In this document: piece by piece, positions 1 to 64,000 of the stretch
Layout: each line of letters starts with the position of its first letter
Numbering within the stretch: the first letter of the stretch is position 1
NCBI GenBank assembly: GCA_017411385.1
Contig: JAFQQF010000018.1
Span: 29,594-93,593, forward strand
DNA: 64,000 bases
Direction: 5' to 3'
Origin: Ruminococcus sp.
GTDB lineage: Bacteria; Bacillota; Clostridia; Oscillospirales; Acutalibacteraceae
Position numbers and translations under genes: made by a program
The notes under the pieces: generated by a model
What the model was told of the DNA's origin: nothing
The model's input: only the letters and a program-made list of their open reading frames with translations
The model's database searches: none

Positions 1-2
1 CT

Positions 3-428
3 TCCCTGCATATGCCCACATATCACGACGAGGTAAGTGTTGATGCTTGTACTGAGGCGTATCTTAATATTGCCGAAAACCCTTATGTCAATATGATTGC
101 TCATTCGGGCTCGCCCTACTTTAAGTATGACTATGAAACTGTAATCAAGCGATTTGCCCAGTGCGGTAAGCTTGTGGAGATAAACAATGCATCCATCAAG
201 CACAAGCCCGACTTTGTACCCAACTGTAAGGAGATTGCAAAGCTTTGTATGAAGCACGGTTGCCGAGTAGCCGTTGATACCGATGCACACTTTATAACCC
301 AGCTTGGCAGGGCAGACCAGGCGCTTTCAATGCTTGAAGAAATAGGCTTTCCCGAAGAGCTTGTTGTCAATGCAAGCGTTGAAAATTTGAATAAATACTT
401 AACCGAGATGAATATTCCCCTCAAATAA
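3..428 (+). CDS. PHP-domain phosphoesterase, C-terminal part (cut by window start)
   Basis: The reading frame is open from the first bases of the window, so only the C-terminal ~141 residues are present and the true start lies upstream. The fragment has the YcdX/histidinol-phosphatase-like PHP pattern: an Ala-His-Ser-Gly-Ser-Pro segment after a short strand, an Asn-Asn-Ala stretch, and Val-Asp-Thr-Asp-Ala-His near the end. These His and Asp residues would be metal ligands. PHP proteins of this type hydrolyse phosphate esters, but the substrate cannot be told. It ends 10 bases before murB and is probably co-transcribed with it. Confidence 0.8.
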   Translation, partial: SLHMPTYHDEVSVDACTEAYLNIAENPYVNMIAHSGSPYFKYDYETVIKRFAQCGKLVEINNASIKHKPDFVPNCKEIAKLCMKHGCRVAVDTDAHFITQLGRADQALSMLEEIGFPEELVVNASVENLNKYLTEMNIPLK

Positions 429-438
429 CGGAGGCTTT

Positions 439-1341
439 ATGATAAACCATAGTTTTATTTCTTCTGTTGAAGAAACAGGTGCTTTGTGTACTCCTCAGTC
501 ACTTATGAAGGAGCACACCACCTTCAGAATCGGCGGGCCTGCCGATTATTATATCCTAGTGCACAGTATAAAAGAGCTTACTGATACTCTTGCACTTTGC
601 GACGAGTTCGACATCGACTATATGCTCATCGGTAACGGCAGTAACCTGCTTGTTTGCGACGAAGGACTCAGAAAAGCAGTTATCCGCTTGGGCGGTGATT
701 TCAAGAATATTTCAGTAAGCGGTAATACAGTCACCTGCGGTGCAGGTGCAACCCTTGCACGTCTTTGTACCTTTGCACTTTCAAATTCTCTCTCAGGACT
801 GGAATTTGCCTACGGTATCCCCGGCACTGTGGGCGGTGCTGTCTTTATGAATGCAGGTGCCTACGGCGGAGAGATGAAGGATGTATTGCTCACAGTCACT
901 CATCTCACCCCCTCAGGCGTGGTTGAAACCGTTCTTGCAGATACACTCTCTCTTTCATATCGCCACAGCGATTATAAACTGAACAATTGTATTATCCTGT
1001 CTGCAGATTTTTCACTTATACCCGACAAGGATAGTGACATCAAAGCACGTATGGATGATTTTATGAACCGAAGAGTCACCAAGCAGCCTCTTGAATTTCC
1101 CTCGGCAGGAAGTGTTTTCAAGCGTCCCGAGGGTGCCTTTGCAGGTGCACTTATTGAACAGTGCGGGCTCAAAGGTGCAAGTGTCGGCGGTGCACAGGTA
1201 AGCGAAAAGCACTCCGGCTTTATTATCAATACAGGGGAGGCAACCTGTCAGGATGTTATAAGCCTTGTCAAAAAGGTTCAGGATACAGTTAAATCGCAGA
1301 CAGGCTACACCCTTGAGCGAGAGATTATTCACCTTTCTTAA
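439..1341 (+). CDS. murB: UDP-N-acetylenolpyruvoylglucosamine reductase
   Basis: MurB reduces UDP-GlcNAc-enolpyruvate to UDP-MurNAc with FAD and NADPH, the second committed step of cytoplasmic peptidoglycan precursor synthesis. The 300-residue product has the FAD-binding signatures IGGPAD, IGNGSNLL and the glycine-rich PGTVGGAVFMNAGAYGGEM segment (about 135-152). It also has the catalytic-serine motif SAGSVFKRP in the C-terminal half and GGAQVSEKHSGFIIN near the end. Length is typical for the family. The start follows an ACGGAGG ribosome binding site. rapZ begins 12 bases downstream, so the genes share an operon. Confidence 0.96.
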   Translation: MINHSFISSVEETGALCTPQSLMKEHTTFRIGGPADYYILVHSIKELTDTLALCDEFDIDYMLIGNGSNLLVCDEGLRKAVIRLGGDFKNISVSGNTVTCGAGATLARLCTFALSNSLSGLEFAYGIPGTVGGAVFMNAGAYGGEMKDVLLTVTHLTPSGVVETVLADTLSLSYRHSDYKLNNCIILSADFSLIPDKDSDIKARMDDFMNRRVTKQPLEFPSAGSVFKRPEGAFAGALIEQCGLKGASVGGAQVSEKHSGFIINTGEATCQDVISLVKKVQDTVKSQTGYTLEREIIHLS

Positions 1342-1353
1342 AGGAGAAGTTTT

Positions 1354-2220
1354 ATGGAATTTGTAATTATCACAGGACTTTCGGGTGCGGGTAAATCCCA
1401 CGCTTTAAGATCCTTGGAGGACATCGGATTTTATTGTGTGGATAACCTGCCTCCGGCACTCCTCACAACCTTCTGGGACCTTTGTGAAAAAACAAGCGAT
1501 ACCCGTATGAAGCGTGTTGCCGTGGTTGTTGATATCCGTACAGGCGAGGTATTTGACGACCTTTTTGCAGAACTCAAAAAATTTCATCACGATGGCAAAA
1601 AGTATAAGATTCTTTTCCTTGATGCCAAGAGTGATGTTTTGCTTATCAGATACAAGGAAACCCGCCGTAAGCATCCTCTTTCCGAAAGCTTCGAGGGAAG
1701 CACTACCGAGGAGGCTGTTATGCTTGAAAAGGAGCTTATGAAGCCTTTTAAGGCAAGAGCGGATTATATAATCGATACTACCTATATGTCTCCCAAACAG
1801 CTCAAAGAGCGTGTTACCACAATGTTTTCCGATGATTCTGACGAAGGCTTCATCGTTACCTGCCTTTCCTTCGGCTTTAAATACGGCATCCCTTTGGAGG
1901 CAGACCTGCTTTTCGATGTTCGCTGTTTGCCAAATCCTTATTATGTCAAGGAGCTTAAGGAGCTCACAGGACTTGATGAGTCAGTAAGAGAATACGTACT
2001 CAAGTTCCCCGAAACACAAGAATATATCCAGAAACTCCTTTCGCTTTTGGATTATTCTTTGCCTCTTTATAAGGAAGAGGGTAAAAGCGAGCTTGTAATC
2101 GCAGTGGGTTGTACCGGTGGTAAGCATAGAAGCGTCACCCTTGCAAGACTTCTCAACAGCCACTTTATTGAGCTTGGTCAGAAGTCTAACCTTCACCACC
2201 GCGATATCTGGAAGGCATAA
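1354..2220 (+). CDS. rapZ: RNase adapter / nucleotide-binding protein RapZ (YvcJ)
   Basis: This is a 288-residue P-loop protein of the RapZ/YvcJ family. The Walker A GLSGAGKS lies at residues 8-15, and the family's C-terminal signature AVGCTGGKHRSVTLARLL is near the end. In E. coli RapZ guides RNase E to the GlmZ small RNA to control amino-sugar supply. In Firmicutes YvcJ binds and hydrolyses nucleotides, and its target is less clear. Its position between murB and whiA matches the conserved Gram-positive neighbourhood, except that yvcK, normally directly downstream, is absent. The start follows AAAGGAG. Confidence 0.95.
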   Translation: MEFVIITGLSGAGKSHALRSLEDIGFYCVDNLPPALLTTFWDLCEKTSDTRMKRVAVVVDIRTGEVFDDLFAELKKFHHDGKKYKILFLDAKSDVLLIRYKETRRKHPLSESFEGSTTEEAVMLEKELMKPFKARADYIIDTTYMSPKQLKERVTTMFSDDSDEGFIVTCLSFGFKYGIPLEADLLFDVRCLPNPYYVKELKELTGLDESVREYVLKFPETQEYIQKLLSLLDYSLPLYKEEGKSELVIAVGCTGGKHRSVTLARLLNSHFIELGQKSNLHHRDIWKA

Positions 2221-2268
2221 GACTTATACTGTCAAATAATCATTATTATCGTCAGGAGGTGCTCAGCC

Positions 2269-3192
2269 GTGTCTTTTTCTCACAATGTAAAAAAAGAATT
2301 ATCAAAGCTTGACATAGGAGTGTATGCTCAGGAATTCGCAGAATGCTACGGTATGATGCTTTTCTCCCGACCTTTTTCTGATTCCGAAATTAAGCTCAAA
2401 ACCGAGTCTATACATGTGGCAGAGCGATATATTACACTCTCAAATAAGCTGTTTGCTCCTGTTATTGAGAAGCAGTCAACTCTGAAGGCATCTGCGGATT
2501 TCATAAATCTGCATACTGTTGCTGTTATTTTGCCTGAGGAATGTGCGAATATATATTCAGCCTTCGGACATATGAAAACTGACACAACCCTAAGGGTAAA
2601 CAGAGCTAATATCGAAGACGAAATGTGTCTTCGTGCTTTTCTCAGGGGAGCCTTTATGGCTTGCGGCTCAGTCAATGACCCTCAGAAGAATTATCATCTG
2701 GAGTTTTGCGCTGCATACAAAAACCTCTGTAACGATTTGTGTATGCTTTTGTCAGAGATTGAGGAATGTAATTTAACTCCGAAAACCATTCTCCGAGGTG
2801 GCTCATATGTGGTCTACCTTAAGGACAGCGAGCAGATAACCGACCTGCTCACCTACATGGGAGCGTCCTCCTGTGCAATGGATATAATGAACGCAAAAGC
2901 ATATAAGCAAATGCGAAATATTGCAAACCGCCGTACAAACTCAGAGCTTGCAAATATCAACAAAACAGCTCAGGCAGCCGCCCGTCAGCTCTGGGCAATA
3001 GATAAGCTGGAAGCAACTGTGGGGCTTTCCTCACTTCCTTCACAGCTTTACGAAATTGCAATTATCCGCCGTGATAATCCCGAGCTTTCCTTGCGTGCTT
3101 TGGGTGAGCTTTTGGAGCCGCAAATCAGCAGAAGCGGCGTAAATCACCGTCTTATGAAGATTATTGAGCTTGCAGAGGAAGACGAAGCTTAA
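2269..3192 (+). CDS. whiA: Sporulation/cell-division regulator WhiA
   Basis: WhiA is a DNA-binding protein combining an N-terminal LAGLIDADG-homing-endonuclease-like fold with a C-terminal helix-turn-helix. It is required for sporulation septation in Streptomyces and modulates division in Bacillus. The 307-residue product begins with the typical SFSHNVKKELSKL and ends with the helix-turn-helix region containing ISRSGVNHRLMKI. I chose GTG at 2269 because an AGGAGGTG ribosome binding site lies just upstream. The gene directly follows rapZ, where Bacillus and most Clostridia have yvcK in between. Confidence 0.95.
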   Translation: MSFSHNVKKELSKLDIGVYAQEFAECYGMMLFSRPFSDSEIKLKTESIHVAERYITLSNKLFAPVIEKQSTLKASADFINLHTVAVILPEECANIYSAFGHMKTDTTLRVNRANIEDEMCLRAFLRGAFMACGSVNDPQKNYHLEFCAAYKNLCNDLCMLLSEIEECNLTPKTILRGGSYVVYLKDSEQITDLLTYMGASSCAMDIMNAKAYKQMRNIANRRTNSELANINKTAQAAARQLWAIDKLEATVGLSSLPSQLYEIAIIRRDNPELSLRALGELLEPQISRSGVNHRLMKIIELAEEDEA

Positions 3193-3231
3193 CGTGCTTA
3201 ACTTATTTTTATATAAACAAGGACTGATTTT

Positions 3232-3477
3232 ATGAGTACAGTAAATAATACAGATAAATTTGAAGGAATGGATTATGAAACCGCACTTACTAAGCTAACA
3301 GAGCTTATTTCAAGGCTTGAACGTTCAGACGGCACCTTTTTGGAGCTTATGGAGGTTTACAAGGAAGCCTTTGAATATTACACCTATTGCACAGCCTACT
3401 TAAACACAGCCGCAGACAAAATCAAGGATTTGAATATTAGAATGGCTGAGCTTCTCAGAACCATAGAGGAGGGTTAA
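3232..3477 (+). CDS. xseB: Exodeoxyribonuclease VII small subunit
   Basis: XseB is the small helical subunit of exonuclease VII, which degrades single-stranded DNA from both ends. The 81-residue product has the family's hallmark amphipathic layout with an ETALTKLTELISRLERSDG segment and a following MEVYKEAFEYY helix. The large subunit xseA, usually immediately upstream, is not in this window, so it must be elsewhere. The stop is separated from the ispA start by one base, so the two are very likely translationally coupled. Confidence 0.88.
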   Translation: MSTVNNTDKFEGMDYETALTKLTELISRLERSDGTFLELMEVYKEAFEYYTYCTAYLNTAADKIKDLNIRMAELLRTIEEG

Positions 3478-3478
3478 T

Positions 3479-4351
3479 ATGCATGACAATCTAAATCTTA
3501 TCGAAAAAGCACTTCACTCATATCTTTCAGAAAAACCTGAGCTTTACGGAATACTTTGGGATTCTATGAGGTATTCTGTGGGTGCAGGCGGCAAGCGTGT
3601 TAGACCTATGCTTACCCTCGAATTCTGCAAGCTCTGTAACGGTGATATTGATAAAGCATTACCGTTTGCTTGCGCTGTGGAGCTTATTCATACATATTCT
3701 CTCATTCACGATGACCTTCCTTGTATGGATGATGACGATATGCGACGCGGTATGCCCTCAAATCATATCGAATTCGGTGAGGATACCGCTTTGCTTGCAG
3801 GGGACGCTTTGCAGAGCCTTGCCTTTGAGATTATGCTTTCTCCTCATACACTCTGTGTATGTGAGGCGGACAAAGCTGCAAAAGCCGCAGGTGAGCTTGC
3901 ACGCCTTTGTGGCGCCTCTGGTATGGTAGGCGGTCAGGTTATAGATTTACAATACGAGAATAAAAAAGCCTCGGAGCAAGTAATCACTCAGATGCATCTT
4001 CTCAAAACAGGTGCCCTCATAAAAGCCGCTTGCCTTATGGGATGTATTGTTGCAGGTGCCGATGAAGAAAAACTCTCAGCCGCCGCAAAATACGCCGATT
4101 GTGTAGGGCTTGCTTTCCAGCTTGTAGACGACGTGCTGGATGTAACCTCAACAAGCGATGAGCTTGGCAAGCCTGTCAACTCCGATGTGGATAACAAAAA
4201 ATCTACTCTTGTTTCACTTTACGGTGTAGAGGAATGTATGCATCGTGCAGAAAAGCTCACCGAGGAAGCAGTTGATGCTCTTAGTGTCTTTGAAGGAGAT
4301 ACTTCATTCCTTGCATCCTTTGCCAGAAAGCTTATTGAAAGAAGAAACTGA
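3479..4351 (+). CDS. ispA: Polyprenyl (geranyl/farnesyl) diphosphate synthase
   Basis: This is a short-chain trans-prenyl transferase that condenses isopentenyl diphosphate with allylic diphosphates to give farnesyl diphosphate, the precursor of undecaprenyl carriers. The 290-residue product contains the first aspartate-rich motif DDLPCMDDDDMRRG (about residues 78-91), the GGKRVRP substrate-binding segment near residue 40, and the second aspartate motif LVDDVLDVT around residue 220. Insertion of two residues in the first motif is typical of bacterial FPP synthases. It sits next to dxs, which supplies the same pathway. Confidence 0.95.
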   Translation: MHDNLNLIEKALHSYLSEKPELYGILWDSMRYSVGAGGKRVRPMLTLEFCKLCNGDIDKALPFACAVELIHTYSLIHDDLPCMDDDDMRRGMPSNHIEFGEDTALLAGDALQSLAFEIMLSPHTLCVCEADKAAKAAGELARLCGASGMVGGQVIDLQYENKKASEQVITQMHLLKTGALIKAACLMGCIVAGADEEKLSAAAKYADCVGLAFQLVDDVLDVTSTSDELGKPVNSDVDNKKSTLVSLYGVEECMHRAEKLTEEAVDALSVFEGDTSFLASFARKLIERRN

Positions 4352-4395
4352 TTATAACAGCTAACCAAAATTTCGGTTTAACCGAGGATTCAGAT

Positions 4396-6255
4396 ATGGA
4401 TAATAACAACTTTGAACTACTCTCAAAAATTAAATCTCCCGAGGACCTTAAAAAGCTTAAAGTAGAGGAGCTTCCCGCCTTGTGCGAGGAAATCCGCCGT
4501 AAGCTCATTTTAACCGTGTCCGAAAACGGAGGCCATTTGGCACCAAATCTCGGTGTGGTTGAACTCACCGTTGCAATGCACTATGTGTTTGATTGCCCGT
4601 CAGACTCCATTGTGTGGGATGTGGGTCACCAGTGCTATACCCACAAGATGCTCACAGGCAGATACGACAAAATCAACACTATCCGTCGCACAGGCGGACT
4701 TTCGGGCTTCCCAAGAAGATACGAAAGCGAATACGACGTTTTCGGTGCAGGTCACAGTAGCACATCTATCTCTGCAGCTCTGGGTATTGCCAAAGCAAAA
4801 CAGCTCTCAGGAGATAACAGCCATACCATAGCATTTATTGGTGACGGCTCATTTACAGGCGGTCTTGCATTTGAGGGTATGAACAACGCAGGACGATTTA
4901 AACGTAATTTCATTGTTGTTCTCAATGATAACAAAATGTCAATTTCTAAGAATGTTGGTGCATTATCACGACATTTAACAACAATGCGTACAAGCTCTTG
5001 GTACCTTAAAACAAAGGTTAATATGGAGCGAGTCCTCACCAAAATTCCCCTAGTGGGTACCCCCTTTGTAAACCTTCTCACCAACATCAAAAACTGGTTT
5101 AAAAAGCGGATATACAAAACCAATATGTTCGAAAACTTTGGCTTCCACTATTACGGACCTGTTGACGGACATAACCTCGAGAATCTCATTGCCGTTTTGA
5201 AAGCGGCAAAAACCGTCAACCGACCTGTTTTGATTCACGCAGTCACAGTAAAGGGTAAGGGTTATCAATTCGCAGAAAACGACCCCAAAAGCTTCCACGG
5301 TATCGGTAAGTTCGATATTGACACAGGCGAGCCTCTGAGCCATTCTGAGTCTTACAGCGATTGCTTCGGTGAAACTCTCTGTGACCTTGCACAGGCGGAT
5401 GAAAAAATCTGTGCAATTACAGCGGCAATGACTACAGGCACGGGACTTTCTGATTTTGCTGTCCGCTTTAAGGAGCGTTTTTTCGATGTAGGTATTGCCG
5501 AGGAGCATGCCGTAACCTTTGGATGCGGTCTTGCTTCTCAAGGAATTACTCCTGTTTTTGCTGTGTATTCAAGCTTTTTACAGCGAGCCTACGACCAGCT
5601 TGTTCATGATGCGGCGGCTCAGAACCTTCACCTTGTTCTGGGTGTTGACCGTGCAGGAATAGTAGGTGAGGATGGCGAAACTCACCAAGGTGTATTTGAC
5701 GTTTCAATTCTCAATACAATTCCATCAACAACAATTTACTCACCCTGTTATTTTGACGACTTAAGAGCCTGTCTTAATCAGGCTGTAAATAACGAAAAGG
5801 GACTTACAGCAGTTCGCTATCCCAGAGGCAGTGAACCTTTCCGACCTGACGATTTTACCCACAATGGCATCAATTTCAGCGTTTACGGCAACCCCAACGC
5901 ATCACGGCTGATTGTAACCTATGGCAGATTATTCGCTCAGGCTTGCAAGGCAAAGGAGATGCTTTCTGCAGTCGGCAAGGAGGTCTGTATACTCAAGCTA
6001 TGCCGTATTAAGCCCATCGACCCTGAGGCTGTTCGTTTTGCTTCCTGCTTCAGACGTGTCCATTTCTTCGAAGAAGGAATGCGTTCTGGCGGTGTAGGCG
6101 AAACCTTCGAATCCGAGCTTGTAAAAGCTCGTTTTGATGGCTCCTATGCCATAACTGCAATCGAGGATATGTTCATTCCTCATTCCAAGGATTCTGTTGC
6201 ACTTCACGCTTTAAAGCTGGACGCAGAAGGAATGTTTGATACTTTAAGAAAATAA
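4396..6255 (+). CDS. dxs: 1-deoxy-D-xylulose-5-phosphate synthase
   Basis: Dxs is thiamine-diphosphate dependent and condenses pyruvate with glyceraldehyde-3-phosphate, the entry step of the MEP isoprenoid pathway. The 619-residue protein has the catalytic-site histidine motif GHQCYTHK, GAGHSSTS, the thiamine-binding GDGSFTGG (GDG at 149-151) continuing to NDNKMSIS, and the transketolase glutamate region VGIAEEHAVTFG. Length is normal. A GAGGA ribosome binding site precedes the ATG. ispE of the same pathway is found at 45.4 kb. Confidence 0.97.
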   Translation: MDNNNFELLSKIKSPEDLKKLKVEELPALCEEIRRKLILTVSENGGHLAPNLGVVELTVAMHYVFDCPSDSIVWDVGHQCYTHKMLTGRYDKINTIRRTGGLSGFPRRYESEYDVFGAGHSSTSISAALGIAKAKQLSGDNSHTIAFIGDGSFTGGLAFEGMNNAGRFKRNFIVVLNDNKMSISKNVGALSRHLTTMRTSSWYLKTKVNMERVLTKIPLVGTPFVNLLTNIKNWFKKRIYKTNMFENFGFHYYGPVDGHNLENLIAVLKAAKTVNRPVLIHAVTVKGKGYQFAENDPKSFHGIGKFDIDTGEPLSHSESYSDCFGETLCDLAQADEKICAITAAMTTGTGLSDFAVRFKERFFDVGIAEEHAVTFGCGLASQGITPVFAVYSSFLQRAYDQLVHDAAAQNLHLVLGVDRAGIVGEDGETHQGVFDVSILNTIPSTTIYSPCYFDDLRACLNQAVNNEKGLTAVRYPRGSEPFRPDDFTHNGINFSVYGNPNASRLIVTYGRLFAQACKAKEMLSAVGKEVCILKLCRIKPIDPEAVRFASCFRRVHFFEEGMRSGGVGETFESELVKARFDGSYAITAIEDMFIPHSKDSVALHALKLDAEGMFDTLRK

Positions 6256-6267
6256 GCGGAGCTTTAT

Positions 6268-7074
6268 ATGAAAAAACGTCTTGATGTACTTGTTTTTGAA
6301 AAAGGTCTTGCCGAAAGCCGTGAAAAGGCAAAGGCAGTAATTATGGCAGGACTTGTATATGTAAATAATCAGAAAGCCGACAAATGCGGTAGTACCTACG
6401 AAGAAGATTGTAGCCTTGAGGTTCGAGGCCCTGCTCTTAAATACGTAAGCCGAGGCGGTCTGAAGCTCGAAAAAGCAGTTTCATCCTTCAACCTTGATTT
6501 GCAGGATTCTGTGGCTATGGACATCGGTGCCTCCACAGGAGGTTTTACAGACTGTATGCTTCAAAACGGCGCCAAAAAAGTCTATTCCATCGATGTAGGC
6601 TACGGTCAGCTTGCTTGGAAGCTTCGTAACGATGAGCGTGTGGTCAATATGGAACGCACCAATTTCCGCAAGGTTACTCCTGATATGATTGAAGATAAGA
6701 TTGACTTTTTCTCTGTGGATGTTTCCTTCATTTCTCTCAAGCTCATTCTTCCCGTGGTACGCCCCTTGTTGTCCTCACAGGGACAGGGTGTCTGCCTTAT
6801 AAAGCCTCAGTTTGAAGCAGGCAGGGGCAAAGTGGGCAAAAAGGGTGTTGTTCGTGATAAAGCAGTTCATACAGAGGTTATAGAGTCAATCCGCGATTTC
6901 TGTCTTGAATGCGGATTCGATGTTCTCGGACTTGATTTTTCACCGGTAAAGGGTCCGGAGGGTAATATCGAGTACCTTATTTACATAAAAACCAGCGATG
7001 AACCAAAGCTCTGTGCAGACATTTCTCCGCAACAGCTTTCGGATGCTTCTCACAAAGTCCTTGATAAGGAGTGA
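6268..7074 (+). CDS. tlyA: TlyA-family rRNA 2'-O-methyltransferase
   Basis: The 268-residue protein has an N-terminal S4 RNA-binding domain (about 1-60, with RLDVLVFEKGLAESREKAKAVI). An FtsJ-type methyltransferase domain follows, with the SAM-binding motif MDIGASTGGFTDCML (about 88-102) and the conserved VCLIKPQFEAG strand. TlyA proteins methylate ribose 2'-hydroxyls in 16S and sometimes 23S rRNA. Some Gram-positive members have been called hemolysins, which is a historical name. Its place between dxs and nadK is the standard clostridial order. Confidence 0.93.
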   Translation: MKKRLDVLVFEKGLAESREKAKAVIMAGLVYVNNQKADKCGSTYEEDCSLEVRGPALKYVSRGGLKLEKAVSSFNLDLQDSVAMDIGASTGGFTDCMLQNGAKKVYSIDVGYGQLAWKLRNDERVVNMERTNFRKVTPDMIEDKIDFFSVDVSFISLKLILPVVRPLLSSQGQGVCLIKPQFEAGRGKVGKKGVVRDKAVHTEVIESIRDFCLECGFDVLGLDFSPVKGPEGNIEYLIYIKTSDEPKLCADISPQQLSDASHKVLDKE

Positions 7075-7078
7075 TAGT

Positions 7079-7918
7079 GTGAAAATAGCATTGATTCCCA
7101 ATAGTGATAAGCCAAAAGCAATCCTTTGTGCACAGGAAATTGCAGCCCTGCTTGCAAAGAACAATGCAGAAGTGTTGCTTCCTGTAACTATAAAATCTTC
7201 AATAACTGCAGAAAATGTGCAGTTTTGTTCAGACCTCGATGAGCTTTTCGCTCTTTGCGACTGTGCAGTAACGGTCGGCGGTGACGGCACTATTATCCAT
7301 TCTGCCCGCCATGCTGCTTTGTCTAAAAAACCAATTATCGGTGTGAACCTTGGTACTCTCGGTTATGTTGCAGAGCTTGAGCCTTCTGAGATTGTTCTCC
7401 TTACAAAGCTCATAACAGGGGACTATGTCACCCGCGAGCGTATGCTTCTTGATATAAGCGTTGTTCACAAGGATGGTAGCACAGAGTCCTACCTTGCAGT
7501 CAACGATGCGGTAATATCTCGCGGCGCTTTGTCCTGTATTATTGACCTTGATGTGTTCGTGCAGGATGAAAAAATCTGCAACTATCGTGCAGACGGTTTG
7601 CTTTTCTCCACTCCCACAGGCTCCACCGCCTATGCTCTTTCAGCAGGCGGTCCTGTTGTAGACCCCTATCTCAGTCTTATCGAGCTTACTCCCGTTTGTC
7701 CTCATTCCTTAACGGCTCGAACAGTTATTTTTTCAGAAGACACAGTTTTCTCCGTTGTGTGTAATTCTCCCGAAACATCTTATCTTACAGTTGACGGACA
7801 GATTTCTGTGCCCTTAGCTGCTACAGATGTTGTCAAAATCAGTAAATCTCAGCACACCCTTAGAATGAACATTCTCAAAGATAAAAATTTCTACAAAATA
7901 GCAGGCGAAAAGCTTTGA
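7079..7918 (+). CDS. nadK: NAD kinase
   Basis: NAD kinase phosphorylates NAD to NADP. The 279-residue product contains the signature VTVGGDGTIIHSARHA (GGDG), the following GVNLGTLGYVAEL segment, and the TPTGSTAYALSAGGPVV motif that completes the NAD site. The frame is open upstream into tlyA, but GTG at 7079 gives the canonical VKIALIPNSDKPKA beginning after a GGAG ribosome binding site. The gene starts 4 bases after the tlyA stop. Confidence 0.95.
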   Translation: MKIALIPNSDKPKAILCAQEIAALLAKNNAEVLLPVTIKSSITAENVQFCSDLDELFALCDCAVTVGGDGTIIHSARHAALSKKPIIGVNLGTLGYVAELEPSEIVLLTKLITGDYVTRERMLLDISVVHKDGSTESYLAVNDAVISRGALSCIIDLDVFVQDEKICNYRADGLLFSTPTGSTAYALSAGGPVVDPYLSLIELTPVCPHSLTARTVIFSEDTVFSVVCNSPETSYLTVDGQISVPLAATDVVKISKSQHTLRMNILKDKNFYKIAGEKL

Positions 7919-7943
7919 TTTTAAGTCTTGAGAGGTGACTTTA

Positions 7944-8393
7944 ATGAAACTAAACAGACACGCAAAAATACTTGAACTCATAAAAACTTATCCCATAACA
8001 ACTCAAGAGGAGCTCCTTGAAAAGCTGAAGGATGAGGGTTATTCTGTAACCCAATCCACTGTTTCCCGTGATATCAAAACTCTTCGTTTGCAAAAGACTC
8101 ACTCTATTGACGGCAAGTACAGATACTCGGCACCTACAGGAATTCAGCCTGATGTAAAAAACGGCTTTTCGGGTATTCTTACAGGCTCAATAGTTTCTGT
8201 TGAAACAGCCCAAAATATAGTTGTAGTCAAGACTTTCAGCGGTATGGCATCTGCTGCCTGTGCCGCAATAGACACAATGAGTCTTCCCTCGGTTGTAGGA
8301 TCACTTGCCGGCGACGATACAATCTTTATCGCCTGCACAGATGTTGCTTCTGCAAACTCTCTTGTCCATACTCTCAGGGATTATGCAGTATAA
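7944..8393 (+). CDS. argR: Arginine repressor ArgR
   Basis: ArgR/AhrC is a hexameric regulator that represses arginine biosynthesis when arginine is bound. The 149-residue product has the N-terminal winged helix (RHAKILELIKTYPITTQEEL, then SVTQSTVSRDIKTLRLQK) and the C-terminal oligomerisation/arginine-binding domain with GTIFIACTD-like SLAGDDTIFIACTD near the end. ATG at 7944 is preferred over an in-frame GTG nine bases upstream because of its spacing to GAGAGGTG. Its likely target, a tandem ARG-box promoter in front of argG, is in this window at about 27.98 kb. Its place just before recN is conserved. Confidence 0.95.
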   Translation: MKLNRHAKILELIKTYPITTQEELLEKLKDEGYSVTQSTVSRDIKTLRLQKTHSIDGKYRYSAPTGIQPDVKNGFSGILTGSIVSVETAQNIVVVKTFSGMASAACAAIDTMSLPSVVGSLAGDDTIFIACTDVASANSLVHTLRDYAV

Positions 8394-8429
8394 ATCTATC
8401 AATACATACCTTTTAAGAACAGGTGTATT

Positions 8430-10100
8430 ATGCTAAAAGAACTTTACATTGAAAATATAGCGGTTATCGAAAAAACAAATATCGAATTCACCGAAGGCTT
8501 CAATGTCCTCACAGGTGAAACAGGTGCAGGTAAAAGCATCGTGATTGATGCCATCTCTGCCGTGCTCGGCAGACGTACCTCCCGCGAGCTTGTGCGTACC
8601 GGTGCAGCGTCAGCTTTTGTCAGCGCACACTTTGCTAATGTGGGACAGGCAGTTCTTGATACCCTAGATGAATTGGGCTATGAACTTGAAGATGGTGCAC
8701 TTCTTATCGAAAGGGAGTTTACCCTTTCCGGCAAGAATAACTGTCGTATCAACGGCAGACCTGCGTCACTTTCAGCTCTTAAGGAAATCGGCAGATACCT
8801 TATTAACATCCACGGTCAGCACGAAAGCTACGAGCTTATGTCGCCTGATTTGCACATAGGCTACATTGATTCCTTGGGTAATCTTTCTGCCGACTTTCAA
8901 GAGTACAGAAAAGAGTTTGCACATTACAAGGAGCTTACACGTATTCTGAGTCAGAAGGATACAGACGACCGCGACAGAGCTCGCCGTGCAGACTTACTCT
9001 CCTTCCAGATTGCCGAGCTTGAAGAAGCCAATCTTTCTGTAGGTGAGCAGGATGCTTTGCTTGAAGAACGCTCAATTCTTGCAAACGCTAACAGGCTTCG
9101 TGAGCATCTTCTTGGTGCATCATACTTGCTTTCGGGCGACGGTGGCGAGTTTTCGGGTGTGCTGTCCGGTCTTTCTGATGCTGTGGATGAGGTTGACTCT
9201 TCCGCATCATTAGCTGAGTCTTTTGACTCTCTCTCTCAGCGTATGAGAAACTGCTACTTCGAGCTTCAGGATCTGGCTTCAGATATAAGCCGTGAAGCAG
9301 AGAATATAGAGGATGACCCTGCACGTCTTGAAGAAATTGAATGTAGGTTGGATTTAATTAATAAATTATCAAAAAAATATGGTGATACAGAGGAAGAAAT
9401 GCTTTTGTATCTTGAAAATATTAAGGCGGAACTTGATGCTATCAGCCGTTTTGAGGAAGACAGAGAAAAGCTCTACGAAGAACAGCGCAAGTCTTTTGAG
9501 CTGTGCAACGAGCTTGCAGTTTCTTTGTCAGAAAAACGCAGAAAAATCTCAGAGGAGTTTTCCTCTCAGGTAGCTCAGGAGATGCATCTTCTCGATATGC
9601 CAAGCGCTAAAGTTGAGGTGTCACAGCTTACCTGTCCCTTGTGCGAAAATGGCATAGATGAAATCGAGTTTCTTGTTTCCACCAACGCAGGCGAACCGCC
9701 TAAACCTGTTGCCAAGGTTGCATCAGGCGGTGAGCTTTCACGTATGATGCTTGCAATAAAAACTGTTCTTTCTCACTCAGACCCTACCGACACACTTATC
9801 TTTGACGAGGTGGATACAGGTATTTCAGGCTCTGCCGCACGCAGAGTAGGGGATGCTCTCAGACGTGTAAGCGTGCAAACCCAGTCCCTTTGCGTAACGC
9901 ATTTACCTCAGATTGCCGCTTTGGCTGATTCGCATTTTTTAATCAGCAAAAATGAGAAAGACGGCAGAACCTTTACTCAGGTTACTCCCTTGTCTTATGA
10001 TGGCAGAGTACAGGAGCTTGCCCGTATTATCGGCGGAACAGGTGTTTCTGACGCGGCTTTTGATTATGCAAGGGAACTCCTTTCTGAAAATAAGCAATAA
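8430..10100 (+). CDS. recN: DNA repair protein RecN
   Basis: RecN is an SMC-like ATPase that gathers broken DNA ends for recombinational repair. The 556-residue protein has Walker A GETGAGKS near residue 31, a long coiled-coil centre (about 150-370) rich in Glu, Leu and Arg, and the ABC signature and Walker B at the C-terminal side (VASGGELSRMMLAIKTV, then TLIFDEVDTGISG). Length is typical. It follows argR, an order shared with Bacillus and Clostridia. Confidence 0.96.
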   Translation: MLKELYIENIAVIEKTNIEFTEGFNVLTGETGAGKSIVIDAISAVLGRRTSRELVRTGAASAFVSAHFANVGQAVLDTLDELGYELEDGALLIEREFTLSGKNNCRINGRPASLSALKEIGRYLINIHGQHESYELMSPDLHIGYIDSLGNLSADFQEYRKEFAHYKELTRILSQKDTDDRDRARRADLLSFQIAELEEANLSVGEQDALLEERSILANANRLREHLLGASYLLSGDGGEFSGVLSGLSDAVDEVDSSASLAESFDSLSQRMRNCYFELQDLASDISREAENIEDDPARLEEIECRLDLINKLSKKYGDTEEEMLLYLENIKAELDAISRFEEDREKLYEEQRKSFELCNELAVSLSEKRRKISEEFSSQVAQEMHLLDMPSAKVEVSQLTCPLCENGIDEIEFLVSTNAGEPPKPVAKVASGGELSRMMLAIKTVLSHSDPTDTLIFDEVDTGISGSAARRVGDALRRVSVQTQSLCVTHLPQIAALADSHFLISKNEKDGRTFTQVTPLSYDGRVQELARIIGGTGVSDAAFDYARELLSENKQ

Positions 10101-10123
10101 TATTTACAATATCGGAGCAGATT

Positions 10124-12163
10124 ATGAGAAAATGGAATGTAGCACAACTGAATAAAGAAAAAGCTCTCAGCTTGAGCGAAGATATGGGTATTCCTATGCT
10201 CCTTTCCGTGCTTTTGTGTATCCGAGGCTTCACCGACGAAGAAAAAATATCGGAGTTTCTGAGTGATGAGCCTGTTTTTTCTGACCCTTTTCTCATAAAA
10301 GATATGGACAAGGCGGCAGAACGAATCCGCATAGCTATAGAAAATTTTGAAAAAATATGTATCTATGGTGACTACGATGCAGATGGTGTCACAGCTACAG
10401 CTTTGCTTTATTCTTATCTTTATTCTGTGGGTGCAAACGTAACCTACTATATTCCTTCCCGTGCCGAAGAAGGCTACGGAATGAACACCGAGGCTTTAAC
10501 CCAGCTTTTTGCTGAGGGTGTCAGCCTTATAGTTACTGTTGATAACGGTATTTCTGCCGCAGAAGAAATAGCTTATGCCAAGTCTTTGGGTATGGATACG
10601 GTTGTTACCGACCACCACACAGTCCCCGAGATAATCCCCGACGCTGTGGCGGTTGTGGATTTGCATCAGAGTGATTGTAACAGCACCTTCAAGGAGCTTT
10701 CGGGTGTAGGTGTAGCTTTAAAGCTTGTAATGGCTCTGGAGGAGGGCTATTCCGAACTTGAAGATATTCTGGAAAACTTCGCAGATTTAGCAACTCTCGG
10801 TACTATCGGTGATGTGGTAAGCCTGACTGATGAAAACCGAAGCATTGTCAAAGAGGGTGTCCGCCTCTTGCAAAATTCCGACAGAGTGGGTATACGTGCT
10901 CTCATAAAGAGCTCAGGCTATGAGGATAAGCCTCTGACAGCCTCTACCTTAGCCTTTACTGTTGTTCCCAGAATCAACGCAGTCGGAAGACTCGGACTTT
11001 CCACACGCTCTGTTGAGCTTCTTCTTACAGAGGATGAAGAGCTGGCAGAAAAGCTTTCTGAGGAGCTTTCCGAGGATAACCGTACCCGTCAGCAGATAGA
11101 GCGTGATATTCTTGCAGAAATAGATGAGCGTATCAAAAACGACCCTGCACTTACAATGCAGAGCATAATCATAATCGATGGAGATAACTGGCATCAGGGA
11201 GTAATCGGTATTGTTGCCGCAAGGGTCAAGAGTGCCTTTGGCAAGCCTTGTATCATAATCTCCCGTGAGGGCGAAAACGCCCGTGCATCAGGCAGATCTA
11301 TGGAGGGCTTCTCTCTTTCTGACGCAATATTCAACTGCAGTGACTTGCTTGAGCACTTTGGCGGCCATCCCATGGCTGTTGGTTTTTCACTCAGAAGCGA
11401 TAATATTGAAAAATTCAAGGAAGCCTTGTATTCCTACACAGACTCTTTGGATGAAATGCCCCTTCCTCAGCTTTCTCTAGACTGCAAGCTGAATCCAAGC
11501 CTTTTGGATTTATCTCTTCTTGACAGCATTTCTGCCTTGGAGCCCTTTGGCGCTGGTAATCCTTCACCTGTGTTCGGACTTTACAATATGCACATTGACG
11601 ATATAAAAGAGCTTTCAGGCGGCAAGCATCGCAAGCTCATAGTTTCCCGCGAGGGAGCAGTTGTTACTGCAATGTGCTTCGGTGTAGATGTCACAGGTTT
11701 TTGCTACAAAACAGGGGATACGGTAGATTTGGCCGTTGCCCTAGATAAAAACTTCTACGCAGGCAATACTTATCTCTCAGTAATTGTCAGAGATATTAAA
11801 CTCAGCTCTGTTGACAACGAAGCACAGCTTATCTCTGAGCGAGTATACGAACGCTTCTGCACAGGCAGAAGTGTAAGCACAGAGGCTATCCGCACAATTA
11901 TACCCGACAGAAACGATTTCTCTCTTGTATATCGCTTTCTTCGCAACTGTGGTGGTTATTCCGGCAGAGTGGATATGCTGTCCGGCAGACTTGGCATAAG
12001 TCTTGGTAAGCTTCGGGTTGTTCTTACGGCAATGTGTGAATTAAAGCTCATCGAAATGCTTGAGGGCATGAACAAAGCGGAAATTACTCTTTCTCAGGTA
12101 GACGGCAAGGTCGAGCTTCAATCGGCACCTATTATTCATGAACTTACGGAGGTGTGCAAATGA
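10124..12163 (+). CDS. recJ: Single-stranded-DNA-specific exonuclease RecJ
   Basis: RecJ degrades single-stranded DNA 5' to 3' in recombination and mismatch repair. The 679-residue protein has the DHH phosphoesterase motifs: GDYDADGVTATALLYSYL (about 83-100), VDNGIS, TDHHT, and DHHA1-region GGHPMAVGFSL. The final ~100 residues form an extra helical tail (VSTEAIRTIIPDRNDFSLVYRFLR) seen in Firmicutes RecJ. Its stop overlaps the ATG of the following relA by four bases. Confidence 0.95.
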   Translation: MRKWNVAQLNKEKALSLSEDMGIPMLLSVLLCIRGFTDEEKISEFLSDEPVFSDPFLIKDMDKAAERIRIAIENFEKICIYGDYDADGVTATALLYSYLYSVGANVTYYIPSRAEEGYGMNTEALTQLFAEGVSLIVTVDNGISAAEEIAYAKSLGMDTVVTDHHTVPEIIPDAVAVVDLHQSDCNSTFKELSGVGVALKLVMALEEGYSELEDILENFADLATLGTIGDVVSLTDENRSIVKEGVRLLQNSDRVGIRALIKSSGYEDKPLTASTLAFTVVPRINAVGRLGLSTRSVELLLTEDEELAEKLSEELSEDNRTRQQIERDILAEIDERIKNDPALTMQSIIIIDGDNWHQGVIGIVAARVKSAFGKPCIIISREGENARASGRSMEGFSLSDAIFNCSDLLEHFGGHPMAVGFSLRSDNIEKFKEALYSYTDSLDEMPLPQLSLDCKLNPSLLDLSLLDSISALEPFGAGNPSPVFGLYNMHIDDIKELSGGKHRKLIVSREGAVVTAMCFGVDVTGFCYKTGDTVDLAVALDKNFYAGNTYLSVIVRDIKLSSVDNEAQLISERVYERFCTGRSVSTEAIRTIIPDRNDFSLVYRFLRNCGGYSGRVDMLSGRLGISLGKLRVVLTAMCELKLIEMLEGMNKAEITLSQVDGKVELQSAPIIHELTEVCK

Positions 12164-14412
12164 GTACATCTGAAAATACAACAAACAACATCTATACAAT
12201 TCAAGAAAATAATCATGAGGATTGTACCAATATGATTCATTACCACGACTACGAGGAGCTCACCAAGCTTATTAAGGACAGCGGTCTGAAGATAGAGCGT
12301 GAAAGAATTGATAAAGCCTACGAGTATGCCTTTGAGGCTCACAAGGACCAACGCCGTATCTCCGGTCTTCCTTATATTCTCCATCCTGTGTCGGTTGCTT
12401 ACATCCTTGTTAAACTCGGTATGGATACAGATTCCATTATTGCGGCGTTGCTGCACGATGTTGTTGAAGATACAGAAATAACCCTAGAACAGATTTCAAA
12501 GGAGTTCGGCTCTGATATAGCTCTGCTTATTGATGGACTCACAAAGCTTTCCAAAATCAAATATTCTAACCGTGAGGAGCATCAGGCGGAAAACCTCAGG
12601 AAAATGCTCATTGCTATGAGCAACGATATCCGTGTTATCATCATCAAGCTTGCTGACCGCTTGCATAACCTTCGCACCATTGACTGTATGCGTGAGCAGA
12701 AACAGCGTGATATAGCATTGGAAACAATGGAGGTCTATGCTCCCATTGCTCATCGCCTTGGTATTACTGCTGTCAAGGAGGAGATGGAGGACCTTTCCCT
12801 TCGTTACCTTGACCCTGTAGGCTATGCTGAAATTGAAGCAGCTCTCAATGAAACTGCAGGTGACCGCGAACCTTTCATTGCTGACCTTAAAGCAGAAATT
12901 CTTGAGCGGAGCCGTGATGTTATTGATGATATTTATATAAGCGGCAGAGTCAAGAGCATTCACAGCATCTACCGTAAAACCTTTATGAAGGGTAAAACTA
13001 TCGAGGAAATCTACGATATTTTTGCTGTTCGTGTTATTGTAAATACCCTGACCGATTGCTATAACGTGCTTGGCTTAATCCACGATATTTATAAACCCAT
13101 ACCCAATCGCTTCAAAGACTATATTTCCACTCCAAAGCCTAATATGTACCAATCCTTGCACACTACAGTTGTCAGCCACAGAGGTATTCCCTTTGAGGTT
13201 CAGATTCGAACTTGGGATATGCATCATACCGCTGAGTACGGTATCGCGGCTCATTGGAAGTACAAAGCAGGTGTAGGCTCAAAGGATGGCGACTCTCTCG
13301 ATGACCACCTTACATGGGTTAGAAAAATTCTTGAAACTCAGAAGGACTCTGTTGATGCCACCGACATTGTCAGCACAATCAAAACCGACCTCAACCCCAA
13401 CGAGGTATTTGTATTTACCCCCAAGGGCGATGTTATCAATCTGCCTGCAGGCTCAACGGTAATCGACTTAGCTTACGCTATCCATTCTGCCGTTGGTAAC
13501 AGTATGGTGGGTGCTAAGGTTGACCGCCGTATTGTACCCATTGACTATCCTCTGAAAACCGGTGAGATTGTTGAGATTCTCACTCAGAAGGAAGCACAGG
13601 GTCCCAAGCGTGACTGGCTGAAGATTGTACGCACCTCTGAAGCAAGAAGTAAAATCCGTTCTTGGTTCAAAAAGGAAAAGAGAGAAGAGAATATTGCAGA
13701 AGGCAAATCGGAGTTTGAACGTGAGCTTAAAAAGAACTCAATCCAGATTCCCGAGGAGGAGCTTGCAGAATTTCTCACTAAGGTTAACTTGAAGATACAG
13801 GTTAACTCCTTGGATGACTTCTATGCTGCTATCGGCTACGGCGGTATCCAGCTGTGGAAGATTATGCCCAGAATTCGCGATCTTTACCAGAAGCTGTATG
13901 TTAAAACTAGCACTGAGCAAGTACCTGCAAACATTACAGATACACAGAAACGCAAAAAGGTTGGCTCAGGTGTTATCGTCGAGGGTATGGACGACGTGCT
14001 CATCAAGTTCTCCCGTTGCTGTAACCCTGTGCCCGGTGACGATATTGTCGGCTTTATTACCCGTGGTTACGGTGTTTCAATTCATAACTGTAACTGTAAG
14101 AACGTGCCTGAAGATATTTCGAAGGCAGAAGAGCCTGACCGTTGGGTGAGTGCTCATTGGGAAAGCTCAGTCCGCGAGGTGTTCCAGACCAGTCTGGAGA
14201 TTATCGGTATGGACAGAACCGGCTTCCTTGCAGACGTGTCAAACCAGCTTTCTGCAATGCACATTATGATTCGTACTCTTAACTGCCGCGAGCTTCCCGG
14301 CGGTATTGGTGTTATTAATGTAACCATTGATGTTACAGATACAGGTCACTTAAAGACTGTAATTGCCCGACTCAATACCATCAGCGGTATTACATCAGTA
14401 ACAAGAAAATAA
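12160..14412 (+). CDS. relA: Bifunctional (p)ppGpp synthetase/hydrolase
   Basis: This enzyme makes and breaks the stringent-response alarmones ppGpp and pppGpp. The 750-residue protein has an HD hydrolase domain with an intact His-Asp pair (ALLHDVVEDT, about 96-105). It then has the synthetase domain (YKPIPNRFKDYISTPKPNMYQSLHT), a TGS domain (VFVFTPKGDVINLPAGSTVIDLAYAIH), a conserved Cys-containing region (KFSRCCNPVPGDDIVGFITRG) and a C-terminal ACT domain. Because the HD residues are intact, both activities are likely. ATG at 12160 overlaps the recJ stop and follows GGAGGTG. Confidence 0.96.
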   Translation: MSTSENTTNNIYTIQENNHEDCTNMIHYHDYEELTKLIKDSGLKIERERIDKAYEYAFEAHKDQRRISGLPYILHPVSVAYILVKLGMDTDSIIAALLHDVVEDTEITLEQISKEFGSDIALLIDGLTKLSKIKYSNREEHQAENLRKMLIAMSNDIRVIIIKLADRLHNLRTIDCMREQKQRDIALETMEVYAPIAHRLGITAVKEEMEDLSLRYLDPVGYAEIEAALNETAGDREPFIADLKAEILERSRDVIDDIYISGRVKSIHSIYRKTFMKGKTIEEIYDIFAVRVIVNTLTDCYNVLGLIHDIYKPIPNRFKDYISTPKPNMYQSLHTTVVSHRGIPFEVQIRTWDMHHTAEYGIAAHWKYKAGVGSKDGDSLDDHLTWVRKILETQKDSVDATDIVSTIKTDLNPNEVFVFTPKGDVINLPAGSTVIDLAYAIHSAVGNSMVGAKVDRRIVPIDYPLKTGEIVEILTQKEAQGPKRDWLKIVRTSEARSKIRSWFKKEKREENIAEGKSEFERELKKNSIQIPEEELAEFLTKVNLKIQVNSLDDFYAAIGYGGIQLWKIMPRIRDLYQKLYVKTSTEQVPANITDTQKRKKVGSGVIVEGMDDVLIKFSRCCNPVPGDDIVGFITRGYGVSIHNCNCKNVPEDISKAEEPDRWVSAHWESSVREVFQTSLEIIGMDRTGFLADVSNQLSAMHIMIRTLNCRELPGGIGVINVTIDVTDTGHLKTVIARLNTISGITSVTRK

Positions 14413-14427
14413 TAAGAGGAAAAGTAT

Positions 14428-14883
14428 ATGAAAGCAGTAATTCAGCGTGTGGCAGAGGCATCTGTCACAGTAGATGAAAAAGTTATAGGAAAAATCGAAA
14501 AAGGCTTCCTTATTCTTCTGGGCGTAGAAAAGGGAGATGATAAAACAGAGGCACAGGTTCTTTCTAAGAAAATAGCCGGACTTCGTGTTTTCTGTGATGA
14601 ACAGGATAAAATGAATCTTTCTCTTTCAGATATAGGCGGGGGTGTTCTTGTAATTTCTAATTTTACCCTCTGTGCAGATTGCAGAAAGGGCAGACGCCCG
14701 AGCTTTGACAATGCGGCAAGACCCGACAGTGCTCTGGAGCTTTATGAATACTTTTGCGAGTGTATGAAATCAAACGGCATAGAGCAGATTGAAAGGGGAA
14801 AATTCGGTGCCGATATGAAGGTAAGCCTTCTTAACGACGGACCCGTAACTCTTATTATTGACTCTAAGGAGCTCTCACGATGA
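14428..14883 (+). CDS. dtd: D-aminoacyl-tRNA deacylase
   Basis: Dtd removes D-amino acids mischarged onto tRNA. The 151-residue product has the family pattern [33 protein letters not shown] at the start, the [16 protein letters not shown] catalytic loop (usually SQFTL) and the [10 protein letters not shown] segment near the C-terminus. Length matches the family. The stop overlaps the next gene's ATG by four bases, so it is coupled to the downstream hydrolase. Confidence 0.95.
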
Positions 14884-15515
14884 TTACTGTCAAAACCTTT
14901 CCTTTGGGAATGCTCTCTACCAACACATATCTGATTACAGATAATTTTACAGGTAAAAGTGCACTTGTGGACCCTGCCTGCAAGGATGAAAGACTCACCA
15001 AGGAACTTTTGTCCCTTGGCAAGGATAAGCTTCAGTATATTCTCCTGACTCACGGCCACTTTGACCACATCGGCGGAGTAGACGCTTACTCTCAGATGTT
15101 TTCAGCAAAGGTTGTCATTTCTTCCAAGGATGAGGCTTTTCTTAACGATAACAGCCTTAACCTTTCCTGTTTGTTGGGAGCATCACAGCTAAAGCCCCTA
15201 AAAGCAGATATAACCCTTAATGACGGCGACGAGCTTACCTTAGGAGAAAGCAAATTCACCTTTTTGCTAACTCCCGGACATACAATGGGAAGCGGTTGCT
15301 TTGTCTTTGGTGAAGACAGAGTGATTTTCTCAGGCGATACTCTTTTTTATCATTCCATGGGTAGGGTGGATTTTCCAACTTCTAATCCCTCAGATATGAA
15401 AAACTCTCTAAAAAAGCTTTCAAAGCTTCAGGGAGATTTTACGGTATATCCGGGACACGACCGCTTTACAACACTATCAGAAGAACGCAAGTCCAATCCT
15501 TATTTTGCTGATTGA
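14880..15515 (+). CDS. Metallo-beta-lactamase-fold hydrolase (glyoxalase II-like)
   Basis: This is a 211-residue MBL-fold hydrolase with the zinc motif [10 protein letters not shown] (residues about 58-67), a second metal ligand in [15 protein letters not shown], and the aspartate in FSGDTLF. The C-terminal [10 protein letters not shown] completes the site. Such proteins are often labelled hydroxyacylglutathione hydrolase, but Clostridia generally lack glutathione, so the true thioester substrate is unknown. The relA-dtd-MBL-hemZ order is recurrent in Clostridia. Confidence 0.9.
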
Positions 15516-15534
15516 CTTGTAAACATTTGAATTT

Positions 15535-16977
15535 ATGAATTTATACACAGTAAATCACTCATATCATTATGAACTTGAAAATTTAACACGTGCTTTCTTT
15601 CCTAACGAAAAGCTGAATGTTATCAAATCAGATGTAGTCTTTGATGTTTTGGAAGCACCATACATCCTCACCGAGTATTCAGATGTTCTCTCGGTAACTG
15701 TAGCATTTAATGATTTTTCCAAAACTCTCAGCGAAAAATCCGGAACACCTGACGATGAGCTTGCAATGGCAACTCTGTTGTACAAGCTCTTGAGTGAACT
15801 CACAGGTGTTTCTCTTTCTTGGGGACTTCTCACAGGAGTCCGCCCAATTAAGCTTTTCAGAAAGCTCAGTCAGCAAATGGGAGAGGAGAAGGCTCAGGCT
15901 TATTTCAGAGAAAAGCTTCTGGTGTCAGAGGAAAAAACAAGCCTTGCAAAGCATACCTGCTCAAAAGAGCAGAAACTTCTCGACTTATCAAGGAACGATT
16001 CCTTCAGCCTTTATATTTCCATTCCCTTTTGTCCCACAAGGTGCAGTTATTGCTCCTTTGTATCACAGTCGGTTGAAAAAGCAAAGCACCTCATAAACCC
16101 TTACGTAGACCTTCTTTGCAAAGAAATTGCGGTTACCGGCAAAATCGCAAGAGATTTGAAGCTCAGACTTGAAACGGTCTATATAGGCGGAGGCACTCCC
16201 ACAACTCTTGAACCACACCACCTTTCTCAGCTGCTCAAAGCTGTTAGGGACAACTTTGATATGTCAACCTGCCGTGAGTTTACCGTGGAGGCAGGCAGAC
16301 CTGATACCATAACTGAGGCAAAGCTTATAGCCCTTCTTGAAGGCGGATGTGACCGTTTGAGTGTTAACCCGCAGACTCTCAGCAATGAAATTCTTTGTAA
16401 TATCGGCAGACAACACACCGTTGAGGATTTTTATTCCTCCTTTGAACTTGCACGTAAAGTCGGATTTAAGCATATAAACACCGACCTTATTGCAGGGCTT
16501 CCGGGTGATACTCCCGAAAATTTCGCAAAAACTATGGAGGGAATATGCAGCCTTTCTCCCGAAAGCGTCACTGTCCATACCCTTTCCATGAAGCGAAGCT
16601 CAAGACTCACAGAAGAAAATATGCAGATAATGCGAGAAGATACCAAGGCGGTGTCGAAAATGCTCACAACTGCATACAGCTCTCTTTCTGATGATGGCTT
16701 TTTCCCTTATTATCTTTACCGTCAGAGTAAGATGGTAGGCAATATGGAAAACACAGGTTGGTCAAAGGAAGGCTTCGAAGGCCTTTACAACGTCTACATT
16801 ATGGATGAAACCCACACCATCCTTGCCTGCGGTGCAGGAGCTGTCACAAAACTTAAAGACCCCTTTTCTGATAGGATTGAACGTATATTTAATTTCAAAT
16901 ATCCATATGAATATAATGCACGTTTTGAGGAACTGATTAATCGCAAGGCTGCCATCGCTCCTTTTTACAAGCAATAA
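15535..16977 (+). CDS. hemZ: Radical SAM coproporphyrinogen dehydrogenase-like protein HemZ
   Basis: HemZ is an oxygen-independent coproporphyrinogen III oxidase-like radical SAM protein. The 480-residue product has the iron-sulfur motif PFCPTRCSYCSF (CxxxCxxC, about 165-176), the GGGTPTTL segment, and an N-terminal extension of about 150 residues typical of HemZ rather than HemN or HemW. No heme genes lie nearby, so a role in heme synthesis is an inference. No clear ribosome binding site precedes the ATG at 15535. Confidence 0.88.
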   Translation: MNLYTVNHSYHYELENLTRAFFPNEKLNVIKSDVVFDVLEAPYILTEYSDVLSVTVAFNDFSKTLSEKSGTPDDELAMATLLYKLLSELTGVSLSWGLLTGVRPIKLFRKLSQQMGEEKAQAYFREKLLVSEEKTSLAKHTCSKEQKLLDLSRNDSFSLYISIPFCPTRCSYCSFVSQSVEKAKHLINPYVDLLCKEIAVTGKIARDLKLRLETVYIGGGTPTTLEPHHLSQLLKAVRDNFDMSTCREFTVEAGRPDTITEAKLIALLEGGCDRLSVNPQTLSNEILCNIGRQHTVEDFYSSFELARKVGFKHINTDLIAGLPGDTPENFAKTMEGICSLSPESVTVHTLSMKRSSRLTEENMQIMREDTKAVSKMLTTAYSSLSDDGFFPYYLYRQSKMVGNMENTGWSKEGFEGLYNVYIMDETHTILACGAGAVTKLKDPFSDRIERIFNFKYPYEYNARFEELINRKAAIAPFYKQ

Positions 16978-17000
16978 ATTCATAGGAGGCAATCCTATAA

Positions 17001-18767
17001 ATGATTGATAATAAGACAAGGCAGAGGACTTCTTCGCAAAACTTCTTGAAAGGTGCTTTTGTTCTCACTCTTGGTATGATTGCCGTTAAGCTCTGCGGAC
17101 TTGCCCAGAAGGTACTGCTCACAAATCTCTACTCTGAACTTGGGGGCAATTTTGCCGAATTCGGCACAGCGCTTTTTTCAAACGCCTACGAGCTGTATGT
17201 GCCCTTGTTCACCTTGGCAACCGTGGGCTTTCCTGTTGCTGTTTCCCGTCTTATATCAGAATCCTTTGCCAAAGAACGCTACAAGGATATAAAGCAGATA
17301 TATAAAATAGCAAAGCCTTTTTTCACCCTTACAGGTTTGCTTTGCTTTCTGCTTATGGTATTTGGAAGCTTTTTCTATATCCGATATATAAACTCACCTT
17401 ATTCCTTGCCTGCAATGCTCATACTTTCGCCAACCATATTTTTTGGTTGCCTTGTGTCGATTTACAGAGGCTATTATGAAGGACTTCGGGATATGACTCC
17501 CACAGCTGTTTCCGAGGTGCTGGAGGCTTTCTCAAAAATCGCTGTAGGTGTGGTGCTGTCCTATGTTACGGTTCGTGTAGGTGTTCGTCAGTATAATTTA
17601 ACCGGAACTATTTTTTCTTTGTCGTTTAATACAACAGATGAGGCATATCGTACTCTTGTGTCAATTTCCGTAGCTGCTTCAATTTTTGGCATCACTATGG
17701 GAAGTGTCATAGCCTTTGTTTATCTGAGAATTCGTTTTGCTCTTCATAAGGGCGATGTTCCGAAGGAATACTATATAAACTCCGTCGAAGCTTACTCTAA
17801 AGCTGAAACCTTCAGAAATATGCTCAGAACAGCCTTGCCTGTCGGGGTAGGTGCTCTTGTTATGAGCGTTTCAAGTACTATTGATGCTACGGTTATCCAA
17901 AGCTTAATGTATAATATGGCAATTAATGAGCCTCAAGCTCTGATGTCTGAGTTTCACCACGTTCTTGATAAAGAAATATCAAGAGATAAAATTACAATCC
18001 ATACCTGCATCTGGGGGTACTACAGTGCCTCAATCACCCTTTCCTCTCTTGTGGTGGCGGTTACTCAGGTGTTTGGTACCAGTGCTCTTCCAAACGTGAC
18101 TAATGCATACACAAAGGGTAATAAGGAGGAGCTTAAAGAAGCCATAGAAGCGGTTTTAAGGCTTACTACAATCTTTGCGTTTCCTTGTGCAATCGGATTA
18201 TTTGTACTTTCCGAGCCGATTTTGTCACTTGTCTATTCAGGCAACCCAAATATTTCTCGTTTTGGTGGGGAAGTGTTGCAGGTACTGGGCCTTAGTGTGA
18301 TTTTCACAGGAACAATAACCCCTGTTTGTGCTATGCTTCAGGGAATAGGTAAGGTAAAAAATACTATGTTTATCTATATTTTTGGTACCCTTACAAAAAT
18401 TCTTGTGTCCTATCTCTTTGCAAGGAATGTTCAGATTAATATTACCGGTGCAGCAATAGGCTCATTAGTTTCAAATTTTCTTATGTGTTTGGTTGCTTTG
18501 TTTCTGCTTGTAAAATATACCCGCATAATGCCTAATTTTCTCTCCTCGGTGATTAAACCAATGGCAGGCGCTGTGCTTTGTGGCATTTGTGCATATCTGT
18601 TTTTCTATAAGTTTAATATTAATTTGATGATTTCCATTGTGATTTCTGCCATATTCTATGTGCTCGTTTTGTTTATATTGCATACATTTACGCGAAATGA
18701 AATTTTATTGCTCCCAAATGGTAAAAAAATTGTAATAATACTTGAAAAATTGCACTTAATAGGTTAA
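17001..18767 (+). CDS. SpoVB/YabM-type polysaccharide/lipid flippase (MOP superfamily)
   Basis: This is a 588-residue integral membrane protein with about 14 predicted helices, of the MOP-exporter family that contains SpoVB, YabM and MurJ. These move undecaprenyl-linked precursors across the membrane. The N-terminal helix FLKGAFVLTLGMIAVKLCGLAQK and the C-terminal paired helices fit the family. Placement immediately before mazG and the yabO-yabP-yabQ-divIC-yabR block reproduces the Bacillus yabM position, so a YabM orthologue is likely. A ribosome binding site AGGAGGC precedes the start. Confidence 0.87.
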   Translation: MIDNKTRQRTSSQNFLKGAFVLTLGMIAVKLCGLAQKVLLTNLYSELGGNFAEFGTALFSNAYELYVPLFTLATVGFPVAVSRLISESFAKERYKDIKQIYKIAKPFFTLTGLLCFLLMVFGSFFYIRYINSPYSLPAMLILSPTIFFGCLVSIYRGYYEGLRDMTPTAVSEVLEAFSKIAVGVVLSYVTVRVGVRQYNLTGTIFSLSFNTTDEAYRTLVSISVAASIFGITMGSVIAFVYLRIRFALHKGDVPKEYYINSVEAYSKAETFRNMLRTALPVGVGALVMSVSSTIDATVIQSLMYNMAINEPQALMSEFHHVLDKEISRDKITIHTCIWGYYSASITLSSLVVAVTQVFGTSALPNVTNAYTKGNKEELKEAIEAVLRLTTIFAFPCAIGLFVLSEPILSLVYSGNPNISRFGGEVLQVLGLSVIFTGTITPVCAMLQGIGKVKNTMFIYIFGTLTKILVSYLFARNVQINITGAAIGSLVSNFLMCLVALFLLVKYTRIMPNFLSSVIKPMAGAVLCGICAYLFFYKFNINLMISIVISAIFYVLVLFILHTFTRNEILLLPNGKKIVIILEKLHLIG

Positions 18768-18770
18768 AAT
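18742..18770 (+). promoter_or_regulatory. Sigma-A-type promoter for mazG
   Basis: TTGAAA (18742-18747) and TAAAAT (18765-18770) are separated by 17 bases, overlapping the last codons of the flippase gene. The gap to the mazG start is about 45 bases. Confidence 0.55.
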
Positions 18771-18816
18771 ATATGATTGGAATGCGAAATTCTCAATTTT
18801 TTCGGAGGTAAAACAA

Positions 18817-19611
18817 GTGGATTTTCAGTTTAAAGATAATTACAATTTTAACGACCTTGTAAATATTATGAAAATCCTGCGCAAGCCCGGCGGCTGTCCT
18901 TGGGATGCAGAACAAACTCACAAAAGCATCCGTCGTGATTTTCTTGAAGAAACCTACGAAGCTATTGAAGCTATTGATACTGAGGATTCAGAGCTTCTCT
19001 GCGAGGAGCTCGGCGACGTGCTTCTTCAGGTCGTTTTCCATTCTCAGATTGAGCAGGATGCAGGCGGTTTTACTATCGACGAGGTTTGCGACGGCATCTG
19101 TAAAAAGCTCATTATCCGTCATCCCCACGTCTTTTCAGATGTAATTGCCGAAACTCCCGACAAGGTTTTAGAAAACTGGGATGCAATCAAAATGCAGACC
19201 AAGGAGCAAAAAAGCTACGCAGAAACCCTTAACAGCGTCAGTCACGCAATGCCGGCACTTATGCGTGCTCACAAGGTGCAGAAGAAGGCGGCTAAGTATG
19301 GCTTCGATTGGGACGATGCAAGCGGTGCTTTATCAAAGCTTTCTGAGGAAGTATCTGAGCTTTCACAGGCAATAGGCGAGGGCAATCACGATTCCTGCTA
19401 TGAGGAATTAGGCGATGTGCTGTTCTCTGTAGTCAATGTTTCTCGTTTTATCGGTGTTGATCCCGAAGAATCCTTGGCTTCTTCCGTTGATAAATTTATC
19501 ACTCGTTTTTCGGGTGTCGAATCCCTTGCCGCAGAACGTGGCATAAATATGAAAGAGGCTTCTCTTGCTGAGCTTGATGCTCTGTGGGACGAAGTGAAGA
19601 ACACTAAATAA
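18817..19611 (+). CDS. mazG: Nucleoside triphosphate pyrophosphohydrolase MazG
   Basis: MazG hydrolyses (d)NTPs to monophosphates and pyrophosphate, a house-cleaning function. The 264-residue product has two MazG repeats, each with the metal-binding acidic helix pattern: EELGDVLLQVVFHSQ (about 66-80) and EELGDVLFSVVNVSRF (about 195-210). The N-terminal LRKPGGCPWDAEQTHKSI is the standard family opening. A GTG start at 18817 follows CGGAGGT. Bacillus YabN is a fusion of this protein with a methylase; here only the MazG part exists. Confidence 0.94.
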   Translation: MDFQFKDNYNFNDLVNIMKILRKPGGCPWDAEQTHKSIRRDFLEETYEAIEAIDTEDSELLCEELGDVLLQVVFHSQIEQDAGGFTIDEVCDGICKKLIIRHPHVFSDVIAETPDKVLENWDAIKMQTKEQKSYAETLNSVSHAMPALMRAHKVQKKAAKYGFDWDDASGALSKLSEEVSELSQAIGEGNHDSCYEELGDVLFSVVNVSRFIGVDPEESLASSVDKFITRFSGVESLAAERGINMKEASLAELDALWDEVKNTK

Positions 19612-19695
19612 TAAAGGACAAGCTGATTGTCCCCGTAAAGATGTTATTTATCGGCTAAGCCGACTAAAATAAAAAATATTAATGGAGGTTCAATT

Positions 19696-19971
19696 ATGAA
19701 CAAGACTGAGTTAGTTGCAGCAGTTGCTGCAAAGAGTGGCATTTCCAAGAAGGACGCTGACAAGGCTGTTGCAGCAGTTCTCGACACAATCGTAGAGTCC
19801 ATCGTTGCAGGCGAGAAGGTTGCTCTCGTTGGCTTCGGTACATTCGAGCAGAGAACAAGAAATGCAAGAACAGGTTGCGACCCCAGAACAAACGCTAAGA
19901 TTGAGATTCCTGCTTCCAAGGTTCCTGCATTCAAGGCTGGCAAGGCATTTAAGGACGCTGTAAACAAGTAA
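19696..19971 (+). CDS. hup: HU-family nucleoid DNA-binding protein
   Basis: This is a 91-residue HU homologue that binds and bends DNA as a dimer. It has the usual NKTELVAAVAAKSGISKKDADKAV helical start, the VGFGTFEQRTRNARTGCDPRTN arm region with the family's GFGTF and arm arginines, and VPAFKAGKAFKDAV at the end. It lies inside the mazG-yabO block, as in many Clostridia, has an AATGGAGGTT ribosome binding site and its own terminator, and is probably strongly expressed. Confidence 0.97.
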   Translation: MNKTELVAAVAAKSGISKKDADKAVAAVLDTIVESIVAGEKVALVGFGTFEQRTRNARTGCDPRTNAKIEIPASKVPAFKAGKAFKDAVNK

Positions 19972-19980
19972 TTTGTTTAG

Positions 19981-20013
19981 ATGGGCATACACCTGTATGC
20001 CCATTATTTTTTT
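19981..20013 (+). terminator. Intrinsic terminator after hup
   Basis: A perfect 11-base stem (19981-19991 with 19994-20004, GGGCATACA pairing TGTATGCCC) closes on a two-base centre and is followed by a run of T. It overlaps the upstream part of the yabO reading frame, which supports the later yabO start. Confidence 0.85.
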
Positions 20014-20031
20014 GTAAAATATGGAGGAAAT

Positions 20032-20271
20032 ATGAGATTAGATAAATACCTGAAGGTTTCCCGACTTATTAAGCGCAGAACAGTTGCTTCAGAGGCTTGT
20101 GCCGCAGGCAAGGTATCCGTAAACTCAAGAGTTCAGAAGGCTTCCTATGATGTAAAGGTAGGAGATGTTATCGAGCTTACGTTTGGTGAAAAAGTTTTAA
20201 AGGTTCAGGTGGTGTCCGTTTTGGAGCATGTCCGTAAGGAAGATGCGGACGCAATGTATAAACCTGTGTAA
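20032..20271 (+). CDS. yabO: S4-domain RNA-binding protein RqcP (YabO)
   Basis: This is a 79-residue single S4-domain protein (MRLDKYLKVSRLIKRRTVASEACAAGKVSVN). Its Bacillus homologue RqcP assists poly-alanine tailing in ribosome-associated quality control. The open frame extends upstream through the hup terminator, so ATG at 20032, just after TGGAGGAAA, is the real start. It heads the yabO-yabP-yabQ-divIC-yabR block. Confidence 0.92.
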   Translation: MRLDKYLKVSRLIKRRTVASEACAAGKVSVNSRVQKASYDVKVGDVIELTFGEKVLKVQVVSVLEHVRKEDADAMYKPV

Positions 20272-20325
20272 TATAACCCGTTACCCTCGAATATAATAAA
20301 ACGAATACTGTGTTCGGAGGTAACT

Positions 20326-20598
20326 ATGCAGGAAAATTCACCCTTTCAGACACACTCTCTATCTCTCGAAAACAGAGAGCTTCTTTCACTTACAGGTGTT
20401 CTGGATGTAACAGGCTTTGATGAAGAAACAATAAACCTTAAAACTCCCATGGGCACATTGATTGTCAAGGGAAACTCCCTTCATATCAACCATCTTTCGC
20501 TAGATACGGGTGAGGTTTCTGTTGACGGCAGAATTAACTCCCTGCAATATCTTGGCGATACCCGTCAGAAGGGAATTATGTCTAAGCTTTTCAGGTGA
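20326..20598 (+). CDS. yabP: Sporulation protein YabP
   Basis: This is a 90-residue YabP-family protein (LSLENRELLSLTGVLDVTGFDEETINLKTPMGTLIVKG). In Bacillus YabP is a mother-cell protein needed for spore formation and acts with the spore cortex protein YabQ, which follows three bases downstream here. It shows that the organism can probably form endospores. Confidence 0.9.
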   Translation: MQENSPFQTHSLSLENRELLSLTGVLDVTGFDEETINLKTPMGTLIVKGNSLHINHLSLDTGEVSVDGRINSLQYLGDTRQKGIMSKLFR

Positions 20599-20601
20599 TA
20601 T

Positions 20602-21093
20602 ATGGAGTATACTGTTTCTGACCAGCTTCTGACTTTTTCCTGTGCTGTTTTGTGTGGCGCTTGCCTCGGTGTGTTTTATGAGGTGTTAAGACTTTTTCGT
20701 GAGCTGGTATATCACAAAAAATCCGTTGTAATATTTTGCGATATTCTGTTTATGCTTGTGTGTGCTTTTGCGTCTGTGCTATTCAGCATTTGCTATTCAA
20801 GGGGCAACACTCGTTATTTTACAGTCGCAGGTGAGGCTTTAGGGCTTCTGGCAGTCAGGTTTACTCTTGGAGCTGTTAACATAAGATTTTTTCTTCCGCT
20901 TATGCGTAATATTTTGAAAAAATGCAGAAAGTTTGCAGGAAATATGGGAAAAACTCTAAAAAAACTCTTGCAAGGATGCGGTAATATATTGTATAATATA
21001 CATAGGAAGAAAGCATCATCGACAGATGATAATGCTCAAAATAAATCCAAAGAACGAGGTAAACGGAATCATGGAGTTAAAACTGCTGAGTAA
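20602..21093 (+). CDS. yabQ: Spore cortex biosynthesis protein YabQ
   Basis: This is a 163-residue membrane protein with four predicted transmembrane segments and a basic, Lys-rich C-terminal tail of about 40 residues. Position and the SDQLLTFSCAVLCGACLGVFYEVLR start fit YabQ, an outer forespore membrane protein needed for cortex formation. Its end overlaps the start of the divIC-like gene. Confidence 0.88.
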   Translation: MEYTVSDQLLTFSCAVLCGACLGVFYEVLRLFRELVYHKKSVVIFCDILFMLVCAFASVLFSICYSRGNTRYFTVAGEALGLLAVRFTLGAVNIRFFLPLMRNILKKCRKFAGNMGKTLKKLLQGCGNILYNIHRKKASSTDDNAQNKSKERGKRNHGVKTAE

Positions 21094-21388
21094 TAAGAAA
21101 AAGAAACATCCTCTGCGGTATATCGCTCTTGGTGCCGTTATTTTTATTTTTCTGATAAGCTCATTTGTGACTATTGCCACTACCAACAAGCACATTGCCG
21201 AAAAGCAAAAGGAGCTTGATGCTATCAGAAATGAAATCCGAATTCAAGAAATCAAAAACGCTGAGCTTGAGCATGTGCTCAATTATTCAGACGAAGAATA
21301 TCTAGCGTATGTAATCAGCAAGGCTCACACCGACCTTGATTATGTCAGACAAGGCGAGCGTGTATTTGTTAATTCTGCAGGCAACTGA
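21071..21388 (+). CDS. divIC: Septum formation initiator (DivIC/FtsB family)
   Basis: This is a 105-residue bitopic membrane protein with a short basic cytoplasmic N-terminus, one transmembrane helix (about 18-38), and an extracellular coiled coil (HIAEKQKELDAIRNEIRIQEIKNAELEHVL). It ends in the conserved VRQGERVFV segment. DivIC links FtsL and DivIB at the division site. I chose ATG at 21071, overlapping yabQ by 23 bases, because residues encoded upstream do not resemble the family. Its place between yabQ and yabR matches Bacillus. Confidence 0.88.
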   Translation: MELKLLSNKKKKHPLRYIALGAVIFIFLISSFVTIATTNKHIAEKQKELDAIRNEIRIQEIKNAELEHVLNYSDEEYLAYVISKAHTDLDYVRQGERVFVNSAGN

Positions 21389-21433
21389 TTATTCCTGCTT
21401 TAGTTAAATTCTATTAATCAGAAAAGGAAAAGT

Positions 21434-21943
21434 ATGAAACCGGAAATTGGACAGATTTACGAAGGAAAAATCACAAGTATCACAAACTTTGGAGCATTCG
21501 TCTCCCTGCCTGACGGCCCTGACGGTATGGTTCATATCTCAGAGGTTTCCGACCGCTTTGTAAAGGATATTCACGATGTCTGCAATGTGGGAGATACCGT
21601 TAAGGTTAAGGTAATCTCTATTGCCGAAAACGGCAAGATTGCCTTGTCAATCAAGCAGACAATCGAGCGCCCCCAGCGCGTACAGAAGGATGAGTCCTCT
21701 GACAAGCAGGATAGACCTTTCCAGCGTAAAGCACCTCAGAAGACCTCTCAACCAAAGAAGACGGCTCCGCCTCCTGTGTTTTACCCTGACGGTGTGTGGG
21801 AGGAGCAGATATCCTCTAATCAGGATTTTGAGGATATGATGTCAAAATTCAAGAAGTCAAGCCAGGACCGTATGTCTGACTTAAAGCGTGGCGGTGAGTC
21901 CCGCGGATACAGTCGCCGAGGCAACGGCTCAGGCAGAAAATAA
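21434..21943 (+). CDS. yabR: S1 RNA-binding domain protein (YabR-like)
   Basis: This is a 169-residue protein with an N-terminal S1/OB fold (about 1-75: GQIYEGKITSITNFGAFVSLPDGPDGMVHISEVSDRFVKDI). A low-complexity basic, Lys/Arg/Pro/Ser-rich tail of about 90 residues ends in repeated Arg-Gly. The S1 domain binds RNA or polynucleotide. The molecular role of YabR proteins is not settled. It closes the yabM-yabR block. Confidence 0.9.
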   Translation: MKPEIGQIYEGKITSITNFGAFVSLPDGPDGMVHISEVSDRFVKDIHDVCNVGDTVKVKVISIAENGKIALSIKQTIERPQRVQKDESSDKQDRPFQRKAPQKTSQPKKTAPPPVFYPDGVWEEQISSNQDFEDMMSKFKKSSQDRMSDLKRGGESRGYSRRGNGSGRK

Positions 21944-21975
21944 AACATAATATTTAACTCAAAGGAGGTACCTGT

Positions 21976-22515
21976 ATGAAGATTACCTACGTTGCACGCA
22001 AAGTTAACCTGAGAGATAATTTCAAGGATAGAGTTGAACGAAAGCTCTCAAAGCTTGAAAAGATTTTTTCAGACGCTGCTGAGGCTACAGTCGTTGTAAC
22101 CCTTGAGAAAAACCGCCAGACGGTGGAGGTTACTATCAAGGATAATTCTATGGTATACCGTGCTGAATCTACAATGGCAGAGATGAATGATGCTCTCGAC
22201 AGGGTAATCGACCTTCTCTCCAGACAGCTCAGAAAGCACAAAACCCGTCTTTCCAAAAGACTGAGAACAGGCTCCATTGAGGAGCTTTTTGCAGAATTAC
22301 CCGAAGAGCCCGTTGTTGAAGAGGATGAAATCGCTGTTGTTCGCAAAAAGCAGATACCCCTTAAACCCGTTTCTGTTGAAGAAGCAATTCTTCAGATGGA
22401 AATGACCAACCACAAGTTCTATATGTTCCAGAATGCCGACACAGGACTAACCAATGTTGTTTATTTGCGTGATGACGGAGCATACGGACTTTTAGAGCCT
22501 TCAGCTGAAGGTTGA
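21976..22515 (+). CDS. hpf: Long-form ribosome hibernation promoting factor
   Basis: This is a 179-residue HPF long form. The N-terminal YfiA/HPF domain (about 1-100) binds the decoding region of the 30S subunit. The C-terminal domain (about 118-175, PLKPVSVEEAILQMEMTNHKFYMFQN...GLLEP) drives 100S ribosome dimerisation. It follows an AAAGGAGGTACC ribosome binding site and is closed by a hairpin. Confidence 0.94.
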   Translation: MKITYVARKVNLRDNFKDRVERKLSKLEKIFSDAAEATVVVTLEKNRQTVEVTIKDNSMVYRAESTMAEMNDALDRVIDLLSRQLRKHKTRLSKRLRTGSIEELFAELPEEPVVEEDEIAVVRKKQIPLKPVSVEEAILQMEMTNHKFYMFQNADTGLTNVVYLRDDGAYGLLEPSAEG

Positions 22516-22531
22516 TTCTTAACTCAAAATC

Positions 22532-22567
22532 ATAAGGCGGGGGCATCACTCCCGCCTTATACTTTTA
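22532..22567 (+). terminator. Hairpin after hpf
   Basis: A 10-base perfect stem (22532-22541 with 22551-22560; AAGGCGGG against CCCGCCTT) has a 9-base loop and is followed by a weak ACTTTTAAG tail. It is probably a terminator of limited strength. Confidence 0.65.
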
Positions 22568-22577
22568 AGAGGTAACA

Positions 22578-23696
22578 ATGAATAAGCTTACATTTTGTGC
22601 ACCCTGTGTTTTTGGCACAGAGGGCATAGTTGCAAACGAGCTTCGTTTTATGAATATCCATGGCGTTCGTGCCGAAACGGGCAGAGTCCTGTTTGAGGGC
22701 GGATGGGAAGCTCTTGTGCGTGCCAATATCCGTCTTCGATGTGCTGAACGGGTTCAGCTCCTTGTGGGGGAGTTTTATGCCACAAGCTTCGAAGAGTTGT
22801 TTGAAAATGTCTACAAGCTTCCTTTTGAGGAGTTTATATATAAGGACGACGTCTTTCCTGTCAAAGGCAGCTGTCTTGATTCCAAGCTGATGAGCGTTTC
22901 TGATTGTCAGAAGATTATTAAGAAAGCTGTTGCAAAAAGACTGGGCGAAAAATATAGCTGTGCTTGGCTTTCAGAAACAGGAGCACTTCATCAGATACAG
23001 TTCCTTATCCGAAAGGATAAGGTTAGTATTCTTCTTGATACTTCTGGTGCACCGCTTCATAAGCGTGGTTACCGCAAAGAGGCAAACGACGCACCTATAA
23101 GCGAAACCTTAGCCGCAACAATGGCTGAGCTTTCCCGTGTTCGTCGAGATCATTTTGTTGCAGACCCAATGTGCGGAAGCGGAACAATCCTTATCGAATC
23201 TGCACTCAAGGCTCTCAATATAGCTCCCGGCATTAACCGTGAGTTTTCTGCAAAGGATTGGAACTGTTTTGACGAAAAACTCTGGAAACAAGAAATCGAG
23301 CTTGCTCGTTCTCTTGAAAGAAGCGATGCCAACTTTTTTGCTGTTGGTGGCGATATTGATAAATCTGCTCTTGCTGTTGCCCGCCACAATGCACAGATGG
23401 CAGGGGTTGCAGATAGGATAGAGTTCGTTGAGCGTGACCTGCATGATTTTGTTCCTGATCGTGAGAAGGGAACGCTGATTACCAATCCGCCCTACGGCGA
23501 GCGTCTGTTAACTGTGAAAGAAGCGGAGGAGCTTTATCGCACAATGGGGAAAAGGTTTATCCGCAAACAGGGCTGGAGTTATGCTATAATTACTCCCGAT
23601 GATGACTTTGAAAAGTGCTATGGCAGACGTGCTGACAAACGTCGCAAGCTTTATAACGGCACACTTCAATGTCAGCTTTATATGTATTACACCTGA
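22578..23696 (+). CDS. THUMP-domain class I SAM-dependent RNA methyltransferase (RlmL/YpsC family)
   Basis: This 372-residue protein has an N-terminal ferredoxin-like/THUMP region (about 1-160) and a C-terminal methyltransferase domain with VADPMCGSGTILIESAL (about 195-211) and the catalytic TNPPYGER motif (about 302-309). These match the N2-guanine methyltransferase domain of RlmL and the Bacillus YpsC protein, which methylate 23S rRNA. The exact target base is inferred from the family. Confidence 0.9.
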   Translation: MNKLTFCAPCVFGTEGIVANELRFMNIHGVRAETGRVLFEGGWEALVRANIRLRCAERVQLLVGEFYATSFEELFENVYKLPFEEFIYKDDVFPVKGSCLDSKLMSVSDCQKIIKKAVAKRLGEKYSCAWLSETGALHQIQFLIRKDKVSILLDTSGAPLHKRGYRKEANDAPISETLAATMAELSRVRRDHFVADPMCGSGTILIESALKALNIAPGINREFSAKDWNCFDEKLWKQEIELARSLERSDANFFAVGGDIDKSALAVARHNAQMAGVADRIEFVERDLHDFVPDREKGTLITNPPYGERLLTVKEAEELYRTMGKRFIRKQGWSYAIITPDDDFEKCYGRRADKRRKLYNGTLQCQLYMYYT

Positions 23697-23749
23697 TGGT
23701 AAACCCATAAAGGGTTAATCTATTATACTTATAAATCTTTGGAGGACTT

Positions 23750-24769
23750 ATGAATATTCCAAGACTTTCAAGACTTAAAAGAATGCTAAGCTTTGGTTTG
23801 ATTGCTGTGTTTTTTGCTTCTATGTGTGCCTGCAACAGCGGATTGCCTGAGGAAACACAGCCTCCCACGGAGCCTGCAAAGTACTCAATAGGTGTTATCC
23901 AGAGCTTCGATGACACATCTTCAGAGCACACCTATCAGGGCTTTACTACAGCCTTTACCGATAAGGGCTACACTCGCTCTGAGTTTCACTCTTTGTCTAT
24001 TGTTAATTGTAAGGGTGACAAAGACAAGTGCAAGGAAGCAGCCGAAAAGTTTGTTTCTGAGGGTGTCAGCTTGATTTTTGCCATAGGTGAGCCTGCGGCT
24101 AAGGCGGCGGCTAAGGCTACCGATACAATCCCTGTAATCTTCTCAGGTGTTACAGACCCTATCGAAGCAGGTTTGCTTAAATCCTGTGAAAAGCCCGATA
24201 AGAATGTTACCGGTGTGTCTGATTTGACTCCTGTGGCAGAGCAGCTTGCTCTTATAAACAAGCTGTTACCCGATGCAAAAAAGGTTTCATCCTTGTATAT
24301 GACAACTGACGAAAATTCAATTCTTCTTTCAACTCTTGCCAAAAGCAGTGCAGAAAGTCTTTCGCTTGAGTATACTGCGTTTACTGCGGGGGATGAAAAC
24401 CAGCTGGATTCTGCTGTTGATAACGCGCTTGATGATTGCGATGTGCTCTATCTTATAGACGATAAGCTGACCTCAGAGCACGCTGATGAAATTATTAAAG
24501 CGGCGAATAAAAAGAAAGTTCCTGTAATATCCTCTTCTGAAGCGTTGCTGGTAAATGGTGCCCTTGCAACAAGCTTGCCTGATTACACGGATATGGGATA
24601 CAATGCAGGTGAGCTTGCTCTCATAATTATAAAAAACCTCAGAGCGGTTTCTGACCTTTCGGTTGAATATCCTGACGTATGCAAGGATAAAATTAACGCC
24701 AAGGTAGCTGAGAGTTATTCGATTGATACATCTTTGTTAGAGAATGTAGTTCTATACAAAGGTCAGTAA
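23750..24769 (+). CDS. ABC transporter substrate-binding lipoprotein (ABC_sub_bind family)
   Basis: This is a 339-residue exported lipoprotein. It has a signal segment at 13-27 and a probable lipidated Cys28 preceded by Cys-Ala, an imperfect lipobox. The mature part resembles the two-lobed TrpX-type family, with SIGVIQSFDDTSSEHTYQGF, IFAIGEPAAKAAAKATDTIPVIFSGVTDP and the VTGVSDLTP segment. Such proteins bind amino acids such as tryptophan, or other small ligands. No permease or ATPase gene is adjacent: groES follows. It is therefore an orphan receptor, or works with a transporter elsewhere. Confidence 0.85.
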   Translation: MNIPRLSRLKRMLSFGLIAVFFASMCACNSGLPEETQPPTEPAKYSIGVIQSFDDTSSEHTYQGFTTAFTDKGYTRSEFHSLSIVNCKGDKDKCKEAAEKFVSEGVSLIFAIGEPAAKAAAKATDTIPVIFSGVTDPIEAGLLKSCEKPDKNVTGVSDLTPVAEQLALINKLLPDAKKVSSLYMTTDENSILLSTLAKSSAESLSLEYTAFTAGDENQLDSAVDNALDDCDVLYLIDDKLTSEHADEIIKAANKKKVPVISSSEALLVNGALATSLPDYTDMGYNAGELALIIIKNLRAVSDLSVEYPDVCKDKINAKVAESYSIDTSLLENVVLYKGQ

Positions 24770-24828
24770 TCTTCTTAAAATGTCACGATAAGTTAACATA
24801 AAATTAATTTTTATCTGCCAAATTTCAC

Positions 24829-24855
24829 TTGATTTTTTACAAAATATGGTATAGT
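24829..24855 (+). promoter_or_regulatory. Probable groESL promoter
   Basis: TTGATT (24829-24834) and TATAGT (24850-24855) lie 15 bases apart just upstream of the CIRCE element. Spacing is short and the AT-rich context offers alternative boxes, so the exact elements are uncertain. Confidence 0.45.
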
Positions 24856-24861
24856 ATATTA

Positions 24862-24888
24862 TTAGCACTCCAAGATTGCGAGTGCTAA
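24862..24888 (+). promoter_or_regulatory. CIRCE operator (HrcA binding site) before groESL
   Basis: A perfect copy of the CIRCE inverted repeat is present: TTAGCACTC at 24862-24870, nine bases, then GAGTGCTAA at 24880-24888. HrcA binds this site and represses class I heat-shock genes. It lies in the leader 32 bases before the groES start. hrcA itself is not in the window. Confidence 0.97.
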
Positions 24889-24919
24889 TTTTTCGACAAA
24901 TTATGTTAGGAGGATATAT

Positions 24920-25204
24920 ATGACAATCAAACCTTTACTTGACAAAGTGGTTCTTAAAGCGGATGATGCTGTTGAAATTACCGCAAGCGGTATCGTGCTT
25001 TCCAGTGCCGCACAGGAGAAGCCTCAGTTTTCCAGCGTAATCGCTGTCGGCCCCGGTGGCAAGATTGACGGCGAGGAAGTTACAATGTACGTTAAGGTTG
25101 GCGATAAGGTTATCACAAACCAGTACGCAGGCACCAAGGTTAAGCTTGAGGGTGAGGAATACACAATTGTTCGTCAGGCTGACATTCTTGCTCTGGTAGA
25201 GTAA
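24920..25204 (+). CDS. groES: Co-chaperonin GroES
   Basis: This is the 94-residue GroES lid protein of the chaperonin. It has the typical start MTIKPLLDKVVLKADDAVEITASGIVLSS (mobile loop within it), a VGPGGKIDGEEVTMYVKVGDKVI core and a KLEGEEYTIVRQADILALVE end. It is transcribed with groEL, which starts 24 bases downstream, under CIRCE control. Confidence 0.98.
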   Translation: MTIKPLLDKVVLKADDAVEITASGIVLSSAAQEKPQFSSVIAVGPGGKIDGEEVTMYVKVGDKVITNQYAGTKVKLEGEEYTIVRQADILALVE

Positions 25205-26851
<1,647 letters not shown>

Positions 26852-26871
26852 TACTGAATTTTATATTATTT

Positions 26872-26901
26872 AGCGGTATGCTTTCGGGCATACCGCTTTT
26901 T
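26872..26901 (+). terminator. Intrinsic terminator after groEL
   Basis: A perfect 10-base stem AGCGGTATGC/GCATACCGCT (26872-26881 with 26888-26897) with a TTTCGG loop is followed by T residues. Confidence 0.9.
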
Positions 26902-26923
26902 CGCTTATTATTCTATATTTGTG

Positions 26924-26952
26924 TTGACTTGTAACGCGGTATTTTATATAAT
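26924..26952 (+). promoter_or_regulatory. Sigma-A promoter for the lipoprotein gene
   Basis: TTGACT (26924-26929) and TATAAT (26947-26952) are separated by exactly 17 bases, 38 bases before the lipoprotein ATG. This is close to the consensus. Confidence 0.8.
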
Positions 26953-26990
26953 TATGTCATATTATATATAGTTTTCAGGCGGTGTTTTAT

Positions 26991-27749
26991 ATGAAAAGAT
27001 TATTTGCAATTATTCTTGTGTGCCTTCTTGTGCTTTCTCTGGGTGCTTGCAAGCCCGAGGATACAAATCCTACAGAGCCTGCTTCCACACAGGGCGAGGG
27101 TAGCTATGAAATTGACTGGAGCGGTATTCCCGACAGCGAAATTATCGGTGCTTGGGAGCCTGAAGAGTCTGTGAATGGTGAGTATGTTCTCTTTACTGAC
27201 GACGGAAAGCTTCGCGTTGTATACGGTACAGTTGCCTTTGATTCTGTTATGACATACGGTGTTGACGGCTATGGTAACAAATCCGGATTCACCGAGGGCA
27301 ACTACCTTTACGGACAGTGGACTTATAAGGTAGAAGGTGACAAGCTCACAATCAAGTATCCTGAGGAAGAAGCCAAGGTTTTCAACAGCATCAACTACAC
27401 ACCGATTACTCTTGAAGCAATGTCTGAATTTAATAAGGATGAAGCACTGGTAGGTAAGTGGCTTAACAATGCTTACGGCGATTCTTACGAGTTTACAGCT
27501 GATGGCTATGCAATCTTCCGTCAGAAGGTTGATGATGGTATTTACGTTTATGATACCGAAATAAAGCATACATATACTGTAGACGACGGCAAAATCACTA
27601 TGTGCTTCTATAAGGATAACAGCGGTGTTGAAACTGAAGATACCATTGATTATTCCATCGAAGGTACAAAGCTTCTCATTGGTGACTCTGATTATTATTT
27701 AAACGGCGAGGGTTCACCCGAAGCTGTTGATGTAACAACTGCGGAGTAA
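26991..27749 (+). CDS. Lipoprotein with two lipocalin-like repeats
   Basis: This is a 252-residue predicted lipoprotein. It has a signal sequence with lipobox LGAC and Cys20, followed by a Pro/Thr/Glu-rich spacer. Two similar units follow. The first begins IIGAWEPEESVNGEYVLFTDDGKL (about 46) and the second LVGKWLNNAYGDSYEFTADGYAIF (about 145). Each has a Gly-x-Trp start and an Asp-Gly turn, as in lipocalin-like domains of Firmicutes surface lipoproteins. Function is unknown. I chose ATG at 26991, after AGGCGGTG, rather than an in-frame GTG nine bases upstream. It has its own promoter and terminator. Confidence 0.8.
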   Translation: MKRLFAIILVCLLVLSLGACKPEDTNPTEPASTQGEGSYEIDWSGIPDSEIIGAWEPEESVNGEYVLFTDDGKLRVVYGTVAFDSVMTYGVDGYGNKSGFTEGNYLYGQWTYKVEGDKLTIKYPEEEAKVFNSINYTPITLEAMSEFNKDEALVGKWLNNAYGDSYEFTADGYAIFRQKVDDGIYVYDTEIKHTYTVDDGKITMCFYKDNSGVETEDTIDYSIEGTKLLIGDSDYYLNGEGSPEAVDVTTAE

Positions 27750-27781
27750 TTTGTTGTTGCATAAACAATGCATAAATATGC

Positions 27782-27846
27782 AACCTTTCTGAGCAAACGA
27801 ACATCTGAGATGTTTCATGACTCCTTGCTCAGAAAGGTTTTTTCTT
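27782..27846 (+). terminator. Strong terminator with a nested hairpin
   Basis: A perfect 15-base stem (27782-27796 with 27825-27839; AACCTTTCTGAGCAA against its complement) encloses a 28-base loop and is followed by TTTTCTTTTTC. The loop contains a smaller inverted repeat, ACATCT-G-AGATGT (27800-27812). It ends the lipoprotein transcript. Confidence 0.88.
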
Positions 27847-27849
27847 TTT

Positions 27850-27980
27850 CATATCCTTTCCAAAATCCTTCGAAATCACCTTTTAATATAAAATATATAG
27901 TGATTATTACTAAAAGTGACAGTACTCTTTTGGTATATTACAGCAAACTAATGAATTTATAAGTAATTACTCACAAACAC
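27850..27980. other. AT-rich intergenic stretch before the argG operator
   Basis: The 304-base gap between the lipoprotein gene and argG holds the terminator at 27782-27846 and the promoter/operator at 27981-28016. The part between them is AT-rich and shows no reading frame, RNA motif or repeat that I can support. No T-box sequence is present. Confidence 0.5.
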
Positions 27981-28009
27981 TTGCATAAATATTCTAGATA
28001 TGGTAATAT
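27981..28009 (+). promoter_or_regulatory. Promoter of the arginine operon
   Basis: TTGCAT (27981-27986) and TAATAT (28004-28009) are separated by 17 bases. Both boxes lie inside the ARG-box-like inverted repeats, so repressor binding would block polymerase. The argG start codon is 45 bases downstream. Confidence 0.65.
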
Positions 28010-28016
28010 TTATGCA
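27982..28016 (+). promoter_or_regulatory. Tandem ARG-box-like operator (ArgR site) before argG
   Basis: Two 12-base arms, TGCATAAATATT (27982-27993) and AATATTTATGCA (28005-28016), form a perfect inverted repeat. Each arm also reads as an ARG-box-like half palindrome of the form TGnAT-WWWW-ATnCA. The two box centres are 21 bases apart, the spacing known for tandem ARG boxes that bind one ArgR hexamer. argR is encoded at 7944-8393. Confidence 0.72.
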
Positions 28017-28053
28017 TATCAAAAATCAATATTACATTGCGGAGGTAATAAAA

Positions 28054-29286
28054 ATGAATAAAAAGACAGAATTCAAAAAAATCGTGCTTGCATATTCAGG
28101 CGGACTTGATACATCTATCATCATCCCTTGGCTCAAGGAAAACTACGGCAACCCCGAAATCATTGCTGTTTCTGGTAATGTAGGACAGGCTGACGAGCTT
28201 GAAGGTCTTGAAGAGAAGGCTATCAAAACAGGTGCTTCCAAGTGCTATGTTGAAAACCTTACAGAGGAGTTCCTCACCGACTATGTTTTCCCCTGTGTGC
28301 AGGCTGGTGCACTTTACGAAAACTACATGCTCGGCACAGCATTTGCTCGCCCCATCATTGCAAAGCGTATTGTTGAAATTGCAGAGGCAGAGGGTGCAGA
28401 TGCTATCTGTCACGGTTGCACAGGTAAGGGCAACGATCAGGTTCGTTTTGAAATGGCTATCAAGGCTTTTGCTCCCGATATGCCTATTATCGCTCCTTGG
28501 CGTGAGTGGGATATCAAATCCCGTGAAGAGGAAATCGACTACGCAGAGGCTCACAACGTTCCTTTGAAGATTAACCGCGAAACCAACTACTCCAAGGATA
28601 AGAACATCTGGCATCTTTCTCACGAAGGTCTTGACCTTGAAGACCCTATGAACGAGCCTACATACAACAAGGAAGGCTTCCTCGAGATGGGTGTTTCTCC
28701 CGAAATGGCTCCCGATAAGCCCACCTATGTTACAATTCACTTTGAGCAGGGTGTTCCCACAGCTGTTGACGGCAAGGAAATGAACGCTACCGAGCTCATC
28801 CTTACTCTCAATAAGCTTGGCGGTGAGAACGGCGTAGGTCTTCTCGATATCGTTGAAAACCGTCTGGTTGGTATGAAGTGCCGCGGTGTTTATGAAACTC
28901 CCGGCGGTGCAATCCTCTACAAGGCTCACAACGTTCTTGAAACAATCTGTCTTGATAAGGAAACAGCACACTACAAGGCACTGGTTGCTCAGAAGCTGGG
29001 TGAGATGGTTTATAACGCTCAGTGGTTCACACCTCTCACAGAAGCAATCCTTGCTTTCGTTAAGAAAACTCAGGAAACCGTTACTGGCGATGTAACCCTC
29101 AAGCTCTACAAGGGCAATATGATTAACGCTGGCGTTAAGTCACCCTTCTCTCTCTACGATCCCGAAATCGCAACCTTCGACGAGGACGACGTTTACGACC
29201 AGTCCGAGGCTACAGGCTTCATCAACCTCTACGGCCTTTCAACCACCGTTTACGCTCGTATGAAGAAAAAGAACGGTCTTAACTGA
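28054..29286 (+). CDS. argG: Argininosuccinate synthase
   Basis: ArgG joins citrulline and aspartate with ATP to form argininosuccinate. The 410-residue product has the PP-loop [16 protein letters not shown] (near residue 12) and the downstream [10 protein letters not shown] and EDPMNEP segments of the family. The frame opens further upstream, but ATG at 28054 follows GCGGAGGT and removes a sequence that overlaps the operator. It is the first gene of argGHCJBDF. Confidence 0.97.
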
Positions 29287-29304
29287 TTACTTAAATTTCA
29301 ATAT

Positions 29305-29376
29305 AAGTCAGCTCCTCTTTTGGGGAGCTGACTTGAAACCTTAAACCGAGGAGAAGTCCTCGGTAACATTATTTTT
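29305..29376 (+). terminator. Double hairpin between argG and argH
   Basis: Two perfect hairpins stand in line: an 11-base stem (29305-29315 with 29324-29334, CAGCTCC/GGAGCTG core) and a 7-base stem (29346-29352 with 29357-29363, CCGAGGA/TCCTCGG). The second is followed after seven bases by TTTTTT. They could act as a partial terminator or an RNA processing site within the operon. Confidence 0.6.
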
Positions 29377-29396
29377 TAGGAAAAGCAGGTAACATT

Positions 29397-30773
29397 ATGG
29401 ATAAGATGTGGGCAGGCAGATTTTCAAAACAGCTTGATAAATTAGCGGACGATTTCAACTCCTCTATTCGTTTTGACTGCCGTATGTATAAACAGGATAT
29501 TGAAGGCTCAATAGCACACGCTCTGATGCTTGCTTCAAAGGGCATCATCACAGCTGAGGATTCCTCTCAGATTATTGAAGGACTCACCTCAATTCTCTCG
29601 GATATCGAGTCGGGTGCTCTTCAGTTTGATATGAATGCTGAGGACATTCATATGTTCATCGAGTCCGAGCTTACAAAGCGCATAGGGGATGCAGGCAAGC
29701 GTCTGCACACAGCAAGAAGCCGTAACGATCAGGTTGCTCTTGATATCCGTATGTATCTGCGTGCAGAGAACGAAGAAATTCTTTCAATGCTTAAAACTCT
29801 TATTGAAGCTCTCAGAGATAAAGCACAGGAAAACACAGATGTTATTATGCCCGGCTACACACACCTTCAGCGTGCACAGCCTGTAACCTTTGCTCACCAT
29901 ATCCTTGCTTATGCAATGATGTTTATCCGCGATTACTCTAGAATCAAGGACGCTGTAAAGCGTATGAATGCTTCGCCTATCGGTTCCTGTGCTCTTGCAG
30001 GTACAACCTACAACACAGACCGTAGTTTTGAGGCTCAGCACTTAGGATTTGACACAATCACCCTCAACAGCATTGACGGTGTTTCCGACCGTGATTTCTG
30101 TCTGGAGCTTTTAAGTGCTTACTCAATCCTTATGATGCACTTAAGCCGCTTCTGCGAAGAAATCACTTTGTGGTGCTCATGGGAGTTTAAGTTTATGGAG
30201 CTTGATGACAGCTATTCTACAGGCTCCTCCATTATGCCCCAAAAGAAGAATCCCGATATGGCAGAGCTTATCCGCGGTAAATGCGGACGTGTCTACGGTG
30301 ATTTGGTAGCACTGCTCACAACCTTAAAGGGCTTGCCTCTTGCATACAACAAGGATATGCAGGAGGACAAGGAAGCTATCTTCGATGCAGTTGATACAGT
30401 AAAGCTCTGTATCTCTGTGTTCACGCCCATGATTGCAACCTCAACTGTTCTCAAGGACAATATGTACAAGGCGGCTCAGAAAGGCTTTATCAATGCCACA
30501 GATTTGGCTGACTACCTTGTAAAGAAGGGAATGCCCTTCCGTTCAGCATATAAGCTGGTAGGCGAAACAGTAGCTTACTGTATAGCTAACAACACAGTTT
30601 TAGAGGACTTACCTTTTGAAAAATACAAAGAGCTCTCAGAGCTTTTTGATGAAGACGTATATACCGATATTTCTCTTGAAGCTTGTGTAAACAAGAGAAT
30701 TTCACAGGGTGGCACAGGTCCCAAATCTGTGCAGACTCAGATTGATTTTGTAACGGGGTTTTTGAATGACTAA
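29397..30773 (+). CDS. argH: Argininosuccinate lyase
   Basis: ArgH splits argininosuccinate to arginine and fumarate. The 458-residue protein carries the superfamily signature GSSIMPQKKNPD (about 277-288), the TARSRNDQVALDIRM region around 103-117 and PGYTHLQRAQPVTF near 160. These include the catalytic-serine loop and the conserved His. It overlaps argC by eight bases. Confidence 0.97.
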   Translation: MDKMWAGRFSKQLDKLADDFNSSIRFDCRMYKQDIEGSIAHALMLASKGIITAEDSSQIIEGLTSILSDIESGALQFDMNAEDIHMFIESELTKRIGDAGKRLHTARSRNDQVALDIRMYLRAENEEILSMLKTLIEALRDKAQENTDVIMPGYTHLQRAQPVTFAHHILAYAMMFIRDYSRIKDAVKRMNASPIGSCALAGTTYNTDRSFEAQHLGFDTITLNSIDGVSDRDFCLELLSAYSILMMHLSRFCEEITLWCSWEFKFMELDDSYSTGSSIMPQKKNPDMAELIRGKCGRVYGDLVALLTTLKGLPLAYNKDMQEDKEAIFDAVDTVKLCISVFTPMIATSTVLKDNMYKAAQKGFINATDLADYLVKKGMPFRSAYKLVGETVAYCIANNTVLEDLPFEKYKELSELFDEDVYTDISLEACVNKRISQGGTGPKSVQTQIDFVTGFLND

Positions 30774-31707
30774 AGTATTTATTGACGGAAAAGCAGGCAC
30801 CACAGGCCTTAAAATATTTGACCGACTCTCAGCTCGTGAGGATGTAGAAATCCTCACACTTTCTGAGGAGCTTCGCAAGGACACAGAGGCTCGCCGTGAA
30901 ATGCTTAATAAAGCAGACGTTGCGTTCCTTTGTCTGCCCGATGCGGCGGCTATTGAGGCAGTATCTCTTATTGACAATCCCAATACAGTTGTCATTGATA
31001 CCTCAACTGCTCACCGTACAAATCCCGACTGGGCATACGGTTTTGCAGAGCTTTCACAGGAGCATTTTGATAAAATCAAGTCTTCCAAGCGTATAGCTGT
31101 TCCCGGCTGTCACGCCTCAGGCTTTATCGCTCTTGTCTATCCTCTTGTAAAGAACGGGATTATCTCCGAGAATGTACTTCTTTCCTGCTTCTCGCTTACA
31201 GGCTATAGCGGCGGCGGCAAACAGATGATTGCCGATTACGAGGATGATGACAGAAGCTTTGAGCTTTCTTCACCTCGTCAGTATGCAACACCGCAGAAGC
31301 ACAAGCACATCCCCGAAATGACCAAGGTAACAGGTGTTAAGAATGCTCCTGTTTTCTGCCCTGTTGTAGGTGATTTCTACAGCGGAATGCAGGTGACTGT
31401 TCCTCTTCATAAATCTCAGCTTGGCGATGGCTTCACTATTGAAAGCATTAAAGATATTTATGCTCAGATGTATAACGACTCTGTGGTAAGCTATGTAGAA
31501 AAAATGGACGAAACAGGCTTTGTTTCTTCAAACGCTTTCACAGGCTTTGATAATATGCAGGTGACCGTGGAAGGTAACGAAGACAGAATTCTTCTCATTG
31601 CAAGATACGACAACTTAGGCAAAGGTGCCTCCGGTGCTGCAGTTGAGTGTATGAACATTGCTCTGGGACTTTCAAAAACCACCTCACTCTCAATTAAGGA
31701 AGTGTAA
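30766..31707 (+). CDS. argC: N-acetyl-gamma-glutamyl-phosphate reductase, short type
   Basis: ArgC reduces N-acetylglutamyl phosphate to the semialdehyde with NADPH. The 313-residue product is the shorter (type 2) form: the Rossmann start TKVFIDGKAGTTGLKIFDRL and the catalytic Cys in IAVPGCHASGFIALVYPL (about 117) are clear. Its ATG lies within the last codons of argH, so translation is coupled. Confidence 0.94.
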   Translation: MTKVFIDGKAGTTGLKIFDRLSAREDVEILTLSEELRKDTEARREMLNKADVAFLCLPDAAAIEAVSLIDNPNTVVIDTSTAHRTNPDWAYGFAELSQEHFDKIKSSKRIAVPGCHASGFIALVYPLVKNGIISENVLLSCFSLTGYSGGGKQMIADYEDDDRSFELSSPRQYATPQKHKHIPEMTKVTGVKNAPVFCPVVGDFYSGMQVTVPLHKSQLGDGFTIESIKDIYAQMYNDSVVSYVEKMDETGFVSSNAFTGFDNMQVTVEGNEDRILLIARYDNLGKGASGAAVECMNIALGLSKTTSLSIKEV

Positions 31708-31710
31708 AAT

Positions 31711-32922
31711 ATGAAAATAATCGAAGGCGGTATTTGTGCCGCACAGGGGTTCAAAGCCAACGGTATCCATTGCGGAATCCGTAAGAATAAATCAAAACGC
31801 GACCTTTCACTCATTTATAGTGACGTAAAGTGCTCTGCCGCGGCAGTGTATACAACAAACCTTGTCAAAGGTGCCCCCATTGCTGTTACAAAGCAGAATA
31901 TAGCTGACGGCTATGCTCAGGCTGTAATCTGTAACTCAGGCAACGCTAACACCTGCAATGCAAACGGTGTTGAAATTGCACAGCAGATGTGTGAGCTTGT
32001 AGCAGAAAAGCTTTCAGTTTCCGCTTCTGACGTTGTTGTTGCATCCACAGGTGTTATCGGCGAAATTCTGGATATAACTCCCATCCGCGAGGGCATTCCT
32101 GCACTTGTAGAGGGCTTGGGAGATAACTCCGAGTATGCCGCAGAGGGCATTATGACTACCGACACAGTCAAAAAGGAAATTGCTGTTTCCTTTGAGATTG
32201 ACGGCAAGGAGTGCCGTATGGGCGGTATTGCTAAGGGCTCGGGTATGATTCACCCAAATATGGCTACAATGCTTGTTTTCATCACGACTGACTGTGCCGT
32301 TGCTCCCGAAATGCTTCAGAAGGCACTCTCAAGTGATATTCAGGATACCTTCAATATGACCTCTGTTGACGGTGATACCTCCACCAACGATATGGTTACA
32401 ATTCTTGCAAACGGTAAAGCAGGCAACACCATCATCGACAAAGACGACGATAACTTCAAAGCCTTTATGAAAGCTCTCAATACAGTAACCGTTTACCTCT
32501 GCCGCAATATTGCCGCAGACGGCGAAGGTGCCACAAAGCTCGTTGAGTGTAGGGTAGAGGGAGCAACAAGCAAGGAGCAGGCTAAGATTGCCGCAAAGTC
32601 TGTAATCTGTTCCTCACTTGTAAAGGCGGCTATGTTCGGCTCCGATGCCAACTGGGGCAGAGTTCTCTGTGCTCTCGGTTATGGTGTCAAGGACTTAGAC
32701 CCCACAAAGGTAGATGTTTCCTTCAAATCCGCTAAGGGCGAGATTCCCGTATGCGTAAACGGAGCTGGTGTTCCTTTCTCTGAGGAAATTGCTAAGGAAA
32801 TCCTCCTTGAAAAAGAAATTGAAATTCTTGTTTCTCTGGGTGACGGTGAGTATTCTGCAACCGCTTGGGGTTGTGACCTTACCTACGATTATGTTCGTAT
32901 CAACGGTGACTACCGTACCTGA
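31711..32922 (+). CDS. argJ: Bifunctional glutamate N-acetyltransferase / N-acetylglutamate synthase
   Basis: ArgJ recycles the acetyl group from N-acetylornithine to glutamate and may also use acetyl-CoA. The 403-residue precursor has the autocleavage region KGSGMIHPNMATMLVF, in which the bond before Thr is cut to give alpha and beta chains. It also has the SDANWGRVLCALGYG segment. No argA or argE gene is present, which fits the cyclic pathway. It starts three bases after argC. Confidence 0.96.
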   Translation: MKIIEGGICAAQGFKANGIHCGIRKNKSKRDLSLIYSDVKCSAAAVYTTNLVKGAPIAVTKQNIADGYAQAVICNSGNANTCNANGVEIAQQMCELVAEKLSVSASDVVVASTGVIGEILDITPIREGIPALVEGLGDNSEYAAEGIMTTDTVKKEIAVSFEIDGKECRMGGIAKGSGMIHPNMATMLVFITTDCAVAPEMLQKALSSDIQDTFNMTSVDGDTSTNDMVTILANGKAGNTIIDKDDDNFKAFMKALNTVTVYLCRNIAADGEGATKLVECRVEGATSKEQAKIAAKSVICSSLVKAAMFGSDANWGRVLCALGYGVKDLDPTKVDVSFKSAKGEIPVCVNGAGVPFSEEIAKEILLEKEIEILVSLGDGEYSATAWGCDLTYDYVRINGDYRT

Positions 32923-32950
32923 TAAATTTATTAGTTAAAGGATAATCAAA

Positions 32951-33829
32951 ATGTCTTTAGATATTACAAACGCACAGCGTGCCGAAGTTCTCGTTCAGGC
33001 ACTGCCTTATATTCAGAAATACAACGGTAAGGTTGTCGTAGTCAAATACGGCGGCAACGCTATGGTAAGCGAAGAGCTCAAGCAGGAGGTTATGCAGGAT
33101 ATTGTCCTTCTGTGGCTTATCGGTGTCAAGGTCGTGCTTGTTCATGGCGGCGGCCCCGAAATTACCGATACCTTAAAGCAGGTAGGCAAGGAAACCGAGT
33201 TTGTTGACGGACTTCGAGTTACCGATAAAGAAACCGTTGACATAGTCCAGATGGTGCTTGCAGGCAAAATTAATAAGAGCCTTGTTAACCTTATCAACAC
33301 AAAGGGCGGTAAGGCAATGGGTATCTCAGGTATTGACGGCGGTATGATTAAAGCTAAGATAAAAGACGAACGTCTTGGCTTTGTAGGCAAGATTACCGAG
33401 GTTAACGTTAAGCCTATCCTTGACTTGCTTGATAACGGCTACATCCCAATCGTTTCCACAGTTGCCTGTGACGACGAGGGCAACACATATAACATCAATG
33501 CAGACTCTGCCGCTGCTCAGATTGCAGGAGCACTCAAGGCTGAGCGTCTTATTACAATGACTGACATCGCAGGAATTCTCCGCGATAAAGACGACCCCAC
33601 AACTCTCATTCCTGCCATTGATACCAAGTCCGCCGTTGCGCTTTTCCGCGACGGTACTATCTCAGGCGGTATGATTCCCAAGGTTGAGTGCTGTCTTGAG
33701 GCTATTGCAAGAGGCGTTAAGCGAGTAATTATTATGGACGGCAGAGTTCATCATTCACTTCTCATTGAAACACTCACCGATGAAGGTGCAGGCACAATGG
33801 TTGCGGAGGATTTTTCTGATGAGCATTAA
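32951..33829 (+). CDS. argB: Acetylglutamate kinase
   Basis: ArgB phosphorylates N-acetylglutamate and in the cyclic pathway is often the arginine-inhibited step. The 292-residue product has the N-terminal helix (NAQRAEVLVQALPYIQKYNGK) found in arginine-sensitive hexameric forms, KYGGNAM, VLVHGGGPEI and the INADSAAAQIAGAL segment. Feedback inhibition is therefore inferred. It overlaps argD. Confidence 0.96.
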   Translation: MSLDITNAQRAEVLVQALPYIQKYNGKVVVVKYGGNAMVSEELKQEVMQDIVLLWLIGVKVVLVHGGGPEITDTLKQVGKETEFVDGLRVTDKETVDIVQMVLAGKINKSLVNLINTKGGKAMGISGIDGGMIKAKIKDERLGFVGKITEVNVKPILDLLDNGYIPIVSTVACDDEGNTYNINADSAAAQIAGALKAERLITMTDIAGILRDKDDPTTLIPAIDTKSAVALFRDGTISGGMIPKVECCLEAIARGVKRVIIMDGRVHHSLLIETLTDEGAGTMVAEDFSDEH

Positions 33830-34988
33830 GGATTTAGATAACGAGTATATAGCCCATACCTATGGCAGATTTCCCGTAACACTTATTAAAGGCAAAGGCT
33901 CTGTTGCCATTGCAGACGATGGCACGGAGTACATAGATATGGCAACAGGTATTGCAGTAAATACCTTTGGCTTTTGTGACGATATGTGGATTAGTGCTGT
34001 AGCAGAACAGCTTATGGAGCTTCAGCATACCTCAAATCTTTACTACACAGGTCCCTGTGCACGTCTTGCACAGCTTCTATGTGAAAAAACAGGTATGAGC
34101 AAGGTTTTCTTTTCAAACTCAGGTGCCGAGGCTAACGAGTGTGCAATCAAGGTTGCACGTAAGTATGCGGCAGATAAATACGGCAAAGAGAGAAACAAAA
34201 TCTTAACTCTCAAAAACAGCTTCCACGGCAGAACAATCACAACTCTTTCTGCTACAGGTCAGGATGTTTTCCACAACGACTTCCTGCCCTTGACAGAAGG
34301 CTTCGATTACGTAGAAGCAAACAACATTTCTGACCTTGAAGATAAGGTAAAGAGCGGTAACATCGCCGCCATTATGTTCGAGCTTGTGCAGGGTGAGGGA
34401 GGAGTAATGCCTCTTACTCCCGAGTTTGTTGAAAGAATATTTGAGCTGAGCGCTGAGTATGATATTATCACAATCGCTGACGAGGTTCAGACAGGCAACG
34501 GCAGAACAGGTGAGCTTTACGCATATATGAACTATGGCGTCACACCCGATATTTTCTCCACAGCAAAAGGCTTGGGCGGAGGACTTCCCTTGGGTGCAAC
34601 AGTTCTTTCCCAGAAGGTTCAGGATGTACTTAAAGCCGGCGACCACGGCTCAACCTTTGGCGGTAATCCTGTCTGCTGTGCAGGTGCAATCAGCATCCTC
34701 AATCGTATTGACGACGAGCTTCTCGCTGAGGTTAAAGCAAAGTCCGAGTACATTATCTCTGAGCTTTCAGCTTGTGAAGGTGTCAAAGCTGTCGACGGTA
34801 TGGGACTTATGCTTGGTATTACAACAGAGCGCCCTGTTGATGAGATTGTCAAGGAGTGTATGGAAAAAGGACTCCTTGTAATCAAAGCAAAGCAGAAGTT
34901 AAGACTTCTTCCTGCTCTTAACATTGAGTGGGATGCCCTAAAGGAAGCAGTTGAAATTATAAAAACCGTATGTAAAACGGAGGTTTAA
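33819..34988 (+). CDS. argD: Acetylornithine aminotransferase
   Basis: ArgD transfers an amino group from glutamate to N-acetylglutamate semialdehyde using PLP. The 389-residue class III aminotransferase shows [33 protein letters not shown] and the PLP-lysine segment [15 protein letters not shown]. The frame opens earlier inside argB, but ATG at 33819, after GCGGAGGA and overlapping the last argB codons, gives the normal N-terminus. Confidence 0.95.
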
Positions 34989-34989
34989 T

Positions 34990-35997
34990 ATGGAAAAATT
35001 ATATGCAGATTTCAAGGGCAGAAGCTTTCTGAAGCTCCTTGATTACACCCCCGAAGAAATAGAAAAGCTCATTAACCTTGCCGAGCTTCTGAAAACTCAG
35101 AAGAAAGCAGGAATTCCTCACAAAATCTGTGACGGAAAGCACATTGCACTTGTGTTTGAAAAAACAAGCACACGTACCCGCTGTGCATTCGAGGTAGCCG
35201 CTCACGACCTCGGTATGAGCACAACCTATCTTGACCCCGATGCATCTCAGATTGGCAAAAAGGAAAGCATCGCTGATACCGCCCGTGTTCTCGGCAGAAT
35301 GTACGATTGCATCGAGTACCGCGGTTTCGGACAGGAGATTGTAGAGGAGCTTTCCAACAAAGCAGGTGTACCCGTATACAACGGTCTTACCAACGAGTTT
35401 CACCCCACACAGATTCTCGCTGATTTCCTCACAATCAAAGAGCATTTCGGCACACTCAAGGGTATCAACTTCGTATATATGGGCGATGCCCGTTACAATA
35501 TGGGCAATTCCCTTATGGTTGGCTGTGCAAAGATGGGTATGAATTTTACCGCTTGTGCACCCGAAAAATACTTCCCCGAAAGCGACCTTGTAGAGAAGTG
35601 TCAGGAAATCGCCAAGGAAACAGGCGCAACCCTTAACTTCGAAACTGACCCCAAAAAGGCAGTCGCAAACGCTCACGTAATCTATACCGACGTATGGGTT
35701 TCAATGGGTGAGCCTGCAGAGGTTTGGGCAGAGCGTATAAACGACCTGCTTCCTTATCAGGTGAACTCCGAGCTTATGGCAAATGCCCGCGAGGATGCAG
35801 TATTTATGCATTGTCTGCCTGCATTCCACGACCTTAACACAGGTGTGGGCAAGCAGGTAGGTATGCAGTTTGGTCTTACTGCTCTGGAGGTTACAGACGA
35901 AGTGTTCGAGTCTGAGCAGTCCATCGTGTTTGACGAGGCAGAAAACCGTATGCACACAATCAAAGCAGTAATCGCCGCCACAGTAGGCAACTTTTGA
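34990..35997 (+). CDS. argF: Ornithine carbamoyltransferase
   Basis: ArgF makes citrulline from ornithine and carbamoyl phosphate. The 335-residue product has the carbamoyl-phosphate motif STRTR (in [14 protein letters not shown]), the [13 protein letters not shown] region and the ornithine-site HCLPAFHD. It starts one base after the argD stop and is the last gene of the operon. A strong terminator follows. Confidence 0.97.
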
Positions 35998-36020
35998 TTA
36001 TAAAGCAAATATAAAAACTA

Positions 36021-36060
36021 AACGTCAGTACGAACTGCACAGTTCCGTACTGACGTTTTT
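36021..36060 (+). terminator. Terminator of the arginine operon
   Basis: A perfect 12-base stem AACGTCAGTACG/CGTACTGACGTT (36021-36032 with 36046-36057) with a further inner pairing AACT/AGTT is followed by TTTTTG. Confidence 0.92.
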
Positions 36061-36149
36061 GTTTGTTGTTTTTGCTTAGTTATAATATATAAATCGGTGT
36101 GCTGATTATTGTAAGAAACAACAAAAATTAGCAAAACAATGCTTATTTA

Positions 36150-36178
36150 TTGACGTGGATTTTATGGTATGATATAAT
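36150..36178 (+). promoter_or_regulatory. Promoter of the dockerin/subtilase unit
   Basis: TTGACG (36150-36155) and TATAAT (36173-36178) are 17 bases apart. Transcription would begin near 36185, giving a leader of about 100 bases before the dockerin gene. Confidence 0.75.
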
Positions 36179-36286
36179 TACAATAGACAAAACAATTGAT
36201 GTTGATAATATATAAACTAAGGTGTGATTCCGATGTGGTATGCAACATAAATTATATTACATTATAATAGATTCGGAGGTAATATT

Positions 36287-36898
36287 ATGAGATTTATTAA
36301 ATTAATCAGTCTTGTTGTGGCTTTTATCTTAGCTTTAGGCTGTGTTACTGTTGGCGCAGAAAGCTTTTCTGTGCCCGAAGTACTCCTTTTCGGCGACGTG
36401 GATATGGACGGGGTTGTAACCGTCAAGGATGCCACCGCTATCCAAAAGGGAATAGCAGAGCTTACTTATCTTACAAGCGTTCAGAGATTTCTCTGTGACC
36501 CTGACAAGACAGGTGTTTCCATCAAGAACGCAACCGGTATTCAGAAGTGCGTTGCAGATTTAGATTGTGAACTGTGTTTTGGCGAAGAATTAGCTATGGA
36601 TTTTTACGATAAATTTTCTTGTGAAGTTAATATCGGTTCTACTAAATATTATACTGACGCTATTGTTGTTGTTGCAAAACCGGGATTAGAATTAATGTTA
36701 GAAGATTTTCCGGAGTTCGACTTTACTTCTATTGAAAGAATTGGTGGATTGTCAGATGTAACAAAACCCGCTCAGTATTTACTTTATTTAGAGAACCCCA
36801 GTTATGATAACGTTTATCAGGCCATTAAGACTCTTGACTATAGAGCAAATATAGATTTAGAAAGAGTTTTTGTTAATAGCTATACACTTCCAAATTAA
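36287..36898 (+). CDS. Secreted dockerin protein with a subtilisin-propeptide-like domain
   Basis: This is a 203-residue secreted protein. It has a signal peptide at 1-24, and a dockerin pair at about 36-93 with a good first calcium loop (DVDMDGVVTVKD) and a weaker second (DPDKTGVSIKN), each followed by an Ile-Gln-Lys helix. A C-terminal domain runs from about 122 to 203. That domain aligns by eye with residues 57-168 of the next protein, the prodomain of a subtilisin: both have DxIVVV, a central Phe-rich stretch, LLxL, then NVxxxIKTL and a Pro/Phe-Asn-Tyr end. Subtilisin propeptides fold and inhibit their enzymes, so an inhibitor is possible. DNA becomes AT-richer from about 36590. The ribosome binding site is CGGAGGT. 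Confidence 0.7.
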   Translation: MRFIKLISLVVAFILALGCVTVGAESFSVPEVLLFGDVDMDGVVTVKDATAIQKGIAELTYLTSVQRFLCDPDKTGVSIKNATGIQKCVADLDCELCFGEELAMDFYDKFSCEVNIGSTKYYTDAIVVVAKPGLELMLEDFPEFDFTSIERIGGLSDVTKPAQYLLYLENPSYDNVYQAIKTLDYRANIDLERVFVNSYTLPN

Positions 36899-36916
36899 TA
36901 GAAGGTGGTTGATTTT

Positions 36917-39220
36917 ATGAAAAAGCTTATTAGTATGGTAGTGTTGTTTTTTGTTGTGTTTTCTACTTTCTTCACTTCGGTATCTGCTATTGATGCTGAT
37001 AGTTTGACTATAAATAAAGATGTTTTGAGTACAGAAGATAAAAAATTGCTTTGTGATGCAAAAATTGATGAGGATTTCGAGTCGGATTCAATAGTGGTTG
37101 TGCTAAATAATGGGATAAGTAGAAATCTGAAGGAATATTCCCCAAAAGACTTTTCGGAAGTTTCGGCAATATCAGTTGAACATATTACAAAATTTACAAC
37201 AGAAATAATAAAAGAGCAGAGGGAATATACAGCCACAACAAAGAGTGCTAAACAAGGTTTAGACTTAACACGAAATAATGATGTTTTTTATGTTGAAGAG
37301 GACACCTTCCATCAGATTCTTCTTTTAAAATTAAATCAAAAGAGCAAACAAAACGTACTGGATTGTATTAAAACCCTTGAAAAAAGGGATGATGTAATGA
37401 TGGCATTTCCGAATTATTATACAAAGTGTTGTTTGATTGATAATGCTATCTCTACAACTGATGAATTTGTTGATTTAAATATTTCAAAGTCCTCAACTCC
37501 AAATGATACTTATATTGAATCTCAATGGGCTGTTCCTAAAATTAATTTACCAGATGCATGGAATATTTCTACTGGTAGTTCTTTGGTCAATGTTGGAATA
37601 ATTGATACTGGTATTATGGGAAATCACCCCGACTTAACTAATAGAGTCAATAGAACTCTAAGTAAGGATTTTACTGGAGGTAATTCTCCTTTGACAGATC
37701 CAGATGGTCACGGAACTCATGTAGCTGGTATTATTGGAGCAGAAGGTAATAATTCTAAAGGCATATCAGGTGTATGTTGGAATGTAGGTTTAGTAAGCCT
37801 CAAAGCAGCTGCTTATAATAGTGAGATAAATGATTACGCGTTATCGTATTCAACATTTGCCTCTGCCATTGATTATGCACAGGCGCAAAGTATTCCTATT
37901 GTTTCAGTTAGCTTTAGTGCTGCTGGTTATGATAGTTATTATTATGATGTAATAAGATACTATGATGGTTTGTTTGTTTGTGCGGCTGGAAATGCTGGGG
38001 TTAATATTAATAGCAGCAATAAATATATATTCACAAGTGCAAATACAGATAATATGATTTCTGTTGCTAATTCTACATCATCTGATAGCTTGTATAGTGG
38101 TTTAGATGGTCCGTCAAATTATGGCGTATCATATGTTGATCTAGCAGCCCCAGGTACTAGCATATATAGTACCTATAATGATGGTCAATATACACTTATG
38201 TCAGGAACGTCGATGGCTACACCGTATGTTGCTGGAGTAGCAGCTTTGCTAAAAAGTAAATTTCCTGAATTGAATACTCAACTAATCAAATCGTATATAT
38301 TGCAGGGAGTTGATAGCGTTACCTCATTAAATGGTAAAGTTTCAACCGGAGGAAGATTGAATGCATATAAATCGCTAAGTTCAGTCATACAATATAATAT
38401 AAAATATAATACAAATGGTGGGACAGGCACAATGAACGATACTGTTGTAACATATGGTATCCGGACTCCATTACGAAGTAATCAGTTTTCAAATAATGGA
38501 TTGCCGTTCATCGGTTGGCATGCTAAAAGAGCCTCGGATAACAAGTGGTATTATACAAATGGTACTTATTCTGGTTGGTATACTGAGGGTAATCAGCCAT
38601 CAGGTTACTATAAGTTTTTATATTCAGATGAACATATAGTATTTAATACAACTAACGTTAACGGTGATACTATTACAATGTATGCTCAGTGGTTAGATAT
38701 ACAGTATACGGTTAAATTTAACGGGAACGGTGGAGTTGGTTCTATGCAAAGCATAGATGTTCAATATGGTGTTCTTCAATTTCTTCCAAGCAACACGTTT
38801 GTAAAAAACGGATATTCTTTTGATTTTTGGTATGCTAAAGATGAGCAGGGTGAAGTGTATTGTGCAAAGCAAGGAGGATTGTTTGGCTGGTTTCCTATTG
38901 ATGCACGCGAATCTGGGTATTCTACAAAAATGATAGGTGACACTGGAGTTGCACATTCTTTTGAATATTTGGAGGATGGAGATGTGATTACTCTGTATGC
39001 ATACTGGATGCCTGACTCAGGTGAGCTGGGTGATGTTGATAATAATGGTAATGTTACGGTAAACGATTCTACAATTATTCAAAAGTATATGGCTGGGCTA
39101 GTTTCCCTTTCGGCTAGTGAACTTTTGAGGGCAGATGTTAATTTTGATGGTGTAGTTAATATAAAAGATGTGTCTGCGATACAAAAGTATGTTTCAGGAA
39201 TTATTGATATTTTTGTATGA
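36917..39220 (+). CDS. Secreted subtilisin-like protease with InlB-type repeats and C-terminal dockerin
   Basis: This is a 767-residue secreted S8 peptidase. It has a signal peptide at 1-24, an I9-like prodomain at about 55-168, and a catalytic domain at about 203-455. Asp230 (IIDTG), His265 (DGHGTH), oxyanion Asn359 (AAGN) and Ser432 (GTSMATP) are all intact. Two Listeria-Bacteroides (Flg_new) repeats follow at about 460-665, beginning YNTNGGTG and FNGNGGVG. A dockerin with two calcium loops (DVDNNGNVTVND and DVNFDGVVNIKD) is at about 703-767. It begins 18 bases after the dockerin/propeptide-like gene. Codons are strongly AT-rich, unlike neighbours, suggesting transfer. ATG at 36917 follows AAGGTGG. 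Confidence 0.92.
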   Translation: MKKLISMVVLFFVVFSTFFTSVSAIDADSLTINKDVLSTEDKKLLCDAKIDEDFESDSIVVVLNNGISRNLKEYSPKDFSEVSAISVEHITKFTTEIIKEQREYTATTKSAKQGLDLTRNNDVFYVEEDTFHQILLLKLNQKSKQNVLDCIKTLEKRDDVMMAFPNYYTKCCLIDNAISTTDEFVDLNISKSSTPNDTYIESQWAVPKINLPDAWNISTGSSLVNVGIIDTGIMGNHPDLTNRVNRTLSKDFTGGNSPLTDPDGHGTHVAGIIGAEGNNSKGISGVCWNVGLVSLKAAAYNSEINDYALSYSTFASAIDYAQAQSIPIVSVSFSAAGYDSYYYDVIRYYDGLFVCAAGNAGVNINSSNKYIFTSANTDNMISVANSTSSDSLYSGLDGPSNYGVSYVDLAAPGTSIYSTYNDGQYTLMSGTSMATPYVAGVAALLKSKFPELNTQLIKSYILQGVDSVTSLNGKVSTGGRLNAYKSLSSVIQYNIKYNTNGGTGTMNDTVVTYGIRTPLRSNQFSNNGLPFIGWHAKRASDNKWYYTNGTYSGWYTEGNQPSGYYKFLYSDEHIVFNTTNVNGDTITMYAQWLDIQYTVKFNGNGGVGSMQSIDVQYGVLQFLPSNTFVKNGYSFDFWYAKDEQGEVYCAKQGGLFGWFPIDARESGYSTKMIGDTGVAHSFEYLEDGDVITLYAYWMPDSGELGDVDNNGNVTVNDSTIIQKYMAGLVSLSASELLRADVNFDGVVNIKDVSAIQKYVSGIIDIFV

Positions 39221-39238
39221 TTATTATTTATAAATAGC

Positions 39239-39280
39239 AAAGAGAGCACACAGAAAAGCTGTGTGCTCTCTTTATTTTTT
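39239..39280. terminator. Terminator between subtilase and gpsA
   Basis: A perfect stem of 13-15 bases (39239-39253 with 39259-39273; AGAGAGCACACAG against its complement) with an AAAAG loop is followed by TTATTTTTT on the plus strand. It lies between convergent genes and may also serve gpsA. Confidence 0.88.
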
Positions 39281-39299
39281 ATTGTATGTTAGTTTGTTA

Positions 39300-40262
39300 T
39301 CAGAACTCAGGCTTGAAGGACCTTTCAAAAAGTTCTTCCATTGCACTTTCAAAGGGCTTGCTCTCGAAGAGCACCTCGTAAAGGCAGGAAACAATAGGCA
39401 TCTCCACATTGTATTTATCTGCAAGCTTTTTAAGTGCCTTGGTGGTCATCACGCCCTCGGCAAGCTTGCCGTATTCAATGCCCTTCACAAAGTTTTCGCC
39501 ATACATTCTGTTGTGGCTCCATTTGGAGAAAAGTGTTGCTTCGTAGTCACCTAAGTGGCAAAGTCCGAATGCCGACATAGGATTGCCACCCATAGCCTCA
39601 ATCAGCCTTGCAATCTCTCTTGCACCTCTTGCCATAAGAGCACCCTTTAGGGACTGATAATTCATACCGTCAAGCATACCTGCCACAATTCCCACAACGT
39701 TCTTTGCGGCGGCACCAATCTCACTTCCGATAAAGTCGTTGCCGATATACATACGGATAAGTGAGCTTGAAAGCTCATTTACAAGCTTGGTTTTAACATC
39801 TTTGTTCTTGCTGTCAATTACCATACAGTTGGGGATACCCTTAACAAAATCCTGAGGGTGACCGGGACCTACCCAAACTGCAATGGGAGTTTTCTCTTCG
39901 TCAACAAAACTTCCCACAACCTCGCTGAGTCTGCAGCCTGTAGCTTCCTCAACACCCTTCATACAAAGCACGATAATCTTTCCATCAAGATTGTTCTTTG
40001 AAATATCCGCCATATATTCACGCAAATGCTGTGCAGAAATTGAAATAACGATTACTTCTGCACGCTCTATAGCATACGCAAGATCTGAACTTATCTCAAT
40101 ACTTTCAGGGAATTCAAGATAGTCATTTTTTCTTGTTTCTTTAAGCTGTATGAATTCGGGTGCGTTTTCAAGTCCGCAGGATAGTACCTCGTGACCTGTT
40201 TTATCAAGATACCAAGCAATGCAGCTGCCCCATCTGCCGCAGCCCAGCACAGAAATCTTCAT
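39300..40262 (-). CDS. gpsA: Glycerol-3-phosphate dehydrogenase [NAD(P)+]
   Basis: GpsA reduces dihydroxyacetone phosphate to glycerol-3-phosphate for phospholipid synthesis. The 320-residue product has the nucleotide-binding start ISVLGCGRWGSCIAWYL, the CMKGVEEATG and VGPGHPQDF segments, and the catalytic Lys in AAKNVVGIVAGMLDGM (about 183-198). It is on the minus strand, convergent with the subtilase, and follows the DUF1292 gene and the RNA gene in the same direction. An AGGAG ribosome binding site precedes the ATG. Confidence 0.93.
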   Translation of the reverse strand: MKISVLGCGRWGSCIAWYLDKTGHEVLSCGLENAPEFIQLKETRKNDYLEFPESIEISSDLAYAIERAEVIVISISAQHLREYMADISKNNLDGKIIVLCMKGVEEATGCRLSEVVGSFVDEEKTPIAVWVGPGHPQDFVKGIPNCMVIDSKNKDVKTKLVNELSSSLIRMYIGNDFIGSEIGAAAKNVVGIVAGMLDGMNYQSLKGALMARGAREIARLIEAMGGNPMSAFGLCHLGDYEATLFSKWSHNRMYGENFVKGIEYGKLAEGVMTTKALKKLADKYNVEMPIVSCLYEVLFESKPFESAMEELFERSFKPEF

Positions 40263-40332
40263 ATATGTATTCTCCTAATTATTAGTATAAGAAATCCCGC
40301 CTGACCGTAAGAGCATAATATAACCTGCTACT

Positions 40333-40484
40333 AAAAAAGCAGGTGGGTGCCCGCCCATCAGCTTTTGGCTCCCTTCGTCCCATATCAGGGGAGGTCTGCA
40401 CGCCACTGACGGAGCTTGGCTCCCGATTTAAAGGTTGTAGGGTTATTTTGCCCCGTACACGAATCAGGCAGGAGGTTTTCCGTT
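40333..40484 (-). ncRNA. ssrS: Probable 6S RNA (RNA polymerase regulator)
   Basis: On the minus strand a ~150-base GC-rich segment stands out between gpsA and DUF1292. Its 5' part (CCTGCCT) pairs over seven bases with the 3' part (GGGCGGG), forming a closing stem. The segment between is rich in imperfect pairing, including a GGAGC-CAA-GCTCC hairpin, and ends in CCCACCTGC plus six T. I recognise the overall sequence (GGGAGCCAAGCTCCG..., GGGCGGGCACCCACCTGC) as resembling clostridial 6S RNA, which mimics an open promoter and binds sigma-A polymerase. It is shorter than the Bacillus RNA, so the assignment is probable, not certain. Confidence 0.6.
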
Positions 40485-40516
40485 TGTTATATTTATTGTT
40501 TCAATTAAGCGTGTGC

Positions 40517-40810
40517 TTATTCGTCTTCACCGAACTTTTCGGCAAATCTGTCCTCAAAAATCACACTCAGCTTATCAATCAAATCGTCATCTTCTACTTC
40601 TGCAAGCTCCCAGCCGTCTTCTGAGTCCATAGCCTCCATAATGTAGTATTCTCCTGAGTCTGCAACCAAATCCTCGGGATTATCAAAAACAGGGTAGAGA
40701 GCATAGTATTCCTTGCCGTCGTATTCTATGTTGTCAAGAATTTCAAAGTTATGCTCTGCACCTTCGTCATCAACCAAGGTTATAAGGTCCGGTGAATAAT
40801 CGTTGCTCAT
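40517..40810 (-). CDS. DUF1292 domain-containing protein
   Basis: This is a 97-residue very acidic protein of the DUF1292 (YrzB-like) family: ITLVDDEGAEHNFEILDNIEYDGKEYYALYPV, followed by an acidic EVEDDDLIDKL region. In other Firmicutes the gene accompanies alaS, yrzL and yrrK, and no function is established. Here it stands alone with its own minus-strand promoter and AAAGGAG ribosome binding site, upstream of the 6S-like RNA. Confidence 0.9.
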   Translation of the reverse strand: MSNDYSPDLITLVDDEGAEHNFEILDNIEYDGKEYYALYPVFDNPEDLVADSGEYYIMEAMDSEDGWELAEVEDDDLIDKLSVIFEDRFAEKFGEDE

Positions 40811-40844
40811 AAGCTTTCTCCTTTAGTAATTTGAGTCTTCTATA

Positions 40845-40873
40845 ATTTTACTCATACAAGGCTTTTAAGTCAA
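40845..40873 (-). promoter_or_regulatory. Promoter of the DUF1292 gene
   Basis: On the minus strand TTGACT (complement of 40868-40873) and TAAAAT (complement of 40845-40850) are 17 bases apart, 35 bases before the start codon. Confidence 0.7.
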
Positions 40874-40975
40874 GCCTTACATAAGCAAAAGATGCAATTT
40901 GCAATAGATATTTTATACCAATTCTTCGCAGTATAATGCCGAATATTGATGCTGTCTTATATTTTTTATAAATAG

Positions 40976-41004
40976 TTGAAAAATTCTTATTTTAATAGTA
41001 TAAT
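40976..41004 (+). promoter_or_regulatory. Promoter of the sugar transferase gene
   Basis: TTGAAA (40976-40981) and TATAAT (40999-41004) are 17 bases apart, 40 bases before the ATG at 41044. Confidence 0.78.
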
Positions 41005-41043
41005 ATATACTGTATAACTGAAACTATTCTCAGGAGGAGTCCT

Positions 41044-41727
41044 ATGCGGCTGTTACCCTTTTCTGAGCTTCCTTCCTTTTTGCAGACTGAGGAAGTCAGA
41101 CCATATTATGATATATTGAAAGCAAAAAAGCGAAGCCTGTTTTTTAAACGTGTGGTTGATGTTGTTGCATCTCTTTTTCTTTTAATATTTCTTTTGTTTC
41201 CTATGCTTGTGATTGCACTTGTAATCAAGCTCACCTCAAAGGGCCCTGTGATTTATAAGCAGGTGAGAGTCACAACCTACGGCAAACAGTTCAGAATCTG
41301 GAAGTTCCGCACAATGGTTGTGGATGCAGACAAGCAAGGCGAGCTTACTCAGGGCGAAGACAACCGCATCACAAAAGTCGGCAAGTTTTTGCGTAAGTTC
41401 CGACTCGACGAGCTTCCTCAGGTTTTTCATGTGCTTTCGGGCAAAATGAGTATTGTTGGTACTCGCCCGGAGGTTCCAAGGTATGTGGATGCCTATACTC
41501 CTGAGATGCTGGCAACACTTCTGATGCCTGCAGGAGTTACCTCACTTGCAAGCATTATGTTTAAGGATGAAGCAAAGCTTTTGGAAAATGCTGCAGACGT
41601 GGATAAAGAATACATCAACGTTATCCTTCCTCAGAAGATGGAATATAACCTTAAGTATATCTCACGCTTTGGCTTTCGCAGGGATTTATATCTGATTTTT
41701 AAAACCGTAATCGAAGTGCTCAAATAA
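41044..41727 (+). CDS. Undecaprenyl-phosphate sugar phosphotransferase (bacterial sugar transferase)
   Basis: This is a 227-residue monotopic phosphoglycosyl transferase. A hydrophobic membrane segment lies at about 38-60 (VVDVVASLFLLIFLLFPMLV), followed by the family core IWKFRTMVVDAD, LRKFRLDELPQVFHVLSGKMSIVGTRPEVPRYV. Such enzymes transfer a sugar-1-phosphate onto undecaprenyl phosphate, starting surface polysaccharide or glycan synthesis. The partner downstream is an O-antigen-ligase-like protein, and no glycosyltransferases lie between, so this is a small, incomplete-looking surface-glycan locus. Confidence 0.92.
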   Translation: MRLLPFSELPSFLQTEEVRPYYDILKAKKRSLFFKRVVDVVASLFLLIFLLFPMLVIALVIKLTSKGPVIYKQVRVTTYGKQFRIWKFRTMVVDADKQGELTQGEDNRITKVGKFLRKFRLDELPQVFHVLSGKMSIVGTRPEVPRYVDAYTPEMLATLLMPAGVTSLASIMFKDEAKLLENAADVDKEYINVILPQKMEYNLKYISRFGFRRDLYLIFKTVIEVLK

Positions 41728-41763
41728 AGGGTTTCCAACAAGAAATCAATTGAGAGGTTTGTT

Positions 41764-43197
41764 ATGAAGAAACTTGGTATGGTTTTTCTTGATACCTCGC
41801 TTTTCCGCCTGATATTTATGCTGTGTATGTTTTTCAGTATGGTTATGTATGTGGAAAAGGCGGCATACTTGCTTACATATGTTCTCTTTGTTTGGGGAGT
41901 AGGTCTTAGCATTTATTCGGTAGTAAAAAGAAAAGCTTATGCAAGGCTCTATCTGGGAGTCTGGCTTATGGCGTTTATGGCGTCTTTTACTATAACTGTT
42001 CTTGTAAGCATCACCGGCGATTTGCAGGCAGTAGCCTACAACCTGCTGATGCTTGTCCACTGCGGGGTGTGTTTTTTTGTTTTTTACGGAATGCATACAG
42101 AGCAGGGGGTGCCCTTTCGCTGGGAGCTTTACCTGATGGTAAGGGTTATAGTTTATCTTTCCACGGTTTTTACGTTTATCGGACTTTTTATGATGCTGTT
42201 TACTCACGGCAGATTCGATAACTATATGTACTATGAAGGTGTGTTCAAGGGCTTTTATACCAATCCTAACTATCAGGGCTACGTGTCAGCACTTTCTGTA
42301 ATCTGCTGTCATATGCTTACAAAGCCTAACTTTGTAGCTCACTCAGGTCAGAAGCGGGTAAGCCGTATTTGGCTTGCAAGCTGTGTGCTCCTTAACTGCT
42401 TAGCTTTACTGCTTTGCGACAGCACAGGCAGTCTTTTGCTTCTTGTGGTATACGCGGCAATCATAGTTCTTATGAAGGTTTTTTCCTTGATGGAGGAGCT
42501 CACACCCAGAAAAATGATTTTTAGAATGATTACTCTTGTGGTAGCAGGAGTTATTGTTCTGACAGCAATGCTGTTTTTCCGCGTTGTATGCCGTGTAGGT
42601 GTAGCTGTGTTTTTCAGCGAAAATGAGTTCTCCTCTCAGCAGATTAAAGACCTTGCTGCTGATGCACTTTTTGTCCCTAAAAAAGACACCGGTGTTACCA
42701 GTCGGTGGTTTTTGTGGGATGCAGGCTTCAAAGTTTTCAAGCACAATCCCATTTTCGGTATCGGCAAGGGCAACCTGTACGATGCTATTATTGCAGTTAC
42801 AGGCAGAGAAAGCTTCAATTCCAAATACGATGGTTTTGTTCAGATAGCTTTTACCGATTTGCACAACGGCTACCTTACCTTGCTTGTAACCACAGGTATC
42901 ATAGGTACTGTACTGTTTATAGCTTTCCTTGCAAGGTACATACGAATGATTCTTCCTGCTTGGTTTGTTCATCGCAGAATTATGGTATACAGCGTGTACC
43001 CCTGTCTGATTGCATACATAGGCGCGTATCTTGTTTATGCAATAATCGAAAAAACCTTGCTTTTTGACATAACATATCTTGTAATGAGCTTTTGGCTGTT
43101 GCTTGGCTATACTTCTTGTTATGCCTTGGATCAGGGATACAATCGACGCGGAAGCTTCTACATTTTCAATATGAAGCTTAATAAAAAACTCATATAA
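41764..43197 (+). CDS. O-antigen ligase/polymerase-like membrane protein
   Basis: This is a 477-residue multi-spanning membrane protein with about 11-12 helices and a large extracytoplasmic loop (about 285-370). The loop ends in a Wzy_C-type sequence (HNPIFGIGKGNLYDAI, then TDLHNGYLTLLVTTGIIG) where Wzy/WaaL proteins keep catalytic His and Arg residues. It could polymerise or transfer lipid-linked glycans to a surface acceptor. It follows the sugar transferase by 36 bases, which supports a shared role. Confidence 0.8.
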   Translation: MKKLGMVFLDTSLFRLIFMLCMFFSMVMYVEKAAYLLTYVLFVWGVGLSIYSVVKRKAYARLYLGVWLMAFMASFTITVLVSITGDLQAVAYNLLMLVHCGVCFFVFYGMHTEQGVPFRWELYLMVRVIVYLSTVFTFIGLFMMLFTHGRFDNYMYYEGVFKGFYTNPNYQGYVSALSVICCHMLTKPNFVAHSGQKRVSRIWLASCVLLNCLALLLCDSTGSLLLLVVYAAIIVLMKVFSLMEELTPRKMIFRMITLVVAGVIVLTAMLFFRVVCRVGVAVFFSENEFSSQQIKDLAADALFVPKKDTGVTSRWFLWDAGFKVFKHNPIFGIGKGNLYDAIIAVTGRESFNSKYDGFVQIAFTDLHNGYLTLLVTTGIIGTVLFIAFLARYIRMILPAWFVHRRIMVYSVYPCLIAYIGAYLVYAIIEKTLLFDITYLVMSFWLLLGYTSCYALDQGYNRRGSFYIFNMKLNKKLI

Positions 43198-43225
43198 TCT
43201 GATTTCTTCAGCTTTTCTGATACAT

Positions 43226-43259
43226 AATATTCATATAGCGGTAACCCCGCCGGAATATT
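43226..43259. repeat. Nested inverted repeat before the LURP-one-like gene
   Basis: AATATTC (43226-43232) pairs with GAATATT (43253-43259) and encloses GCGG (43238-43241) pairing with CCGC (43247-43250). The structure ends 17 bases before the ATG at 43276. No T run follows. Confidence 0.6.
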
Positions 43260-43275
43260 CTATTAGGGTGATTGT

Positions 43276-43764
43276 ATGAAACTTTTTCTAAAACGTGATA
43301 ACAGCGCTCAGCACACGCGATTCATTGTCTGTGACCATAACGGAAAAGAAAAGTTTACCGTTACCGGAAGGCGTTATGCAGGAGCAGATAAAATGCTTCT
43401 TTGTTCGTCTGACAGCACACCGCTGGTTACTATCCGTTGTGCACCTTTTCACGTTTTCTACGCTTTCGTGGTCAAGGATTCCAGCGACAGATTTGCTATA
43501 ACCGCCACAAAAAGCAGACGCTTTATTGAGTATCGCTTTCACGGTATAAGCTGGACACTGTGCTTGTCCGGCGACGGCAGATCTTTCGAAATTTTTGATG
43601 CTGACGGTAAGCTTATTATGTCCCAATCTGCCGACAAATATCTCTTAACAGGTGCTTACGAGCTTGATATTTACTCAGAGCAACGCGAATGCTTCTGTAT
43701 TGCGGCAGCTATTTGTGCGAACGCAGTAAGCTTTACTGATGCGGTAAACCCCGTTACGGTTTAA
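43276..43764 (+). CDS. LURP-one/Tubby-like fold protein
   Basis: This 162-residue protein resembles the LURP-one-related (YxjI-type, Tubby C-terminal-like) family. It has repeated short beta strands with DHNGKEKFTVTG, then SGDGRSFEIFDADGKLIMSQSADKYLLTGAYELDI, and a hydrophobic C-terminal helix (CFCIAAAICANAVSFTDAV). Such proteins may act as membrane-tethered scaffolds or regulators, and no function is known here. It has an AGGGTG ribosome binding site. Confidence 0.68.
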   Translation: MKLFLKRDNSAQHTRFIVCDHNGKEKFTVTGRRYAGADKMLLCSSDSTPLVTIRCAPFHVFYAFVVKDSSDRFAITATKSRRFIEYRFHGISWTLCLSGDGRSFEIFDADGKLIMSQSADKYLLTGAYELDIYSEQRECFCIAAAICANAVSFTDAVNPVTV

Positions 43765-43798
43765 TAGAATTATTTTACTTTAGATAAGGAGAATACTT

Positions 43799-44275
43799 AT
43801 GGATAAACTTCTCAGATTACTTTCTGACAATTCAACCTATTCGACCTCTGAGCTTTCTATGCTCTTAGGTGAATCCGAACAGGCAATAAAAGAGCGGATT
43901 GACGCTTATGAAAAGCAGGGTGTCATCAAAGGCTACCGTGCTGTTATCAACTGGGAAAAGGTAGCAGACTCAGGGGTTACAGCATATATCGAGCTCAAGG
44001 TAACTCCCACCAAGGATAAAGGCTTTGATGAGATTGCAGAGCGCGTTATGGCTTTTGAGGAGGTTTCTTCTGTATCTCTCATGGCAGGTACCTACGATTT
44101 GGGCCTCACAGTAAAGGGCGACACAATTCAGGACGTTTCATCCTTTGTATCCCGTAAGCTCTCAACCTTGGAAGGGGTATTGAGCACTGCAACCCATTTC
44201 TTCCTCAAACGATATAAATACGATGGTACTGTACTCACAGATACCGCAGTTGACGAAAGGTGTATGCAGTTCTGA
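43799..44275 (+). CDS. Lrp/AsnC-family transcriptional regulator
   Basis: This is a 158-residue Lrp-type regulator. It has an N-terminal helix-turn-helix (about 1-50: YSTSELSMLLGESEQAIKERIDAYEKQGVIKGYRAVINW) and a C-terminal RAM/ACT-like ligand-binding domain. It probably senses an amino acid and controls the next gene, an aminotransferase, whose ATG overlaps its stop codon (TGATG). This pair is widespread in Clostridia. Confidence 0.92.
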   Translation: MDKLLRLLSDNSTYSTSELSMLLGESEQAIKERIDAYEKQGVIKGYRAVINWEKVADSGVTAYIELKVTPTKDKGFDEIAERVMAFEEVSSVSLMAGTYDLGLTVKGDTIQDVSSFVSRKLSTLEGVLSTATHFFLKRYKYDGTVLTDTAVDERCMQF

Positions 44276-45438
44276 TGGATTACAGTAAATATTTGAACAA
44301 GACGATTCAGAGTGTCAAGCCTTCGGGCATCAGACGTTTCTTTGATATCGTCAACGAGATGGATGACGTTATATCCCTCTCAATCGGTGAACCTGATTTC
44401 CGCACCCCATGGCATGTGCGAAAAGCAGGTATTGATTCTCTTGAAAACGGTAAAACATGGTATACTCCCAACAGAGGCTTTAAAAAGCTCTGTCAGGAGA
44501 TAAGCGGTTTTGTTAACAGAAAATATAATCTTGACTACAACCCCGATACTGAGATTTTAGTAACAGTTGGCGGCAGTGAAGCTCTTGACATCGCCATACG
44601 TTGTATGGTTAATCCTGGCGAGGAGGTTTTGGTTCATCAGCCCTCCTTTGTGTGCTACGAGCCCCTTACCAAAATGTGCGGTGCACAGGCTGTTGTTATG
44701 AACACAAAGGCTGAAAACGACTTTCGTCTGAAGCCTGAGGAGCTTGAAGCCGCTATTACGGAGAAATCAAAGCTTCTGATTCTCTCATACCCCAATAACC
44801 CCACAGGTGCCATAATGACCAAGGATGATTTGCAGGTTCTTTCAGAGGTTATCATCAAGCACGACCTGCTTGTAATCTCTGACGAAATCTACAGCGAGCT
44901 TACATATAAAGACAAGCACGTTTCCATTGCATCGCTTCCGGGTATGCGTGAGCGTACAGTGGTTATCAACGGCTTCTCCAAAGCTTTTGCAATGACAGGC
45001 TGGCGTCTTGGCTATGCAATGGGTCCCAAAGAAATCATCGCTATGATGACAAAGCTTCATCAGTATTGCATTATGTCGGCACCTACAGTTGCTCAGTATG
45101 CAGCTATCGAAGCCCTAAAAAACGGCGATAAGGATATAGAGCATATGCGTTCTGAATATGATATGCGACGCCGTCTTGTAGTAGGTACCTTTAATGCTAT
45201 GGGACTTGAAACCTTCGAGCCCCTTGGAGCTTTCTATTGCTTCCCTTGCATCAAATCCACGGGGCTCACCTCAGAGGAGTTTTGCACAAAGCTTCTTCAT
45301 TCAAAGCACGTTGCAATAGTTCCCGGTGATGCGTTCGGTGAATGCGGTGAAGGCTTCGTGCGTGTGTCTTACTCATACTCAATTAACCATCTGACCGAGG
45401 CTCTCGGCAGAATCAAGGAATTCTTAGAGGAGCTTTAA
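44275..45438 (+). CDS. Class I/II PLP-dependent aminotransferase
   Basis: This is a 387-residue fold-type I aminotransferase. It shows SIGEPDFRTPWHVRKA, YPNNPTGAIM and the PLP-lysine segment INGFSKAFAMTGWRLGYAMG. Its nearest relatives include aspartate and aromatic aminotransferases (PatA/AraT-like), so substrate is uncertain. ATG at 44275 overlaps the lrp stop, making translational coupling likely. ispE follows after one base. Confidence 0.92.
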   Translation: MDYSKYLNKTIQSVKPSGIRRFFDIVNEMDDVISLSIGEPDFRTPWHVRKAGIDSLENGKTWYTPNRGFKKLCQEISGFVNRKYNLDYNPDTEILVTVGGSEALDIAIRCMVNPGEEVLVHQPSFVCYEPLTKMCGAQAVVMNTKAENDFRLKPEELEAAITEKSKLLILSYPNNPTGAIMTKDDLQVLSEVIIKHDLLVISDEIYSELTYKDKHVSIASLPGMRERTVVINGFSKAFAMTGWRLGYAMGPKEIIAMMTKLHQYCIMSAPTVAQYAAIEALKNGDKDIEHMRSEYDMRRRLVVGTFNAMGLETFEPLGAFYCFPCIKSTGLTSEEFCTKLLHSKHVAIVPGDAFGECGEGFVRVSYSYSINHLTEALGRIKEFLEEL

Positions 45439-45439
45439 T

Positions 45440-46339
45440 ATGCAAATTACAGCCAAAGCACCTGCAAAAATCAATATTACTCTTGATATTCTTTCTCAGC
45501 GTCCTGACGGCTACCACAATGTAGATATGCTTATGCAGGCAGTTTCTCTTTACGATGAAATCACAGTTACAGCAGACCCAAAGGCTCAGTCTGAGGGTGA
45601 AATCACTATCACCTGCAATAAAGAAGGTGTGCCCTGCGACAGCTCAAATATTGCCTACAAGGCGGCAAAAGCTTTCTTTGCGTATACAAACCTTACTCAC
45701 GGTGATATGACTATCCACATCGAAAAGACAATTCCCTTCGGTGCAGGACTTGCAGGCGGCAGTGCAGACGGAGCGGCAGTTATAGTTATACTTAACCGTA
45801 TGTACGATGCAAGGCTTACTGAGGCTGAACTTTGCAAAATAGGTGAGAAGGTAGGTGCCGATGTGCCCTTCTGCATTGTAGGCGGAACCCGCCGTGCAAC
45901 TGAAACCGGTACCACACTCTCTAAGCTTCCCAAGCTTCCTGCCTGCAAAATCGTAATCTGTAAGCCTGAGGTTTCTATTTCTACAGCCAAGGCCTATGCT
46001 CTTGCAGACAGCCGAACAGGCACCCGTTTGTGCTATACCGATTTAGCAGTAAAATCCCTTTATTCTGCAAGCGTGCGTAATGTGGCGGATTTCCTCCACA
46101 ACGATTTTGAAGAAGTTCTTTCTCTTGACGTTATAAATTCAATCAAATCCGTTATGTATAAGCAAAAGGCTCTGGGTTGTGCAATGAGCGGATCCGGTTC
46201 AGCTGTTTTTGCATTGTTTATCTCAGAGCGGAAAGCCTCAAAGTGTGCACAAGCTCTGAAAAATGAGTATGAGGATGTTTTTGTGGCAGAGCCTTGCCGC
46301 ACAGGAGTAGTTATTTCTAAAATCAGCTTTGATGAATAA
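45440..46339 (+). CDS. ispE: 4-diphosphocytidyl-2-C-methyl-D-erythritol kinase
   Basis: IspE is a GHMP-family kinase of the MEP isoprenoid pathway. The 299-residue product has the APAKINITLDILSQRPDGYHNVDMLMQ start, the ATP motif PFGAGLAGGSADGAAVI (about 93-109), and GCAMSGSGSAVFALF near the C-terminus. dxs of the same pathway is at 4.4 kb, and IspA at 3.5 kb uses the products. Confidence 0.96.
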   Translation: MQITAKAPAKINITLDILSQRPDGYHNVDMLMQAVSLYDEITVTADPKAQSEGEITITCNKEGVPCDSSNIAYKAAKAFFAYTNLTHGDMTIHIEKTIPFGAGLAGGSADGAAVIVILNRMYDARLTEAELCKIGEKVGADVPFCIVGGTRRATETGTTLSKLPKLPACKIVICKPEVSISTAKAYALADSRTGTRLCYTDLAVKSLYSASVRNVADFLHNDFEEVLSLDVINSIKSVMYKQKALGCAMSGSGSAVFALFISERKASKCAQALKNEYEDVFVAEPCRTGVVISKISFDE

Positions 46340-46345
46340 AAAGTA

Positions 46346-46392
46346 AAAACCTGCCAATAATCAGCATACAACAACTGATTAGGTAGGTTTTT
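46346..46392 (+). terminator. Hairpin covering the spoIIR ribosome binding site
   Basis: An imperfect stem (46346-46364 with 46375-46391; AAAACCTGCC against GGTAGGTTTT, plus TAATCAG/CTGATTA) is followed by T residues and looks like the ispE terminator. Its 3' arm contains AGGTAGG (46381-46387), the only ribosome binding site available to spoIIR. Confidence 0.72.
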
Positions 46393-46396
46393 TCTA

Positions 46397-46996
46397 ATGA
46401 AAAATATTCTCAAATCTATGTGCATTGCTTTTGTAGTTTCCCTGCTTTTTTCCCTTGTACCTTTTGAAGGAGAATGTCGTGAAATCTCCGATAAAGTTTT
46501 TCGTATTCACATTCTGGCAAATTCCGATTCCGAAGAAGACCAGAAGCTTAAACTGCAGGTCCGTGATGCGATTCTGAAAAAAAGCGAAGAGCTTTTTTCT
46601 GATGCACAGGATAAAGAACAAGCAAAGAAGCTTGCACAGGAAAACATAGACCTTCTCACACAGACTGCTCAGAATACAGTATACGAGCAGGGCTATGCTT
46701 ACCCTGTTACTGCAAGTATAAAAAATATGTATTTTACCACAAGGTATTACGGCGATGTTACAATGCCATCCGGTGTCTACGATGCACTTCAAATCCGCAT
46801 AGGTGATGCTGATGGTAAAAACTGGTGGTGCGTTATGTATCCATCCCTATGTCTTTCTCTTGCAGATGAAGAGAGCTCCTTGAAGGGTGAGCTTACGCCT
46901 TCTCAATATTCCATAGTAACATCAGATGGTAAGTTTGAGTTAAGATTTAAGGCAGTAGAAATATTCAATAAAATTATAGACTTCTTTTCAAAATGA
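46397..46996 (+). CDS. spoIIR: Stage II sporulation protein R
   Basis: SpoIIR is made in the forespore and secreted toward the mother cell, where it triggers SpoIIGA to process pro-sigma-E. The 199-residue product has a signal peptide (about 1-25) and the family sequence SDKVFRIHILANSDSEEDQKLKLQVRDAILKK and YPVTASIKNMYFTTRYYGDVTMPSGVYDALQIRIGDADGKNWWCVMYPSLC. The ATG is only nine bases after AGGTAGG, which lies in a hairpin. Confidence 0.93.
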   Translation: MKNILKSMCIAFVVSLLFSLVPFEGECREISDKVFRIHILANSDSEEDQKLKLQVRDAILKKSEELFSDAQDKEQAKKLAQENIDLLTQTAQNTVYEQGYAYPVTASIKNMYFTTRYYGDVTMPSGVYDALQIRIGDADGKNWWCVMYPSLCLSLADEESSLKGELTPSQYSIVTSDGKFELRFKAVEIFNKIIDFFSK

Positions 46997-47024
46997 TGTA
47001 CTATGATGTACTGTTTTTGGTACA
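46993..47024 (+). repeat. Tandem 10-base repeat and GTAC inverted repeat before addB
   Basis: ATGATGTACT occurs twice in tandem (46993-47002 and 47003-47012). It is followed by TGTAC (47007-47011) and GTACA (47020-47024), which form an inverted repeat about a T-rich centre. A TATAAT box (47035-47040) follows. The repeat may be a regulatory site for addB. Confidence 0.55.
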
Positions 47025-47072
47025 CCAAAGTTTATATAATATATCTGTAATTAAAGTACAGGCGGTGTAATT

Positions 47073-50000
47073 ATGCTAAGGTTAATCACAGGTCGCAGCA
47101 AATCAGGCAAAACCGAATATGCAAGAAATCTGTTGTCTGCCCTTGCCAAAAGCGGAGATAATAAGCTTCTGATGATAGTCCCTGACCAGCAATCCTTCGA
47201 AGCCGAAAAAGCCTTCCTTGAGCTTTCAGGACCGAAGGATGCAATGAACATTAAGGTCTTGGGCTTTTCGCGTCTTTGCGATTATGTGTTTGAAGCTGTC
47301 GGATACAGCAAAGGAGTTCTTGCAGACGAAGCAACAAAAACTCTGCTTATGAGCATAGCTCTGGAGGACACTGCGGATGCAATGAAGCTGTATTCTGACA
47401 AAGCATTAAGTCCTCAGCTTCTGACCTTTATGCTATCTATCCGTCGGGAATTCGCAAGGAACAAGGTTTCCTCTGAGATGCTTTGCAAGGCTGTTCCACA
47501 GGATGGAATGTTGTCAGATAAGCTCTATGATGCTTCTCTTGTTCTATCAGCCTTTGATGCTTTCCTCGAAAACTCCTTCGATGACCCCGAGGGTGAGCTT
47601 TCCATAGCCTGTGATTTGCTCAAATCTAACCCTGTCTTTGCCGATTATACAATCTGTGTTGATTCCTATTTAAGCTTCACTCAGCTTGAATACGATATTC
47701 TTGAACAGCTCCTGCTTCAGTCAAAGGAGCTTTACATAACTCTTTCCGATGATGCCGATATTGTTGCTGATGATAGTATTTTTTCGGTATCAAAGGATAC
47801 AGCAAAACGGCTCAAAGCCTTGGCAAAGACAAACAACGTATCTGTAGGTGCTCCGGTTGTCTGTGATTACAAGGGGTATTTTGAAAGCGAAGAGTTGCGT
47901 CATATTGAAGAAAACGTCTTTCGCAATAAGTCTGTGCACGATGAAGCTTTGTCAGACGCTCTTTGCGTTTACAGTGCCTCTGACAGATATGAGGAAGCCG
48001 ACTTCGTTGCCCGTAATATTCGCAGACTTGTGGTTGAAGAAGGCGTTCGCTATAAGGATATTGCTGTTGTGTCCAGAAACACCTCTCCTTATAACGGAAT
48101 ACTCGATATTACACTTTCATCCTACGATATTCCTTACTTTATGGATACCCCCTCAAATGTACTTTCGAAGCCGCTTATGAAGCTTTTGACCTCTTGCTTT
48201 GATTGTGTGATTAATTCATTCAATAGGGATGCAGTTCTTGCCGTTGTCAAGTCAGGACTCACAGAAGTGAATTCTGTGGATGCCTCTCTGTTTGAAAACT
48301 ATCTGTTCACTTGGTCCTTGACCGGCACCAAACTGCAATCCGAGTTTACGGCTAACCCCAGAGGCTTTGCCGATGAATTCACAAAGGATGATTTGCTGGA
48401 GCTTACCCGTGTGGAGCAGGTGAGAAGCTTTATTATTGAACCTCTTCTTATATTCCGCAACAACATTAAGGGTGCAACGGCATCTGTAATCTGCAAAGAG
48501 CTCTATGCTCTTATGCTTCGTCTTGGTGCTGATAAAAGACTCCTCAGCCTTTCTCAAAGTCTTGAAGATGCAAAGGAATATCAGCTTGCAGAAGAACAGC
48601 TAAGGCTCTGGCAGATTTTTATTGACACTCTGGACAGAACCGCTCAGGTTATCGGGGAAAGAATAGAAAGTCCGGCACGTTTTGTTGAGCTTCTTAAATT
48701 GCAGTTTTCCACTCAGGAGATTGCTTTTATTCCCAAAGCTCTTGATCAGGTGATTGTCGGTGACATTGAACATCTTCGTTTACAAAACAAAAAAGCCGTG
48801 TTTGTAATCGGTGCAGTTGACGGAGAATTCCCCTTGGTCCTTGGCGACAGCGGACTTTTCACCGCTGACGAGCGAAGTGTTCTGACTCAGGCAGGGCTTT
48901 TGCCTGATAAGTCTTTGGAAACTCAGTCAGTTCGTGAAAAATATCTGTGTTATTATGCACTCACATCAGCTTCACAAAAACTCTTTGTAAGCTTTCCTGC
49001 CACGAATCTCAGCGGTAGCAGTAATATTCCCTCAATTATCATTTCTGAGCTTGAAGCAATGTTTTCACAGCTTTCTGTTGTTCCATCCGCAGCGGTTGAG
49101 GATATAGACAGAATTTGGGCAGCGAAGCCTTCATTCAGCCTGTATGCAGGCAGAGCAAGGGGGCGTGATGAGCTAACCTCAGCCCTCAGGGACTATTATT
49201 CCTGTAATGAGGTCTTTTCTTCATCTGCAAAAGCCTTGTCCCGTGCACTTTCAAAGGAACCTTTCACAATCAAAAATCCCGAAAACGCACGCAGACTTTT
49301 CGGTGATAATATGCGTCTTTCTGCTTCACAGGTAGAAAAATATCACTTGTGCCGTTTTATGTATTTTTGTACCTACGGCCTTAGATTGCGGGAACGTAGA
49401 GTTGCCCAAATTGATGCAATGGAGTATGGTTCCTTTGTTCACTATATTCTGGAATGCTTCATAAAAAAATACGATAAAGCAGCGCTATGCTCTCTTTCAG
49501 ACAATGAGCTTATGATTGACATAAAGGCTATTATGGCACAGTACGCTCAGCTTCACTTTGGCTCTACAGAGGATAAATCCGACCGCTTTCTGTATCTCTA
49601 TAACCGTGTGTCAAATTCAGCTTTTCATCTTATTCGCCATATAATAGGCGAGCTATCCCAAAGCGCCTTCACACCCGAGGCTTTTGAGCTTGATATAGGC
49701 GAGGACGTACCTGCTTATACCCTCACTTTGCCCACAGGACAAACTGTTACAATCAGAGGTAAGGTGGATAGAGCTGACCTTATGAAGAAGGACGGCAAAA
49801 TGTATATCAGAATAGTGGATTACAAGACAGGCACCAAGACCTTTGATTTGTCTGATGTAATGTACGGACTGAATCTGCAGATGCTTATTTACCTTTCAGT
49901 TCTTTCTCGAAACAGCGAGGATTATTTCAAGGGTAGCGTTATCCCTGCAGGTGTACTTTATATGCCTGCTGTTGTTCCTGTTGTTGATGCCGCATTCGAT

Positions 50001-50417
50001 ACTTCCTCTGATGCTGTGCTGAAAGAGCGGATGAAAAAGCTTCGTATGAACGGTCTTATTCTCAGTGATATGGATGTTCTTGAAGCTATGGAGAAGGAAT
50101 GTGCAGGTATATACATACCGGTTTCCTCCAAGGGCAACTCTGTAAAAGGTTTAGATAATCTGGCTTCCCTTGAAGAATTCGGAGCAATATTTTCCAAGAT
50201 TGATTCTATCATAGCTCAAATGGCAACAGAGCTTCACAGGGGTAACATTGAAGCTGAGCCCGCCGCCGTATGCTATGATGCCTGTGAGTATTGTCCCTAT
50301 TCCTCTGTTTGCGGACACAAAGAAGGGGATAAACTGAGAAAGGTTTTCAAGCTTGACAGAAAAGAAATAATCAAAGAACTAGGATTAGAGGATACATCAG
50401 AGGAGGTGGCACAATGA
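47073..50417 (+). CDS. addB: ATP-dependent helicase/nuclease subunit B
   Basis: AddB is one half of the AddAB (RecBCD-like) complex that resects double-strand breaks. The 1114-residue protein has an N-terminal P-loop GRSKSGKTEYA, the C-terminal nuclease domain with the acidic/Lys core RIVDYKTGTKTFDL, and Cys residues of an iron-sulfur clamp: CHLCRFMYF upstream and CEYCPYSSVC near the C-terminus. It overlaps addA by four bases. Confidence 0.95.
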   Translation: MLRLITGRSKSGKTEYARNLLSALAKSGDNKLLMIVPDQQSFEAEKAFLELSGPKDAMNIKVLGFSRLCDYVFEAVGYSKGVLADEATKTLLMSIALEDTADAMKLYSDKALSPQLLTFMLSIRREFARNKVSSEMLCKAVPQDGMLSDKLYDASLVLSAFDAFLENSFDDPEGELSIACDLLKSNPVFADYTICVDSYLSFTQLEYDILEQLLLQSKELYITLSDDADIVADDSIFSVSKDTAKRLKALAKTNNVSVGAPVVCDYKGYFESEELRHIEENVFRNKSVHDEALSDALCVYSASDRYEEADFVARNIRRLVVEEGVRYKDIAVVSRNTSPYNGILDITLSSYDIPYFMDTPSNVLSKPLMKLLTSCFDCVINSFNRDAVLAVVKSGLTEVNSVDASLFENYLFTWSLTGTKLQSEFTANPRGFADEFTKDDLLELTRVEQVRSFIIEPLLIFRNNIKGATASVICKELYALMLRLGADKRLLSLSQSLEDAKEYQLAEEQLRLWQIFIDTLDRTAQVIGERIESPARFVELLKLQFSTQEIAFIPKALDQVIVGDIEHLRLQNKKAVFVIGAVDGEFPLVLGDSGLFTADERSVLTQAGLLPDKSLETQSVREKYLCYYALTSASQKLFVSFPATNLSGSSNIPSIIISELEAMFSQLSVVPSAAVEDIDRIWAAKPSFSLYAGRARGRDELTSALRDYYSCNEVFSSSAKALSRALSKEPFTIKNPENARRLFGDNMRLSASQVEKYHLCRFMYFCTYGLRLRERRVAQIDAMEYGSFVHYILECFIKKYDKAALCSLSDNELMIDIKAIMAQYAQLHFGSTEDKSDRFLYLYNRVSNSAFHLIRHIIGELSQSAFTPEAFELDIGEDVPAYTLTLPTGQTVTIRGKVDRADLMKKDGKMYIRIVDYKTGTKTFDLSDVMYGLNLQMLIYLSVLSRNSEDYFKGSVIPAGVLYMPAVVPVVDAAFDTSSDAVLKERMKKLRMNGLILSDMDVLEAMEKECAGIYIPVSSKGNSVKGLDNLASLEEFGAIFSKIDSIIAQMATELHRGNIEAEPAAVCYDACEYCPYSSVCGHKEGDKLRKVFKLDRKEIIKELGLEDTSEEVAQ

Positions 50418-53400
50418 GCAGAAACTGGACAGATAATCAGCGACTTGCCATAAAGGCACGGGGAGGCTCCTTGCTTGTAAGTGCTGCCGCAGGCTCGGGC
50501 AAAACCGCTGTTTTGGTTGAGCGTGTAATTCAGATGGTTACAGATAACATAAGTCCTGTTCCCATTGACAGACTCCTCATAGTTACCTATACACGTGCCG
50601 CCGCCGCAGAGCTTAAAGAAAGAATCCGCAACACCTTGCTTTCTCTGCTTTCGTCAGACCCTGAAAATCCTTGGTACAGACGACAGCTTGTTCATCTGAC
50701 CTCTGCCCATATATCCACAGTTGACAGCTTCTGCGGAGATTTGGTTCGTGAGTTTTTTCAGAAGCTTCCCATCTCAGGAGATTATCGCATCGCCGACAGC
50801 TCAGAGCTTACTCTTCTCAAGCAAGAGGCGATGGAACGCACTCTCGATGAGTTTTATTCAAAGGGCGATATAGCTTTTGTAAACTTGGTTGAAGCCTTTG
50901 CATCCTCACGCGATGACTCACGTCTGCAAAGCAACATCTTAAGGCTCTACGAATTTCTTCGTTCCCATCCCTTTGGGGACAAATGGCTTTCAGAAAAGCT
51001 TTCATATTACAGCGATTGCAAAAGCGTTTCTGATAGTATCTGGGGCAGGATTGTTCTTGATTATACCCTGTCGGCAGTGGATTACTCCATAAGCCTTACA
51101 GAAACCTCATTAGAGCTTCTGAGGCAGGAGCCTGAGCTTTATGCAAAGGCATCCGACCTTTTTGCTAAGGACCTTGCCTTCTTCAAAAAGCTCAGAAGCC
51201 TTTTAGAAACCTCAGATTGGAACACCATTGCTTCCTTTGTTCACACATTTGAAGCTGGCAGGCTTAATGCGCGAGGCTTTACCGAACACCCTATAAAGCT
51301 GAGGGTGTCAGCTAACCGCGATATTGTCAAAGGTAATGTGAAAACAATCCAGAAACTCTTTTTGCAGTCAGAAGATGAGATTCTTTCCGATATATCCTCA
51401 CAGTATCATATCGTTGCCGAGATGTTTTCCTGTGTTCAAACCTTTGAAAGCATTTTTACCGAGCTTAAGCTTCAGAAAAATGTTGCTGATTTTTCAGACG
51501 TGGAGCATTATGCTCTCAAGCTTCTTGTGAATCTTGACTCACATGGCAATGTTAACACAACTGAGGTTGCAGATATAGTATCCTCACGTTTCGATGAGGT
51601 AATGGTTGATGAGTATCAGGACGCAAACGAGGTGCAGGATTTAATTTTCAATTCAGTCAGCCACACAGGTAAAAACCTTTTTGTGGTAGGTGACGTAAAG
51701 CAAAGTATTTACGGTTTCCGTCAGGCTATGCCCGAAATTTTTCTGTCCCGTAAAAACAGTCTTCCGCTTTATAACGAAAATGCTGACGAGTATCCTGCTA
51801 AGGTTATTCTGGAGCGTAATTTCCGTTCCAGAAAGGAAGTCACGGATTTTGTTAACTTTACCTTCAGAACCCTTATGTCTGTCCAGACAGGCGACCTTGA
51901 ATATAATGACGAAGAAGCTCTTGTGCCTCAAGCACCCTACAATATAGCACAAGCTCCCTGTAACGAGCTCCATCTTCTTGACCTTGACGAAATAGGCGAT
52001 ATTGATGCAACTGTGGCAGAAGCACGCCATATTGCATCCGTTGTTCTCAAAATGTGCAAGGAAACTTACATAAAAGACGGGGAGGGGGAGCGTCTTGTTC
52101 AGTTTCGCGATGTTGCTGTGCTTATGCGAAATATGAGCAGATACGCTGATGTGTATGTAAATGAGCTCAGACGTTCCGGTGTACCTGCCTATTGCGAAAC
52201 CTCAACAGGTTTTTTGTCACTCTTTGAAATTAAGGTTGCTGTGAATTTCCTGCGTGTAATAGATAATCCCGTGCAGGATATACCCCTAATTTCTGTGATG
52301 ATGTCACCTGTTTACGGCTTCACGCCAGATGATATTGCACAGCTTCGATATGACAATAAAAAAGCACCTCTGTATTTGTCCGTGAAGAATTCTTCGGATA
52401 ATGGGTTTGAGAAAGCCCAAAGATTTATAGACGATATAGAATATTTGCGTCAGCTTTCTCTGACCATGTCCTCTGATTTGTTCATAGGTGCTCTCTATGA
52501 GCACACAGGACTTTTGTGCACAAGCCTTGCCACGGGAGGAGAGCTTGCTGTCAATAACCTGAGATTGCTCAAGGAGTATGCCGCAAGCTTTGAAAAAGGT
52601 GCTTCAAAGGGTATCTCCGCCTTTGTAAGCTATATTGACCGTCTGGAGCGTAACGGCACCGACCTGCCTGCTGCTGTTGTCAGCAATCCCGAGGGGGATA
52701 ACGCTGTGCGTATTATGACAATTCACGGCAGCAAAGGTCTGGAGTTCCCCGTGTGCATTCTTGCAAATACAGCACGTCAGTTTGCCTCTGATGCAAAGGA
52801 AAACGTTCTTCTTCATTCAAAGCTTGGCTTTGCTTCCAAACGACGTGACGATACGTTGATGTGTAGTTACAACACATTGCCTCGTGAGGCTGTTGCCTTA
52901 GAGCTTAAACGTAGCGAAAAGTCCGAGGAGCTGAGAGTGCTTTACGTTGCAATGACTCGTGCCAAGGAGCACCTGATTATGCTTGCATCAAAGAAGAATC
53001 TTCAAACCTATGTTTCAAAGCAATCCTTAGGACTTGATGCATCAGAAAAGCTTCCGCCCTTTGTAGTACGCGATTGCAATTATCTTAGCGATTGGCTTGT
53101 GAAGTGTGCACTTATCCACCCGAACGGTGAGAAGCTTCGTGCTTATGCGGGTATGGATGAGCCTACGTGCTTTGCGTGTGAGGATACCTCGAATCTAAGA
53201 GTTAAAATAATTGATTCACTTGAGTATGATTTTAAAGAGTCGCCCTTAGGTGTAACTTCTTCAATTGAATTTGAAGCTGTTCCTGATGAGGTGTCTGAGA
53301 TAATCAAATCACGTTTTGATTACAAATATCCTTTCAAGGATTTGACTGCTGTTGCACAGAAGGTAACTGCTTCCGAGCTTGCTCATAAGGACAGTAAAAA

Positions 53401-53962
53401 ATATTTTGAAAAGCATCTGGCAGCTCCCGCATTTTTGTCTGATTCACCCTTGACCCCTGCACAGAAGGGTACTGCTATGCACACCTTCCTGCAGTATTGC
53501 GACTTTGAGCGTGCACGTACAGATGTAGCGTCAGAAGCAGAGCGCCTTTGTGCTTTTGGCAGACTCACAAGGGCTCAGGCAGACAGCCTTGATTTTGAAA
53601 AGCTTGGTGCTTTTGTGAACAGTACGGTGGTTTCTCTTGCACTTGAAAGCGGTGAGTACTACCGCGAATACCGCTTCACCGTCAATATCCCTGCCGGACT
53701 TATTGATGATGCAATTGCTCCGGAACATTCAAAAGAGCCGGTTATATTGCAGGGCTCGGTAGACCTTGCAATTATGTGTGAAGATGGTATAATAATAGTG
53801 GATTATAAAACAGACCGTGTAAAAAGCCTTGATGTCTTAGAGCAGCTATATGCAAAACAGCTTTCTCTTTATCGTGTTGCTTTGGAGCAGACCACAGGCA
53901 AAAGGGTTAAAAGCTGTCTGATTTATTCCATATATCTTTCTGACTCCAAGGAGGTTTTGTGA
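50414..53962 (+). CDS. addA: ATP-dependent helicase/nuclease subunit A
   Basis: AddA is a UvrD/SF1 helicase fused to a nuclease domain. The 1182-residue product has the Q-motif TDNQRLAIKARGGSLLVSAAAGSGKTAVLVERV (Walker A), the Walker B MVDEYQDANEVQ, ERNFRSRKEV, TIHGSKGLEFPV and LYVAMTRAKEHL helicase motifs. A C-terminal nuclease core GSVDLAIMCEDGIIIVDYKTD follows. It is coupled to addB upstream and to the dockerin esterase downstream. Confidence 0.97.
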   Translation: MSRNWTDNQRLAIKARGGSLLVSAAAGSGKTAVLVERVIQMVTDNISPVPIDRLLIVTYTRAAAAELKERIRNTLLSLLSSDPENPWYRRQLVHLTSAHISTVDSFCGDLVREFFQKLPISGDYRIADSSELTLLKQEAMERTLDEFYSKGDIAFVNLVEAFASSRDDSRLQSNILRLYEFLRSHPFGDKWLSEKLSYYSDCKSVSDSIWGRIVLDYTLSAVDYSISLTETSLELLRQEPELYAKASDLFAKDLAFFKKLRSLLETSDWNTIASFVHTFEAGRLNARGFTEHPIKLRVSANRDIVKGNVKTIQKLFLQSEDEILSDISSQYHIVAEMFSCVQTFESIFTELKLQKNVADFSDVEHYALKLLVNLDSHGNVNTTEVADIVSSRFDEVMVDEYQDANEVQDLIFNSVSHTGKNLFVVGDVKQSIYGFRQAMPEIFLSRKNSLPLYNENADEYPAKVILERNFRSRKEVTDFVNFTFRTLMSVQTGDLEYNDEEALVPQAPYNIAQAPCNELHLLDLDEIGDIDATVAEARHIASVVLKMCKETYIKDGEGERLVQFRDVAVLMRNMSRYADVYVNELRRSGVPAYCETSTGFLSLFEIKVAVNFLRVIDNPVQDIPLISVMMSPVYGFTPDDIAQLRYDNKKAPLYLSVKNSSDNGFEKAQRFIDDIEYLRQLSLTMSSDLFIGALYEHTGLLCTSLATGGELAVNNLRLLKEYAASFEKGASKGISAFVSYIDRLERNGTDLPAAVVSNPEGDNAVRIMTIHGSKGLEFPVCILANTARQFASDAKENVLLHSKLGFASKRRDDTLMCSYNTLPREAVALELKRSEKSEELRVLYVAMTRAKEHLIMLASKKNLQTYVSKQSLGLDASEKLPPFVVRDCNYLSDWLVKCALIHPNGEKLRAYAGMDEPTCFACEDTSNLRVKIIDSLEYDFKESPLGVTSSIEFEAVPDEVSEIIKSRFDYKYPFKDLTAVAQKVTASELAHKDSKKYFEKHLAAPAFLSDSPLTPAQKGTAMHTFLQYCDFERARTDVASEAERLCAFGRLTRAQADSLDFEKLGAFVNSTVVSLALESGEYYREYRFTVNIPAGLIDDAIAPEHSKEPVILQGSVDLAIMCEDGIIIVDYKTDRVKSLDVLEQLYAKQLSLYRVALEQTTGKRVKSCLIYSIYLSDSKEVL

Positions 53963-55485
53963 TGAGAATTTTTAAAGCTTTTGTTTCACTTTTGTTGGTG
54001 TTACTGCTGATGTTTTCTACATTTATTGTAGCCTCAGCTTTTGACCCCAAACCCTATTATCTTGGCGATGCAGACCTTGACGATGCTGTTAACATCAAGG
54101 ATGCAACTCTTATTCAAAAGCACGTTGCCTCTATTGTGACTCTTGAAGGCTACGCACTTCTAACAGCAGATGCAGACGAGGATTCAAGTCTTACGGTTAA
54201 GGATGCAACCACCATTCAGAAGTATGTTGCAAGTCTTCCTGTAAACCATCCTGTAGGTGAGATTATTACCGTTAATACTGAACCTGTAATTCCCACCAAC
54301 ATTCCTACTGAAGAGCCAACGCAGGAGCCTACCGAAGAACCCACAACAGCTCCATCAGAACCGGAGGATAAAATGGATACAAATATTACTATTTACTTCT
54401 CAAACAATAAAAACTGGAACGTTGTAAATGCATATCTTTATAATGAGGAAAAGGGCATTGAGAACGATACTTGGCCCGGTGTTGCAATGACTCTTCTCGG
54501 TACAAATGACTTCGGTGAGAAGATTTACAAAATGGACGTAGATGTGTCAGAATATAACAGAGTTGTATTTAATAACGGCACCAGCCAAACTATGAATGCA
54601 GCACTTTCAGTTGCAAGCTCAGGCTTCTATATTGCCAAGGATACACCCAAGAAGTCTATGGCTCTGGGAGTGTATGCTTATGACGAGGCAAACTACGGCG
54701 AGCAAACAGTTGTTAAACTTGACTATCCCGACGGCTATAAAAAGCCCATCACAATTTGGACTCCCAATGGATACAATGCTGCAGACACAACCAAGAAATA
54801 CCCCGTAATTTATCTTCTTGACGGTCAGAACCAGTTCCTCGGTACAATCAACAGCTACGGCGGCTGGGTAACCGATAAAATCGCAACCTGCCTGCAGAAC
54901 AACGGCCATGAAGGCTTTATTCTTGTTGGTATTGACAACTCCTATAACCGTGATAACGAACTTACCCCAAACTTAGGTGACATTGTTCCTGAGTGTAAGC
55001 CTCTCGGTAACTTTGAAAACGGCTCAGGCGAGCGCTTCTCTGATTTCGTTGCAGATACAGTAGTACCTTACGTTCAGGCAAACTACAATGTTTCTCTCAA
55101 ACCCGAAGATAATGCTGTCATCGGTTCTTCTTCAGGTGGTATCGAGGCATTCTATATCGGTATGGAGAATATGGACATATTCGGTAACATCGGCGCACTT
55201 TCTCCTGCATTTATGCTGTTCCCCAAGAGCGACTGGGATAAATATCTTGCAAAGTTTGATTTCTCAGACGAGTCAACTCTCCCCAGAATTTATTTCTATA
55301 ATGGCGCAGGAGATTCATTGGAGGTTGAACTTAATCCCTATGCACAGGCTATGCCCCAGTGGATGGTAGCTCTCGGTTATCCCGAGGATAAGGTTGTATT
55401 CCGTCACGAGGACAGCTTTTCTCACAACGAATATGCATGGCGAATGATTATGCCCGAAACCATCGCATGGCTTTTTGAACTGTAA
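53962..55485 (+). CDS. Secreted dockerin-CBM-esterase (starch-scaffold-type enzyme)
   Basis: This is a 507-residue secreted multidomain protein. It has a signal peptide at 1-26, a dockerin at about 35-92 (calcium loops DADLDDAVNIKD and DADEDSSLTVKD), and a Pro/Thr/Glu linker at about 105-137. A beta-rich module at about 141-215 resembles starch-binding CBM26. An esterase-D-like alpha/beta hydrolase spans about 230-507 with nucleophile Ser390 (GSSSG) and a probable catalytic His488 (SHNEYAW). It may deacylate polysaccharide or starch-bound substrates as part of a dockerin-cohesin assembly such as an amylosome. ATG at 53962 overlaps the addA stop (TGATG) and follows AAGGAGGT inside addA. The GTG three bases upstream is less likely. 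Confidence 0.85.
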   Translation: MRIFKAFVSLLLVLLLMFSTFIVASAFDPKPYYLGDADLDDAVNIKDATLIQKHVASIVTLEGYALLTADADEDSSLTVKDATTIQKYVASLPVNHPVGEIITVNTEPVIPTNIPTEEPTQEPTEEPTTAPSEPEDKMDTNITIYFSNNKNWNVVNAYLYNEEKGIENDTWPGVAMTLLGTNDFGEKIYKMDVDVSEYNRVVFNNGTSQTMNAALSVASSGFYIAKDTPKKSMALGVYAYDEANYGEQTVVKLDYPDGYKKPITIWTPNGYNAADTTKKYPVIYLLDGQNQFLGTINSYGGWVTDKIATCLQNNGHEGFILVGIDNSYNRDNELTPNLGDIVPECKPLGNFENGSGERFSDFVADTVVPYVQANYNVSLKPEDNAVIGSSSGGIEAFYIGMENMDIFGNIGALSPAFMLFPKSDWDKYLAKFDFSDESTLPRIYFYNGAGDSLEVELNPYAQAMPQWMVALGYPEDKVVFRHEDSFSHNEYAWRMIMPETIAWLFEL

Positions 55486-55504
55486 TATATTCTTTGAAAG
55501 AATT

Positions 55505-55531
55505 AACCCCCACTGATTTTCAGTGGGGGTT
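55505..55531. terminator. Terminator between the esterase and rodA
   Basis: A perfect 11-base stem AACCCCCACTG/CAGTGGGGGTT (55505-55515 with 55521-55531) with an ATTTT loop is followed by TCTT. It lies between convergent genes and can work both ways, though the T tails are short. Confidence 0.8.
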
Positions 55532-55543
55532 TCTTAATGAGTG

Positions 55544-56707
55544 TTAAATTTTAATTCTCTCGTTTCGTGTGTAACTCACAGTCACCGAGTCTACGTTTTT
55601 GTTGTGCATATGCACACTTTGTATCAGTCCTATACCAAAATAAAGGCACATCGCCGAGGAACCTCCGGCGCTGAAGAAGGGGAGAGTAATTCCGATAACA
55701 GGCAGAAGTCCTATAACCATACCGACGTTAATGATAGTCTGTGATGCAAGCAAAGCAAACATTCCGTAGCATAGATAAGAGCCGAACTCATCACGTGCCT
55801 TCTGTGCGTTGATAAATGTTTTTACAATCATCACAAGCAGAATAATAAGTATAAGCATTGTGCCTAAGAATCCGCATTCTTCGCCGGCAACTGAAAAGAT
55901 AAAGTCATTTTCCTGCTCGGGTACATAGCCGATACCTGTTCTGTAGCCCTGACCGATTCCCGAACCCGAAACACCGCCGGATGCAATAGAAACCTTGCTC
56001 TGATACTGTTGGTATCCGTAATCTGTCAGTGCGTTGCCGTCAATATCCATCAGTGCTAAAATTCTGTTTCTGTGTTCATCGTTCATAATTACATTCCACA
56101 GCACAGGGATTCCTATTGCCAACGCACACAGCAAAATAACAAAATATCTTGTCTGAACGCCTGCTGTAAACATCATAATCAGCGCGATGAAGAAGAATAT
56201 AAGCGCTGAGCCGTCATCACCTTGAAAATGAATAATTGCAATAGGAACAAGGGCGTGGATAATAAGCTGAACAACTGCCCAGAGTGTTTTCAGTCTGTTG
56301 GTTTTCTTCAGATAATCCAAATGTTTTCCAAAGGTGACAATGAAGCAGATTTTAACGAGCTCAGAGGGCTGGAAGGTTATTCCGCCGGGGAGCACAAGCC
56401 ACGCTGTATCATCAGTACCGGAAACCGTCATACCAAACAGGAAAACCGCGGCAAACAGTCCGATTGATATAATGGCAAGAGCCCACCAAACGCGGCCGAT
56501 GTATTCATAGTCAATCATCGAAATAATGATAGCAATAGATATGCCCAACACAGCGGCAAGTATCTGGTTTCTTACAAAGCTTCCGCCCGAACGTTCAACG
56601 CTTGTAAGCAAAAGCACGCTGTAAACGGTTGCAGATATAGTTGCAAGCCACAGCAATTTATCGGAGCTTATAATATAGTCGCCTATCCCCGAGAATATTT
56701 TTTTCAT
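55544..56707 (-). CDS. rodA: FtsW/RodA/SpoVE-family glycan polymerase
   Basis: This is a 387-residue protein with about ten transmembrane segments. SEDS proteins polymerise peptidoglycan with a partner PBP. The family marks are LPGGITFQPSELVKI, the FIFSVAGEECGFLGTML loop with conserved acidic residues, and ITLPFFSAGGSSAM near the end. The PBP2-like partner is not nearby. RodA is likeliest from length, but SpoVE or FtsW cannot be excluded. ATG at 56707 was chosen because AAAGGCGGTG just upstream is its ribosome binding site, so an ATG 18 bases earlier is rejected. Confidence 0.9.
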   Translation of the reverse strand: MKKIFSGIGDYIISSDKLLWLATISATVYSVLLLTSVERSGGSFVRNQILAAVLGISIAIIISMIDYEYIGRVWWALAIISIGLFAAVFLFGMTVSGTDDTAWLVLPGGITFQPSELVKICFIVTFGKHLDYLKKTNRLKTLWAVVQLIIHALVPIAIIHFQGDDGSALIFFFIALIMMFTAGVQTRYFVILLCALAIGIPVLWNVIMNDEHRNRILALMDIDGNALTDYGYQQYQSKVSIASGGVSGSGIGQGYRTGIGYVPEQENDFIFSVAGEECGFLGTMLILIILLVMIVKTFINAQKARDEFGSYLCYGMFALLASQTIINVGMVIGLLPVIGITLPFFSAGGSSAMCLYFGIGLIQSVHMHNKNVDSVTVSYTRNERIKI

Positions 56708-56733
56708 CTGCACACCGCCTTTCACGAATATTT

Positions 56734-56762
56734 ATTATATATAAATGTATATAAAATATCAA
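56734..56762 (-). promoter_or_regulatory. Promoter of rodA
   Basis: On the minus strand TTGATA (complement of 56757-56762) and TATAAT (complement of 56734-56739) are 17 bases apart, near consensus, 26 bases before the start at 56707. It diverges from the fhs promoter. Confidence 0.78.
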
Positions 56763-56789
56763 GTCAAAAGAGAAAAGTTATAAAAATAC

Positions 56790-56818
56790 TTGAACTGTCA
56801 AAAACTCAATGGTATAAT
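56790..56818 (+). promoter_or_regulatory. Promoter of fhs
   Basis: TTGAAC (56790-56795) and TATAAT (56813-56818) are 17 bases apart, about 48 bases before the fhs ATG. The -35 boxes of this promoter and of rodA are about 27 bases apart. Confidence 0.8.
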
Positions 56819-56866
56819 TAAAATGATGTTTTGTATCATTATTCTTATTATAAAGGAGCGTCAATT

Positions 56867-58534
56867 ATGCTGTCAGATATCCAGATTGCACAACAGACAC
56901 AGCTTACTCCCATTACCGAAATTGCTCAGAAGCTTTCAGTTTCTATGGATGAACTGGAGCTGTATGGTAAATACAAAGCAAAGCTTAGCGACGAACTCTC
57001 AGCCCGTCTACAGTCAAAACCTGACGGCAAGCTCATTCTTGTTACGGCTATCAATCCCACTCCTGCAGGCGAGGGCAAAACCACCACAACCTGCGGCTTG
57101 GGTCAGGCAATGGCAAAAATCGGCAAGAATGCCATTATAGCTCTGCGTGAGCCTTCCTTAGGCCCCGTGTTTGGTATCAAGGGCGGTGCAGCAGGCGGCG
57201 GTTACAGTCAGGTTCTTCCTATGGAGGACATCAACCTTCATTTCACAGGTGATATGCATGCTATTACATCTGCAAATAACCTCCTCTGTGCAATGCTTGA
57301 TAACCACCTTCAGCAGGGTAATGTCCTTGGTATTGACCAGCGTCGTATTCTTATCAAGCGTTGCCTTGATATGAACGACAGAGCACTCCGTTTTATAAAT
57401 GTTGGCTTGGGCGGAAAGCTCAACGGTGTTCCTCGCGAGGACGGCTTCATCATCACGGTTGCTTCCGAGGTTATGGCAATCCTTTGTCTTTCAAAGGATA
57501 TTGAAGATCTCAAGGAGCGCTTGGGTTCAATTCTTGTAGCATACACCTATGACGGCAACCCTGTCTATGCCCGTGATATCAACGCTCAGGGTGCAATGAC
57601 AGCTCTGCTCAAAGATGCCTTAAAGCCCAACCTCGTTCAGACTATCGAGGCTACCCCTGCAGTTATGCACGGCGGTCCTTTTGCAAATATTGCTCACGGC
57701 TGTAACTCAGTCCGTGCAACCAAGCTTTCCTTAAAGCTTGCTGATTATTGTATAACCGAGGCAGGCTTCGGCTCCGACTTAGGCGCTGAAAAGTTCTTCG
57801 ATATCAAGTGCCGTTATGCAGGACTTAAGCCTTCTGCAGTAGTTGTAGTAGCAACCTGCCGTGCACTTAAATACAACGGCGGTGTGCCTAAAACAGAGGT
57901 TTCAAACGAAAACCTCGATGCACTCAAAGCGGGTATCGTGAACTTAGGTGTTCACATTGAGAATATGCGTAAGTACGGTGTGCCCGTAGTTGTTGCTATC
58001 AACCGTTTCCTTACTGACTCTCAGGCAGAGCTTGACTATATCAAAGAGTATTGCATCGAAAAGGGTGCAGATTTTGCACTTTCCGATGTGTTTGCAAACG
58101 GTGGCGACGGCGGTGTAGAGCTTGCAAAGAAGGTTGTTGAAGCTTGTGAGAAGCCTTCCGAGTTCAAGCTTCTCTATCCCGATACAATGACTATCCGTGA
58201 AAAAATAGAAACCATTGCTCGCGAAATCTACCGTGCAGACGGTGTCAACTTCACAGCAAACGCTGAAAAGGCTCTGAAGGAAATCACAGCTTTGGGTGCA
58301 GATAAGCTCCCGGTTTGTGTTGCCAAAACTCAGTATTCTCTTTCCGACGACCCTGCAAAGCTGGGTGCACCCACAGGCCACACTATTACAGTCCGTGACC
58401 TTAAGCTTTCAAACGGTGCAGGCTTCGTAGTTGTTTATACAGGCGATATTATGACTATGCCCGGACTTCCCAAGGTTCCTGCCGCAGAGCGTATAGATGT
58501 TGACTCTGAGGGCATAATCAGCGGTCTTTTCTGA
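56867..58534 (+). CDS. fhs: Formate--tetrahydrofolate ligase
   Basis: Fhs makes 10-formyl-tetrahydrofolate from formate, THF and ATP, feeding one-carbon metabolism in anaerobes. The 555-residue product has the P-loop [18 protein letters not shown] (about 64-81) and family segments [23 protein letters not shown] and [23 protein letters not shown] at 56867 follows AAAGGAG and gives the conventional MLSDIQIAQ start. An ATG 36 bases earlier is therefore rejected. Confidence 0.97.
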
Positions 58535-58535
58535 T

Positions 58536-58949
58536 ATGAAGGAATATTTATCACGTTCACTTGAAGATACAGAGCGTATCGCCCGTGAGATTGCCTCAGC
58601 GCTAAAAGGTAACGAAGTGATAGCTATGTTCGGCGGTTTGGGTGTTGGAAAGACCACCTTCACCAGAGGCTTCTGTGCAGAGCTTGGCTTTGAAGACGGA
58701 GTCCATAGTCCGACCTTTGCTATAGTCAATGAGTATCACGGAGGTAAGTTCCCAATATATCACTTCGATATGTACCGTGTCATGGACGAAGACGACCTGT
58801 ATTCCACAGGCTTTTACGATTATCTTGGCAAAGGTATTCTCATCATCGAATGGAGCGAAAATATAATCGACTTCATTCCTGAGGATGCCATACATATTGA
58901 AATCTCTCGTGGTGAGGACGAAACCGCGAGAATTATCACAAGGAAGTAA
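58536..58949 (+). CDS. tsaE: tRNA threonylcarbamoyladenosine biosynthesis ATPase TsaE
   Basis: TsaE is the small ATPase of the TsaBDE complex that makes the t6A modification at tRNA position 37. The 137-residue product has Walker A GGLGVGKTTFTRGF (about 34-47), SPTFAIVNEY, and YHFDMYRV. It starts one base after the fhs stop and tsaB follows five bases later; tsaD is not in this window. Confidence 0.95.
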   Translation: MKEYLSRSLEDTERIAREIASALKGNEVIAMFGGLGVGKTTFTRGFCAELGFEDGVHSPTFAIVNEYHGGKFPIYHFDMYRVMDEDDLYSTGFYDYLGKGILIIEWSENIIDFIPEDAIHIEISRGEDETARIITRK

Positions 58950-58953
58950 AACA

Positions 58954-59679
58954 ATGTTAATTTTATCCATAGACTCCTCCGCAACCGCCGCCTCTGTGGC
59001 ACTTATGGAGGACTCAAAGCTCATCGGTGAGTTTTTTGTAAATACAGATTTTACCCACAGCAGAACCTTAGCACCTATGATTGATAATCTTTTAAATGTC
59101 ACAGGCAAATCTGTTGCTGATATCGACCTTGTTGCAGTCAGCAACGGTCCCGGTTCTTTTACCGGAGTGCGTATCGGCGTATCTGTGGCAAAGGGTATAG
59201 CTTTCCCTGACGACCTACCCTGTATGGCTGTGTCAACCTTGGAGGCTATGGCATACAATCTGGTGCTTACGGATTGTATCGTTTGTGCCGTAATGGATGC
59301 CAGACGCAATCAAGTTTACAATGCAATGTTTTCTATTGAATACGGCGAGGTTCATCGTCTGTGCGAGGATAGAGCAATTTCTCTTGAAGAATTAAAAGCA
59401 GAGATTTCTCAGCAGTACGAGGGTAAGCGTATAATTCTGGTAGGCGATGGCAGCACCATCACAATGCGAGAGCTTATGGATTTGCCTAAATCTGTTGAAA
59501 TGGCACCCGAAGCCTTGCGTTTTCAGCGAGCTTCCTCAGTTGCTTTGTGTGCACAATCCCGTATAAATAGTGGAGAAGTACCAAAAAAATCCGCAGAGCT
59601 TCTGCCTTCATATCTAAGACTTTCACAGGCAGAGCGTGAGCGAAAGGAAAAACAGTTGGCTGATAATAAATCAGAATAA
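58954..59679 (+). CDS. tsaB: tRNA threonylcarbamoyladenosine biosynthesis protein TsaB
   Basis: TsaB is the non-catalytic paralogue of TsaD and the scaffold of the t6A complex. The 241-residue product has the ASKHA-type start ILSIDSSATAASVALMEDSKL and GPGSFTGVRIGVSVAKGIAF (about 62-81). The frame opens upstream within tsaE, but ATG at 58954 after AAGGAAG gives the normal N-terminus. Confidence 0.94.
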   Translation: MLILSIDSSATAASVALMEDSKLIGEFFVNTDFTHSRTLAPMIDNLLNVTGKSVADIDLVAVSNGPGSFTGVRIGVSVAKGIAFPDDLPCMAVSTLEAMAYNLVLTDCIVCAVMDARRNQVYNAMFSIEYGEVHRLCEDRAISLEELKAEISQQYEGKRIILVGDGSTITMRELMDLPKSVEMAPEALRFQRASSVALCAQSRINSGEVPKKSAELLPSYLRLSQAERERKEKQLADNKSE

Positions 59680-59702
59680 ACTAGTATAAAGGAGAATATA
59701 AA

Positions 59703-60152
59703 ATGATAGCAATCGGATGTGACCACGGCGGACTTGAAATCAAGAATGCCATTGTGGCTTATATGGAAAAAGCAGGTGTTGAGTTCAAGGACTTCGGCAC
59801 ATATACAGAGGATAGCGTAGACTACCCCGAGTATGCCTACAAGGTAGCAACCGCAGTAGCAAAGGGCGAGTGCGAAAAAGGCATCATCTGTTGCGGAACT
59901 GGTATCGGTGTTGCAATCGTTGCCAATAAGGTAAAGGGTGTTCGTGCTGCTACTGTTACCAACGAGTTCTGTGCCGAGATGACACGACGTCACAACGACT
60001 CAAACGTTGTAACAATGGGTGGCAGAGTAATTGATTGTGAAACAGCAGTTCGCCTTGCAGATATTTTCCTCAACACTCCCTTTGACGGTGACCGCCATAC
60101 AAGAAGAGTAGATATGATTACTCAGATTGAAAACGGCGAATTTGATATTTGA
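59703..60152 (+). CDS. rpiB: Ribose-5-phosphate isomerase B
   Basis: RpiB interconverts ribose-5-phosphate and ribulose-5-phosphate. The 149-residue product has the AIGCDHGGLEIKNAI start, the catalytic Cys in ICCGTGIGVAIVANKV (about 62-77) and FCAEMTRRHNDSNVVTMGGR. Length and motifs are typical. Close ribosome binding site AAAGGAG. Confidence 0.96.
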   Translation: MIAIGCDHGGLEIKNAIVAYMEKAGVEFKDFGTYTEDSVDYPEYAYKVATAVAKGECEKGIICCGTGIGVAIVANKVKGVRAATVTNEFCAEMTRRHNDSNVVTMGGRVIDCETAVRLADIFLNTPFDGDRHTRRVDMITQIENGEFDI

Positions 60153-60160
60153 TAAAAATA

Positions 60161-60196
60161 AAAACAACCGACCAATCAAAGGTCGGTTGCTTTTTT
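60161..60196. terminator. Bidirectional terminator between rpiB and tRNA-Leu
   Basis: A perfect 9-base stem CAACCGACC/GGTCGGTTG (60165-60173 with 60181-60189) with a 7-base loop carries CTTTTTT on the plus side. Its complement carries a long T-rich run on the minus side, so it can end both rpiB and the tRNA transcript. Confidence 0.9.
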
Positions 60197-60282
60197 GGTG
60201 CCGGTAGTGGGACTCGAACCCACACGGTATCGCTACCAACGGATTTTGAGTCCGTCACGTCTGCCAATTCCATCATACCGGC
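60196..60282 (-). tRNA. tRNA-Leu (anticodon CAA)
   Basis: On the minus strand an 87-base cloverleaf starts GCCGGTATGATGG and ends with the acceptor TACCGGC, discriminator A and an encoded CCA. The anticodon loop CTCAAAA holds CAA, reading TTG. A long variable arm (GTAGCGATACC) is typical of leucine. The T arm GTGGGTTCGAGTCCCAC is intact. Its last CCA base abuts the bidirectional terminator. Confidence 0.96.
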
Positions 60283-60377
60283 GTGTGCAGATTATTATAC
60301 ACCAATAATAAGTAAAATGCAAGATAATTATTTTAAAAATCTTCTGAAAATGATAACATAACAGTTGGTGATTATGA

Positions 60378-60968
60378 ATGAATCTTAATCCTGTTTTCTT
60401 TTTCAATAATATTCTTCTTGGAACCGGTCTTGCAATGGATGCTTTTTCTGTGTCCCTCGCAAATGGGCTTTCGGAACCCCAAATGTGTCGCAGAAAGCTT
60501 TTCTCCATTGCGGGTGTGTTTGCTGTGTTTCAGGGTTTGATGCCTCTTGTAGGCTGGGTTTGTGTGCATACAGTCGTTCAGTATTTTAAAGCTTTTGAAA
60601 AATTCATTCCGTGGATAGCTCTTGCACTTCTTCTTTACATAGGGGGCAAAATGCTCTACGAGGGAATAAAATCAAAGAATGAAGAAGTGTCCACCCAAAA
60701 AAGCCTTGGGTTTTCTGCCTTGCTTGTGCAGGGAGTCGCTACTTCGATTGATGCTCTTTCTGTTGGCTTTACAATTTCTAACTATAATTTCATTATGGCT
60801 TTGATAAGTGCTTTGATCATTTCTTTGGTAACCTTTGCAATCTGCTTTTCAGGTGTCATTATCGGCAAAAAGTTCGGAACCAAGCTTGCTGGCAAAGCAA
60901 CGATCCTTGGTGGTATAATCCTGATTTTAATAGGTATCGAGATTTTTATCACAGGTGTTTTCTTCTGA
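60378..60968 (+). CDS. mntP: Manganese efflux pump MntP
   Basis: This is a 196-residue six-helix membrane protein of the MntP family that exports Mn(II). The two repeats carry the metal-site sequences GTGLAMDAFSVSLANGL (about 13-29) and TSIDALSVGFTI (about 116-127). There is no yybP-ykoY-type riboswitch in the 95-base leader. The ribosome binding site is weak. Start choice at 60378 is the only one giving a normal N-terminus. Confidence 0.93.
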   Translation: MNLNPVFFFNNILLGTGLAMDAFSVSLANGLSEPQMCRRKLFSIAGVFAVFQGLMPLVGWVCVHTVVQYFKAFEKFIPWIALALLLYIGGKMLYEGIKSKNEEVSTQKSLGFSALLVQGVATSIDALSVGFTISNYNFIMALISALIISLVTFAICFSGVIIGKKFGTKLAGKATILGGIILILIGIEIFITGVFF

Positions 60969-60981
60969 TATTTCTAACTTC

Positions 60982-61014
60982 AAGTTCCTGTCGCAAATCG
61001 GCAGGAACTTTTTT
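60982..61014 (+). terminator. Terminator after mntP
   Basis: A 12-base stem with one T-G wobble (AAGTTCCTG core, 60982-60993 with 60999-61010) is followed by TTTT. The remaining stretch to guaA, up to about 61150, is AT-rich with no gene seen. Confidence 0.88.
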
Positions 61015-61150
61015 AATAACGCACACATCTTTATGATAGTTAATTCCGATTGGTAGGTTATTCTTAAACTCGATTGATTGATTTCAATTTAATGTATAAA
61101 TTACACACAAATTTTATAAAATATTAAATATATTTTATAAGCGAAAATAC

Positions 61151-61179
61151 TTGAAAATACTGTTGATTTGCCTTATAAT
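61151..61179 (+). promoter_or_regulatory. Promoter of guaA
   Basis: TTGAAA (61151-61156) and TATAAT (61174-61179) are 17 bases apart, with about 35 bases to the start codon. The short leader leaves no room for a purine riboswitch between this promoter and the gene. Confidence 0.82.
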
Positions 61180-61214
61180 ATTTTATTATAAATTAATTTG
61201 GAGAGGTGTTTTGT

Positions 61215-62216
61215 ATGGATAACAACAGACGTCCTGAAACAATGGAGCGTATTACAACAAAAGCTCTTGCAGACAAGTTCATCGAAGAGCAGATTGCACA
61301 GGTTAGATCACAGGTTGGCGACAAGAAGGTTCTTCTGGCGCTTTCAGGCGGTGTTGACTCTTCCGTAGTTGCAGCACTTCTTATCAAAGCAATCGGAAAA
61401 CAGCTTGTTTGTGTTCATGTTAATCACGGTTTGATGCGTAAGGGTGAGTCTGAAGCTGTTATCGAAATGTTCGGTAACGAGCTTGACGCAAACCTTATTT
61501 ACGTAGATGCAACCGACAGATTCCTTGACCTCCTTGCAGGTGTATCTGAGCCTGAGAAGAAGAGAAAAATAATAGGTGCAGAGTTTATCAACGTTTTTGC
61601 TGACGAAGCAAGAAAGCTTGAGGGTGTAGCATATCTTGCACAGGGTACAATTTATCCCGATATCCTTGAAAGCTTCAAGCAGGCAGAGGGCAAAAAGGCA
61701 GTTAAATCTCACCATAATGTTGGCGGCTTGCCTGAGGATTTACAATTTGAGCTGGTTGAGCCTATCAAGCTTCTCTTCAAGGATGAGGTTCGTGTAGTAG
61801 GCGAGGCACTCGGTCTTCCTCACGCAATGGTTTACCGTCAGCCTTTCCCCGGTCCCGGTCTTGGTGTTCGTTGCCTTGGTGCAATTACACGTGACAGACT
61901 CCACGCTCTTCGCGAGGCAGACGCAATCCTCCGTGAGGAGTTTGCAAACTGCGGTCTTGCAGAGAAGGTGTGGCAGTACTTCATAGCTGTTCCCGATATC
62001 AAGAGCGTAGGTGTTAAGGACGAAAGCCGTTACGAGGGCTGGCCCGCAATCATTCGCGCTGTTAACACAACAGATGCAATGTCTGCTACTATCGAAGAAA
62101 TCCCCTACGAAATCCTTCACAAGATTACTTATAGAATCACACACGAGGTAGAGGGCATCAACCGTGTCCTCTTAGACCTTACTCCCAAGCCTATCGGCAC
62201 CATTGAGTGGGAATAA
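61215..62216 (+). CDS. guaA: GMP synthase ATP-pyrophosphatase subunit (no glutaminase domain)
   Basis: This protein aminates XMP to GMP. The 333-residue product has only the ATP-pyrophosphatase domain (PP-loop LSGGVDSS near residue 43-50) and the dimerisation domain ending LTPKPIGTIEWE. The N-terminal class I glutamine amidotransferase (about 190 residues, CGVCYG-type motif) of normal bacterial GuaA is missing. No frame for it exists upstream, where the gene has its own promoter. Ammonia must come from a separate amidotransferase subunit elsewhere, as in archaea, or be used directly. ATG at 61215 is preferred to GTG at 61206. Its 3' end is a known integration site. Confidence 0.92.
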   Translation: MDNNRRPETMERITTKALADKFIEEQIAQVRSQVGDKKVLLALSGGVDSSVVAALLIKAIGKQLVCVHVNHGLMRKGESEAVIEMFGNELDANLIYVDATDRFLDLLAGVSEPEKKRKIIGAEFINVFADEARKLEGVAYLAQGTIYPDILESFKQAEGKKAVKSHHNVGGLPEDLQFELVEPIKLLFKDEVRVVGEALGLPHAMVYRQPFPGPGLGVRCLGAITRDRLHALREADAILREEFANCGLAEKVWQYFIAVPDIKSVGVKDESRYEGWPAIIRAVNTTDAMSATIEEIPYEILHKITYRITHEVEGINRVLLDLTPKPIGTIEWE

Positions 62217-62243
62217 ATCCCGCACCTATTTGACAGAATTAAG

Positions 62244-62288
62244 AACCCGAAAACCCTTGAAAATCAAGGGTTTTCGGGTTTCTCGTTT
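62244..62288 (+). terminator. Strong terminator after guaA
   Basis: A perfect 16-base stem AACCCGAAAACCCTTG and its complement (62244-62259 with 62265-62280) surround an AAAAT loop. It is followed by TCTCGTTTT. Confidence 0.88.
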
Positions 62289-62349
62289 TACGGAACAATC
62301 TTGACTTTGCGGAACATTTGCGGTATCTTTGGGGTATGATTTGCGGAAC
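62287..62349 (+). repeat. Four copies of a TTTRCGGWAY 10-mer before the integrase
   Basis: Copies occur at 62287-62296 (TTTACGGAAC), 62306-62315 (TTTGCGGAAC), 62317-62326 (TTTGCGGTAT) and 62340-62349 (TTTGCGGAAC). All are in the same orientation, between the guaA terminator and the integrase start. They resemble arm-type recombinase or excisionase binding sites near an attachment site. Confidence 0.6.
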
Positions 62350-62374
62350 GATTTCAGCAAAGGAGGATTTGGCT

Positions 62375-63583
62375 ATGAAATATACAACTGTAAATGTTCA
62401 GCAACTAACAAACCGAAAAGGCAAACCTTGGCAAGCAAGAGCAAAATATAAAGATGTGTATGGCAAGTGGAAAGAAGTAAGTAAAATGCTTCCCGAAGCA
62501 AAAGGCAAGAAAGAAGCTATGCGAATAGCTAAAGAATGGTTAGACCAATTAAATGCCGAAGCTGATTTGATGCCAAATGCAGGAAAGGCAAAGACAGTAG
62601 ATGAAATCTATAAGGAATATCTGCTTCACCAAGTATCAACAGGAGAAATAGAAAGAAGCACCTATAGCAATACCCTGTATTCTTATAGCAAGTATATTAA
62701 GCCTTATTTGGGTGACTATGTTTTTGCAACTGTTGATAAGACTGTATTAAGTTGTTGGCTTACTAAGTTATATCAAGCAGGCTATTCGCAGAATACAATA
62801 CATACTACTTATGCACGATTGAAAAAAGTATATAATTACTACTACAACAATGGAGAACTATTAAAAGACCCATTCAAAGGTGTAAAGATGCCTAAAAAGG
62901 GAGAAGCAAAGGTTACTCACTTGAACAATGAACAAATGGATAATGTATTATCCGCTGTCTATTTGGATTTTGAACCACAAGACCCAATGTATGTAGGAAT
63001 ACTATTGGCTTTCTATGCGGGATTAAGGCGTGGTGAAATTTGCGGCTTACGATGGAATGATATTGATTTCTATAGACACACAATTACTATTAGGTCTGCC
63101 GTTGGTGTAAGTAATGGAATTAGTGGCGATTATACGAAGAACCCAAAAAATAAGAGTTCCAATAGAACATTCCCAATGTTGCCACAGTTAGAAGAAGCAT
63201 TGAAGCAAAGAAAAGTATTGCTTAACCCGCTCGATAGTTGGTATGTAATTGGTGAGCAAGAGCAGTTTATGCGACCTCAGCAGTATAACCGCCTGTTTAG
63301 TGAGTTTGTAGAAAGAAATAGTTTAGTTGATGCCTATGGTAAAAAGATTGTGCCGCACGGACTAAGACACAACTTTGCAACTGTTGGTATTCGTGCGGGA
63401 ATGGATATTGCAAGCCTTGCTCTTATGATGGGACACGCAAGTAGAGCAATGACATTAGATACCTATGGTGATGCAAATGCTGATGCTCTCACACTTGCAA
63501 GTGAAAAGCTTAAAGATACATTCAATGACAATACCGAATGGTTTGGACTTGAGGAAGAACAAGAGGACACAGAGGAAGAATAA
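62375..63583 (+). CDS. Tyrosine recombinase (integrase) of an integrative element
   Basis: This is a 402-residue phage/ICE-type integrase. It has an N-terminal arm-binding domain (about 1-60), a SAM-like core-binding domain (about 72-165), and a catalytic domain with Arg218 (AGLRRGE), the HGLRH box (His338, Arg341), His354 (MMGHAS) and nucleophile Tyr364 (LDTYGDA). All catalytic residues are present. ATG at 62375 follows AAAGGAGG. An upstream in-frame ATG at 62318 overlaps the repeats and is rejected. It lies directly downstream of guaA, marking one end of a mobile element that extends out of the window. Confidence 0.94.
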   Translation: MKYTTVNVQQLTNRKGKPWQARAKYKDVYGKWKEVSKMLPEAKGKKEAMRIAKEWLDQLNAEADLMPNAGKAKTVDEIYKEYLLHQVSTGEIERSTYSNTLYSYSKYIKPYLGDYVFATVDKTVLSCWLTKLYQAGYSQNTIHTTYARLKKVYNYYYNNGELLKDPFKGVKMPKKGEAKVTHLNNEQMDNVLSAVYLDFEPQDPMYVGILLAFYAGLRRGEICGLRWNDIDFYRHTITIRSAVGVSNGISGDYTKNPKNKSSNRTFPMLPQLEEALKQRKVLLNPLDSWYVIGEQEQFMRPQQYNRLFSEFVERNSLVDAYGKKIVPHGLRHNFATVGIRAGMDIASLALMMGHASRAMTLDTYGDANADALTLASEKLKDTFNDNTEWFGLEEEQEDTEEE

Positions 63584-63613
63584 GAACACACCCGCTCCTG
63601 CCGCGAATAACAC

Positions 63614-63642
63614 TTGAAGTCTGCAAGTAAATCCCTTATAAT
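63614..63642 (+). promoter_or_regulatory. Promoter of the nucleotidyltransferase gene
   Basis: TTGAAG (63614-63619) and TATAAT (63637-63642) are 17 bases apart, with a leader of about 40 bases. The gene can therefore be expressed on its own. Confidence 0.78.
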
Positions 63643-63688
63643 GATTGTAGGAACAGTTAGACAAACTTGAATTTGTGGAGATGATAAG

Positions 63689-64000
63689 ATGGTCAATATA
63701 ACAGATGTAAAACAGATTCTTCAATTTGCAATAGATGCGGAGATTAAAGTCTTTCTTGATGGTGGCTGGGGTGTAGATGCTCTTCTTGGACATCAGTCAA
63801 GAGCCCATAACGATATTGACATTTTTGTAGAAAAGAACGATTATCAGAACTTTATAGAAATAATGAAAGCTAATGGCTTTTATGAGATTAAGATGGAATA
63901 TACAACATTGAACCATACTGTATGGGAAGATTTGAAAAACAGAATTGTTGATTTGCATTGTTTTGAATATACGGACGAAGGTGAAATTCTTTATGATGGG
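63689..64000 (+). CDS. Lincosamide nucleotidyltransferase-like protein, N-terminal part (cut by window end)
   Basis: The first 104 residues of a minimal nucleotidyltransferase are present. The pattern LDGGWGVDALLG followed by RAHNDIDIFVEKNDY gives the Gly-rich loop and the Asp-x-Asp metal pair (DIDIF). The sequence up to IVDLHCFEYTDEG resembles the Lnu family (Lnu(A)/Lnu(C)-like) that adenylylates lincomycin and clindamycin. Exact class and activity are not settled. Translation starts at ATG 63689 after GTGGAG. It is cargo just inside the integrase end of the mobile element. Confidence 0.75.
   Translation, partial: MVNITDVKQILQFAIDAEIKVFLDGGWGVDALLGHQSRAHNDIDIFVEKNDYQNFIEIMKANGFYEIKMEYTTLNHTVWEDLKNRIVDLHCFEYTDEGEILYDG

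Follow-up and report, generated by a model that had tools for sequence, protein, structure and literature searches.

A 203-residue secreted protein encoded in a 64,000-nucleotide stretch of Ruminococcus sp. DNA (contig JAFQQF010000018.1; hereafter the window) joins a dockerin-like module to about 100 C-terminal residues which, by sequence comparison, show homology to the propeptide of the adjoining gene's product, a dockerin-subtilase. We consider it probable that this protein is a stand-alone subtilase-propeptide mimic that rides on the cohesin scaffold and chiefly inhibits the subtilase encoded next to it. Its inhibitory activity, the identity of its target, its docking and its protective role are all predicted.

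Both genes lie on the forward strand, at the positions given for them in the initial annotation. The product of gene 1 (36287..36898) begins with a signal peptide that we assigned by eye to residues 1-24 (36287..36358), followed by the dockerin-like module in residues 34-97 (36386..36577; PF00404 at E 0.016 and, in a second search, E 0.007, both below the cut-off) and by a propeptide-like domain of the fervidolysin/I9 type in residues 105-203 (36599..36895), placed by sequence and profile comparison. The last 14 residues (190-203; 36854..36895) form a C-terminal strand and tail. Upstream of the gene is a promoter-like site, TTGACG-17-TATAAT (36150..36178), which agrees with the consensus at 11 of 12 positions and has a TG ahead of its second hexamer; sites of this kind, defined by consensus match only, were observed 17 times versus 15.9 in shuffles. 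A terminator-like hairpin (39239..39273) closes the two-gene unit, and we infer that the two genes are probably on one transcript.

Gene 2 (36917..39220) encodes 767 residues from an ATG or 771 from the listed GTG at 36905. The ATG at 36917, which lies 8 bases past a ribosome-binding-like site, AGAAGGTGG (36900..36908; by eye), seems the likelier start. It is separated by 18 bases from the end of gene 1. The product contains a propeptide (37034..37441) into which, compared with the gene 1 domain, roughly 30-40 residues are inserted, a catalytic domain (PF00082, E 2.8e-42; 37586..38311) whose Asp, His, Asn, and Ser motifs start at residues 228, 263, 356, and 430, a Listeria-Bacteroides repeat (PF09479; 38705..38860, the better of two matches), and a type I dockerin (PF00404, E 4.8e-11; 39026..39193). 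The pair is not one protease gene that was split or broken, as a signal peptide, a propeptide and the catalytic motifs are all encoded in gene 2 itself. Neither of the genome's two other subtilases has such a propeptide-like neighbour within loci of 3.6-3.7 kb.

The initial annotation had likened the C-terminal part of the gene 1 protein to the prodomain of the next gene's protease by eye, a claim borne out by profile and profile-profile comparison; the features it pointed to (DxIVVV, LLxL, NVxxxIKTL, and a Phe/Asn/Tyr end) are all present in the sequence. In a direct pairwise comparison (BLOSUM62, gaps 11/1), residues 108-203 of protein 1 and the propeptide region of protein 2 scored 59, which was equalled in 1 of 10,000 shuffles. 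The second half was misaligned at these settings because of the insertion in the protease propeptide; rerun with a gap opening of 8, the gene 1 domain aligned across the insertion with a score of 75, reached in none of 10,000 shuffles. A profile of 16 propeptides, built without any dockerin-borne domain, found protein 1 among 505 open reading frames (E 4.5e-5, with its two matched stretches weak individually at 0.08 and 0.04), and still did so at E 1.3e-4 when the propeptide of gene 2 was left out of the profile. The same profile found relatives of protein 1 in the 505-frame set, including the domain of L126_6404 (E 5e-13). When 22 dockerin-borne domains were aligned with the 16 propeptides by hhalign, the probability was 98.7 and the score 91.5, as opposed to 20.8 at most in 200 column shuffles. 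Removal of the window rows on both sides left the score at 91.7, and a 17-sequence set that also held L117 2429-2986, a stand-alone protein without a protease domain that was excluded from the 16-propeptide set, scored 93.9 (shuffles ≤18.2). At the family level this evidence for propeptide homology is decisive, and the shuffles, profile search and profile-profile scores rule out chance resemblance.

Family databases place the domain less directly. In a Pfam search neither of the two proteins was assigned to a propeptide family and the gene 1 protein gave no serpin match at E up to 1, and the Pfam fervidolysin-prodomain model had no match in the genome of the window. Nothing useful came from an NCBIfam search with the window proteins, and nothing convincing from PDB sequence searches with these proteins and three profiles, the best E values (0.09 to 1.8) being chance-like. 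A known family that comes close is PF22148 (fervidolysin N-terminal prodomain; cut-off 21 bits), which matches two dockerin proteins with the reverse domain order (G443 and G434, at 22.7 and 23.1 bits) and falls slightly under the cut-off for G003 (20.4 bits), but does not match the window proteins or L126_6404, the window-type relative that was scanned. Because two reverse-order relatives match PF22148 and no PF05922 match was listed, the I9 family label of the initial annotation is slightly off.

The dockerin of gene 1 is atypical, with its below-cut-off Pfam score and, by eye, a canonical first repeat and a shortened second repeat that has no last calcium ligand. The same inspection of 15 short members of the group found a good first repeat and a degenerate second one. 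This degeneracy counts against the proposal of the initial annotation that both partners may dock on the same cohesin scaffold. The genome of the window contains 57 dockerin matches at E 0.01, three cohesins, all on one contig, and two serpin genes on contigs other than that of the window.

Pairing of such proteins with subtilases recurs across the genus. Of 18 subtilases in 161 genomes that are related to the one in the window, 8 are encoded immediately 3' of a dockerin protein that carries a propeptide-like domain, at a gap of 18 to 173 bases; five of these eight dockerin proteins have the window-type order (dockerin, then propeptide-like domain) and three the reverse. The search among relatives suggested in the initial annotation thus found the gene order of the window conserved in five species. 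Counted from the inhibitor side, in a sample of 33 such dockerin proteins that is not a census (propeptide matches occur in 55 of the 161 genomes, and some of those loci were included), eight have a subtilase at the locus, always as the next gene 3' and on the same strand. The remaining 25 have no subtilase in the flanking DNA covered (0 to 8.5 kb on each side), where subtilases were called by profile search and loci L112 and L113 were covered in part. Wide occurrence of the domain away from subtilases was one half of what the initial annotation held would count against its reading, and such occurrence is what we see. A rule that every such domain adjoins a protease is thereby ruled out, and because 25 of 33 stand apart, such proteins may in many cases act on some other protease.

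The two domain orders differ in their partners. The subtilase bears a dockerin in all five window-type pairs but, by reading, in none of the three reverse-order pairs, which speaks against a strict pairing, and starch-binding CBM26 modules are present in the two reverse-order subtilases scanned. The reverse-order fusion is a separate lineage that adjoins another type of subtilase in three cases. In a tree of 57 domains, including a propeptide set of 17 with the stand-alone L117 2429-2986, the window type forms a single clade (97/88), and 11 of 13 reverse-order domains cluster with the propeptides of the three subtilases of the type that they precede (100/98). Related bacteria, on the sequence evidence, built this kind of pair more than once, and the protein is therefore predicted to be, as is probable, a dedicated dockable inhibitor of the neighbouring enzyme.

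The C-terminal tail bears on which enzyme that inhibitor would fit. By analogy with propeptide inhibitors described in the available parts of PMC6993865 and PMC10580911, residues 190-203 of the gene 1 protein are expected to be the segment that enters the active-site cleft. The latter source, as far as available, reports that two propeptide-type inhibitors became more potent toward subtilisin BPN' when six residues at the C terminus were exchanged and that the tail is not essential for some others. Among the five window-type pairs, the inhibitor tail is most like the propeptide tail of its own neighbour in four, counting a tie for G438; the match fails for G456. With 7-9 and 11-13 aligned tail residues, the neighbour pairing was the best of 120 pairings (2 to 4 of 120 reach it). 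With 10 residues it was not the best by BLOSUM (99 vs 107; 6 of 120 reach it), and by identity it shared the top rank (8 of 120). For the preceding strand and helix, 25 of 120 pairings were as good as that of the neighbours, and the domain minus its tail had no neighbour preference (60 of 120). These few data, from five pairs and a tail window picked after the data were seen, suggest that the tail resembles that of the neighbour's propeptide.

The propeptide-like domain changes fast, and the dockerin is conserved. In four pairs of tandem copies, DNA identity is 95-97% for the dockerin and 48-53% for the inhibitor domain, and mean identity among the 15 short members is about 40%. The subtilase-adjoining copy of G438 is a mosaic: its inhibitor domain is 98% identical in DNA to that of a copy from another contig, and its signal region 95% identical to that of yet another copy, from which it differs strongly in the inhibitor domain (49% alike). 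The inhibitor domain was therefore swapped or converted between cassettes. As a tentative extension, which we put at somewhat below an even chance, these proteins may form a repertoire in which a near-constant dockerin is combined with an exchangeable propeptide-derived domain, new inhibitors arising time and again by capture of propeptides from subtilases already present in the cell and then being presented on the cohesin scaffold.

Such divergence between tandem copies would be expected of a diversifying repertoire, and together with the 25 proteins that lack a nearby subtilase it favours a protease inhibitor with mainly foreign targets (of the host gut, competitors or plant material), for which the adjacent subtilase would be just the evolutionary origin of the domain, or else one of several targets. 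Inhibitors from the cellulosome of C. cellulovorans are said, in the available text of PMC6547498, to act on plant cysteine proteases. The position of the subtilase as the next same-strand gene in eight of eight adjacent cases and the likeness of the tails argue for the neighbour as the main target, and we regard foreign targets as rather unlikely. Strong divergence and copies without a neighbouring subtilase would also fit a domain that kept the propeptide fold, lost protease binding and now has a role in structure or adhesion. One helix-capping position, Glu in subtilisin BPN', is by eye not conserved, being Phe in the gene 1 protein, although it is also Phe in the propeptide of gene 2. Such a loss of function is improbable in view of the repeated adjacency to subtilases, the tail matched to the neighbour's propeptide, and the ends of 14 of 15 short members, which by eye in the alignment lie no more than a few residues from the expected last strand, as in known propeptide inhibitors. 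Mesophilic bacterial subtilase propeptides have a chaperone function besides their inhibitory one (PMC10580911, as available), but an in-trans folding helper akin to an intramolecular chaperone, instead of a standing inhibitor, is very unlikely, given that all five window-type neighbour subtilases have their own propeptides, that neither a dockerin nor a fast-changing domain is needed for folding, and that most copies in the sample have no subtilase nearby.

In the inhibitor reading that we prefer, the propeptide-like domain would bind the catalytic domain of the mature subtilase, and its C-terminal tail would occupy the active-site cleft much as a reaction product does, thereby inhibiting the enzyme. 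The dockerin of gene 1 would bring the inhibitor to the cohesin scaffold. The main target would be the product of gene 2, for which the inhibitor and the subtilase probably share one transcript, and scaffold-borne proteins would be shielded while the protease acts outward.

Cellulosome-like complexes are located in protease-rich guts and themselves carry proteases. Among the inhibitors associated with them, PinA-type serpins differ from the gene 1 protein in their serpin fold and suicide mechanism, Dpi targets cysteine proteases, and cyspins resemble papain propeptides. We know of no docking module or operon pairing for POIA1, the yeast peptidase B inhibitor or SPI-1. These three, from fungi, yeast and plants, share with the gene 1 protein the character of free propeptide-like subtilase inhibitors, and the potency of POIA1 and the yeast inhibitor is affected by C-terminal residues (available parts of PMC6993865 and PMC10580911). 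PinA-type serpins share with it a dockerin-borne inhibitor (Kang 2006; O Cuiv 2013; as cited in PMC5301203, PMC3573020, and PMC12484212). Dpi of Clostridium cellulolyticum (Xu 2014) and the cyspins of C. cellulovorans (Meguro 2011) also belong to the protease inhibitors of cellulosomes; Dpi carries a dockerin and protects cellulases, cyspins target cysteine proteases, unlike the gene 1 protein as read here, and the available portions of PMC12484212, PMC6547498, and PMC4305082 mention no neighbouring cognate protease for either. SUB1-ProM of Plasmodium is, like the gene 1 protein, a stand-alone subtilase-propeptide-like protein whose gene has a conserved place next to those of subtilases, and it potently inhibits SUB1 in malaria parasites; it differs in belonging to a eukaryotic parasite, and the accessible text mentions no dockerin or scaffold (PMC6993865). 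A literature search, mostly of sources outside subscription journals and partly of excerpts, found dockerin serpins, Dpi and cyspins and no propeptide-type dockerin inhibitor. Dockerin-borne inhibitors are thus already known, and what is new is the propeptide type adjoining a subtilase.

A dockable propeptide-derived inhibitor encoded with its likely target would offer a directly testable model of how proteolysis is controlled locally on a scaffold, and the five natural pairs with diverged tails may serve as a ready system for asking how propeptide inhibitors gain specificity.

The initial annotation described a small dockerin protein encoded directly before a dockerin-bearing subtilase, and proposed that the two form an inhibitor-protease pair able to dock on the same cohesin scaffold; the coordinates it gave for both genes hold. 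The first gene (36287-36898) encodes 203 residues: a signal peptide is followed by dockerin-like repeats, and the last 100 or so residues form a C-terminal domain, here labeled the inhibitor domain, inhibition itself being a proposal. The second gene begins with an ATG at 36917, 18 bases after the first, and encodes a signal peptide, a propeptide, an S8 catalytic domain with its Asp, His, Asn, and Ser motifs all in place, Listeria-Bacteroides repeats and a C-terminal dockerin; a hairpin terminator (39239-39273) lies 3′ of it. A promoter-like site upstream of the first gene is a good match, of a kind no more frequent in the window than in shuffled sequence. The genome (2.1 Mb, 62 contigs) contains three cohesins, which share a single contig; at E 0.01 it has 57 matches to dockerin. 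A further dockerin (54061-54228) falls within a window gene of about 508 residues. Two serpin genes are present on other contigs of this genome (C43:105182-106261 and C55:159373-160437), and serpins occur in 106 of the 161 genomes of the genus.

The C-terminal domain had been claimed to resemble the prodomain of the next gene, and this likeness was recovered in pairwise and profile comparisons alike. Residues 108-203 of the small protein aligned with the subtilase propeptide at a score of 59, reached by one of 10,000 shuffles, and at 75 with cheaper gaps, reached by none of 10,000. Single-sequence searches matched neither protein to a Pfam propeptide family and found no convincing match among solved chains. 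A profile built from 16 subtilase propeptides and searched against 505 ORFs matched the small protein at E 4.5e-5, with two matching stretches that are individually weak, and still at E 1.3e-4 after the window's own propeptide was left out. Relatives of the small protein were matched with domain E-values of 5e-13 (L126_6404) and 2.6e-12 (L124_6931), the weakest at a whole-protein E of 0.045. In the converse search, a profile of eight dockerin-borne domains recovered the window subtilase's propeptide (E 0.002) as well as those of genomes G456, G438, and G010, and did not match that of G458. Comparison of 22 dockerin-borne domains with the 16 propeptides, profile against profile, gave a probability of 98.7 and a score of 91.5; the highest score among 200 column-shuffled controls was 20.8. 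Because this family-level evidence is decisive where single-sequence searches are negative, we regard the resemblance as real.

When the 161 genomes of the genus were searched with a profile, 22 had a match at E ≤ 0.01, and in 11 of these the match was strong (E < 1e-19). These 11 contain 22 proteins of the window type, in which the dockerin precedes the propeptide-like domain: 15 are short, like that of the window, and seven are longer, with other domains N-terminal to the dockerin. Long forms of this order at four loci in four genomes (L050, L123, L125, and L127) lie near genes that read by eye as rpsL, rpsG, fusA, and in some cases tuf. The relatives that bear names are metagenome assemblies, listed as Ruminococcus sp., Clostridia bacterium or Eubacteriales bacterium; where a title gives the source, it is goat cecum or the gut of roe deer (seven loci). 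An order-wide sample of 394 genomes from 168 genera gave matches in nine, including the window genome; the others were weaker (best E 1.9e-9), and one, in G419, looks like chance. Among the loci read, the order-wide matches that could be interpreted were either propeptides of subtilases or propeptide-like proteins that stand alone and differ in architecture. Six loci elsewhere in the order (L108, L110, L111, L114, L115, and L117; L110 and L111 matched weakly) encode one to three propeptide-like domains with no dockerin seen; several adjoin subtilases or subtilase fragments, and some may have arisen by duplication and truncation of the protease.

Relatives of the subtilase catalytic domain (E 1e-20 or better) were found in 18 of the 161 genomes, its own included. 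A window-type dockerin protein stands directly before the subtilase in five (the window genome G000, G010, G458, G438, and G456), and in three more (G443, G434, and G003) the place is taken by a reverse-order fusion, in which the dockerin comes after one or two propeptide-like domains. The reverse-order proteins of G443 and G434 match PF22148 above the Pfam cut-off and that of G003 falls just below it; the protease gene of G434 is broken by a stop. In G544, a subtilase fragment adjoins a two-domain propeptide-like protein without a dockerin, and no such neighbor was recognized for the remaining related subtilases. The proposed gene pair thus recurs in relatives, yet the domain also occurs apart from proteases: among the 33 dockerin proteins bearing this domain that were read, which are not a census of the genus, eight have a subtilase at the locus, in every case as the gene immediately 3′ and in the same orientation, while 25 have none in the flanks examined (0 to 8.5 kb; one locus, L196, ends at a contig end). 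By our judgment, rather than by computation, the adjacency is far beyond chance, yet it is not obligatory. Reverse-order dockerin proteins at L188 (3865-4719), L191 (4289-5092), L196 (3367-4137), and L195 (3670-4659) follow gene pairs that read by eye as sigma and anti-sigma factors, with no subtilase near.

A tree built from 57 domains over 105 columns (midpoint root; many forks unresolved and bootstrap not settled) placed the 22 window-type domains in one group (97/88), next to a group holding the propeptides of window-type subtilases and other propeptides; the L117 row, although labeled a propeptide, comes from a stand-alone protein. Of the 13 reverse-order domains, 11 clustered with the propeptides of the three subtilases of the type found directly after them (100/98), and the other two, L131 and L135, were placed elsewhere. 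These groupings therefore suggest at least two, perhaps three, separate fusions, with the reverse-order one lying nearest to its own neighbors' propeptides. Among the 15 short members, mean identity was 64% for the dockerin and 40% for the inhibitor domain, and in 104 of 105 pairs the dockerin was the more similar part; in four tandem pairs, DNA identity is 95-97% over the dockerin and 48-53% over the inhibitor domain. At the DNA level, the subtilase-adjacent copy of G438 is 98% identical to one copy in the inhibitor domain and 95% identical to a different one in the signal region. This contrast and mosaic point to modules exchanged or converted, with an inhibitor part that would be diversifying.

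Docking of both partners on one scaffold is the weakest part of the initial proposal, because the reverse-order subtilases appear to lack dockerins and the second repeat of the window-type inhibitor dockerin looks degenerate. The subtilase carries a dockerin in all five window-type pairs (by Pfam in the three scanned, by reading in two), and reading revealed none on the subtilases of the three reverse-order pairs. The two reverse-order partners scanned (L159 4303-6516 and L161 3373-5559), each preceded by a propeptide-like/dockerin protein, are secreted subtilases that bear three starch-binding CBM26 modules each and lack a dockerin. Inspection by eye of the window-type inhibitors shows repeat two of the dockerin to be shortened and to lack the customary final calcium ligand. 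Another family of small, secreted proteins with a dockerin and an unnamed domain, discerned by eye (L047 7666-8376, L048 8132-8815 and 8911-9654, L035 2675-3364, and L128 7762-8787), had no Pfam match above cut-off besides dockerin in the four scanned. Its members lie beside or are fused to propeptide-like domains, at L035 beside another subtilase of the window genome, and could be a further inhibitor type.

According to one study, propeptide inhibitors place their C-terminal tail in the active-site cleft, and replacing the six C-terminal residues made two of them more potent, although the tail is dispensable in some cases (PMC10580911). We aligned the tails of five window-type inhibitors with all five propeptide tails (120 pairings). 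Pairing each with its neighbor gave the best total at 7, 8, 9, 11, 12, and 13 residues (2-4 of 120 reach it), the propeptide tail being identical in G438 and G456; at 10 residues it was not best by BLOSUM (6 of 120 reach it) and was tied by identity (8 of 120). Neither the strand and helix immediately preceding the tail (25 of 120) nor the domain without the tail (60 of 120) showed a neighbor preference, and G456 is an exception to the pattern. With five pairs and a tail window chosen after inspection, the match to the neighbor's propeptide is suggestive rather than proof.

Inhibitors borne on dockerins or associated with cellulosomes are already known from earlier reports, namely serpins, Dpi, and cyspins (PMC5301203, PMC12484212, PMC6547498, PMC4305082). 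Malaria parasites encode a stand-alone propeptide mimic beside subtilase genes (PMC6993865). Among the papers listed by the literature searches, none described a propeptide-type inhibitor that carries a dockerin and lies next to a subtilase. We rate this predicted combination of propeptide-type inhibitor, dockerin, and adjacent subtilase as a new form within an already known kind of inhibitor.
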